The notes beneath the pieces are model-generated. The model had not been told where the DNA came from. It saw only the letters and a program-made list of their open reading frames with translations, and ran no database searches. This document shows positions 1-34,255 of a stretch of 34,255 bases of DNA, piece by piece. The stretch spans positions 1 through 34,255 of the forward strand of contig JAKQNO010000088.1 in the NCBI GenBank assembly GCA_029565735.1, written 5' to 3'. The first letter of the stretch is position 1. Each line of letters begins with the position of its first letter. Source of the stretch: a bacterium. GTDB lineage: Bacteria; Oederibacteriota; PGYV01. The translations under genes and the position numbers were made by a program.

Positions 1-2
1 TA

Positions 3-83
3 GAGAAAGAACCCAATTTGCCAGAGAACGATATCTTCCCGGTTTCCACAGGGGGAGTACAGTCAATGAAAATTTACGCTTAA
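3..83 (+). CDS. possible 3' end of a gene cut by the left edge
   Basis: One forward frame is open from the window edge to a TAA at 81-83, giving 26 codons that end in GGVQSMKIYA. The short peptide has no recognisable motif. It could be the C-terminus of a truncated gene, possibly a transposase, or chance. A palindrome follows at once (59-117). Confidence is low because the stretch is so short. Confidence 0.2.
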   Translation, partial: EKEPNLPENDIFPVSTGGVQSMKIYA

Positions 84-117
84 TTTTCATATAGGGATAC
101 TTTTTTTTATTGACTGT
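59..117. repeat. nested inverted repeat
   Basis: Outer arms ACAGTCAAT (59-67) and ATTGACTGT (109-117) are exact reverse complements. Within them ATGAAAATT (66-74) and AATTTTCAT (82-90) form a 9-bp stem with a 7-nt loop. A T-run lies at 101-108. It may be an AT-rich terminator for a gene running in from the left or an end of a mobile element; neither is proved. Confidence 0.45.
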
Positions 118-160
118 TTTTTACATAGATGTCCCTACAAATTCCAATACGTAAATTTAA

Positions 161-195
161 AAATAAAAAAGAGGCGCAACATGTTGCGCCTCTAC
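161..195 (-). terminator. intrinsic terminator made from a GTAG-footed palindrome
   Basis: A perfect 22-bp palindrome at 171-192 (core GCAACATGTTGC, flanked by GAGGC/GCCTC) is followed on the minus strand by TTTTTTATTTTT. This is stem plus U-tract for the minus-strand unit that ends at 265. The same palindrome recurs at 28311, 28422 and 28516, so a dispersed repeat seems to have been adopted as a terminator. Confidence 0.7.
171..195 (-). repeat. REP-like palindrome, family A (GCAACATGTTGC)
   Basis: Read on the minus strand it is GTAG followed by a perfect palindrome centred on ACATGT. It shares the core and the GTAG foot with copies at 28308, 28422 and 28516. Confidence 0.75.
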
Positions 196-216
196 GTTAA
201 ATAATAAAATCAAGAT

Positions 217-242
217 CCGCGGGCTAAAGACCCGCGTCTACC
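217..242 (-). repeat. REP-like hairpin, family B (GGTAG-ACGCGGG)
   Basis: Minus strand reads GGTAGACGCGGGTCTTTAGC followed by CCGCGG: an imperfect GC-rich hairpin with a TAG/CAG-type loop and a GTAG foot. Near-identical copies occur at 8988-9014 and 32176-32201, diverged ones at 25101, 28368 and 32127. Confidence 0.75.
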
Positions 243-264
243 AAAACGAATATGAAAAATACCA

Positions 265-696
265 TTACGGCAGGGCCAAAAATATTGCGCCGGCGGCGAC
301 CAAGGAGCCGCCTATAGCTATCTTCCATGTAATGGTTTCCTTTAAAAATATAAACGCCAATAGCATTGCAAAAACAACGCTTAATTTATCAATAGGTGCA
401 ACGCGCGACGCGGGTCCAAGCTGAAGCGCGCGGTAATAGCAAAGCCATGACGCGCCTGTGGCAATCGCGGACAAGGCAAGAAAAATAAGCGTATGCGCGG
501 AAATTGTATTTAAGGGCTGCCATTCTTTTCTCCAGCTTACTATCAGCGCGATAATTCCGATAATTATCACGGTGCGGATAAAGGTCGCAAGGTTGGAATT
601 AATTCCTGCCACGCCTATTTTCCCGAATATCGCGGTTAATCCCGCGAAAAAAGCCGACGCAAAAGCCAGTACAAGCCACGAATCCCAAAGCTTCAT
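265..696 (-). CDS. half-size EamA/DMT-superfamily transporter
   Basis: A 143-residue, strongly hydrophobic protein matching a single EamA (drug/metabolite transporter) domain, with four to five predicted membrane helices. The N-terminal FASAFFAGLTAIFGKIG and C-terminal stretch of hydrophobic residues after KLSVVFAMLLAFIFLKE are typical of the fold. Most EamA transporters carry two such domains (about 300 residues); single-domain forms are thought to work as dimers. The substrate cannot be told. A GGAGAA ribosome site precedes the ATG. It lies 20 nt downstream of the SUI1/lyase ORF and closes the mutS-led unit just before the terminator at 161-195. Confidence 0.85.
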   Translation of the reverse strand: MKLWDSWLVLAFASAFFAGLTAIFGKIGVAGINSNLATFIRTVIIIGIIALIVSWRKEWQPLNTISAHTLIFLALSAIATGASWLCYYRALQLGPASRVAPIDKLSVVFAMLLAFIFLKETITWKIAIGGSLVAAGAIFLALP

Positions 697-716
697 AAGT
701 TGTTCTCCTTTTATAT

Positions 717-1535
717 TTAATCCACTGATTCAGATGTTAATCCGGATTTGACATTATCGTAGTAAACAATTCCTTCTGTATTTATCGCGTTTGACCTGTA
801 CAGCCCGATTTTGATGTAATTACCCGCGTTATTAAAACAATTTCTTGCGGTGTATCTTGTAAGGCCTGTGCTGCTTTCAATTGCCGCGCCGTCAAGCCAG
901 GCTTCAATAAAGCCTGTATTATCCGTGCTCCAAAACACCCTTGTTTTAATCCTGTGCCAGGCGCCTTTGCTTAAAGGTACTGACGCAATATCCATAACGC
1001 CGTTTGTATCCCAGCTATAAACGCTGACTATCAGGTTTCCGTTTTTATATTTATAAGCAAGCGGGGGCGAATGGGCGGGATAATTGCTCCATGTCTCCCC
1101 AAGCGCGGGGTCGGGCTGGTCGTGAAACTGACCTATTACCTGCCATTCATCACTTTCGGCATAAGAAGAATCAATTTTAATGTACCATGAATAATAAATT
1201 TCCGTGCCGGCCGGCGCTGTGCGCATTAACTGCAGTTCGCTTCTTGCGGTCTGCGATCCGTTATTTGGCGATGTCCATAAATCGCCGCCTGCGCCTATTT
1301 TGAATCTCCCGCAGTGGCTGCCTTCGTATGCGCCGGTGTCATTATAAGAAAAGTTAACACCATCAGCCGTGTACTGCCCTTCCCATGGAGAGTATGTTTG
1401 GGAATTAAAATTAAGGTTTATAAGGGCCAATTCGCCGTAATCATAAGGCTGTGCGGCAGGTTCGTTTATGCTAACAGAAGGTGATTTACATGAAACCATA
1501 AAAAATATAAGAATCAATGCCAGTAAATTTTTCAT
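717..1535 (-). other. nested reading: lipoprotein from internal ATG at 1535 (272 aa)
   Basis: Starting at Met73 of the longer ORF gives a normal lipoprotein: two-residue n-region, hydrophobic core, MVSC lipobox, then a secreted lyase-like domain. This start would put the enzyme in the envelope, where its substrate should be. The sequence upstream (GTAAAGAATTATCTG) has only a weak AAAGAA match to a ribosome site, so translation may be coupled to, or read through from, the SUI1 part. I favour this as the functional form of the lyase, at moderate confidence. Confidence 0.5.
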
Positions 1536-1751
1536 CAGATAATTCTTTACAGCATCGGTCTTGTTTCCCTGAATCTCTATCGCCCCGTTCTTCACGGTCC
1601 CGCCGCAGCCGCAGGATTTTTTTAAGTCACCTGCTATTTTTTCAAGGCGGGCGCTGCCGTAAGTGTGCAGATTGGAAATTACCGTAACTTCCTTACCGCC
1701 GCGTTTTTCAACGCTTATTAACGGTTTTGGAGAACCGGGTTTCGCGTTCAT
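717..1751 (-). CDS. SUI1/YciH domain joined in frame to a polysaccharide-lyase-like lipoprotein
   Basis: A 344-codon ORF made of two unrelated parts. Residues 1-72 are a YciH/eIF1 (SUI1) translation-factor domain: the signature KKSCGCGGTVKNGAIEIQGN (residues 44-63) is clear. It stops at DAVKNYL, about ten residues short of the usual YciH C-terminus. At Met73 a lipoprotein signal begins (MKNLLALILIFFMVSC, lipid Cys88), followed by a jelly-roll polysaccharide lyase-like domain (PF14099 type) with RSEL, WQVIGQFHDQ and a late WHRIKTRVFW strand. Such lyases cleave acidic polysaccharides by beta-elimination; the substrate is unknown. The ATG begins one nucleotide after the SemiSWEET stop and has no clear Shine-Dalgarno. 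The ORF may be a stop-loss fusion, a two-start gene or an assembly artefact. Confidence 0.8.
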   Translation of the reverse strand: MNAKPGSPKPLISVEKRGGKEVTVISNLHTYGSARLEKIAGDLKKSCGCGGTVKNGAIEIQGNKTDAVKNYLMKNLLALILIFFMVSCKSPSVSINEPAAQPYDYGELALINLNFNSQTYSPWEGQYTADGVNFSYNDTGAYEGSHCGRFKIGAGGDLWTSPNNGSQTARSELQLMRTAPAGTEIYYSWYIKIDSSYAESDEWQVIGQFHDQPDPALGETWSNYPAHSPPLAYKYKNGNLIVSVYSWDTNGVMDIASVPLSKGAWHRIKTRVFWSTDNTGFIEAWLDGAAIESSTGLTRYTARNCFNNAGNYIKIGLYRSNAINTEGIVYYDNVKSGLTSESVD

Positions 1752-1752
1752 T

Positions 1753-2010
1753 TTAATTGTTGCGGTATATTATGCGCAGTGATAATACCGTTGTAACGCA
1801 TACAAGCGAAAAAGCGTTGGACGCGATTAACGGAATGTCTTTAATAATTGCGCCGTAGATAAGCCATAAGGTAATACCGATAAAAGTAAGTATATACTGC
1901 CACAGCGCAACGTCTTTCATTTTCTTTGTTTTGAATCCCTTTATTATCTGCGGCACAAAACCAACTGACGTGAAAAAACCTGCTATTAATCCCAGAATCT
2001 TAATGTCCAT
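1753..2010 (-). CDS. SemiSWEET sugar transporter (PQ-loop family)
   Basis: An 85-residue protein with three predicted membrane helices and the PQ motif GFVPQ (Pro20-Gln21) in helix 1, the size and signature of bacterial SemiSWEETs. These dimerise to make a six-helix pore and move sugars such as glucose or sucrose down their gradient across the inner membrane. AAGGAG sits properly before the ATG. The gene is 19 nt downstream of mutS and 1 nt upstream of the SUI1/lyase ORF. Sugar transport next to a polysaccharide lyase is a sensible pairing, but the substrate is inferred only. Confidence 0.88.
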   Translation of the reverse strand: MDIKILGLIAGFFTSVGFVPQIIKGFKTKKMKDVALWQYILTFIGITLWLIYGAIIKDIPLIASNAFSLVCVTTVLSLRIIYRNN

Positions 2011-2029
2011 TGATGCTCCTTGTGAAATG

Positions 2030-4663
2030 TTATTTATATTTTTCTTTCATCTGTTTAAGTTTTATTAAAGCGTCCAAAGGCGTCATGTTATCCGTTTCAA
2101 CAGAGCTTAATTCCGACAGCACGGCCGATTCTTCTGCCGCGGCAAAAAGGCCCGGCTGATAAACTTCTTTTTTTGCCGGAGCGCCGCCAAGTTTGGTGTG
2201 GCCGTCTTTGGTGTAATTGGCGTCTTCAAGGCTCTTTAAAACCTTTTTCGCGCTGTTTAACAGCTCTGCCGGAAGCCCTGCCAGCTGCGCCACGTGAATA
2301 CCGTAGCTTTTATCCGTGCTGCCTTTTACAATTTTGCGCATAAAGACAATTTTACCGCCGTACTCTTTTACCTGAATATTGTAATTCTGCACGCCGGTTA
2401 AAATGTCCTGTATTTCGGTAAGTTCATAATAATGCGTGGCAAAAAGCGTCTTGGCTTTTATTTTGTTGTGGATATATTCGGTAACAGCCCACGCAATTGA
2501 AACGCCGTCAAAAGTGGAAGTTCCCCTGCCCACTTCATCAAGCACAATCAGGGATTTGGATGTCGCGTTGTTTAAAATGTTCGCGGTCTCTATCATTTCC
2601 ACCATAAAGGTGGACTGTCCGCGCGCAAGGTAATCCGCCGCGCCTATCCTTGTGAATATCCTGTCTGTTATGCCTATTTTAGCGTATTTTGCCGGCACAA
2701 AAGAGCCTGCCTGCGCCATAATGATTATAACGCAGACCTGCCTCATAAACGTTGATTTACCGGCCATATTGGGGCCTGTTATAACCATAATCATATTCTC
2801 GGAACAGTCCAGCGAGCAGTCATTGGCGATAAATTCATTTCTGCCCACGCTGTTTTCAACCACAGGGTGCCTGCCTTCGGTGATTATAACAGCGTCGTCC
2901 TGCGTGATTTCAGGGCGGGTAAAACCGCCGTTAATGGCCGCTTCCGCAAAAGAAATAAGGCAGTCAAGTTCCGCAATCTGCGAGGACAGCGCCTGCAGTT
3001 CTTTAATTGAAAGGGATATCTGCTGCCTTATCCTGCAGAAGATTTCATATTCAAGCGATTTAATCCTGTCCTGCGCGCCAAGCACCATGCTTTCATACTC
3101 TTTAAGTTCCGGTGTGATAAACCTTTCAGCGTTTACAAGGGTCTGTTTTCTTATGTAATTCGCAGGGACATTTTTTAAATTCGCCTTGCTTATTTCAATG
3201 TAATAACCGAACACGGAAGTGTAGCCGACTTTTAAAGAACCTATACCGGAATTTTTGCGCTCTGTTTCCTGCAGCGCGGCAATCCAGCCCTTGCCGTTTG
3301 TGCTGATATCCTTAATTTTTGCCAGCTCGGCATCAAATTCCGGATTTATAATTCCGCCTTCTTTTATGGTAATGGGAGGCTCTTCGGTAATGGCATCAGA
3401 AATAAGTTTGGCTGTTTTTTGCAGCGAATCATCGGACAGGTTAAACCGTTCAAGTTCTTTGGCGCCGGAGCCTTTAACTATTTTGTGTATTTTCTCCGCG
3501 TTTAAAATTCCCCTTTTTAAGGCGTTTAAATCGCGGCCGTTAACGGCAGAGCCGCCAAGTTTTCCTGCTATGCGTTCTATGTCGGAAATTTCCGACAAAA
3601 GGCTTTTGATGTTTGTTCTTAACTCCGGAAATTCAATGAACAGCGCTACCAGGTTGTGCCTTTGGGATATGGCATCAGTGTCCATCAGCGGTTCTTTAAG
3701 CCATTTTTTTAATTCCCTGCCGCCCATCGCGGTTTCTGTATGGTCCAGTATGGAATAAAGGGTTGAATTTTTTTCAAAACGCGCGCCTGAATCCATTATG
3801 TCAAGGTTCTTTAAAGTGACGGAATCCAGGTACATGAAATTTCCGGTGTTTCTTGTTTTAATTGAATTTATGTGCGAAAGTTCCGTTTTCTGCGTTTCGT
3901 GTATGTAAGTCAATAGCGCGCCTGCCGCACTAGTTAAGGCGTTATTACCTTCTATTCCATACCCTTCAAGGTTTATCACGCCGAAATGTTCCTTTATTTT
4001 CATATACGCGGAGTCGTAATTAAAATTCCAGTCAGGATACGGGTTGATAAAACTTCTTTTTTCGGATTCACGCAGGCGCGATACAAGCATTTTTGATGTT
4101 TCCCTGTCAGACGCGCAGCTTTCCGGTATCAGTATTTCGGAAGGCGCTATCCTTTCGGTTTCATCAATAAGCCTGTCAAACCCGTTTGACGTTGAAATTT
4201 CCATCACGCAGAACTCGCCGGTGGACACGTCAATGTAGGCAAGCCCGGCGGAATCCTTTGCGGGCAATATTGATAGTATGTAATTGTTTGATTTCTTTTC
4301 AAGCGCCGCGTCTTCCAGCACGGTGCCGGGGGTGATTATCTTTATGATTTCGCGTTTTACTATGCCTTTGGCATCCTTTGGGTCTTCAACCTGTTCGCAT
4401 ATGGCGACTTTAAGGCCGTGGTTAATAAGTTTTAAAATATAATTGTTGGCCGCGTGAAAAGGCACGCCGCACATGGGCATCTTGTTTTTGCGGTCTTCGC
4501 CGGACCCGCGCGATGTAAGCGCTATCTGCAGTATGCGCGACGCTGTTACCGCGTCTTCGCCGAACATTTCATAAAAATCGCCCAGGCGGAAAAAAAGTAT
4601 CGCGTCTTTGTTCCTGTTTTTAATCTCCAGGTACTGTTTCATCATCGGCGTCAGTTCTGCCAT
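2030..4663 (-). CDS. mutS: DNA mismatch repair protein MutS
   Basis: An 877-residue MutS1, close to the usual 850-880. It recognises base mismatches and small loops and recruits MutL. The mismatch-reading motif GDFYEMF has Phe30 and Glu32, the wedge residues. The connector and lever/clamp region is complete, and the ATPase carries the Walker A motif GPNMAGKST (630-638), the Walker B acid pair Asp709-Glu710 in VLDEVGRGTSTFDG, and the following LFATHYYELT motif. AGGAG precedes the ATG. It is the first gene of its unit; SemiSWEET, SUI1/lyase and EamA follow on the same strand. No mutL is seen in the window. Confidence 0.98.
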   Translation of the reverse strand: MAELTPMMKQYLEIKNRNKDAILFFRLGDFYEMFGEDAVTASRILQIALTSRGSGEDRKNKMPMCGVPFHAANNYILKLINHGLKVAICEQVEDPKDAKGIVKREIIKIITPGTVLEDAALEKKSNNYILSILPAKDSAGLAYIDVSTGEFCVMEISTSNGFDRLIDETERIAPSEILIPESCASDRETSKMLVSRLRESEKRSFINPYPDWNFNYDSAYMKIKEHFGVINLEGYGIEGNNALTSAAGALLTYIHETQKTELSHINSIKTRNTGNFMYLDSVTLKNLDIMDSGARFEKNSTLYSILDHTETAMGGRELKKWLKEPLMDTDAISQRHNLVALFIEFPELRTNIKSLLSEISDIERIAGKLGGSAVNGRDLNALKRGILNAEKIHKIVKGSGAKELERFNLSDDSLQKTAKLISDAITEEPPITIKEGGIINPEFDAELAKIKDISTNGKGWIAALQETERKNSGIGSLKVGYTSVFGYYIEISKANLKNVPANYIRKQTLVNAERFITPELKEYESMVLGAQDRIKSLEYEIFCRIRQQISLSIKELQALSSQIAELDCLISFAEAAINGGFTRPEITQDDAVIITEGRHPVVENSVGRNEFIANDCSLDCSENMIMVITGPNMAGKSTFMRQVCVIIIMAQAGSFVPAKYAKIGITDRIFTRIGAADYLARGQSTFMVEMIETANILNNATSKSLIVLDEVGRGTSTFDGVSIAWAVTEYIHNKIKAKTLFATHYYELTEIQDILTGVQNYNIQVKEYGGKIVFMRKIVKGSTDKSYGIHVAQLAGLPAELLNSAKKVLKSLEDANYTKDGHTKLGGAPAKKEVYQPGLFAAAEESAVLSELSSVETDNMTPLDALIKLKQMKEKYK

Positions 4664-4692
4664 TTATGCTCCTGAAAAAGTTTAAAGCGTTC

Positions 4693-4728
4693 AAAAAAAA
4701 ACGGCGGCCGCGGTTATCGCGGCTGCCG
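4693..4728 (-). terminator. intrinsic terminator after the TPR gene pair
   Basis: On the minus strand an 11-bp GC-rich stem (CGGCAGCCGCG / CGCGGCCGCCG, one G-T pair) with a 5-nt loop is followed by nine T residues. It lies 18 nt below the stop of the TPR gene at 4746 and insulates it from mutS. Confidence 0.88.
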
Positions 4729-4745
4729 GATTATCGCGTGGCTTT

Positions 4746-5648
4746 TTACTTCTGTTTTTTTAAAAGTTCGTTTATCTCGGCTATTTTTTTATCGGCGTAA
4801 ACCTTCCAGACAGAATCCGGGAAAAGGTCTCCCACCGACTGAAAAACCTCTTTTGCCAGCACGGGTTCGCCGTTTCCCATCTGCGCGCGGCCAAGCCCGA
4901 TAAGCGCTTCTTCCGTAAATTGGTTTGTGTTTTTAAGAAGTGTCTGGAATGTTTCTTCAGCCGAATCAAAGTCTTTCTTTTCTATAAACGCCTGGCCTTT
5001 GTGAAGTTCCGAAAGCCCCGCAAGAAAACCGTTTTCTTTGGTTTTTATTGTTTTCGAATATGATTCTATGGCTTTGTCATATTCTTTCTGTGCCGCGTAA
5101 ATATCCCCTGAATAAACCGCTGCCCATCCGTGTATCCAGATATCTTCAGGGTAGTTATTGATTATTTCATTGTAAATTTTAAGCGCGGCATTGGGATTGC
5201 CCGCTTCCCTGTAGATGGAAGCCATGTTGAAATAAGCAAGCGAGCGGTATTCCCCGCGGGCAAAGTTGTTGTGGTAAAGTTTGTACGCCTCAAGGGCGCC
5301 ATTGCGGTCTTTAAGGGCTGTTTTAAGCCTCGCGAAGGACAAAATTGCGTCCGCTGCCTGGTTTGTGCCGGGATATTTTGTGTAGATGTCTTTGTATTCA
5401 GTACAGGCGGTTTCAAGGTCGCCTTTTTTTTCATAAGTTTTGGCAATGCCCTGCCTTGCCTGCAGTTCCCAGTCAGCGCCTTTATATGTGGCTCGTATTG
5501 TTCGGTAAAGTTTTAATGCTTCTTCGTATTTGCCCTGAGCGGTAAGTTTTTCCGCGGATTTAAACGGGTCTTCCGCCAGCAGGACGCACGAAAATGAAAA
5601 CAGTATTAAAAGTGCAAGTAAAGGTATTTTTAAATTATTATTCCCCAT
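4746..5648 (-). CDS. exported TPR-repeat protein
   Basis: A 300-residue protein with an N-terminal signal sequence (hydrophobic residues 9-24, then a Cys at 21 and a possible LLA/ED cleavage point) followed by roughly seven tetratricopeptide units, for example residues 65-140 and 140-210 (AYFNMASIYREAGNPNAALKIY). TPRs of this type bind peptides or scaffold complexes; the arrangement recalls periplasmic CpoB/YbgF or BamD-like proteins, but specific function is unknown. Its start overlaps the end of the preceding TPR gene by 11 nt, with AAAGG as ribosome site inside that gene, so translation is probably coupled. The terminator at 4693-4728 follows. Confidence 0.85.
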   Translation of the reverse strand: MGNNNLKIPLLALLILFSFSCVLLAEDPFKSAEKLTAQGKYEEALKLYRTIRATYKGADWELQARQGIAKTYEKKGDLETACTEYKDIYTKYPGTNQAADAILSFARLKTALKDRNGALEAYKLYHNNFARGEYRSLAYFNMASIYREAGNPNAALKIYNEIINNYPEDIWIHGWAAVYSGDIYAAQKEYDKAIESYSKTIKTKENGFLAGLSELHKGQAFIEKKDFDSAEETFQTLLKNTNQFTEEALIGLGRAQMGNGEPVLAKEVFQSVGDLFPDSVWKVYADKKIAEINELLKKQK

Positions 5649-6846
5649 AGACCTTTTGCTCTATTTCTTTATGGTGTTTAAGGGCTTCTATTCTCTGTTC
5701 TGCCTGGTTCACATATATTTCTTTGTTGTAGTATTCGTAAAGAATCCTTGAATATGCATCCTTTGCGCTTTTTATATCCCCGGAAAGTTTGTATGTGTCG
5801 CCTATGTGCATAGCCGCCATGGGCGCCCAGTCCGTGTCTTTGAACTTGTAGTTGATAAGTTTGTATTCGTTAATGGCGTTTTTATACCTGTGCGTCTGCG
5901 ATAAAAGGGATGCAAGATTAAAACGGCCCTGGATTTCCGACGCTGTATTTGGATAATACCTGATGATATTCCTGTAAATGGTTTCAGCCCTTTTAAATTT
6001 ACCCTGTTTCATATAGACAAGCGCCATATTAAAATAAGCCCTTGATGAACGCGCGTTGGACATGCCCTGTTTGCGGATAATATCCTTATAAACTTCCATC
6101 GCGTACTGCCATTTTTCAAGTTTGGCGTAACATCCGCCAAGCCTGTAAGCGGCTTCAACAGCGATTTCTTCTTTTGGTTTTTCCGCAAGCACCCTTTGAT
6201 ACTGCTGAATTGCCTTGTCGTACTGATGTGAAAATTCGTACGCGTTTGCTATTGAATAACGTATGGTAAAAAGTCCGGAAGCCGTGGGATAGTTTGTAAT
6301 GATGCGGCCCCATATTTCCGCCGCGCCTTCATAATCTTCCACGTCATAATATTTTTTTCCTTCTGCATACAGCAGTTCAACATCTTTTTGTATCTGTTCC
6401 TTGGTCATTTCTTTGTCTTTTAAAACCGCTTCTTCGCTTTTAAACATCTGTTCCGATTCCGAAACCGCTGTTCCTGTCACTTCTTCCGGTGTTTCCGCTG
6501 TTATGCCCTCGCCGGTTTGCTGCTGAGTCATGCCTTCGGTGCCTTCAGTCATCGCGCCCTGCACATCAGGGGTTGTGGCATCAGGCCCTTCTTCGTTTAA
6601 TATGTCATCAAGCGACGCCTCATCATCTGCTGCCGATTCGGCCTGCTGTGTATTGGCGCCATTTGCGGCATTTGTGTCTTCGGCAGGAAGAGCTTCGGGA
6701 TCTTCCATTTCATCAAGAAGGTCGGACGCGCTTACCCTGTTGTTGTCAACGGCAAAAGGGTCGGGTTCGGACTGTGAAAACGCGTTCGCCATTGTAAATA
6801 CGGATATTATCAATGTAAATAATAAAAATTTAGATAGTTTTTCCAT
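5638..6846 (-). CDS. exported TPR protein with acidic N-terminal region
   Basis: A 402-residue protein: signal peptide (residues 1-25, cleavage near ANAFSQ), an acidic Glu/Asp/Thr/Gln-rich low-complexity stretch (about 27-145), then some six TPR units (about 150-395), for example AAYRLGGCYAKLEKWQYAMEVYKDII. No enzymatic motif is visible. It is the first gene of a two-gene unit; the second gene, also TPR, overlaps its end. A strong promoter (6888-6916) and an AAGGAG site precede the ATG. A scaffold or cell-envelope assembly role is inferred from export plus TPRs. Confidence 0.85.
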   Translation of the reverse strand: MEKLSKFLLFTLIISVFTMANAFSQSEPDPFAVDNNRVSASDLLDEMEDPEALPAEDTNAANGANTQQAESAADDEASLDDILNEEGPDATTPDVQGAMTEGTEGMTQQQTGEGITAETPEEVTGTAVSESEQMFKSEEAVLKDKEMTKEQIQKDVELLYAEGKKYYDVEDYEGAAEIWGRIITNYPTASGLFTIRYSIANAYEFSHQYDKAIQQYQRVLAEKPKEEIAVEAAYRLGGCYAKLEKWQYAMEVYKDIIRKQGMSNARSSRAYFNMALVYMKQGKFKRAETIYRNIIRYYPNTASEIQGRFNLASLLSQTHRYKNAINEYKLINYKFKDTDWAPMAAMHIGDTYKLSGDIKSAKDAYSRILYEYYNKEIYVNQAEQRIEALKHHKEIEQKVYGE

Positions 6847-6887
6847 GTATTCTCCTTAAAACCGCTTGTTTTTTAAGCTGTTTTAAC

Positions 6888-6916
6888 AGATTAACAGAAT
6901 GAAATCCATTTGTCAA
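6888..6916 (-). promoter_or_regulatory. sigma-70-like promoter of the TPR pair
   Basis: Minus strand carries TTGACA (6911-6916), a 17-bp spacer and TAATCT (6888-6893), placing transcription start about 35 nt above the ATG at 6846. Confidence 0.75.
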
Positions 6917-7022
6917 TAATTGAAGTTTACGGTAAAAAGACATTTAAAGGCGCAAAGGTTTTTTAAGGTTATTTTGCGGCAATTATTCCCGCCAAATATA
7001 AAAAGCGCTGCGGCATATATTT

Positions 7023-7634
7023 TTAATATATTGTTACCTGAAGCCTGTTCGGGATAAACGAAGGGTCTGTAACCGCCAAAGACCCGGCTGAATCCGCGGC
7101 ATAATAATAAGGCCCTCCATTCAGCCTGAAACGATAAAGCCCTTCATAAATTCCGGGCGCGGATAATGCCAAATACGCACTATATTCATCAAGGTTTGAC
7201 TGATCAAGAGTAGATGCCGCATTACATGACGCGTCTGTCCATGTATAAGATAAAACGGCCGAACCAACAGGCCCATAACCAAACTGTGCTTCAATAACTC
7301 CAAAACTGTCGCAGGCGCCGTAGTCTGTTATATTGGTCACTTCATCTTCGTAAACCCTTCCCCATACGCCGAATGATTCGCCCGCAGATACGCTTACGCT
7401 GTTCGGAAACTGAATACTGCACCAGGAAATATTTAAAGGCAGAACCGGGGTTACAGTTACCGTTACAGTAACCGTGGCAGTTGCTGTGATACTAACTGTG
7501 GCAGTTACTGTTGATGTGTTTTCGCCCTCCGCGGCGGACGGAGAAGCCGGAGCGGGATTATTTTTATTGCATCCGTAAAACAGAATTCCCAGAAAAATCA
7601 TTGCAAAAAACAAACCTGAAATTAATTTTTTCAT
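7023..7634 (-). CDS. small lipoprotein with Thr/Val linker
   Basis: A 203-residue putative lipoprotein. The signal has the lipobox LFYGC with Cys22. After a short Pro/Ser/Ala spacer comes a Thr-Val repeat (about 43-62, TATVTVTVTVTP), then a domain of about 135 residues rich in beta-strand-forming residues (WCSIQFPNSVSVSAGESFG). The C-terminal part looks like an Ig-like or beta-sandwich domain but I do not recognise a family. AAGGAG precedes the ATG. The linker is analogous to the longer one in the lipoprotein at 32347. Surface or periplasmic display is inferred. Confidence 0.8.
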   Translation of the reverse strand: MKKLISGLFFAMIFLGILFYGCNKNNPAPASPSAAEGENTSTVTATVSITATATVTVTVTVTPVLPLNISWCSIQFPNSVSVSAGESFGVWGRVYEDEVTNITDYGACDSFGVIEAQFGYGPVGSAVLSYTWTDASCNAASTLDQSNLDEYSAYLALSAPGIYEGLYRFRLNGGPYYYAADSAGSLAVTDPSFIPNRLQVTIY

Positions 7635-7666
7635 TTTAGCTCCTTTATAAGTGTTGTTTCTGAATT

Positions 7667-7695
7667 TATATAAGATTTCACCAAAGCGAAACCAA
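7667..7695 (-). promoter_or_regulatory. candidate promoter of the Thr/Val lipoprotein
   Basis: Minus strand TTGGTT (7690-7695), 17 bp, TATATA (7667-7672). Position and spacing fit; the -35 box is weaker than others in the window. Confidence 0.4.
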
Positions 7696-7699
7696 AGGT

Positions 7700-8488
7700 T
7701 TATCTAACGGCAATTGTTCCTTTTAAGTATAAAACCGCGCTGCCTGCTATTTGCACCCTTACGCCCTTATCTTCGCACCACAAAATACCGCCCCGTTTTG
7801 AAAGCTGACGCGCTGTAAGCGATTTTTTGTTAAGCCTTTTGGACCAGTATGGGGTAAGCGCGGTATGCGCGGAGCCTGTGACAGGGTCTTCGTTTATCCC
7901 GAACGCCGGCGCAAAGAAACGCGACACAAAATCGCTTTTTTCGCCCGGCGCCGTAACAATTATTCCGCGGGTATTTATGGACGCCATTTTCAGAAAATCC
8001 GGTTTCATTTCCCTAATATCCTTTTCAGTTTTAAATACAAGCATATAATCAAACGACCCTTCGTATATTTCCACAGGGTTTTTATTAAGGCAGCCGGCAA
8101 ATGATTTTGGAGCTGTTATTTTTTTGATTTTGTCAGCCGGAAAATCCATTACAAGCTTTTTGCCGTCTTTTTTCACCTTAAGTTCGCCGCTTTGGGAGTC
8201 AAAAACAATAAAATAGCTTTTATTTTTCCTTATAAAAAACTCCGCGTAAGCCGAAGCAAGCGTGGCGTGCCCGCAAAGAGCGACTTCTTTTAAGGGGGTA
8301 AACCAGCGTATATGGAATTTGGAACCCTTTTTGATGTAGAAAGCAGTCTCTGACAGGTTATTTTCCGCGGCTATATGTTGCATAACGGAATCTTTAAGCC
8401 ATTTATTGCCAAGCGGTACAACCGCAGCCGGATTGCCTTTAAATACATTATCCGCGAATGAATCTATCTGATAAAGTTTAAGTTTCAT
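7700..8488 (-). CDS. PhzF-family isomerase/epimerase-like protein
   Basis: A 262-residue protein of the PhzF/DapF-like fold. The start YQIDSFADNVFKGNPAAVV, the NLSETAF motif with the catalytic Glu47, the CGHATLA motif and the late NEDPVTGSAH motif are all present. The family covers phenazine-pathway isomerase PhzF and many housekeeping homologues of unknown substrate. No phenazine genes are nearby, so a phenazine role is unlikely. An AGGAG site precedes the ATG. It is a little shorter than typical members (about 280-300). Cytoplasmic. Family assignment is sure, function is not. Confidence 0.92.
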   Translation of the reverse strand: MKLKLYQIDSFADNVFKGNPAAVVPLGNKWLKDSVMQHIAAENNLSETAFYIKKGSKFHIRWFTPLKEVALCGHATLASAYAEFFIRKNKSYFIVFDSQSGELKVKKDGKKLVMDFPADKIKKITAPKSFAGCLNKNPVEIYEGSFDYMLVFKTEKDIREMKPDFLKMASINTRGIIVTAPGEKSDFVSRFFAPAFGINEDPVTGSAHTALTPYWSKRLNKKSLTARQLSKRGGILWCEDKGVRVQIAGSAVLYLKGTIAVR

Positions 8489-8561
8489 AAAAGCTCCTGG
8501 TATAATTTATCAAACAACCTGAATCTCATCCGGAATAATACTATATATTATATCGGATTTT

Positions 8562-8870
8562 TTAATTTAGACCGTGAAAAAAAGACAAAAACACTAAAAT
8601 TATAATCCAGGGAATATATAGTGCAAAAAAAATTATTGCAGTAATAAGATTCTTTTTAAATGTATATTTGATGAAAAAAATTATCGATAAAATTACGTAC
8701 AAAACTACCGGCGAAAAGGAAACTAAAACTATACCAATCACATCTGTTATAAACTTCAAGGAAAAATATATGAAATAATTATAGACGTAAAGATACCAAA
8801 AAGGAAAAACCAAAATTAACACTCTAAATACTGTTTCTTTTCCGTTTTCTGTATTCTCAAAATTAATCAA
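8562..8870 (-). CDS. small three-helix membrane protein, unknown
   Basis: A 102-residue hydrophobic protein with about three membrane helices (roughly residues 16-38, 42-67, 74-98). I recognise no family. It starts with TTG, supported by GAGGAG five nucleotides upstream and by a near-perfect promoter at 8906-8935. Its local base use is more AT-rich than its neighbours, which could mean recent acquisition or simply a membrane-protein bias. Confidence 0.7.
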   Translation of the reverse strand: MINFENTENGKETVFRVLILVFPFWYLYVYNYFIYFSLKFITDVIGIVLVSFSPVVLYVILSIIFFIKYTFKKNLITAIIFFALYIPWIIILVFLSFFHGLN

Positions 8871-8905
8871 CTTAACTCCTCTGATTACCCTAAATGTTTT
8901 TCTTA

Positions 8906-8935
8906 ATTATAAGCCTTGCGTCTTTTGAGTGTCAA
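8906..8935 (-). promoter_or_regulatory. strong sigma-70-like promoter
   Basis: Minus strand TTGACA (8930-8935) and TATAAT (8906-8911), both consensus, with an 18-bp spacer. It drives the small membrane-protein gene and supports that gene being real. Confidence 0.8.
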
Positions 8936-8987
8936 TTTGTTTTATTGAGTTTTAAGCTAAATAACTCCTTACAAAAACTAATCAACT

Positions 8988-9014
8988 GCCGCGGGCTGAA
9001 GACCCGCGTCTACC
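8988..9014 (-). repeat. REP-like hairpin, family B
   Basis: Minus strand GGTAGACGCGGGTCTTCAGC then CCGCGGC; the first 26 nt are identical to 32176-32201 and differ by one base from 217-242. It lies between divergent promoters. Confidence 0.75.
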
Positions 9015-9054
9015 AGAGCAAAAATATAACCTAAACAACGCACTTTAATTTGAA

Positions 9055-9083
9055 TTGACTAATGATAGAACTGTATTTATACT
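9055..9083 (+). promoter_or_regulatory. sigma-70-like promoter of the O-antigen-ligase-like gene
   Basis: TTGACT (9055-9060), 17 bp, TATACT (9078-9083). Predicted transcription start is near 9090, which rules against a translation start at 9087. Confidence 0.78.
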
Positions 9084-9119
9084 GTTATGATTTTACAGGA
9101 ACTGAAAACGGAGGAAAAA

Positions 9120-11333
9120 ATGGGTAAAAATAAGAATTTTAAAGATAATACACCGCAGTTAAACACTGCTATTTATGACAATGTGATACTATGGCTGCTT
9201 TTGCTTGCAGTATTTATTGTCCCTTTATTCTTTAATATACGCTCATACGACCAGTTTGAACTTCCCAAACTTACCCTTTTAAGGGTTCTTACATCGTTAA
9301 TGTTCGGCGTATGGCTTGCAAAAATATTCGCGAAAGGCACTGTTGAATTTAAACTTATGCCTCTTGATATCCCGGTCCTGCTGTGGGCCTTAATGAACAT
9401 CATAACCACCTTTACCAGTTTTTCCCCGCACTTAAGTTTCCGCGGAGAATATGAAAACTTTGCAGGTTCCCTTTCAAACCTTAACTACGCGGCGCTGTAT
9501 TTTATCGGTTCCAGATTCATTAAAACAAGAAAGCACGTTTTATACGCGGCTTACGCGCTTTGCCTTTCCGGCTTGTTTATTACGGCATACGCTTTAATGC
9601 AGTTTGCCGGTTATGACTTTATAAAATGGAGCGATGCTTCGGTTATCAAGGGGCGTTACTTTGCAAGCATGGGCAATCCCAATTTTCTTGGCGCGTTTAT
9701 TATTATGGCTATACCGCTTACCGTGTCATTTTTTATACAGGCGGCCAAAGCCGGGAAAAAAGGATACATGGCGCTGCTTGCGCTTTTGTTTGTGGGCGAA
9801 TACATAGCGCTGTTTGGCACCCAGAGCCGCGGGCCGTTTTTAGGCTTTGTTTTTTCAATGCTTGTTTTTATTATTTACGGAATTAAGGTTTTCATGAAAA
9901 GCTCCGCCGTAAACGGCGGGCTTATAAAGGCGGTCAGTTCCCACAAAATATGGTTTATGGCTGTTTCCGCGGTGCTTGTAATTGCCGTAATTTTAAGCCT
10001 TACAGTGGGTAAAGACGCCACAAACAGGATAGCATCTTCAATAGCCGATATTCCGGGAAGCCTTAAACAATCCAGGCTTCATATCTGGGAACCCGCAATT
10101 AAAATGATAAAAGACAGGCCCCTTCTGGGCTATGGCGTTGACACATTCAAATCCGTATTCCCCGCCTATGAGGGCGCTGAATTCGCGCAGATAGACGGCG
10201 CCAATGTTTCTTCAAGGACCGCGCATAATGAACCTTTAAACATTGCGGCAACAATGGGGCTTATAAGCCTTGGTATTTATCTGTATATCATTTACGCTTA
10301 TTTTTTATGCTGGTACAGGTCATTTAAGAAAATTACGGATGATAATTACAGATTAATATCGCTTGGTTTTTTCTCCGCTTTCACGGCTTACATTGTCCAG
10401 AACATGTTCAGTTTTGGCGTGGCTGCCATTAACATCGCTTTTTATCTTATATTAGCCGTGCATACTTTTGATATGGCTGCGCTTAAACCGGCGCGCACCC
10501 GCGTTTATTCCATTTATGACAGAAAAAAAGCCGCGGGATTTATACCTGTCCTGCAGGTTGCGGCAGTAGCCCTTGCCCTGTTTGGGGCGCAGCGCGCGTA
10601 TAATTTTTACAGCGCTGACGTAAATTACAACAGGGGCAAGCTTTTAGGCGGTATTCAGAACAGGTGGGACCTTGCGATTGAAGAACACAAAGCTTCCGTG
10701 AAAAAATGCCCGGGCGAAGTTAAATATCACGTCTATCTTGGCCTTGCGTATGAAAGATACGCCATGATGTACAACGATAAGGATAACAAGGTTAAACTTC
10801 TGATGCTTGCGGAAAAAGCGTACAAAAGAGGTTCGGAATTGAATCCCATGAATTCATATTACTGGGGCAATCTTGGCCGTGTTGACACCCTTCTGGCAGA
10901 GAATTATGACCCCAAATATTACGCCATTGCCGAAGAAAATTATCTGCAGGCCGTAAAACGCGCGCCTGTCACCGCGCTTTTTTATAACAATTTGCTGGAC
11001 CTTTACATGAAGACAGGCCGCGGCGATATGATTATTCCGATGCTTGAAAAAATTGAAATGTATGACAAACAGCTTGCCGCTGTTGCCAATTTCACCCTGG
11101 GAAATGTGTTATTCGGCACCGGGGATTATAAAAACGCGCAGTATCACTACAAACGTTCAATTGAATTCAAGCCGGATTTTTATGAATGCCTTTACAACAT
11201 CGGCGTTACAGCTGCCGCGCTTGGCGAGAAAAACGAGGCTGTTGCCGCCCTTGAAGAGCTGCTTATCAGAAAACCTGATTTTAAACAAAGGCCGGACGCT
11301 GAAAGAATACTTGCGGACCTTAAAAGGAAATAA
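9120..11333 (+). CDS. O-antigen ligase/polymerase-like membrane protein with C-terminal TPRs
   Basis: A 737-residue protein. About ten to twelve membrane helices span residues 20-480; the Wzy_C/WaaL signature region includes GTQSRGPFLGF, RLHIWEPAIKMIKDRPLLGYG and the periplasmic-loop motif AHNEPLNIAATMGLI. The C-terminal 200 residues are TPR repeats. Members ligate or polymerise undecaprenyl-linked glycans, or (PglL-type) transfer them to proteins, at the periplasmic face. An in-frame ATG at 9087 exists, but 9120 is chosen because GGAGG lies 5 nt before it and the promoter puts transcript start near 9090. Its stop is 1 nt from the stop of the convergent TPR gene. Confidence 0.88.
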   Translation: MGKNKNFKDNTPQLNTAIYDNVILWLLLLAVFIVPLFFNIRSYDQFELPKLTLLRVLTSLMFGVWLAKIFAKGTVEFKLMPLDIPVLLWALMNIITTFTSFSPHLSFRGEYENFAGSLSNLNYAALYFIGSRFIKTRKHVLYAAYALCLSGLFITAYALMQFAGYDFIKWSDASVIKGRYFASMGNPNFLGAFIIMAIPLTVSFFIQAAKAGKKGYMALLALLFVGEYIALFGTQSRGPFLGFVFSMLVFIIYGIKVFMKSSAVNGGLIKAVSSHKIWFMAVSAVLVIAVILSLTVGKDATNRIASSIADIPGSLKQSRLHIWEPAIKMIKDRPLLGYGVDTFKSVFPAYEGAEFAQIDGANVSSRTAHNEPLNIAATMGLISLGIYLYIIYAYFLCWYRSFKKITDDNYRLISLGFFSAFTAYIVQNMFSFGVAAINIAFYLILAVHTFDMAALKPARTRVYSIYDRKKAAGFIPVLQVAAVALALFGAQRAYNFYSADVNYNRGKLLGGIQNRWDLAIEEHKASVKKCPGEVKYHVYLGLAYERYAMMYNDKDNKVKLLMLAEKAYKRGSELNPMNSYYWGNLGRVDTLLAENYDPKYYAIAEENYLQAVKRAPVTALFYNNLLDLYMKTGRGDMIIPMLEKIEMYDKQLAAVANFTLGNVLFGTGDYKNAQYHYKRSIEFKPDFYECLYNIGVTAAALGEKNEAVAALEELLIRKPDFKQRPDAERILADLKRK

Positions 11334-11334
11334 A

Positions 11335-12639
11335 TCAGATCTGTTTGCCGATTGTTGTTTTAATTCCCGGGCTTTTTATTTTGCCAAGATATTTTGCGGC
11401 TTTTTTGTTTTTCCCTGTTTTTAAGTATACTTCCCCAAGGCCCACCGCGGCTTCCCTGTGTCCGGGATTCTTTTTAAGGGCGCTTAAGAATTGTTTTTCA
11501 GCTTCTGCATATTCATCCTGAATAAACGCGACCCACGCAAGGCCTACGGAAGAATCAGGGTCTTTCGGGTCAAGTTCCTGCGCTTTTAAAAAACACTTTT
11601 CAGCTTCGGAAAATTTTCTGTTTTTATAATGCACCCAGCCCAGCCCGACGTAAACATCATCATATTCAGGGTGTATTTCAAGGGCGGAATCAAACGCTTT
11701 TTCCGCTTCCTTTAACCTGTCAAGCTCCGAACACGCCCAGCCAAGGCCGATATGCGTGTCGGCATAATCCGGATTAAGCTCCACCGCTTTTTTAAAATAA
11801 CTTTCAGCTTCAAGAAGGTTTGCCCTGTTCTCGGCGCGCTTCTGATAATACGACCAGCCCAGCCCTATAAAAGCGTCCGGGTCTTTGGAATTGATTTTTG
11901 ACGCTTTTAAAAATTCGGTTTCAGCGTCTTCATAGCGGCCAAGTTTGTAATACACCCAGCCAAGCCCGATATAATTATCCGGCTGCGTGGGATTCAATGA
12001 CACTGATTTAATAAAATGTTTTTCCGCGGTTTTATAATCTTCCATAAAGTAGCAGATCCAGCCCATACCGGAACGGGCATCGGGATAATTGGGGCTTTCG
12101 GCAATTGCGGCACGGTGTTCGGCAGCCGCTTTTTTAAGATTTCCTTCTATTACATATATTCCGCCAAGGCCCACGCGCGCTTCGGCGCATTTTTTTACTG
12201 ATTTTATGGCTTTTTTGTACTCTTTTTCCGCTTCCTCAATATTATCTGACGCGAAATAAACCCTTCCCCGCATAAGATGCGCGTGCGGATAATCCGCGGA
12301 TGCGCCGTTTATTGTTTCAAGTGCGGTTTTAATGTCGCCGGTATTAAACTGAATGTCAGCAGTCATAAACAGAAACAGGTTTTTATCCTTTGATTCAAGA
12401 AGCCCTGCTTTAAAAATTTCTTCTGCCTGTTTAAAACTTCCGGACGAAGCAAGAAGTTTGCCCTTTAACAAAAGCGCGTCGCAGTCAGAAGGGTTTGCGG
12501 CAAGGGCTTTGTCCGCCGCGGATGCAGCAGATTCGAATTTCTTTTTATCCCTGAAAAAACTTATAAAACAGGATGGCGAAGCGCATGATGTTTTTTTTCT
12601 TATGTCACTGTCTATTTTAAGGTATTCTTTAACGGTCAC
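11335..12639 (-). CDS. soluble TPR-array protein
   Basis: A 434-residue protein made almost wholly of about eleven TPR units of 34-37 residues; the middle ones are very regular (GLGWVYYKLGRYEDAETEFL type, with GLGW recurring six times or so). There is no signal peptide or membrane helix, so it is probably cytoplasmic. Start is GTG at 12639, with GGAGG 7 nt upstream. It lies convergent to the O-antigen-ligase-like gene and below the GT117 gene, and may scaffold envelope-glycan proteins; that role is inferred from neighbours only. The near-identical repeats invite recombination. Confidence 0.85.
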   Translation of the reverse strand: MTVKEYLKIDSDIRKKTSCASPSCFISFFRDKKKFESAASAADKALAANPSDCDALLLKGKLLASSGSFKQAEEIFKAGLLESKDKNLFLFMTADIQFNTGDIKTALETINGASADYPHAHLMRGRVYFASDNIEEAEKEYKKAIKSVKKCAEARVGLGGIYVIEGNLKKAAAEHRAAIAESPNYPDARSGMGWICYFMEDYKTAEKHFIKSVSLNPTQPDNYIGLGWVYYKLGRYEDAETEFLKASKINSKDPDAFIGLGWSYYQKRAENRANLLEAESYFKKAVELNPDYADTHIGLGWACSELDRLKEAEKAFDSALEIHPEYDDVYVGLGWVHYKNRKFSEAEKCFLKAQELDPKDPDSSVGLAWVAFIQDEYAEAEKQFLSALKKNPGHREAAVGLGEVYLKTGKNKKAAKYLGKIKSPGIKTTIGKQI

Positions 12640-12670
12640 TTGTATTCCTCCGGCGGTTTTTATTTTTAAT

Positions 12671-12699
12671 ATATTAACAGGAAGGATTTAAAATGTAAA
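12671..12699 (-). promoter_or_regulatory. candidate promoter of the TPR-array gene
   Basis: Minus strand TTTACA (12694-12699), 17 bp, TAATAT (12671-12676), about 30 nt above the GTG start. I see no clear terminator between the GT117 gene and this point. Confidence 0.5.
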
Positions 12700-12727
12700 T
12701 AATCTAATCTTGCGCGCCGGATATGTT

Positions 12728-14752
12728 TTACAGCCCGCCGTTACCCTGCTGTGGAGTGATATTAATCATTTCCCCGGATCTTAATCTTCTTATCTTTTCG
12801 GAAAGTTCCGCTTTTGCCGCCGCATCTGACTGATATTTGTATTCAAATTCCATCCATTTAATCATCTGCGGCACCGCCGGCGGAGTTGCTTTGCTGTATA
12901 TAAATACCATCAGCCTTAAAGCGGAAAAATCATAAGGATTCATAAGGACCGCTTTTTCAAGGTACTGAACAGTGGCCCCCAAATCCATCGCTTCATAGAA
13001 ATATACGGAAGCTATAAGTTTTATTATAACGGCCGAATCCCGGGCTATATGTTCTGCTTCTGTCAGATACATACGCGCTTTCTCCGTATCTTTATCGCGC
13101 ATCGCGTACTGCGCCATTCGGCAGAAATATCTTGCCATTGTTTCCCTGTAGAAATAATCAAGCTTATGGTTGAAATAGTAATCCCTTATCACGGCAACCT
13201 GAAGCGCTTCTTTATCGCCGGGCGCGGACATTCCCTGCGGGAGTATTTTGCCCATTATGCCGTATTTGGCCGAATATAGGTTTAATTCCGGATACGCGAC
13301 CATATCAAAGTTATACACCCTTCCCGGATTATCAAGGACTATTTTTGTTTCAATTTCTTTCTGGGCCGCGGAAGTCAGTTTCTTTCTTGGGATATGGCTG
13401 TAAATTGACATATCAAGGGTATTGCCATAGCCGTCATAGGTTTTTATGTCCGTGTATTTGTTTTTGACAAATCTCAGGTACTGAATATTAAATGACGGCT
13501 GGTCTGTTTTTGAAAAGAAAATATCGCCCGGTTTAAGCGATTTCAATATGTTGACGGCGTGGTCATAGGCAAAAAATTTGCGCGAATGGTTGTTTATCTG
13601 AAAATTTGAAAGCAGCATGATTAAAGGGATAATTGATACAAGCGACAGCGAAAAAACGCTGTTAATTCCCTGCTTTTTGTGTAAAAGGTTTACGGCAAAA
13701 TATAAGCCAAGCCCGCCCGCTGTCACAAGTATCATATCGTTTAACAGGTAAAACGCCCTGTTGACGTAGATAAAGACAGGTGAAAAAGTATTGTCTGTAA
13801 AATAGATAAGCGCGCAGTAGTTAACAAGAATAAAACCCGCGGCTGTAAAAAACAGCGTTTTATTTTTTTTAAACAGGGCGAAAAAACCAAAAAACATGAA
13901 TATAACAAATACGTTGTACTGCGTGAAAAGCTGCTGAAGATACAGCGAAGTTTTTAACCCCGCCGAGTTTAATGAAAGCGGAACAGCGGCAAGGTTAAGA
14001 TATGATTTTCTTAAGATATGGTTCAGGATATTCTCAAATGAGCGTATTTCAAACCACACCACCGAAGAGTTGGGATAATTTCTTATAAACATGTATATAT
14101 AAGGCGTAACAAGCATAAACAGCAGGATACCCGCTGCCGCCGCGTAATTGAGCGCGGTAAGTCTTTTTCGTCCCAATATGAACGCTGACACAACAGCGGC
14201 TGCCACAAGGACAAGCGTGGTCTGATGCAAAACCGGCAGAAGGCCGCATGTAAAAGCAAGCAGATAAAACCACTTTAATTCCCTGCCCGCCGCGTATTTA
14301 ACAAACGAGAAAATTGCAAGCATATAGCCAAAGTGCGCCATTGTGTAAATGCCGCCTTTGATGTTAAGGCACTGCTCCCAGAATACCGCGGACAGGACAT
14401 ATATAAGGCCGGTTAATATTGACGTAAATTCCGCGATATTGTCTTTTTCGCGCGCGGAGCCTGAACGTGTATATTTTATTACCTCTTTAACTGTAAGGTA
14501 TATAAGAAGAAAAACAAGCACTCCGAAAAAGCCCGACATAAGGTTCATTCGAAAAGCGATGTCCCCCGCCGGAATAAGGGAAAAAAGTTTTTCCATAAGG
14601 GTAAATAACGGGTAGCCGGGCGGATGGCCTATTCCAAGATTATACGCGGCCGCGGCAAGTTCGCCGCTGTCGCCGAAATAAATTGTCGGCGGAGAGGTGA
14701 TAATATACAGCCCCATAAGGGCCAGTGATATTGCCGCAAGAATCAGCTGCAT
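12728..14752 (-). CDS. DUF2723 / GT117 membrane glycosyltransferase
   Basis: A 674-residue protein with the DUF2723 signature near the N-terminus: FGDSGELAAAAYNLGIGHPP then GYPLF, where the acidic residue of GDSGE is the likely catalytic site as in GT-C enzymes. Some eleven membrane helices fill residues 1-390. A C-terminal soluble half has a TPR-like stretch (about 540-640). The eukaryotic homologue TMEM260 is a protein O-mannosyltransferase of family GT117, so lipid-linked-sugar transfer to protein or glycan is likely. It is the last gene of the long minus-strand run, 12 nt after recN. Confidence 0.88.
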   Translation of the reverse strand: MQLILAAISLALMGLYIITSPPTIYFGDSGELAAAAYNLGIGHPPGYPLFTLMEKLFSLIPAGDIAFRMNLMSGFFGVLVFLLIYLTVKEVIKYTRSGSAREKDNIAEFTSILTGLIYVLSAVFWEQCLNIKGGIYTMAHFGYMLAIFSFVKYAAGRELKWFYLLAFTCGLLPVLHQTTLVLVAAAVVSAFILGRKRLTALNYAAAAGILLFMLVTPYIYMFIRNYPNSSVVWFEIRSFENILNHILRKSYLNLAAVPLSLNSAGLKTSLYLQQLFTQYNVFVIFMFFGFFALFKKNKTLFFTAAGFILVNYCALIYFTDNTFSPVFIYVNRAFYLLNDMILVTAGGLGLYFAVNLLHKKQGINSVFSLSLVSIIPLIMLLSNFQINNHSRKFFAYDHAVNILKSLKPGDIFFSKTDQPSFNIQYLRFVKNKYTDIKTYDGYGNTLDMSIYSHIPRKKLTSAAQKEIETKIVLDNPGRVYNFDMVAYPELNLYSAKYGIMGKILPQGMSAPGDKEALQVAVIRDYYFNHKLDYFYRETMARYFCRMAQYAMRDKDTEKARMYLTEAEHIARDSAVIIKLIASVYFYEAMDLGATVQYLEKAVLMNPYDFSALRLMVFIYSKATPPAVPQMIKWMEFEYKYQSDAAAKAELSEKIRRLRSGEMINITPQQGNGGL

Positions 14753-14764
14753 CGCGCGAGCCTG

Positions 14765-16510
14765 TCAGACTGCTTCATTTATAAGGTCCTGCGCGGCTTT
14801 TAAAGACGCGTCGGTGACGGTTTCGCCGCTTAACAGTTTTGCCACTTCAACCGTTTTTTCTTTTGACGTCAGCAGGTTGATGGTTGTATGTGTCTTGCCG
14901 TCCTGCGTCCCTTTAGCGACCGAGAAATGGGTGTCTGAGAAGGCCGCTATCTGCGGCAAATGCGTTATGCAGATAAGCTGCTTTTTTTTGGAAATTTCCT
15001 TTAATTTCTTTCCTGTTGCCTGCGCTATCTTGCCGCTTATACCGGTATCAATTTCGTCAAAGACCAAAACCGGAATTATATCAGCCGAAGAAAGTATATT
15101 TTTGACAGAAAGCATTATTCTTGACACTTCGCCGCCGGACGCGACGCGGACAAGCGGTTTTAATTCTTCGCCGGCGTTTAAGGAAATCATAAATTCAACT
15201 TCATTGATGCCATCCGAGGAAAGCCTTACTTTTTTGCCTTTTATTTCGGCGAAAATTCTGGCGTTGTCCGTTTCCGGCTCTGTCACGCGCACATCAAACG
15301 AGGCTTTGGATATGCCAAGGCCTTTTAATTCCTGCTCTATTTTCGCGCCAAGTTCAACTGACTTCTTATGGCGCAGATCCGACAGTTCGGCGGATAAGGC
15401 GGTAAGTTCCTTAAGCAGTTTTTTGCGTTCCGCTTCCTTTTCCGCGATAGCGCCGGAGTTAAGCTCTATTTTCTTTTTTTCCTCCGAGAGTTCCTTCTCG
15501 TATTTAATAAGCGCTGCCACATTTTCTTTTTTATATTTTTTCATCAGGGATTCAATAAGCGTTATCCTGTCTTCTGTCTGTGAAAGGATATCCTTGTCAA
15601 ATTCCACAGTATCGGCGTATTCAAGAAAGAAACTTTTTGCCTCTTCTGCTTTTATAAGCGCGTCTTCTATCATTGCTATGCGTTCCTGCGCGGCTTTTTT
15701 GTCTATTTCCGCCACTTCTTCCATATGCGCTTTTGCTTTGTCCAGAAATTCAATGGCGCCGTCGCCTTCCATATCCGCGGAAGCGGGCGAAAGTGCTGTT
15801 ATTATGGAATTAACCGAACTTTTAAGGGATTCCGAATGCGCCATTTTTTCGCGCGACGCGTTTAAATCTTCCAGTTCCGCGTCCGAAACAAGCGCCGCGT
15901 TTTCAAGTTCCGCCACCCTGTAATTGATAATATCAAGTTTTTCCTGTTTTTCAGATTCAAGGCTGTTTAACCTTTTAATCTCACCCTCTGTTTCCATAAG
16001 CCGCGCGTAGAGCTGCGAAATTTTTGACACGGCAGGGCCGGCGCCCGCGTACGCGTCCAGCAGGCCTATATGGACTTCGCTTTTTAAAAGCGACTGGTGT
16101 TCGTGCTGGCCGTGAATGTCAATCAGGTAAGAACCTATCTGCTGAAGAAGCGATAAGGAAGCGGCATTATTGTTTATGAAAATCCTGCCCTTGGAACTTC
16201 GGTTAATCTCCCTTTTTATCACAAGAATATCCTGCGATGGCTCTATGCCGGCGTCGTCAAGCGCGCCGTTTATTATTTTTGTCAATTCGGGATTCTTTGA
16301 AAGGTCAAAAACCGCTTCTATTACGGCTTTTTCTTCGCCCGTGCGGATATTTTCAACGTATCCGCGCTCTCCTGCCGCTATGTTAAGCGCGCCGATTATA
16401 ATGGATTTTCCCGCGCCTGTTTCGCCGGTTAATATATTGAGTCCGGGATGAAAATCAACCTGAATTTCCTTTAAAAGGGCGTAATTCTGTATTTTTAAAC
16501 TTGAAAGCAT
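14765..16510 (-). CDS. recN: DNA repair protein RecN
   Basis: A 581-residue SMC-like ATPase acting in double-strand-break repair, holding ends together. Walker A GETGAGKS (29-36) follows the conserved N-terminus MLSSLKIQNYALL. The DIHGQHEHQSLL motif comes next, then long coiled coils (about 165-370), and C-terminal Walker B VFDEIDTGISG and CITHLPQIAAF. Length fits the family (about 550-580). It lies 15 nt below dxs, the usual neighbour of recN in many bacteria. The ribosome site is weak, in keeping with coupling to dxs. Confidence 0.97.
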   Translation of the reverse strand: MLSSLKIQNYALLKEIQVDFHPGLNILTGETGAGKSIIIGALNIAAGERGYVENIRTGEEKAVIEAVFDLSKNPELTKIINGALDDAGIEPSQDILVIKREINRSSKGRIFINNNAASLSLLQQIGSYLIDIHGQHEHQSLLKSEVHIGLLDAYAGAGPAVSKISQLYARLMETEGEIKRLNSLESEKQEKLDIINYRVAELENAALVSDAELEDLNASREKMAHSESLKSSVNSIITALSPASADMEGDGAIEFLDKAKAHMEEVAEIDKKAAQERIAMIEDALIKAEEAKSFFLEYADTVEFDKDILSQTEDRITLIESLMKKYKKENVAALIKYEKELSEEKKKIELNSGAIAEKEAERKKLLKELTALSAELSDLRHKKSVELGAKIEQELKGLGISKASFDVRVTEPETDNARIFAEIKGKKVRLSSDGINEVEFMISLNAGEELKPLVRVASGGEVSRIMLSVKNILSSADIIPVLVFDEIDTGISGKIAQATGKKLKEISKKKQLICITHLPQIAAFSDTHFSVAKGTQDGKTHTTINLLTSKEKTVEVAKLLSGETVTDASLKAAQDLINEAV

Positions 16511-16525
16511 GACTTTAAACCGTCC

Positions 16526-18418
16526 TTATTTGCTTTTAATAACCATTTTTATTATCTGTTTTTCAATTGCGGCGCTGTCCAGCCCGCAGTCGTGCTTGAC
16601 CTGTGTCATTTTTCCCTGTCCCGCGAAATGGTCCGGCATTGCCATCACCGATGATTCAAATTTATCAAGTCCGGCCTGATGAAGCCCTGTTATCAACGCC
16701 TGCCCAAAACCGCCTTCTATCGCGCCTTCCTCAATCGTTATAAGTTTTCCTGTTTTCTTAACGGAAGTTTTAATGGTATTAACATCAATCGGTTTGGCAA
16801 AACGCGCGTCAATTATCTCTATTTTTACGCGGCTTTTTTTCTCAACAGCTTTAACGGCTTTTATCACTTCTAAAAGCGGGCTGCCAAGGCACACAATTGT
16901 CAGTGATTTGCCGGTTTTTATTATTCTTGCCTGCCCTATTTTAACCGGTTTTTTTTCTTTTGATTGCAATACCCATGATTCTCCGCGGGGGAACCTTATG
17001 CTTACCGGCCCGCCGTTATATTCTGCTGCGGTTTGCATCAATTTTTCAAGCTCTGCCGCGTCAGAAGGCGCCATAACCACCATGCCGGGGACGGTTCTCA
17101 TAAACGCTATGTCAAAAGCGCCGTGATGCGTGGGCCCGTCTTCGCCAACTATGCCGGCGCGGTCAAGCGCGAAAATTACCGGAAGTTTCTGCATGGCCGC
17201 GTCGTGGATAATCTGGTCATATGCGCGCTGCATAAAGGTTGAATATACCGCGACAACGGGCTTAAACCCGGCGGCGGCAAGCCCGGACGCAAACGTAACG
17301 GCATGTTCTTCCGCGATGCCGACATCAAAAAAACGTTCAGGAAACTTTTCTTTAAATTTTGTAAGGTTTGTACCTTCAATCATTGCCGCAACGATTGCTA
17401 TTATTTTTTTATTTGCGGACGCAAGTTTAACAAGTTTTTCCGAAAATACGGAAGAATATGAAGGCGAGGCTGATTTTGATTTTACAGGCACGCCTGTTTC
17501 CCTGTCAAAGCTGCCTATTCCGTGGAATAAAGTCGGGCTTTTTTCCGCGGGTTCATACCCTTTGCCTTTTTTGGTGATAACGTGAAGAATCTTAGGGCCT
17601 TTAATCATTTTCATATTGTTTATGGCAAAGCACAACAATTCAATATCATGCCCGTCTATCGGGCCGTAGCACATGAATCCTAAATCTTCAAATATAATGC
17701 CGCGGGAGAATATTGATTTTACCCCCTCTTCAAGGTGCTTGATTACGTGCGAAGCCGGCACGCCTATTTTTGGAATTTTTTCAATGACGTTTTTTGCGGA
17801 CGCGCGCAGTTCGTTATAAAATTTTCCTGAAATTATTTTATTTAAGTGGGTTGATAAAGCGCCGACTGTGGGCGAAATTGACATTTCGTTGTCTATGATG
17901 ACAATAAGCATATCGGTCTTTTCGGATCCTATGTGGTTCATGGCCTCAAGCGCCATGCCGTTTGCCACGGAAGCGTCGCCTATTACAGCCGTGATGTAAT
18001 TATTTTTTTTGTTTATATCACGCGCTTTTGCAAAACCCATTGCCGCGGATATTGAAGTGGAAGTATGGCCTGCTCCAAAAGCGTCGTATTTGCTTTCATC
18101 GCGTTTTAAAAAACCCGAAATACCGCCGTATTGGCGCAGAGTTTTAAACGCGTGTTTTCTTCCGGTTAAAATCTTAAAACCGTACGCCTGATGCCCTACG
18201 TCCCAGATAATTTTATCTTCGGGCAGGTCAAAACATTTTAAAAGCGCTATTGTGACATCAACGGAACCAAGCGACGACGCAAGGTGGCCGCCGTTTTTGG
18301 AAACCACATCAGTCATGTATGAACGGACTTCCGCGGCAAGGGTGTTAAGCTCCGCGGCGTTTAGTTTTTTTATGTCAGCCGGGTTGCTGACTTTGTTTAA
18401 AACAGTATATTTGTCCAT
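16526..18418 (-). CDS. dxs: 1-deoxy-D-xylulose-5-phosphate synthase
   Basis: A 630-residue thiamine-diphosphate enzyme that condenses pyruvate and glyceraldehyde 3-phosphate, the first step of the MEP isoprenoid pathway. Visible are His45 (NGGHLASSLG), WDVGHQAYGFKILTGR, GAGHTSTSIS, the ThDP-Mg motif starting GDAS (147-150) and ending at Asn177, and the catalytic Glu370 in GIAEEHAVTFASG. GDAS...NGMALEAMN replaces the common GDGALTGGMAFEA, a known variant type. Its start lies 1 nt after the DUF212 stop. Together with ispA two genes upstream it supplies polyprenyl precursors. Confidence 0.97.
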   Translation of the reverse strand: MDKYTVLNKVSNPADIKKLNAAELNTLAAEVRSYMTDVVSKNGGHLASSLGSVDVTIALLKCFDLPEDKIIWDVGHQAYGFKILTGRKHAFKTLRQYGGISGFLKRDESKYDAFGAGHTSTSISAAMGFAKARDINKKNNYITAVIGDASVANGMALEAMNHIGSEKTDMLIVIIDNEMSISPTVGALSTHLNKIISGKFYNELRASAKNVIEKIPKIGVPASHVIKHLEEGVKSIFSRGIIFEDLGFMCYGPIDGHDIELLCFAINNMKMIKGPKILHVITKKGKGYEPAEKSPTLFHGIGSFDRETGVPVKSKSASPSYSSVFSEKLVKLASANKKIIAIVAAMIEGTNLTKFKEKFPERFFDVGIAEEHAVTFASGLAAAGFKPVVAVYSTFMQRAYDQIIHDAAMQKLPVIFALDRAGIVGEDGPTHHGAFDIAFMRTVPGMVVMAPSDAAELEKLMQTAAEYNGGPVSIRFPRGESWVLQSKEKKPVKIGQARIIKTGKSLTIVCLGSPLLEVIKAVKAVEKKSRVKIEIIDARFAKPIDVNTIKTSVKKTGKLITIEEGAIEGGFGQALITGLHQAGLDKFESSVMAMPDHFAGQGKMTQVKHDCGLDSAAIEKQIIKMVIKSK

Positions 18419-18419
18419 C

Positions 18420-18899
18420 TTACAGGTTATATATGATTACAGACAGGAAAAGGCCTATTAATATGCCGGCAATTGCTTCCAGCGGCGTATGGCCAAGAAG
18501 CTCTTTTAAGCGTTCCGCCGAAAATTTGTGCTGCCCGAATTCATCCATCATTTTATTTAACACCGCGGCCTGTTTGCCGGCCGCCCTTCTTACGCCCATC
18601 GCGTCGCTTATTACAACTATGCAGTAGCAAAGCGCCACCATAAACACAGCGGAATCATACCCCGAATGCATGCCTACCGCGTTTGTAACCGCAACAACCG
18701 TAGCGGTATGCGACGAAGGCATTCCGCCTGTCCCCACCAGCAGGTGAAAATTTATTTTACCGCGCAGAATCAGGTTAAGCGCGAATTTAATAAACTGCGC
18801 CGCGAACCAGCAGATAAAGGTGGTATAAAAAATCTTATGGGTGATTATTATAATCAGGATATCCCACAGCGACTGCAGCCCGTAAATAAACGAATCCAT
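18420..18899 (-). CDS. DUF212 / YuiD-like membrane protein (divergent PAP2)
   Basis: A 159-residue membrane protein related to acid phosphatase/vanadium haloperoxidases (DUF212, YuiD-like), with the signature GTGGMPSSHTATVVA and then DAMGVRRAAGKQA. Four to five helices. The family's reaction is not established; since it lies between ispA and dxs a role in prenyl diphosphate dephosphorylation is tempting but unproved. An in-frame ATG at 18950 would add 17 residues overlapping ispA, but AAGGAG (overlapping the ispA stop) is placed for the ATG at 18899, which I chose. Confidence 0.88.
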   Translation of the reverse strand: MDSFIYGLQSLWDILIIIITHKIFYTTFICWFAAQFIKFALNLILRGKINFHLLVGTGGMPSSHTATVVAVTNAVGMHSGYDSAVFMVALCYCIVVISDAMGVRRAAGKQAAVLNKMMDEFGQHKFSAERLKELLGHTPLEAIAGILIGLFLSVIIYNL

Positions 18900-18910
18900 T
18901 ATAAATCTCC

Positions 18911-19789
18911 TTAGTGTGTTCTGTTTACAAACATGTCCGCCAAAGCGCAAAGCCCGGCAGTGTTATCTATTTTACCTAAAATTTCCTTTGCTTCAAAGAG
19001 TAATTTATAAGCTTTTTTGCGTGAATTTTCAAGGCCGAATACCGCGGGCCAGGTAAGCTTGCCCGCGCCGCTGTCTTTTCTTAATTTTTTCCCCATTTTT
19101 TTTTCGTCGCCGGTTTCGTCAAGAATGTCATCGGCAATCTGAAAAGCAAGGCCTATTTTTTCGCCAAAAGTTCTGAATAATTTTACTTTTTCCGGGCTTG
19201 CTCCGGCAAGAACCGCGCCCGAAACCACTGAAGCGGTTATCAATGACCCTGTTTTGTGGCCGTGAATATAAAACAGCGCCTTTTTTGTGTGCTTTTTTCC
19301 TTCGTTTTCAATATCCGCCATCTGCCCGCCAACCATTCCTTCGGCTCCGGCGCCTTTTGCTATTTCCATAGCTGCCGCCAGGGCGGTTTTATGGGTATTC
19401 TTATTAACTGTCGCGGATAAAGCGGTTTCAAAGGCCTTTGTTAAAAGCGCGTCGCCTGCCAGTATTGCTGTTGCTTCATCAAATTTTTTATGGCATGTGG
19501 GCCTGCCGCGCCTTAAATCGTCATTATCCATGGCGGGAAGGTCATCGTGTATCAGCGAATACGTGTGAATCATTTCAAGGGCGCACGCGGCAGGAAGCGC
19601 GTCTTTATATGAAAGTCCGCACGCTTTTGCGGCCATAAGGCACAAAACAGGCCTTAACCGTTTTCCGCCGGCAAAAACGCTGTATTGCATAGCCTTGTAA
19701 ATACGCGCCGGATGGCCTTTTTGATTGTTAAGGTATATTTTAAGCGCGTCATCAGTCATTTTAATAAGTTCGTGCATCAATTTTTTCAT
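18911..19789 (-). CDS. ispA: farnesyl/geranylgeranyl diphosphate synthase (polyprenyl synthetase)
   Basis: A 292-residue all-helical prenyltransferase that joins isopentenyl diphosphate to allylic diphosphates. The first aspartate-rich motif is DDLPAMDND (82-90), the second DDILDETGDE (220-229), with GGKRLRPVL (41-49) for IPP binding. The DDxxxxD form of the first motif fits bacterial (type II) FPP synthases. Product length cannot be read with certainty. GGAG precedes the ATG. It is 20 nt below xseB, the classical arrangement xseA-xseB-ispA-dxs. Confidence 0.95.
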   Translation of the reverse strand: MKKLMHELIKMTDDALKIYLNNQKGHPARIYKAMQYSVFAGGKRLRPVLCLMAAKACGLSYKDALPAACALEMIHTYSLIHDDLPAMDNDDLRRGRPTCHKKFDEATAILAGDALLTKAFETALSATVNKNTHKTALAAAMEIAKGAGAEGMVGGQMADIENEGKKHTKKALFYIHGHKTGSLITASVVSGAVLAGASPEKVKLFRTFGEKIGLAFQIADDILDETGDEKKMGKKLRKDSGAGKLTWPAVFGLENSRKKAYKLLFEAKEILGKIDNTAGLCALADMFVNRTH

Positions 19790-19809
19790 ATTATCTCCAT
19801 ATCAGTTTA

Positions 19810-20121
19810 TTAAAACAATTTCCCGCCGTTGTCATCGCCGTCTTCCTTGTCCTCATCCTCATCCTCTTGCTCTTCCCCATCCTCTTCCTCAAAGTTTTCT
19901 GTTTCCAGCCCTTTGGCAGTCTTTTTCTTTACAAGTTCTATCTTCATTTTTGCTTCTTTAAGGGATTTTTCACACTTCTCCGCCAGCGCCATCCCTTTTT
20001 CATAACGCGCTATGGCGTCATCAAGCGACAATTCGCCTGATTCAAGTTCATCCACTATTTTTTCTATATCTTTAAGGTAAACTTCAAAACCTGTTTTTTC
20101 TTCCTGCGCTTTTTTTGCCAT
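19810..20121 (-). CDS. xseB: exonuclease VII small subunit with acidic tail
   Basis: A 103-residue protein. Residues 10-72 are the XseB helical hairpin (FEVYLKDIEKIVDELESGEL, then SLDDAIARYEKGMALAEKCE). XseB partners XseA in degrading single-stranded DNA. The family is usually about 75-85 residues; here residues 75-103 add a tail in which 17 of 29 residues are Asp or Glu. The DNA encoding it is a run of GAG/GAT-type triplets, prone to slippage. GGAGG precedes the ATG; xseA ends 12 nt upstream. Confidence 0.93.
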   Translation of the reverse strand: MAKKAQEEKTGFEVYLKDIEKIVDELESGELSLDDAIARYEKGMALAEKCEKSLKEAKMKIELVKKKTAKGLETENFEEEDGEEQEDEDEDKEDGDDNGGKLF

Positions 20122-20133
20122 TATGCCCTCCGG

Positions 20134-21348
20134 TTATACGCCTTTTTTTATTCCGCTGACCTTTGCGGCTATCCTGCCTTTATAGGTTTTTATATCTAAA
20201 TTATCGCCCGCTTTTAATGCAGCGGCATCTGTTACAACTTTGCCTGTTGAAGAGTCATAAACAACCGAATACCCTTTTTTAAGCACCGCAAGCGGATTTA
20301 AAAGCTGAAGTTTTTCCTTAAGCAGTTTAAGCTCCGCGCCTGTTTCGTCAACACTGCCTGACAGCGCTTTTTTCATCTGTTCTTTTAAGTCGTCCAGAGT
20401 GCGCGATGATTCTTCGTAAATCTTAAAAGGCATTTTAAAACCGTATCTCTGCATCAGTTTTAAAAGCCTTTCTTCTCCAAGGCTTACAATTGATTCAAGC
20501 GAAGACGCAATTCTGTCCTTAATGACCGTTATCCTGTGAAGTATTTCCTCTTTGTCCGGCACAAGCATTTCCGCGGCGCCTGAAGGAGTGGGCGCGCGCC
20601 TGTCAGCTGTAAAATCCGCTATTGTAAAGTCAATTTCATGGCCGACGGCTGAAATTACCGGTATTTCCGATTCATAAATGGCATAAGCAAGGTTTTCGTC
20701 GTTAAAAGCCCATAAATCTTCCATTGAACCGCCGCCCCTGGTAAGCAGAATGACGTCAAATCCGCCCTGCTCATTTATATCCTTTATGGCGTTAATTATC
20801 TGTTTGGGGGCTTCATCGCCCTGCATTAGCGCGGGATAGACAAGCACATAAAGCCCGTTATATCTTTTTTTAAGTATCTTAATAACGTCCCTTATTGCCG
20901 CGCCGGACGGGCTTGTGACAATGGCTATCCTGTTTGGCGGATAAGGAATTTCGCGTTTATGTTCTTCTTTAAACAAACCTTTATCGCTGAGTTTTTTCTT
21001 CAATTTCTCGAATTCTACAAGTAATGCTCCAACTCCGGTTACCTGTATTTCAGACGCGATAAGCTGGTATTCAGAGCGCTTGCCATAGGCCGAGACCCTT
21101 CCGAAAACCATTATCTCCTTGCCGTCTTCAATCCCAAGTTTATTGCATTTTGACGCGCCCCTGAAATATGCCACCTTTATCTGGTTGTCATTATCCTTTA
21201 AGGTAAAGTAAACATGGCCTGAAGAAGGTGTTGAATAATTCGATATTTCACCTTTAATCCATACGTTATTAAGCCCGCCTTCAAGTAACTCTTTAACAAT
21301 TACAGAGACCTCGGATACGGTAAGTATCCTGTCCTCAGGCGCAGGCAT
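20134..21348 (-). CDS. xseA: exonuclease VII large subunit
   Basis: A 404-residue catalytic subunit of exonuclease VII. The N-terminal OB-fold (about 8-105, with YFTLKDNDNQIKVAYFRG) binds single-stranded DNA; the nuclease domain has VTSPSGAAIRDVI, LLTRGGGSMEDLWAFNDE, and SAVGHEIDFTIADFTADRRA then PTPSGAAE. It then has the coiled-coil and C-terminal KGYSVVYD motif. Length is slightly below the E. coli form (456). Its ATG overlaps the galT stop as TAATG, with AAGGGGG as ribosome site within galT. Confidence 0.96.
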   Translation of the reverse strand: MPAPEDRILTVSEVSVIVKELLEGGLNNVWIKGEISNYSTPSSGHVYFTLKDNDNQIKVAYFRGASKCNKLGIEDGKEIMVFGRVSAYGKRSEYQLIASEIQVTGVGALLVEFEKLKKKLSDKGLFKEEHKREIPYPPNRIAIVTSPSGAAIRDVIKILKKRYNGLYVLVYPALMQGDEAPKQIINAIKDINEQGGFDVILLTRGGGSMEDLWAFNDENLAYAIYESEIPVISAVGHEIDFTIADFTADRRAPTPSGAAEMLVPDKEEILHRITVIKDRIASSLESIVSLGEERLLKLMQRYGFKMPFKIYEESSRTLDDLKEQMKKALSGSVDETGAELKLLKEKLQLLNPLAVLKKGYSVVYDSSTGKVVTDAAALKAGDNLDIKTYKGRIAAKVSGIKKGV

Positions 21349-22331
21349 TAAAGCCCCCTTAAGTATTCCGCGGATTCTTCGGGCAGTGTGGGGTTAATGT
21401 AGAAACCGCTTCCCCATTCAAACCCTGCTATGCTTTTTACCCTGGGCAGGATTTCAATATGCCAGTGGAAAAAAGGTATGTCAGGCGATTTGGAGGGCGC
21501 GGTATGTATCATATAGTTGTACGGAGGGTAATTTAGGGCCTTGTTGACCCTTGTAATTGAATCTTTAAGTAAACTACCCAGCTGAGCGCACATGTTGTCA
21601 TTTATGTGGTGAAAATGGCTTGTGTGGTGTTTTGGCATTATCCACATTTCAAAAGGCGTCCTTGAGGCAAACGGGACAAAACTTATGAAATTTTCCGTCT
21701 CTTTTACAAGCCTGGAACGTGAAGCAAGCTCTGATTCCAGTGTATCGCAGAACGGGCAGCGGGTTTTAAACCCGTAATACTGCTGCGCCTCTGCCATTTC
21801 GTCGGATATGGTCTTCGGAATTACCGGCATAGCCATTAACTGCGAATGCGGATGCGCAAGGTTTGCGCCTGCGCGTGAGCCTTTATTTTTGAATATCAGG
21901 ATATATTCAAGCCTGTCGTCTTTTAAAAGGTCGGACATCCTTGCCCTGTAAACCTTTATAAGTTCCGCCGCGTGCGCATCTGTTAAGTTTTCCAAATCGG
22001 CGTTATGGGCTGGAGTTTCTATAATTACTTCGTTGGCGCCTGTGCCGGCTATAATGTCGTAAACAGCATCGCCTTTTTTCTTAAGCTGGGTTTCAACCTG
22101 AAGGTAAGGGTTATTATTTGGAATTACCCGTATGGACCAGCCGTCTTTTGGCTGTGAAACCCTGTGAATTTCCTTGCCTGTCTTGTCTTCGTTTCCGGGA
22201 CAGAATGGGCAGATGTCGTCTTTTACGGGCAGGTCCTCGGGAAGCGCCCTGCCCGTTGTAGGGACGAAATTTTTATCATCAAGGGTGATAATCCACCGAT
22301 TGCTTAGCGGATCCTTACGGAATTCCGACAT
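21348..22331 (-). CDS. galT: galactose-1-phosphate uridylyltransferase
   Basis: A 327-residue HIT-superfamily enzyme of the Leloir pathway, exchanging UMP between UDP-glucose and galactose 1-phosphate. Metal-site Cys41 and Cys44 lie in CPFCPGNE, and the active-site HPH is at 160-162 in NLAHPHSQL, with His162 the expected nucleophile. Late FHWHIEILPR is also typical. It lies between yajC and xseA, overlapping both by one base (TAATG). No galK or galE is seen here, so the link to galactose use is from the family alone. Specificity for ADP- or UDP-sugars within the family is not certain. Confidence 0.92.
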   Translation of the reverse strand: MSEFRKDPLSNRWIITLDDKNFVPTTGRALPEDLPVKDDICPFCPGNEDKTGKEIHRVSQPKDGWSIRVIPNNNPYLQVETQLKKKGDAVYDIIAGTGANEVIIETPAHNADLENLTDAHAAELIKVYRARMSDLLKDDRLEYILIFKNKGSRAGANLAHPHSQLMAMPVIPKTISDEMAEAQQYYGFKTRCPFCDTLESELASRSRLVKETENFISFVPFASRTPFEMWIMPKHHTSHFHHINDNMCAQLGSLLKDSITRVNKALNYPPYNYMIHTAPSKSPDIPFFHWHIEILPRVKSIAGFEWGSGFYINPTLPEESAEYLRGL

Positions 22332-22702
22332 TATTTTTTAGTTTCCTCTGCCTGAACCGGCGAAGCCTCTTCTTTTTCTATTTTTCTTGAAACATACGGC
22401 CTTAGCACGTTAATTGTGGTGTTTTCTCCTGATTTTATGACAAGTATATCGTCTTTTTCAAGGATTTTGGATATTGTGCCCACTATTCCCGCGTTTGTAA
22501 TGACTTTATCGCCCACTTTAAGCGATGCCATCATTTCTTTTAACTTTTTCTGTTCTTTGCGCTGCGGCATTATGAACATAAAATAAAAAACTATAAAGAT
22601 AAGAACCAGCGGCATTAAAGACGCGATCATTGACGGCTGGCCCGGCACGGCTCCGGCCGCGGGTACTGCTGAATCTGCTGCGTAAAGCAATGTTGTAAGC
22701 AT
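22331..22702 (-). CDS. yajC: preprotein translocase subunit YajC
   Basis: A 123-residue single-pass inner-membrane protein. The membrane helix spans about residues 28-46 and is followed by the family motif MPQRKEQKKLKEMMASLKVG then DKVITNAGIVGTI. YajC associates with SecDF-YidC and supports protein export. GGAGG is well placed before the ATG. It follows tgt by 51 nt, the standard tgt-yajC order, but secD and secF, which often come next, are replaced by galT. The C-terminal tail is charged and variable, as usual. Confidence 0.95.
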   Translation of the reverse strand: MLTTLLYAADSAVPAAGAVPGQPSMIASLMPLVLIFIVFYFMFIMPQRKEQKKLKEMMASLKVGDKVITNAGIVGTISKILEKDDILVIKSGENTTINVLRPYVSRKIEKEEASPVQAEETKK

Positions 22703-22753
22703 GTAAAACCTCCGTTTTTTTGTGCAATTGTGCCCTGTCAGAACAGCAAACTG

Positions 22754-24929
<2,176 letters not shown>

Positions 24930-24981
24930 AGTATTCTCCTTTTATCGTTAAAATAGAATGTCAAAAAAAAAGTTACAGGGG

Positions 24982-25059
24982 ACAAGTTGCAAGTTACAGG
25001 TCAATACAAAGGCAATCACTTAATTACCTGATACTTGTAACCTGTTACTTGTAACTTGT
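24982..25059. repeat. 20-bp imperfect inverted repeat with 38-bp loop
   Basis: ACAAGTTGCAAGTTACAGGT (24982-25001) matches the reverse complement of ACCTGTTACTTGTAACTTGT (25040-25059) at 18 of 20 positions. Each arm also has shorter internal repeats (AAGTTACA, TTGTAAC). It may be a miniature mobile element or hairpin. Confidence 0.7.
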
Positions 25060-25100
25060 CAGCTGTCTTTAAATCTCGTTAATTATGTTTTACTTCAACT

Positions 25101-25126
25101 GCCGCACCCTAAAGGGTGCGCCTACC
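25101..25126 (-). repeat. REP-like hairpin, family B variant (GCACCC/GGGTGC)
   Basis: Minus strand GGTAGGCGCACCCTTTAGGG then TGCGGC: same foot and loop plan as family B, but the stem is changed on both sides (GCACCC pairs with GGGTGC), so pairing is kept. Confidence 0.7.
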
Positions 25127-25147
25127 AGTACAAAACATAGCACTTTA

Positions 25148-25296
25148 GCAGTTTAAGCATTTAAGCTATAGCATAGAAATAAGCAAAAGCAGTTTAAGCA
25201 TTTAAGCTATAGCATAGAAATAAGCAAAAGCAGTTTAAGCATTTAAGCTATAGCGTAGAAATAAGCAAAAGCAGTTTAAGCATTTAAGCTATAGCG
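25148..25296. repeat. 41-bp tandem repeat array, 3.6 copies
   Basis: Units begin at 25148, 25189, 25230 and 25271. The first two are identical, the third differs by one base, the fourth stops after 26 bp. Each unit starts GCAGTTTAAGCATTTAAGCT and holds short direct and inverted pieces (TTAAGC, GCTATAGC). No spacers, so not CRISPR. Confidence 0.92.
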
Positions 25297-25312
25297 AAAC
25301 CGTCTATGTATC

Positions 25313-25397
25313 GCTTATGCTTAACTGCCTATAGCTTAATCCGTTATGTTTTATGCTTTCGCTTATGCTTAATTGCCTATAGCTTAATCCGCTATTT
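25313..25397. repeat. two 48-bp repeats, inverted relatives of the 41-bp unit
   Basis: GCTTATGCTTAACTGCCTAT begins at 25313 and recurs (one change) at 25361. The reverse complement reads TTAAGCTATAG then GCAGTTAAGCATAAGC, which is the 41-bp unit joined across its end with about 18 bp missing. Array and inverted copies could pair into a large cruciform. Confidence 0.75.
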
Positions 25398-25405
25398 CGT
25401 ATTTA

Positions 25406-26185
25406 TTACTTATTAAATCCCATGCTCTGGGAAATTTTCTGTGATGCAACCTTTACCCGCTCGCCAAGGTCTTTTATCCTTGCTTCATCAGTCCTTAAAG
25501 CTGGCGCGGTAATAGCCACGCAGGCAATTACCCTTCCGCGGAAATTGCGCACAGGCGCGGCAACGGAAATTAAATCAGGCGAGTATTCCTGAAAATCAAC
25601 CGAATAACCGGTATCTCTGGCCTGTTTGATTGCTTCTTTTAATTTTGCTTCGTTGTCTATGGTATAAGGCGTCATGGGTTCAAATTTGATAAGTTTTATT
25701 ACTTCATTTATCCTGTCATCGGGAAGGTTTGCAAGCCATATTTTACCGCACGCTGAAGCGTGAAGCGGCATGCGTTCGCCTACATTTGATTTTACGCCAA
25801 CCCTTTCAAGCGTTTCAAGCACGTCAACATACAGGACTTTGTACTGGTCCACAATTGCCAGCCCTATTGTTTCGCCTGTTTCCCTCCACAGCTGCCTTAA
25901 ATACGGCATTGCATGCTGGCGGATGTCAAGCTTTGACAATACGGCGTTTCCAAGTTCAAACAGGCGCATTCCAAGTCGGTATTTTGATGTTTCAGTATCC
26001 TGTTCAACATATTTGCGCAGCATTAATGTGGTTAAAAGCCTGTGAACCGTGCTTTTATGAAGTTTAAGTTCCTTGGATAAAGTTGTGACGCCCACGCCTG
26101 TTTTATGCGCGCTTAATGTTTCTATTATGTCAAGCGTCCTTTCAACCGACTGTACTGTTGTGTCATATGACTGTTTTCTTCTCAA
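25406..26185 (-). CDS. IclR-family transcriptional regulator
   Basis: A 259-residue regulator. Residues 10-72 form the winged helix-turn-helix (TVQSVERTLDIIETLSAHKT, then LSKELKLHKSTVHRLLTTL); residues 85-255 are the IclR effector-binding domain (QYKVLYVDVLE, PLHASACGKIWLAN, SVDFQEYSPDLISVAAPVRN). Effector unknown; family members often control catabolism of sugar acids or aromatics. It starts with TTG at 26185, backed by GGGGAGG 7 nt upstream. It is 31 nt below the PorV/OmpA gene on the same strand and may be read through from it. No obvious target gene can be named. Confidence 0.94.
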   Translation of the reverse strand: MRRKQSYDTTVQSVERTLDIIETLSAHKTGVGVTTLSKELKLHKSTVHRLLTTLMLRKYVEQDTETSKYRLGMRLFELGNAVLSKLDIRQHAMPYLRQLWRETGETIGLAIVDQYKVLYVDVLETLERVGVKSNVGERMPLHASACGKIWLANLPDDRINEVIKLIKFEPMTPYTIDNEAKLKEAIKQARDTGYSVDFQEYSPDLISVAAPVRNFRGRVIACVAITAPALRTDEARIKDLGERVKVASQKISQSMGFNK

Positions 26186-26216
26186 TTTACTGCCTCCCCT
26201 TAAGTTGTTTTATATC

Positions 26217-28160
26217 TTATTCAAAAATAACACCTGAAATCCTTATTGTTACCCTTCTGTTATCCCTTCTGCCTTCAGGCGTGTTGTTATCGGCAACCGG
26301 CTTGGTTTCACCGTAGCCCACAACCCTGAACATATTCCTGTCAAGTTCAAACAGTTCCACAAAGAAGTTTACAACGGCCTGCGCCCTTGCCTTTGAAAGC
26401 TCCATATTGTCCGCGTACGCGCCGTTTTTCATCTGAAGGTTGTCAGTATGGCCCTCAACTATTATTTTCGGATTCTGATATCCTTTAATCTGGTCCGCTA
26501 TCTTTTTAATGTCGCTATAAACCGCGATTTTTACGTCTGCTTTGCCAAGGTCAAACAATGTGTCCGAAGAAATGTTAATTACAACTTCCCTGAACAGGAT
26601 TTTAACCTGTTTTACCGCGCTTTTGCCCCAGTTGCCGACGCTGTCAGAGGCAAACAAGGCGTAAGAATATGTTTTTCCGGTGTCAACCTGGTTAATGCCA
26701 AGGTCGTCTTTTCCGTCCCATGTTACCATCATCGGGTCGCCGCTGCCTGTGAATGTCTTAAACGGCTGGCCTTCCGGCCCGTATATAACAAGTTTCCATC
26801 GGCCGACTCCGTTTTTATCAAAAGCGGACATATCAAAGGAAACAGGCACCACAAGAGTGTCAAGCCTTCCGGGTTTTACAAGTTTCGGCCTTCCGTCAAC
26901 AGTAATAGACGGCGGCGTAAGGTCAATTTCCACCCTTGCCGGCGCTGACGATGACTTGATCCCTTTGCCGTAATCAACATCAAGTCGGACAAAATAATCG
27001 CCTTCAGCTGCGGGCATTCCAAGCGTATCTTTGCCGTTCCAGAAAATTTTGCTGCGCAGGTTTATCTTTGTTTTTCTTACATCAATTCCCATCGCGTCCT
27101 GTATTGTTATGGAAGCCGATTTTACCTTTGACGGCGACATAACATCAGGTAATAATCTGGTGTAATCAACAACCTTGTCGCCATTGGGCGAAAATACAAC
27201 AGGATAAGCCTTTAATTTCACTTCGGGCGAGCCGAAATTATATGTTAATGTTGCCCTGTGCGTATAGCCAAGGCCGTCTATAGTGTATGGGACAAAAGCA
27301 TAATCAATGGCCAGCCCGCTGAATTCAAAACCGCCGCCAAAAGAAAGGCGCGGCACTGTGCCGCCTTTATAACCCGCTCTTAAATTTAAAACGTCAAAAA
27401 GCACGGCGTTAGCGCCGACAGAATAGTTAATGTTGTTGTCGGAATAGTATTCAATTCCGCCTTCAATTGAAAAATATTGATGCGAATAACCCACGCCCGC
27501 AAGAATATTCATCGGCTGAAGATAGGTTTCGGAGATAAATGAAGTTCCGGGGCCAAGGTTTTTAAAAGAAACGCCCGCTGACAACCCTTCTAAAAATTCC
27601 ATGTCATAGATAAGGCCAATATCCGCCATAAAGGAAAGTGCGGCACCCTTGTCGTCATTGGGGTCAATTGCATAATTTAGTATTTTAAGCGACGCGCCTA
27701 TATAAAAATCGCGTGAAAATTCCTTGCTGTAAGCCACAGTGCCGTAAAAACTGTAAGGGCTGAATTCATACTTTGTTGAATATCCGGTAATTGACGCGGG
27801 GTCAATTTCTGTTTTAAACATACTGTCCGAAAAATGCATCCAGTTGACGGAAAAACCAACAGTGCCCATAGGAAAAGGCAATGAAAGGTTAAGGTTTTCA
27901 AAGGCGATGTCCTGAAACCAGATAATATGCGTAAAAGAAATGCCTGAAAGCATGCTTTTTGCCATACCCGCGGGATTATATTGAATAGCGTTAACGTCAT
28001 CTGCAAGCGCCACGTATGCCTCACCCATTGCAGCCGGTTTTGCAGGAGCCATTATCTTTAAGAAGTTGTTAGAAGTGGTTCCTATTTGTGCTATATCTGA
28101 AAATACTGTTCCGCTCAGCAGGAAAAAGAGACTTAAAAACAGTAAAAGCTTTTTAAACAC
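26217..28160 (-). CDS. PorV/PorQ-like barrel fused to FlgD-type Ig and OmpA domains
   Basis: A 647-residue outer-membrane protein. Signal peptide (1-22), then a PorV/PorQ (UPF0164-like) beta barrel to about residue 315 (MAPAKPAAMGEAYVALADDV then NAIQYNPAGMA). Two FlgD-like Ig repeats follow (about 318-520; FSPNGDKVVD, WNGKDTLGMPAAEGDY, WDGKDDLG), and the end (526-643) is an OmpA-like peptidoglycan-binding domain with VEGHTDN and NMELSKARAQAVVNFF. It should sit in the outer membrane and hold the cell wall. Start is GTG at 28160 with AGGAG upstream. PorV proteins serve type IX secretion in Bacteroidetes; no other such genes are here. Confidence 0.9.
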   Translation of the reverse strand: MFKKLLLFLSLFFLLSGTVFSDIAQIGTTSNNFLKIMAPAKPAAMGEAYVALADDVNAIQYNPAGMAKSMLSGISFTHIIWFQDIAFENLNLSLPFPMGTVGFSVNWMHFSDSMFKTEIDPASITGYSTKYEFSPYSFYGTVAYSKEFSRDFYIGASLKILNYAIDPNDDKGAALSFMADIGLIYDMEFLEGLSAGVSFKNLGPGTSFISETYLQPMNILAGVGYSHQYFSIEGGIEYYSDNNINYSVGANAVLFDVLNLRAGYKGGTVPRLSFGGGFEFSGLAIDYAFVPYTIDGLGYTHRATLTYNFGSPEVKLKAYPVVFSPNGDKVVDYTRLLPDVMSPSKVKSASITIQDAMGIDVRKTKINLRSKIFWNGKDTLGMPAAEGDYFVRLDVDYGKGIKSSSAPARVEIDLTPPSITVDGRPKLVKPGRLDTLVVPVSFDMSAFDKNGVGRWKLVIYGPEGQPFKTFTGSGDPMMVTWDGKDDLGINQVDTGKTYSYALFASDSVGNWGKSAVKQVKILFREVVINISSDTLFDLGKADVKIAVYSDIKKIADQIKGYQNPKIIVEGHTDNLQMKNGAYADNMELSKARAQAVVNFFVELFELDRNMFRVVGYGETKPVADNNTPEGRRDNRRVTIRISGVIFE

Positions 28161-28190
28161 AGTAATTCTCCTGTTTTGTTTGGTGGAATT

Positions 28191-28236
28191 ATTATATCAT
28201 TATTACTATTTTGTCAGATTGTGGTTTTGTTGTCAA
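28191..28236 (-). promoter_or_regulatory. candidate promoter region of the PorV/OmpA gene
   Basis: Two overlapping options on the minus strand: TTGACA (28231-28236), 17 bp, CAAAAT (28208-28213); or CTGACA (28212-28217), 15 bp, TATAAT (28191-28196). Sequence alone does not settle which is used. Confidence 0.45.
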
Positions 28237-28307
28237 TAAGATTTTGTACTTTGGAAACACCAGTGACGGAGGGACAGAAAGTTGGTTTTTGGAGTTAGGA
28301 TTTTACT

Positions 28308-28332
28308 GTAGAGCCGCAACATGTTGCGGCTC
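28308..28332 (+). repeat. REP-like palindrome, family A
   Basis: GTAG (28308-28311) leads into a perfect 22-bp palindrome (28311-28332) with the core GCAACATGTTGC; outer bases GAGCC pair with GGCTC. Confidence 0.75.
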
Positions 28333-28367
28333 ACGGGTTTAAGGAAATAACTAGATGTATCATATCT

Positions 28368-28394
28368 GCCGCGGGTTAAAGCCCCGCGCCTACC
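28368..28394 (-). repeat. REP-like hairpin, family B
   Basis: Minus strand GGTAGGCGCGGGGCTTTAAC then CCGCGGC. Foot, loop length and outer stem match the copies at 217 and 8988. Confidence 0.7.
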
Positions 28395-28421
28395 AAACAT
28401 TAAGAACCATTCATAAAAACA

Positions 28422-28445
28422 AGACGCAACATGTTGCGTCTCTAC
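28422..28445 (-). repeat. REP-like palindrome, family A
   Basis: Minus strand GTAGAGACGCAACATGTTGC then GTCT; perfect palindrome AGACGCAACATGTTGCGTCT with a GTAG foot. Confidence 0.75.
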
Positions 28446-28468
28446 GGTAGAAAACAAATACAAAGCAA

Positions 28469-28500
28469 AAAAAAAGAGGCGCATTTCTGCGCCTCTTTTT
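28469..28500. terminator. bidirectional intrinsic terminator below the PD40 gene
   Basis: AAAAAGAGGCGCA (28471-28483) pairs with TGCGCCTCTTTTT (28488-28500) across a 4-nt loop, with A/T runs at both feet. It lies 60 nt below the stop of the minus-strand gene at 28560 and can stop transcription from either side. Confidence 0.85.
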
Positions 28501-28515
28501 GAAGACTGCCAAGGC

Positions 28516-28540
28516 GAGCCGCAACATGTTGCGTCTCTAC
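28516..28540 (-). repeat. REP-like palindrome, family A
   Basis: Minus strand GTAGAGACGCAACATGTTGC then GGCTC. The core is intact; one outer pair is mismatched. Confidence 0.7.
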
Positions 28541-28559
28541 TTTAAGAACTTAAAATATT

Positions 28560-31022
28560 CTATTGTACCCTTGCCGCCCAGAGCTTGTAACTTGAAATGC
28601 CGGGCATGGAAGGCATAATAAACGTATCCCAGCCGACATACGCGATAACGTCGCCGTCATCCGTCCATACAGGGCTTTTGCCGAAGAATTCATACGGCAG
28701 CAGTTCCCACAGTTCGCCGTCTATCGCGTGAACTATCCTTATTGTTGTCACGTCGTCATGGAAATAGAATTTGTGGTATGTTTCTTCAAACGCAAGGCGT
28801 TTGCTCTGATGGTCCCATGTCATATTGCTTATTTTTCCCTTTTCCGTATGGTAAATCCTTAAAGGGTTTGTGGCTTCCTTGTCAACAACCCACATTTCCT
28901 GTAATGTGGTCTTATCAGCAGGGCCTTTTTTCACGATAAAAGCAAGCCTTTCAGAAGACGGGCCCCATTCAAGTTCTGTTACCGCATGTTTGGTTGTAAA
29001 CAGGTTAAGTTCGTTTCCGCCTGTGCCGTCAAGCCTCCAGATTTCGCCTTTATCCTTATAATTAACCCCGACCGCTATTGCCTTGCCGTCATAGGACCAT
29101 TTGGGCTGAGAGAAACCTTCGCAGCGCCTTACGAATATTTCTTTATTGTCTTTTCCGTCTTTGGATATTGTCCATATTCTCCAGATGCTCCCGCTTTCCG
29201 TAAAAGCAAGTTTGATTTTTTTCTTTGCCTCTGTCAGCCAGTACGGCGAATCCGGAAGGTTTGCGCCTGAAAGCTCCTGCCTATCAGTGGAATTCGCGTT
29301 CATTATCATAAACTTTCCGTCTTTGATGTAAATAACCTTGTTCTGTTCCGAATTCCATATCGGGAACAGCGCGGCGTCTTTGGCCCTTTTTGCAGATAAT
29401 TCCCTTGGGTCAGAGCCGTCGTAATTTTTTATTTCAAGATACGTGTAACTGTCTACCATACTTACATATAATATTTTGGAGCCGTCAGGCGACCATAAAG
29501 GCATAAACTTCCTGAAGCCCTTTGTAAACTGCAGCATTTCCTGTTTTTCAGTGTCTGTCGTCCAAAGGTTTGTTTCCTGGCCTTCGGGTGCGGCTGCTAT
29601 AACAAAACTTTTTGCGTCAGGCGACCACGCGGTTTTGTGCGTTATTGCCTTTGACGGCAGGTCTATTACCCTTGCAAAACTGCTGACAAGCGTTTTAGGC
29701 CGTCCCGGAGGAGCGGAAGGTTCTTTTCTGTGAAGCGCTTTTTCATACGCTATCTTTGCTTCCTGATCTTTAAATGTTTCAACCTCTCCCGTGTAAAGGT
29801 CAGGCAGCGGCTTTTTGCCGAACCATCCAAAAATATTCTTCTTTTTTGCTTCCGCAACTTTTTCCGCATTTAATGTGTAATCGTGGTATTTTTCGCGCAG
29901 GTTGTCGGGCAGGTCCATTAATGTAAGGTTAAATGACGCGGCCCATACATTGCGGTCGCCTTTTTCCGTATCAGCACCGGAAAATATAAGAAGATTCCCG
30001 TTTTTGTTCCATACAGGAGGGTCAACATACCGAGGGACAGCAGTGTCTTCCGTTGTTTTGATTTCTGTTATTCCCCTTGTAAGGCCGTGAATTACGTTTA
30101 CCGTATTTTCGCCTTTTTTGGGATTAAAGACCGTGTATGCAAGCGCCCAGCTGTCATTTGACCAGGCAAGGTTTTCAGGCATTGATTTATACGCGGGAGT
30201 GATTTCAGTATAATTAAGGACTTCCTGCTTGGCGTAATTGAAAATCCCGGCGGCATAGGCAAGAACAAGGCCGCTTAAAAGGATTGTGACAACTGCCATT
30301 GACAGCCTTATTTCAAGCCTTCCGTCATCTTTAAGCGGGTCTTTGTTAAGCGCGGTTAAGACAAGTATAATTGCCAGCGCAGCCGCGACAATCGCGGGCA
30401 CAACAAAGTGATAATAGAATATCAAAATCATTCCTGCGGCTATTACAAGCGCCAGAAACAGCAGGATGTCGGACAAAACTTTTTTCGGGTTATGTATCAT
30501 ATAGACAATGAATTCAATGCAGAACAGAATAAAGCATACAGCAAGGACCGCCATAAGCACGTCCATGTTGATTTTCTGCGATAGCGGCTTAAATATCTGA
30601 ACTATGTAAAATACGGCAAGCGCCGATGCAAGCCCTGCAAGTATCATGCGAAGGACAGAGCCAAGCTTGGATGCCTTTTCTTTTTTTATTCGCGGATATA
30701 ATTTAATGCCGATAAACGCGGATGCAGCCAGTGCCAGGCCGCCCCCGACCGCGGGAAGCGCCATTATTTTTTCGGCAGACAGGCCAAGGAACAATAAAAA
30801 CGCGCCGCCTATTAAAAGCGCTATCTGCGCCGCACGCGTCCACATTATGGAACTTTTTTCTTCTTCCGCCTTTTCCGCGGCTATTTCTTCAGGCGTGGGG
30901 CCTGCCGGAACTTCGGGTTCCGCCGGAGCCGTCTCTTTTTCTTCTTTGCCTTTTTTTGCCTTTTCCGCGTCCGCAAGCGGATTGGGTGTAATATCTTTGG
31001 GGCCTTTATTTTCGTCTGCCAT
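28560..31022 (-). CDS. membrane-anchored PD40 (TolB-like) beta-propeller protein
   Basis: An 820-residue protein in three parts. Residues 1-55 are charged and Glu/Lys/Ala/Pro-rich. About 58-270 holds seven to eight membrane helices. The rest (about 285-820) consists of WD40-like PD40 repeats, seen as WSPDAKSFVIAA, WSPDGSKILYV, WSYDGKAIAVG and WGPSSERLAFI, as in TolB and DPP-IV-type propellers. No protease triad is evident. Function is unknown; the propeller could be a periplasmic sensor or binding platform. Two ATGs adjoin; the second (31022) is 6 nt from GGGAGG and was chosen. SppA-type protease gene lies 18-21 nt upstream and shares the promoter. Confidence 0.85.
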   Translation of the reverse strand: MADENKGPKDITPNPLADAEKAKKGKEEKETAPAEPEVPAGPTPEEIAAEKAEEEKSSIMWTRAAQIALLIGGAFLLFLGLSAEKIMALPAVGGGLALAASAFIGIKLYPRIKKEKASKLGSVLRMILAGLASALAVFYIVQIFKPLSQKINMDVLMAVLAVCFILFCIEFIVYMIHNPKKVLSDILLFLALVIAAGMILIFYYHFVVPAIVAAALAIILVLTALNKDPLKDDGRLEIRLSMAVVTILLSGLVLAYAAGIFNYAKQEVLNYTEITPAYKSMPENLAWSNDSWALAYTVFNPKKGENTVNVIHGLTRGITEIKTTEDTAVPRYVDPPVWNKNGNLLIFSGADTEKGDRNVWAASFNLTLMDLPDNLREKYHDYTLNAEKVAEAKKKNIFGWFGKKPLPDLYTGEVETFKDQEAKIAYEKALHRKEPSAPPGRPKTLVSSFARVIDLPSKAITHKTAWSPDAKSFVIAAAPEGQETNLWTTDTEKQEMLQFTKGFRKFMPLWSPDGSKILYVSMVDSYTYLEIKNYDGSDPRELSAKRAKDAALFPIWNSEQNKVIYIKDGKFMIMNANSTDRQELSGANLPDSPYWLTEAKKKIKLAFTESGSIWRIWTISKDGKDNKEIFVRRCEGFSQPKWSYDGKAIAVGVNYKDKGEIWRLDGTGGNELNLFTTKHAVTELEWGPSSERLAFIVKKGPADKTTLQEMWVVDKEATNPLRIYHTEKGKISNMTWDHQSKRLAFEETYHKFYFHDDVTTIRIVHAIDGELWELLPYEFFGKSPVWTDDGDVIAYVGWDTFIMPSMPGISSYKLWAARVQ

Positions 31023-31043
31023 CATGTACCTCCCTGAATATGC

Positions 31044-31988
31044 TTATCTTAATGAGTATTTTCCGGTTAAAGATATTTTTGATTTAAAGCCAAGATCCGA
31101 TAATGCCGACTGAAGCAGGCCGTAAAAAGAAGGCTTGTATCTTTCGGTTATTACATTTGGCCTTCCTTCAATTCCAACCATGCCTGCCGCTATTTCAATT
31201 GCGTCATCAATGGTTCCGATATAGTCCACAAGCCCAAGCCTATACGCCTGGTTCCCTGTAAAAAGCCTGCCATCGGCTATGTTTGACATCATATAGGCTT
31301 TTACAAGGCGTTTTTTTGTTTTGTCATCTTTTGCCCTGATGCCCGCGCCTTTTGCTATGGGTTCAAAACGCACTTCAACAATGTCGTCAACAAACTGGCT
31401 TAAAGCGTCTTTTAACGTGGCCAGCATCATGTCCTTTTCTTCCTGTGTGGCTGACCTGGAAAAAGAACCGATATCCTTATACTTTCCGGTTTTTAATGTC
31501 ACAAAATCAACGCCTATTTTGTCCAGAAGTTTGCGGCCTGTCATGTACATCATAATTACGCCTATGCTGCCGGTTAATGTGCCTGAATTAGCCACAACCC
31601 TGTCAGCGGCTGACGCTATGTAATAAGCGCCGGACGCGGCAACATCGCCCATTGAAACAACAACGGGTTTGCCGTTTAAGCTGATTTTTCTTACAAGGCT
31701 GTAAACTTCCTGCGAAGCGGCCATTGCGCCGCCGCCGCTGTTAATACGCAGGACAATCGCCTTTACATTGTGCATATTATTGAAGTTATGCAGCTGCTTT
31801 AAGATGTACGTTGTGTCTTCAATTTCGCCGTAAATGTCTATTAACGCTATTTTGCCTTTATTTATTGGGTTAATTGACGCTTTCGTCTGTTTTTTATCCG
31901 TATTTTCCATTTTATCAGCGTCTTTCACGGAAAATAAATATAGTACAAATAATAAAATTACAAATAATACAACAGTCCTTTTCCGCAT
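31044..31988 (-). CDS. sppA: signal peptide peptidase SppA-type serine protease (S49)
   Basis: A 314-residue membrane-bound peptidase, the short (single-domain) SppA form. An N-terminal membrane helix (about 4-21) anchors it. Catalytic Ser119 lies in GDVAASGAYYIASAAD and Lys171 in GKYKDIGSFSRS, giving the Ser-Lys dyad; the oxyanion-region RINSGGG is also present. It degrades signal peptides left in the membrane after export. AAAGGG precedes the ATG, and a promoter lies at 32035-32063. It heads a two-gene unit with the PD40 protein. Confidence 0.94.
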   Translation of the reverse strand: MRKRTVVLFVILLFVLYLFSVKDADKMENTDKKQTKASINPINKGKIALIDIYGEIEDTTYILKQLHNFNNMHNVKAIVLRINSGGGAMAASQEVYSLVRKISLNGKPVVVSMGDVAASGAYYIASAADRVVANSGTLTGSIGVIMMYMTGRKLLDKIGVDFVTLKTGKYKDIGSFSRSATQEEKDMMLATLKDALSQFVDDIVEVRFEPIAKGAGIRAKDDKTKKRLVKAYMMSNIADGRLFTGNQAYRLGLVDYIGTIDDAIEIAAGMVGIEGRPNVITERYKPSFYGLLQSALSDLGFKSKISLTGKYSLR

Positions 31989-32034
31989 TATAAAAATCCC
32001 TTTCCATAGACAGAATTAAGCCCGAATACCCCAT

Positions 32035-32063
32035 ATTTTAATAATTTTTTGGGTATTAGTCAA
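32035..32063 (-). promoter_or_regulatory. sigma-70-like promoter of sppA
   Basis: Minus strand TTGACT (32058-32063), 17 bp, TAAAAT (32035-32040), about 45 nt above the ATG. Confidence 0.68.
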
Positions 32064-32126
32064 CCTATTTAACACCTAAACAGGATAAAAAGTATTATGT
32101 TATTTTTTATTTTGTATTAATTTCTG

Positions 32127-32152
32127 GTAGCCGCGCCCTTTAGGTCGCGTGG
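32127..32152 (+). repeat. diverged REP-like hairpin, family B
   Basis: GGTAGCCGCGCCCTTTAGGT then CGCGTGG: GTAG foot and loop kept, stem partly decayed. Confidence 0.55.
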
Positions 32153-32157
32153 TTTTC

Positions 32158-32245
32158 GAGCAGTTGTTTCGTTCCGGTAGACGCGGGTCTTCAGCCCGCG
32201 GAGGTTTTGAACAGTTTGTTTCGTTCCGATAGACGCAGATCTTTC
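32158..32245. repeat. 52-bp tandem duplication with one intact and one decayed hairpin
   Basis: TTTCGTTCCG occurs at 32167 and again at 32219, both followed by (G/A)TAGACGC. The first unit bears the intact family-B hairpin, the second the eroded form GATAGACGCAGATCTT. Confidence 0.65.
32176..32201 (+). repeat. REP-like hairpin, family B, intact copy
   Basis: GGTAGACGCGGGTCTTCAGC then CCGCGG, the same 26 nt as the copy at 8988-9014 read on the other strand. Confidence 0.75.
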
Positions 32246-32346
32246 TCGGCCATCGCAACATTAAAGATGCTATGTCTGAGATGACAACCCGCGGAAGTTG
32301 AATCTAAGTTTTCAAGTTACGAATCAGAATATAACACTTTTTCATT

Positions 32347-33918
32347 TTATTTATTACCTTGTGAATCTGTCTTAACAATGTAAAAATCTCTTAAGCCTGC
32401 GCCATAAGATTCAGTGTATCCGGCAAAAACATAGCCGCCATCTAAAGTTTGTTTTACAGAATGAGCGCAATCCATTATTCCGGTTCCGCCAAAGGGTTTT
32501 ATCCATAATTGATTTCCTAAACTATCAATCTTTAACAAGTATGCATCAGCCGAGGCTCCGCCATTATAATTTGTATATCCGGCTAAAATATATCCTCCGT
32601 CTGAAGTAGCGCTTATAGAATAACCTTCATCTCCGCTTGTCGCACCAAAAGTTTTATACCATTGTTGGTTTCCTGCACTGTCTGTTTTTACAAGAAGGAC
32701 ACTTTGAGATATAGTATAAGACATCGTTGTTCCTACTAAAAGATACCCGCCATCCGGGCAAACCAGAACTGATCTGGCCTCATCATCTTCCGTTGACGCG
32801 GCATCACCATAATCTTTTTGCCATTCTAAATTTCCTGAATTGTCAAATTTAATCAATGTGGCCCGATGAGTGTATTCGTTAGCTCCGGAGATATCTCTCT
32901 CTCCCGCAATTATATAACCATTTCCGGGCACACTTTTAACCGAATAAGCATAGTCGTTATATGTCCCGGAAAACACTGACGCCCAAATTGTATTTCCCGT
33001 CGAATCAACTTTAAACAAGCATACATCAGATATAGCACCCACAGTCACTGATGTTTTACCTGCTAATACATATGACCCATCAGCTGTTTCTTCAATAGAA
33101 CTGCCGGAATTCCAGAGATTCGAACCATATTTGTACTCTTGATGCCACTGTTCAACGCCTGATGAATCTGTTTTTAACAGGTACAAATTGCATCTGGTTG
33201 ATGTTCCGGTGTATCCAACAAATAAGTATCCCGTATCAGAAGTCTGTATAACATCATTGAATCCCGCATAAGTGTTTAGAACATAATCTTTAATCCAGTC
33301 CTGATTTCCCGCGCTGTTTAATTTTACCACGTATCCGTGATCATTCGAAAATGAGTTTGAAAAGCCACAAACTATATATCCGCCGTCCGTGGTTTGTTTA
33401 ATTGAAAAAGCTGTCTCATCTTCTGCCAGACCATAATATTTCTCAAAGGTTTGAACTGTATTTGTTGGTGTCGGAGAAATAGTCGGTGTACTTGTATTTG
33501 TATACGTCGGTGTATTTGAAAATGTTTGTGTTATTGTGAATGTTTCTGTATTTGTGTATGTCCAGGTTGATGTATAAGAAAGCGTGTTTGTCGGGGTTTG
33601 AGTGCGTGTGTCTGTATTTGTAAAAGTATTTGTAATAGCCGGTGTATATGTATTTGTTGCCGTATTTGAATGCGTCGGAGTGTTTGTAGAGGACAATACT
33701 GCGTTTACCGTAGCTGTTTGAATCGCCTGTGCTGTTGAAGATGCATTTAAAACCAATTGTGTGGCAGTTTGAATGATGGCTGCTGTTTGAGTGAACTGCA
33801 CGTTATAGGTGGCAGTTTCATCTTCGTAGGCACCTGTAATTGGAGCGGGAGATCTATGTTTAGTACAACTAATAAACGTAAAAATTACCATACAAAATAA
33901 TACGATTACGTTTTTCAT
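32347..33918 (-). CDS. lipoprotein with Thr-rich stalk and seven propeller repeats
   Basis: A 523-residue lipoprotein. Signal ends in the lipobox TFISC (Cys18). Residues about 75-155 are a Thr/Asn/Ser/Pro stalk (TNTPTNT-like). From about 157 there are seven repeats of 47-58 residues, each with a (D/G)xGY turn (at 178, 228, 280, 332, 389, 440 and 493), then AGYT and LLKxDSxGNxxWxK. The protein ends at DSQGNK, before the last W-containing strand, while TFEKYYG at 157-163 can supply it, as in circularly closed seven-bladed propellers. Function unknown; binding at the cell surface is likely. Own promoter upstream; ribosome site AAAGGGG. Confidence 0.85.
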   Translation of the reverse strand: MKNVIVLFCMVIFTFISCTKHRSPAPITGAYEDETATYNVQFTQTAAIIQTATQLVLNASSTAQAIQTATVNAVLSSTNTPTHSNTATNTYTPAITNTFTNTDTRTQTPTNTLSYTSTWTYTNTETFTITQTFSNTPTYTNTSTPTISPTPTNTVQTFEKYYGLAEDETAFSIKQTTDGGYIVCGFSNSFSNDHGYVVKLNSAGNQDWIKDYVLNTYAGFNDVIQTSDTGYLFVGYTGTSTRCNLYLLKTDSSGVEQWHQEYKYGSNLWNSGSSIEETADGSYVLAGKTSVTVGAISDVCLFKVDSTGNTIWASVFSGTYNDYAYSVKSVPGNGYIIAGERDISGANEYTHRATLIKFDNSGNLEWQKDYGDAASTEDDEARSVLVCPDGGYLLVGTTMSYTISQSVLLVKTDSAGNQQWYKTFGATSGDEGYSISATSDGGYILAGYTNYNGGASADAYLLKIDSLGNQLWIKPFGGTGIMDCAHSVKQTLDGGYVFAGYTESYGAGLRDFYIVKTDSQGNK

Positions 33919-33945
33919 ATAATCCCCTTTTATTTATGCACTAAA

Positions 33946-33974
33946 ATTATACCCTAATCATTTAATAACAGCAA
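33946..33974 (-). promoter_or_regulatory. promoter of the propeller lipoprotein
   Basis: Minus strand TTGCTG (33969-33974), 17 bp, TATAAT (33946-33951), about 28 nt above the ATG. Confidence 0.65.
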
Positions 33975-34139
33975 TTTTTATCTAACGGCCGGATATTTCA
34001 TGCCGGAGCCTGCCAAAAACATATGACATAAAATTATGTTTTTCTTTTAATGCCCTGATTTTTCAGCGTTAGTGTCCTCAAACCCTAAACGAATTGTCTA
34101 TCTGTAGCCCGTATGTTAAGTTTAGCAAAACAATAGGTT

Positions 34140-34167
34140 TTGAACAAACGGAATTTTTATGTATAAT
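34140..34167 (+). promoter_or_regulatory. promoter of the right-edge gene
   Basis: TTGAAC (34140-34145), 16 bp, TATAAT (34162-34167). Transcription would begin near 34174, leaving a leader of about 14 nt that is mostly the ribosome site. Confidence 0.6.
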
Positions 34168-34187
34168 TCCCTAAAAGGAGAATAACA

Positions 34188-34255
34188 ATGACCGAAAACA
34201 TAAACAGTTCAAAAAAGCCCAAGTTATCCGCAGAACAGCTTTTTGAGATTTACCA
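34188..34255 (+). CDS. start of an unidentified gene, cut by the right edge
   Basis: ATG at 34188 with AAAGGAG (34174-34180) at ideal distance and a promoter just upstream. The visible 22 codons read MTENINSSKKPKLSAEQLFE and on. The stretch is charged and non-hydrophobic, so this is not an exported protein. Too short to name. Confidence 0.6.
   Translation, partial: MTENINSSKKPKLSAEQLFEIY

What the first reader, a model, noticed from the sequence alone, without database searches (positions are those of the whole stretch)
25148..25397. 41-bp tandem array followed by shortened, inverted copies of itself
Three nearly identical 41-bp units plus a partial one are followed by two 48-bp units whose reverse complement matches the junction of the 41-bp unit with about 18 bp removed. 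The region can fold as a large cruciform. Low divergence points to recent expansion. Possible roles are a protein-binding array (replication, partition, nucleoid) for an as yet unknown protein, or a decaying mobile element.
Basis: seen in the sequence. Interest (0 to 1): 0.62.

Follow-up and report, generated by a model that had tools for sequence, protein, structure and literature searches.

The report
Dispersed two-armed repeat after stop codons
The 41-bp array and its inverted neighbours are one copy of a palindromic, non-coding repeat family that sits at fifty or more places in this genome and in both sister species sampled, usually right after a gene's stop codon; it most likely spreads and expands as genomic "filler" in the manner of known small bacterial repeats, and is not a unique binding site.

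Summary
The array is real: three and a half 41-bp units at 25147-25295, then two inverted 48-bp units at 25311-25402. The reading needs correction. The inverted units are not shortened copies. They are a second unit type (B) and are longer than the first (A). Both types recur genome-wide as one family: at least 53 sites in this genome and dozens in each of two congeners, but none in 42 other genomes of the phylum. Each site reads TAAGC-type units, a short centre, then GCTTA-type units (855 of 866 words obey one switch point). The simplest copies are about 105-bp imperfect palindromes, AAAACATAGC...GCTATGTTTT. Copies lie just downstream of stop codons (median 3.5 and 18.5 nt in two sets) and mostly read sense, B arm first. 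Orthologous gaps show gain, loss, unit-number turnover and replacement by other repeats; the window's own array is absent from both congeners. Neighbouring REPs belong to RAYT transposases, but R1 itself flanks no RAYT and has no GTAG tag. Hairpin pairing shows no compensatory changes. Best reading: a new genus-specific, BOX/MITE-like small interspersed repeat whose half-units amplify locally; any 3'-UTR effect is incidental or unproven. Protein-binding array, integron attC and chance are disfavoured or excluded.

The parts
25132..25397 (-). complete R1 element (array); sense orientation (B arm, centre, A' arm) is on the - strand, co-directional with both flanking genes
   Evidence: k-mer segmentation (the only segment in the window); CM core hit 25250-25356 (-), 102 bits, against 46.5 bits on +
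25132..25141 (+). outer end AAAACATAGC (inverted counterpart of GCTATGTTTT) of the A arm
   Evidence: seen in sequence; the same end at other copies
25147..25187 (+). A unit 1 (41 bp)
25188..25228 (+). A unit 2 (41 bp), identical to unit 1
25229..25269 (+). A unit 3 (41 bp), 1 difference
25270..25295 (+). partial A unit next to the centre
25296..25310 (.). centre/loop (GAAACCGTCTATGTA)
   Evidence: the same kind of centre at L009, L011, L026, L077
25311..25358 (-). B unit 1 (48 bp, inverted relative to A)
25359..25402 (-). B unit 2 (first 44 bp matched, 89% to unit 1), ending next to the IclR stop codon
25097..25126 (-). REP-type palindrome GGTAGGCGCACCCTTTAGGGTGCGGCAGTT, joined to the A' end by a 5-nt linker (TTTT-GTACT-GGTAG)
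   Evidence: the same REP class flanks RAYT genes in L070/L071
24981..25067 (.). second, unrelated two-armed repeat (R2: ACAAGTTACAGGT ... ACCTGTAACTTGT)
   Evidence: expanded at the same gap in G002
25406..26185 (-). IclR-family regulator; the array begins 8 nt after its stop
23847..24929 (-). GH5 glycoside hydrolase gene; its start lies 202 nt downstream of the array

Best explanation
R1 is a genus-specific family of small interspersed, non-coding palindromic repeats. The elementary copy is an imperfect ~105-bp palindrome with near-inverted ends (AAAACATAGC...GCTATGTTTT): a B half-unit, a 10-35 nt centre, and an inverted A half-unit. Copies are tolerated just behind stop codons and are usually sense-oriented. 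Once in place, each arm grows or shrinks on its own by slippage or unequal exchange (SHOWN: different unit numbers at orthologous sites; INFERRED: the mechanism). Copies exchange sequence ectopically (SHOWN: two G000 loci 7 kb apart share a centre that their congeneric counterparts lack; INFERRED: gene conversion). New sites arise by transposition or templated copying with an unidentified enzyme (INFERRED). Any effect as an mRNA 3' stem-loop would be secondary.
For: Dispersal: 83 BLAST matches in the own genome; CM matches 70/59/28 (both strands counted) in three congeners and 0 in 42 other genomes of the phylum. Architecture: 599/606 words and 256/260 words in a hold-out set lie on the correct side of one switch point. 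Minimal copies. Context: tandem gene pairs, 52/64 copies nearer the stop than the next start, p = 2e-7; hold-out alone 23/28, p = 5e-4. First arm is type B in 35/38 (p = 3e-8). Turnover and presence/absence at orthologous gaps. Unlinked spread of shared centres: L034/L038 and L019/L040.
Against: No transposase or parent element was tied to it: R1 does not flank the RAYT genes, DDE_3 is absent, and no inverted pair of the 10-bp end encloses a transposase-like frame in G002. No clean target-site duplication could be defined, because empty sites are rewritten by other repeats rather than simply empty. Long retention at many orthologous sites and sense polarity could also mean function. The ends are degenerate in many copies.
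Confidence: 0.68

Rival explanations
1. R1 is a functional RNA 3'-end element: the transcribed B-centre-A' hairpin ends or stabilises mRNAs, replacing ordinary terminators.
For: Stop-codon adjacency and sense polarity. At the L028 convergent gap, both congeners have a canonical intrinsic terminator where G000 has R1. Arrays fold better than shuffles (mean z -2.3 in 19).
Against: 13 predicted pairs with no compensatory change in 23 cores. A locus's own arms pair no better than arms swapped between loci (p about 0.99; this null is only indicative). About a dozen sites have a single arm. No U-tract terminator is found in the array. The best-known REPs also lie behind stop codons (PMC3733652), so the position alone proves little.
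Confidence: 0.17
2. R1 is a passenger of the RAYT/REP system: REP-R1-REP composites are copied together by the RAYT transposases.
For: REPs within 45 bp of R1 are co-oriented in 28/31 (p = 2e-6). Constant TTTTGNNNTGGTAG junction at 8-9 A' ends. RAYT genes with cognate REPs are present in the genus.
Against: REPs carry the same TTT-x-GNNYT leader where no R1 is present, so the fixed spacing can come from REP target preference for a T run. Most R1 copies have no adjacent REP. Both families being sense-oriented would by itself produce co-orientation. R1 has no GTAG tag and does not flank a RAYT.
Confidence: 0.08
3. Binding array for an unknown replication, partition or nucleoid protein.
For: Short conserved words (TTAAGC, TATAGC) repeated at roughly helical-scale spacing; strong family conservation.
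Against: At least 53 scattered sites tied to gene 3' ends; rapid gain and loss between congeners; no skew switch in the window; no single special locus.
Confidence: 0.05
4. Integron attC-like recombination sites.
For: They follow stop codons; they are imperfect palindromes; GTTAAGC/GCTTAAC can match the attC core sites GTTRRRY/RYYYAAC (own knowledge).
Against: No integron integrase above the model cut-off, only two XerC/D-like recombinases per genome. Core letters are not constant (AATTAAGC as often as AGTTAAGC). Sites are tandem units scattered behind ordinary chromosomal genes.
Confidence: 0.01
5. Assembly artefact.
For: Draft genome of 163 contigs; tandem arrays can be miscounted.
Against: The same architecture occurs in a 20-contig, 100%-complete congener and at orthologous sites. 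Unit number may still be inexact.
Confidence: 0.01

Closest known systems
BOX elements of Streptococcus pneumoniae (boxA-(boxB)n-boxC), PMC3049150
   Same: Modular small interspersed repeat, intergenic, predicted stem-loop, variable tandem internal modules whose number changes between strains, found in clusters with other repeats, mobiliser not demonstrated.
   Different: R1 has two inverted arms, each of which can amplify its own unit type (A or B), instead of one internal boxB array between two end modules; no sequence comparison was made; R1 has strong stop-codon proximity and sense polarity.
REP / BIME / REPIN with RAYT, PMC3733652, PMC3116915, PMC2817692
   Same: Dispersed palindromes in extragenic DNA, mostly between co-directional or convergent genes and next to the 3' end of the upstream ORF (PMC3733652); tandem clusters known; true REPs (R3/R3b) with RAYTs coexist here and touch R1.
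   Different: R1 has no GTAG tag, is ~105 bp and AT-rich, flanks no RAYT, and its arms are two different unit types, not two copies of one REP.
MITE-type elements (ERIC, RUP, SPRITE)
   Same: Near-inverted ends (AAAA.../...TTTT), imperfect palindrome, high copy, non-coding.
   Different: No target-site duplication and no parent transposon could be shown.

Membership tests
REP (RAYT-associated) | 20-40 bp palindrome tagged at one end with GTAG | tested here: not met
   R1 consensus has no GTAG; ~105-bp core
REP (RAYT-associated) | copies flank a RAYT (Y1_Tnp) gene | tested here: not met
   Six RAYT loci examined; the nearest R1-like segments are more than 1 kb from the gene
BIME | regularly spaced REPs in alternating orientation | tested here: not met
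   R1 arms are runs of same-direction units with a single orientation switch
REPIN | two inverted copies of the same REP with spacer | tested here: not met
   The two arms are different unit types (A and B); no REP inside
BOX-like modular repeat | composite of end modules with a variable number of tandem internal modules, varying between genomes | tested here: met
   Unit number differs at orthologous sites, e.g. L016: 305 bp in G000, about 156 in G002, 48 in G001
BOX-like modular repeat | sequence homology to streptococcal boxA/B/C | not tested
   No BOX sequence was aligned; Rfam gave no match to the window at gathering thresholds
MITE | terminal inverted repeats | tested here: inconclusive
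   AAAACATAGC/GCTATGTTTT in the best copies, degenerate in many
MITE | target-site duplication at an empty site | tested here: inconclusive
   Empty sites are rewritten by other repeats
MITE | parent transposon sharing the ends | tested here: not met
   No inverted AAAACATAGC pair around a transposase-like frame in G002; DDE_3 absent; exact 10-mer only
Integron attC | integron integrase in the genome | tested here: not met
   TIGR02249 below cut-off in all three congeners
Intrinsic terminator | GC-rich stem followed by a U tract | tested here: not met
   No terminator-like site within the array on the transcribed strand

The most novel reading that the evidence does not exclude
R1 (with R2 and other co-resident families of the same two-armed layout) is a domesticated 3'-end system: expandable hairpin arrays placed after stop codons that have replaced conventional terminators at some genes and tune mRNA 3' ends through copy number.
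Probability: 0.12. Interest if true: 0.65.

Novelty: new member of a known kind. Interest (0 to 1): 0.36.

Why it matters
It is a hitherto unnamed small interspersed repeat family in an uncultured candidate-phylum lineage, with three species that catch it at different stages (absent, minimal palindrome, one-armed, two-armed array). That makes it a usable natural series for how bacterial repeat arrays are born, expand and are overwritten in gene 3' spacers. Its contact with RAYT REPs makes composite mobility testable.

Tried and rejected
Integron attC (integrase absent). IS630/mariner-type MITE parent (DDE_3 absent; no TIR pair). RAYT as direct mobiliser (R1 not at RAYT genes). Rfam RNA family (none at gathering threshold; only chance eukaryotic matches at E 0.06-1). 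Phage origin (0 matches to two R1 words in viral contigs). Covariation (0 compensatory pairs). Arm-swap pairing: own arms not favoured, in fact weaker; the excess weakness probably reflects mixed arm types, so it is read only as 'no local co-evolution'. The fixed R1-REP spacing first looked like proof of co-mobility; the REP leader control removed that.

Full report
CHECK OF THE OBSERVATION. TRF reports a 41-bp unit, 3.6 copies, 99% matches at 25147-25295. Two 48-bp-spaced inverted units follow at 25311-25402. The longest exact direct repeat is 67 nt, against at most 12 in 60 first-order Markov shuffles. The inverted units are longer than the 41-bp unit and are a different unit type. The fold is long but imperfect: RNA -74 against -62 kcal/mol for shuffles, z -2.9.

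IT IS A GENOME-WIDE FAMILY. Searching the same genome (2.47 Mb, 163 contigs) with 25100-25450 gave 83 matches. I took 2-kb stretches around 39 places, segmented them with a k-mer model and found R1 at 37 of them plus the window. A covariance model of the core (23 sequences; model) then found further copies in G000 and in both other species of the genus, and none in 42 other genomes of the phylum (stricter filters apply there, so weak copies could be missed). With the hold-out loci, G000 holds at least 53 sites. Window-protein relatives with names come from candidate division FCPU426 and unclassified bacterial MAGs, so the organism is an uncultured bacterium near that lineage (inference).

ANATOMY. 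Every site reads TAAGC-sense units, a centre, then GCTTA-sense units: 599 of 606 words in the first 51 arrays and 256 of 260 in 40 independently chosen stretches. The two arms are usually different: B (AAACATAGCGGATTAAGCTATAGGCAATTAAGCATAAGCGAAAG) and A (AATAAGCATAAGCGGTTTAAGCATTTAAGCTATAGCGAA). Minimal copies are about 105 bp: B, a centre of about 10-35 nt, A', ideally bounded by AAAACATAGC and GCTATGTTTT. The window copy is an expanded form with 3.6 A units and 2 B units. Some sites carry one arm only (for example L016 with a run of B units and no A).

CONTEXT. In tandem gene pairs the array lies a median 3.5 nt from the upstream stop codon and 60 nt from the next start (36 loci). In the hold-out set the figures are 18.5 and 124.5 nt (28 loci). 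Pooled, 52 of 64 are nearer the stop (p = 2e-7; a few loci are orthologues, so this is slightly optimistic). In transcript direction the first arm is type B in 35 of 38 scorable cases. This position is also typical of REPs in other bacteria (PMC3733652), where it is read either as tolerance of 3' spacers or as RNA function.

EVOLUTION. Orthologous gaps were located from flanking genes and read in G001 and G002. Several sites are shared by species although flanks differ by 15-20% (L009/L079, L010/L085, L013/L086, L019/L083, L023/L087), yet unit numbers and inner sequence differ. Others are absent from one or both congeners, including the window's site. Empty gaps are not clean: they are filled with other repeats. 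At L028 both congeners carry a canonical intrinsic terminator where G000 has R1. L034 and L038, 7 kb apart in G000, share a centre that their G001/G002 counterparts lack, which is best explained by ectopic conversion. No target duplication and no parent transposon were found.

REP NEIGHBOURS. Two REP classes, GGTAGGCGCACCCTTTAGGGTGCGGCAGTT and GGTAGACGCGGGTCTTTAGCCCGCGGCAGTT, flank RAYT genes in L070/L071. REPs near R1 are co-oriented with it in 28 of 31 cases and meet its A' end at constant spacing. The REPs' own leader (TTT-x-G-N-N-Y-T before GGTAG; G 90%, T 98%) is present without R1, so the spacing is explained at least as well by REP target preference.

FUNCTION. Structure conservation is not supported by compensatory change, nor by within-locus arm matching. 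The array contains no terminator-like site on the transcribed strand. I therefore favour an interspersed repeat with local half-unit amplification, tolerated behind stop codons, and give a 3'-end RNA role about 0.17. The binding-array idea is unlikely because of copy number, context and turnover.

COMPARISON. It works most like the BOX elements of pneumococcus (PMC3049150): modular, palindromic, with tandem modules of variable number. It is not a REP, BIME or REPIN by the features tested, and MITE membership is inconclusive. It is a new family of a known kind, with an unusual two-armed expansion.

Noticed in passing
window 25097-25126 (-), 212 (-), 8984 (-), 28364 (-), 32176 (+); L070, L071: Two GTAG-tagged REP classes with RAYT genes flanked by them (REPtrons) in this candidate-phylum genus; REPs share a leader TTT-x-GNNYT-GGTAG.
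   Followed up: partly
window 24981-25067; L073, L074: A second two-armed repeat (ACAAGTTACAGGT ... ACCTGTAACTTGT) occupies the same gap and abuts the IclR stop codon in both congeners, expanded in G002.
   Followed up: partly
L095-L134, L012, L026, L032: Intergenic spacers of this genus look like mosaics of about ten short repeat families (e.g. GGGACGGATGCACGG, GGATGCTTGGATGG, GTTGGAGCGAGC...AAATCCC, GTAGAGACGCAACATGTTGCGTCTC, TATCCCATATCCCATAAA) that replace one another at orthologous sites, some starting right at the stop codon; a ~65-bp family is inserted inside R1 arrays in L026 and L032.
   Followed up: partly
L028 with L110, L133: A canonical intrinsic terminator between convergent genes in two species is replaced by an R1 array in the third.
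   Followed up: no
window 717-1751 (-): One reading frame matches both SUI1 (translation initiation factor, residues 12-75) and a polysaccharide lyase domain (116-335): an unusual fusion or a gene-boundary error.
   Followed up: no
L019, L040: The called gene ends overlap the R1 array by about 15 nt, so the repeat may encode the last residues and the stop codon.
   Followed up: no

Follow-up and report, generated by a model that had tools for sequence, protein, structure and literature searches.

The gene at positions 32,347 to 33,918 encodes a 523 amino acid protein in which a lipoprotein-type signal and a long stalk of alternating threonines precede a predicted seven-bladed beta-propeller. 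It adds a new member to a propeller type that is widespread, and we think it probable, with moderate confidence, that it serves as a lipid-anchored surface binding protein, such as an adhesin or receptor-like scaffold, rather than as an enzyme. The window (the whole 34,255-nucleotide stretch that was analysed) is an entire contig, C68, of a 2.47 Mb genome that is assembled in 163 contigs and is 99.2% complete. The main points of the original prediction, which were read from the sequence alone, hold up well, namely the lipoprotein signal pattern, the Thr-rich stalk, the seven-bladed ring and its closure by a strand. The gene and its parts are listed here.

32347..33918, minus strand: whole gene, predicted 523 aa lipoprotein with Thr-X stalk and seven-bladed propeller (ATG start, exact ORF, profile and model)
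33865..33918, minus strand: putative signal peptide, residues 1-17, and acceptor Cys18, FIS followed by C (pattern match)
33694..33864, minus strand: linker from anchor to stalk, residues 19-75, without predicted structure (pLDDT below 50 for residues 1-153)
33457..33693, minus strand: alternating (Thr-X)n stalk, residues 76-154 (alternation statistics; the module recurs elsewhere in the genome)
33433..33447, minus strand: predicted closing strand FEKYY, residues 158-162, as fourth strand of blade 7 (full-length model; bridge residues only in the first model)
33280..33420, minus strand: blade 1, residues 167-213 (blade HMM and full-length model)
33133..33264, minus strand: blade 2, residues 219-262 (blade HMM and full-length model)
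32971..33114, minus strand: blade 3, residues 269-316, with a long B-C loop (blade HMM, full-length model and loop lengths)
32809..32955, minus strand: blade 4, residues 322-370, with a long B-C loop (blade HMM, full-length model and loop lengths)
32647..32787, minus strand: blade 5, residues 378-424 (blade HMM and full-length model)
32491..32628, minus strand: blade 6, residues 431-476 (blade HMM and full-length model)
32368..32475, minus strand: blade 7, strands A-C only, residues 482-517 (blade HMM and full-length model)

Predicted anchor, stalk and seven-bladed head

The N-terminus carries a hydrophobic signal that ends in FTFIS directly before C18, which matches the pattern of a bacterial lipoprotein signal ending in a lipobox Cys. 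Phe is unusual at the -3 position of a lipobox. The protein is thus predicted from its signal pattern to be lipid-anchored via Cys18; of the anchor originally proposed, the lipobox-type signal is present and lipidation itself is a prediction.

There are 34 threonines among the 79 residues of the stalk (residues 76-154), and they alternate with Asn, Tyr, Phe and other residues. Thr pairs at a spacing of two number 28, compared with a mean of 14.0 and a maximum of 24 in 20,000 shuffles, and adjacent Thr pairs are entirely absent, compared with a shuffle mean of 14.2 (none of the 20,000 shuffles was as low). The predicted Thr-rich stalk can therefore be described more exactly as an alternating Thr-X tract that is free of Thr-Thr. 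Its threonine codons are ACA (24), ACT (4), ACG (4) and ACC (2). The further proposal that the stalk DNA is repetitive and may vary in length is not supported, as TRF reports a single weak 18-bp array (2.8 copies, 75% matches, 33511-33561), and no orthologue was found in either sister genome, where other genes occupy the syntenic slot. Likewise, N-glycosylation of the stalk through N-x-S/T was considered and rejected, because there are two sequons in the whole protein (positions 58 and 141) and only one of these is in the stalk.

The head was examined with a blade HMM made from 167 blades of 40 other ORFs, with the window protein left out; these blades were chosen by a profile of the window protein's own blades, so that the test is independent of the letters of that protein but not of the choice. 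The HMM finds seven consecutive blades between residues 158 and 522 (35.8-63.0 bits each, 301.1 bits in total), whereas 1000 shuffled versions of residues 154-523 reach at best 8.6 bits. All seven of the repeats first noticed are recovered, but the strict (D/G)xGY motif is present by eye in only six, with DGSY in blade 3. Pairwise identity among the blades is 19-45%, and blades 3 and 4 are divergent (19-26% identity to several other blades).

A first AlphaFold2 model covers residues 150-523 aligned with the relatives L034 and L036, and has a pLDDT of 82.2 and a pTM of 0.86; L035 aligned badly and was left out of the alignments used for structure prediction. The full-length model has a pLDDT of 66.7 and a pTM of 0.66, with residues 1-153 all below 50. 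Both models, together with the fold comparison described below, agree with a ring of seven blades. The head of the full-length model has 28 strands, comprising one N-terminal strand (158-162, FEKYY), six blades of four strands and a final set of three. The last blade ends at KTDSQGNK without a W-strand, and in this model FEKYY supplies it from the other terminus, as had been anticipated. The first model has just two single bridge residues (block pLDDT 55 and 67) in place of this closing strand. Structural alignments with the enzyme CylK begin at model residue 6 or 7, which is before the first full strand. Because the first model shows traces only, the 1+3 closure via strand 158-162 is supported by the full-length model, the CylK alignments and the pattern seen in the family. 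The available text of PMC9218822 yielded nothing on propeller closure.

Loop lengths in the full-length model are 4, 5, 6, 5, 7, 6 and 5 residues for D-A and 2, 2, 9, 8, 5, 7 and 6 for B-C, whereas all seven A-B loops and all six C-D loops have five residues. The D-A and B-C loops form the propeller top face, as described for CylK (PMC8916777), and in the window model it is only on this face that loop length varies. The 167 family blades have mean entropies of 2.56 and 2.74 bits in their two top loops, compared with 2.20 and 1.53 bits in their two bottom loops. This contrast between the faces is modest, because the A strand (2.71 bits) is about equal to the top loops, the D-A loop is nearly constant in length (96% modal) and the domain ends make C-D lengths imprecise. 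The original suggestion that the loops form ligand surfaces is thereby narrowed to the top face of the model, where a ligand role may be supposed. Strand D runs from bottom to top. The stalk continues into the closing D strand and should therefore meet the ring at its bottom face; from this topology, the variable top face should point outward.

An acidic residue occupies column 11 of the blade profile in 149 of the 167 blades (122 D, 27 E), and by eye it is missing from two of the seven D-A loops in the window protein (those before blades 2 and 3). In CylK, calcium is located at the blade junctions (PMC8916777). The acidic residue conserved in D-A loops may likewise hold a blade-bridging calcium.

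The Thr-X stalk in other proteins

Paralogues with the same stalk, a search for which was suggested with the original prediction, are plentiful in the genome. The stalk alone gives 88 matches in 29 ORFs including the window protein (E up to 10), and each of the 28 others was required to contain TxTxTxT at least three times, since single low-complexity matches at high E are weak. Six of the 29 are lipoprotein-like, namely the window protein, L100, L083, L079, L086 and L098. A lipobox pattern gave seven matches in the genome; on visual inspection L076 and L081 were set aside as having ordinary signal peptides, and L098, which the pattern misses on account of its Pro at -4, was included. A looser pattern also flagged L077 and L078, which were judged to be ordinary signals, and missed L083 and L098. 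For ten of the 28 other stalk ORFs the examined stretch does not reach the 5' end of the ORF, so that their signals cannot be judged.

The heads carried by these stalked lipoproteins are diverse. L100 has NHL repeats and L083 has Kelch repeats, while L079 and L086 each have seven unnamed repeats of about 48 residues, for which Pfam (E 0.01) gives no match and NCBIfam none that is significant. L098 (277 aa) is without a significant Pfam or NCBIfam match in the scan of the lipoprotein set. Further stalked, lipoprotein-like examples from relatives are L041 (RCC1), L046 (unnamed repeats, genome G012, with one weak match outside the head in the Pfam scan) and L058, which belongs to the family of the window protein. 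Another protein, L045, has an NHL head, is cut at a contig end and falls outside the lipobox pattern.

The heads of L079 and L086 are 31% identical over 290 aligned positions, and the L086 head has no PDB relative by sequence. A seven-repeat profile finds seven domains each in L086, L079 and L046; it was built from five L086 repeats, and thus is partly circular for L086 but not for the other two. All three proteins have a leading WxxxG piece and a missing last W-strand in their sequences, which suggests the same closure as in the window protein. This unnamed seven-repeat head may represent a propeller family that lacks a model.

Pfam-named propeller heads (DUF5122-like, NHL, Kelch) are present in three of the six stalked lipoproteins, compared with five of the 23 other stalk ORFs (L078, L080, L092, L094 and L096), although these numbers are small. 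If the two unnamed seven-repeat heads are included, propeller-like heads are found in five of the six, with the 23 still counted by Pfam names only. Six stalk ORFs (L082, L089, L093, L094, L097 and L098) have glycoside hydrolase or carbohydrate-binding domains, and the module occurs in proteins of the genome with GH5, GH8 and CBM domains. Por_Secre_tail, CHU_C or FlgD_ig domains are found in 11 of the 23, some of them near or just under the cut-off. The domains of these 23 ORFs indicate that secreted proteins of this genome use the stalk as a general linker. Thr-rich segments also lie between the domains of secreted cellulases, whose Thr/Pro-rich linkers (PMC3490864) are among the closest known parallels; the window stalk differs from these in its Thr-X alternation and in its use behind a lipid anchor.

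The stalk query matches all 14 genomes of the order, own genome included (E up to 10). One possibility, which we offer tentatively and at somewhat less than even chances, is that the order has a display system wherein a lipid anchor and a (Thr-X)n stalk present propeller heads from several unrelated families so that the variable face points outward. Such proteins would together form a set of surface binders whose stalk is also used by secreted cellulases and by other proteins that have sorting-type C-terminal domains. On this same tentative reading, the heads would be drawn from DUF5122-like, NHL, Kelch, RCC1 and the unnamed seven-repeat families. It provides a testable model in which an uncultured bacterium may display binding proteins via one anchor and stalk with several ring-shaped heads. 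In the portions of the literature searched, which was mostly open-access, no description was found of a design that combines lipid anchor, Thr-X stalk and propeller. The use of one type of lipid-anchored stalk for several head families is a variant worth a wider census, and the Thr-X stalk is a convenient sequence marker by which surface proteins of this kind can be found.

Very long Thr-X tracts are present in L088 (contig C144) and L091 (contig C90), with 320 and 272 TxTxTxT positions. The start of L088 consists of repeating TETITETATETV units. Pfam DUF445 matches in these two ORFs are probably spurious and caused by low complexity.

Named relatives and possible functions

There are few named families to which the protein can be compared. 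Pfam PF17164 (DUF5122) is matched marginally, with 27.2 bits against a gathering score of 27, and the NCBIfam delta-60 repeat (TIGR02608) is matched with 41.2 bits, which is below the cut-off of 76.5. These two families have the same blade type as the window protein, but their models (36 and 55 positions) cover one repeat and not the architecture. DUF5122 has been modelled by contact prediction in one published study.

The NCBIfam model for LipL53 (NF047494) matches three stretches of the protein, the best of which is 404-504, with an E value of 2.1e-15. However, its score of 56.4 bits is far below the equivalog cut-off of 400, and membership was rejected on this basis. LipL53 represents Leptospira SBBP repeat beta-propeller lipoproteins, which resemble the window protein in being lipoproteins with a propeller of related blades; no mention of a Thr-X stalk was found for them in the consulted parts of PMC13066512. 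Judged from sequence scores, these adhesins are the nearest named lipoprotein family. LipL53-like lipoproteins are described as binding host extracellular matrix (PMC13066512), and this makes binding the natural guess for the window protein.

The sole PDB relative by sequence at E 1e-3 is CylK, with the best stretch at 299-503 (7ron). Five CylK entries also rank first in Foldseek (best E 4.9e-21), and VIA-align to the CylK entries gives Z 43.7-44.2, rmsd 2.9-3.1 and 354-362 aligned residues at 26% identity, compared with Z 32 and below for the next entries. The match runs from window residue 155-156 on and corresponds to CylK chain residues 248-657, and thus to the C-terminal domain (PDB 7ron, 7roo, 7fh6-8), which is a seven-bladed propeller with blades related to those of the window protein.

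CylK is a two-domain Friedel-Crafts alkylating enzyme, and it is conceivable that the window propeller is itself an enzyme tethered to the surface, for example a lyase, hydrolase or alkylating enzyme that resembles CylK or Vgb. This reading, which we regard as quite unlikely, draws on the nearest solved structure being an enzyme and on CylK Glu374, which appears to be aligned with window Glu431 (residue numbers taken from the alignment). However, the position of CylK Asp440 appears from the alignment to be Cys484 in the window protein, and much of the CylK similarity was judged to lie in generic repeat residues. The N-terminal calcium-binding domain of CylK, which supplies the essential Arg105 (PMC8916777), has no counterpart, since the 157 residues before the window head are signal, linker and stalk (residues 19-157 being linker and stalk). 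No catalytic residue set was found in the window protein.

Propellers can be enzymes, as in CylK, or periplasmic assembly factors of the BamB type, and this diversity counts against the reading of the window protein as a surface binder. We nevertheless prefer the latter, and envisage the following arrangement. Sec would export the protein, Cys18 would receive the lipid, and the product would then be sorted to the outer membrane. There the stalk, which is about 80 residues long (up to roughly 25 nm if fully stretched) and perhaps O-glycosylated, would hold the head beyond the envelope. With the stalk entering the invariant bottom face, the variable top-face loops would be directed outward to bind a polymer or protein ligand. 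Because cellulase and CBM proteins of the genome have this kind of stalk too, we would guess by analogy that the ligand is a polysaccharide or the surface of another cell.

The propeller family and the genomic locus

At least 44 of 59 genomes, the own genome included, match the whole protein at E 1e-3, with stalk-only matches counted and up to 25 candidates scored per genome. The same search finds at least three other propeller paralogues in the own genome (contigs C66, C18 and C89), and L092 is a further DUF5122 protein. Such abundance, together with the divergence of blades 3 and 4, would fit a dispensable, decaying or neutral member of a common DUF5122-like propeller family. We consider this to be very unlikely, because the 523-codon ORF is intact and has all seven blades and a predicted closing strand.

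There are 46 distinct bladed ORFs including that of the window, found mostly through the window protein. The start in a D strand and end before a D strand is seen in 24 of them (the ends that matter are cut in L017 and L061), another six are permuted, with a start at strand C and an end after strand B (cut in one, L066), and 16 fit neither pattern. Several orthologues are among these ORFs, and thus the counts do not represent independent events. The permuted propellers are L006 on contig C89 of the own genome, L053, L026, L019, L071 and the cut L066. Their pattern suggests that the ring closes 2+2, as compared with 1+3 for the window protein, and since the C89 paralogue is permuted, the two closure registers occur within one family.

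Related propellers are also found in 29 plasmid records, the best of which (41.7% identity) is from Methanomethylovorans hollandica, and further plasmid matches include halophilic archaea and bacteria. The blades thus occur in both archaea and bacteria. A scan of genome contigs for relatives gave three loci, and three scans of viral contigs gave none.

A head-only search of the two sister genomes, with all candidates scored, returned local matches of at most 46% identity and no orthologue. The strongest of them fall within proteins that share 84-85% identity with the C66 paralogue and 69-73% with the C18 paralogue. This search, together with a syntenic slot that lacks the gene, indicates that the window gene is absent from both sister genomes. 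The next gene downstream encodes an S49 peptidase that is 86-87% identical in the two sisters, and a protein of the OmpA family is encoded nearby. Similarity to the sister loci stops at position 32201, which is the edge of a dispersed repeat whose core is CCGCGGGCTGAAGACCCGCG. Beyond this point the sisters have an ORF for a 143-aa protein and another that we take to be MurJ-like, and they do not have the window gene.

The two neighbouring genes, and the existence of lipoprotein propellers such as E. coli BamB (named in a reference title in PMC9218822), could be taken to indicate a scaffold in the periplasm or at the inner leaflet, for example one that acts in BamB-like envelope assembly with its stalk spanning the periplasm. 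We view this as unlikely, because a core assembly factor would be expected to have orthologues in the sister genomes and because the same kind of stalk is used by cellulase and CBM proteins.

The MurJ-like ORF was not found in the own genome by a search that does find it in both sisters, and the 143-aa ORF was not found there either, in a search that had no positive control. Because the contig ends at this side of the locus, an assembly gap is as likely as loss, and the MurJ-like ORF may adjoin the contig end.

The palindromic CCGCGGGCTGAAGACCCGCG repeat is located at 32109-32244 (core 32176-32201), 8989-9023 and 216-250 in the window. It has at least 48 further matches in the own genome, some of which overlap (40 of 100 candidates scored), and in both sister genomes it is present upstream of the S49 gene.

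Two genes downstream of the window gene, an 821-aa protein (28560-31025) has matches to WD40-like beta-propellers in its C-terminal half. A tandem repeat at 25147-25295 (41-bp unit, 3.6 copies, 99% matches) lies between the genes for an IclR-type regulator and a GH5 cellulase. Finally, at 34185-34255 on the plus strand there is, by eye, the start of a divergent ORF (MTENINSSKKPKLSAEQLFEIY) that is cut by the contig end.
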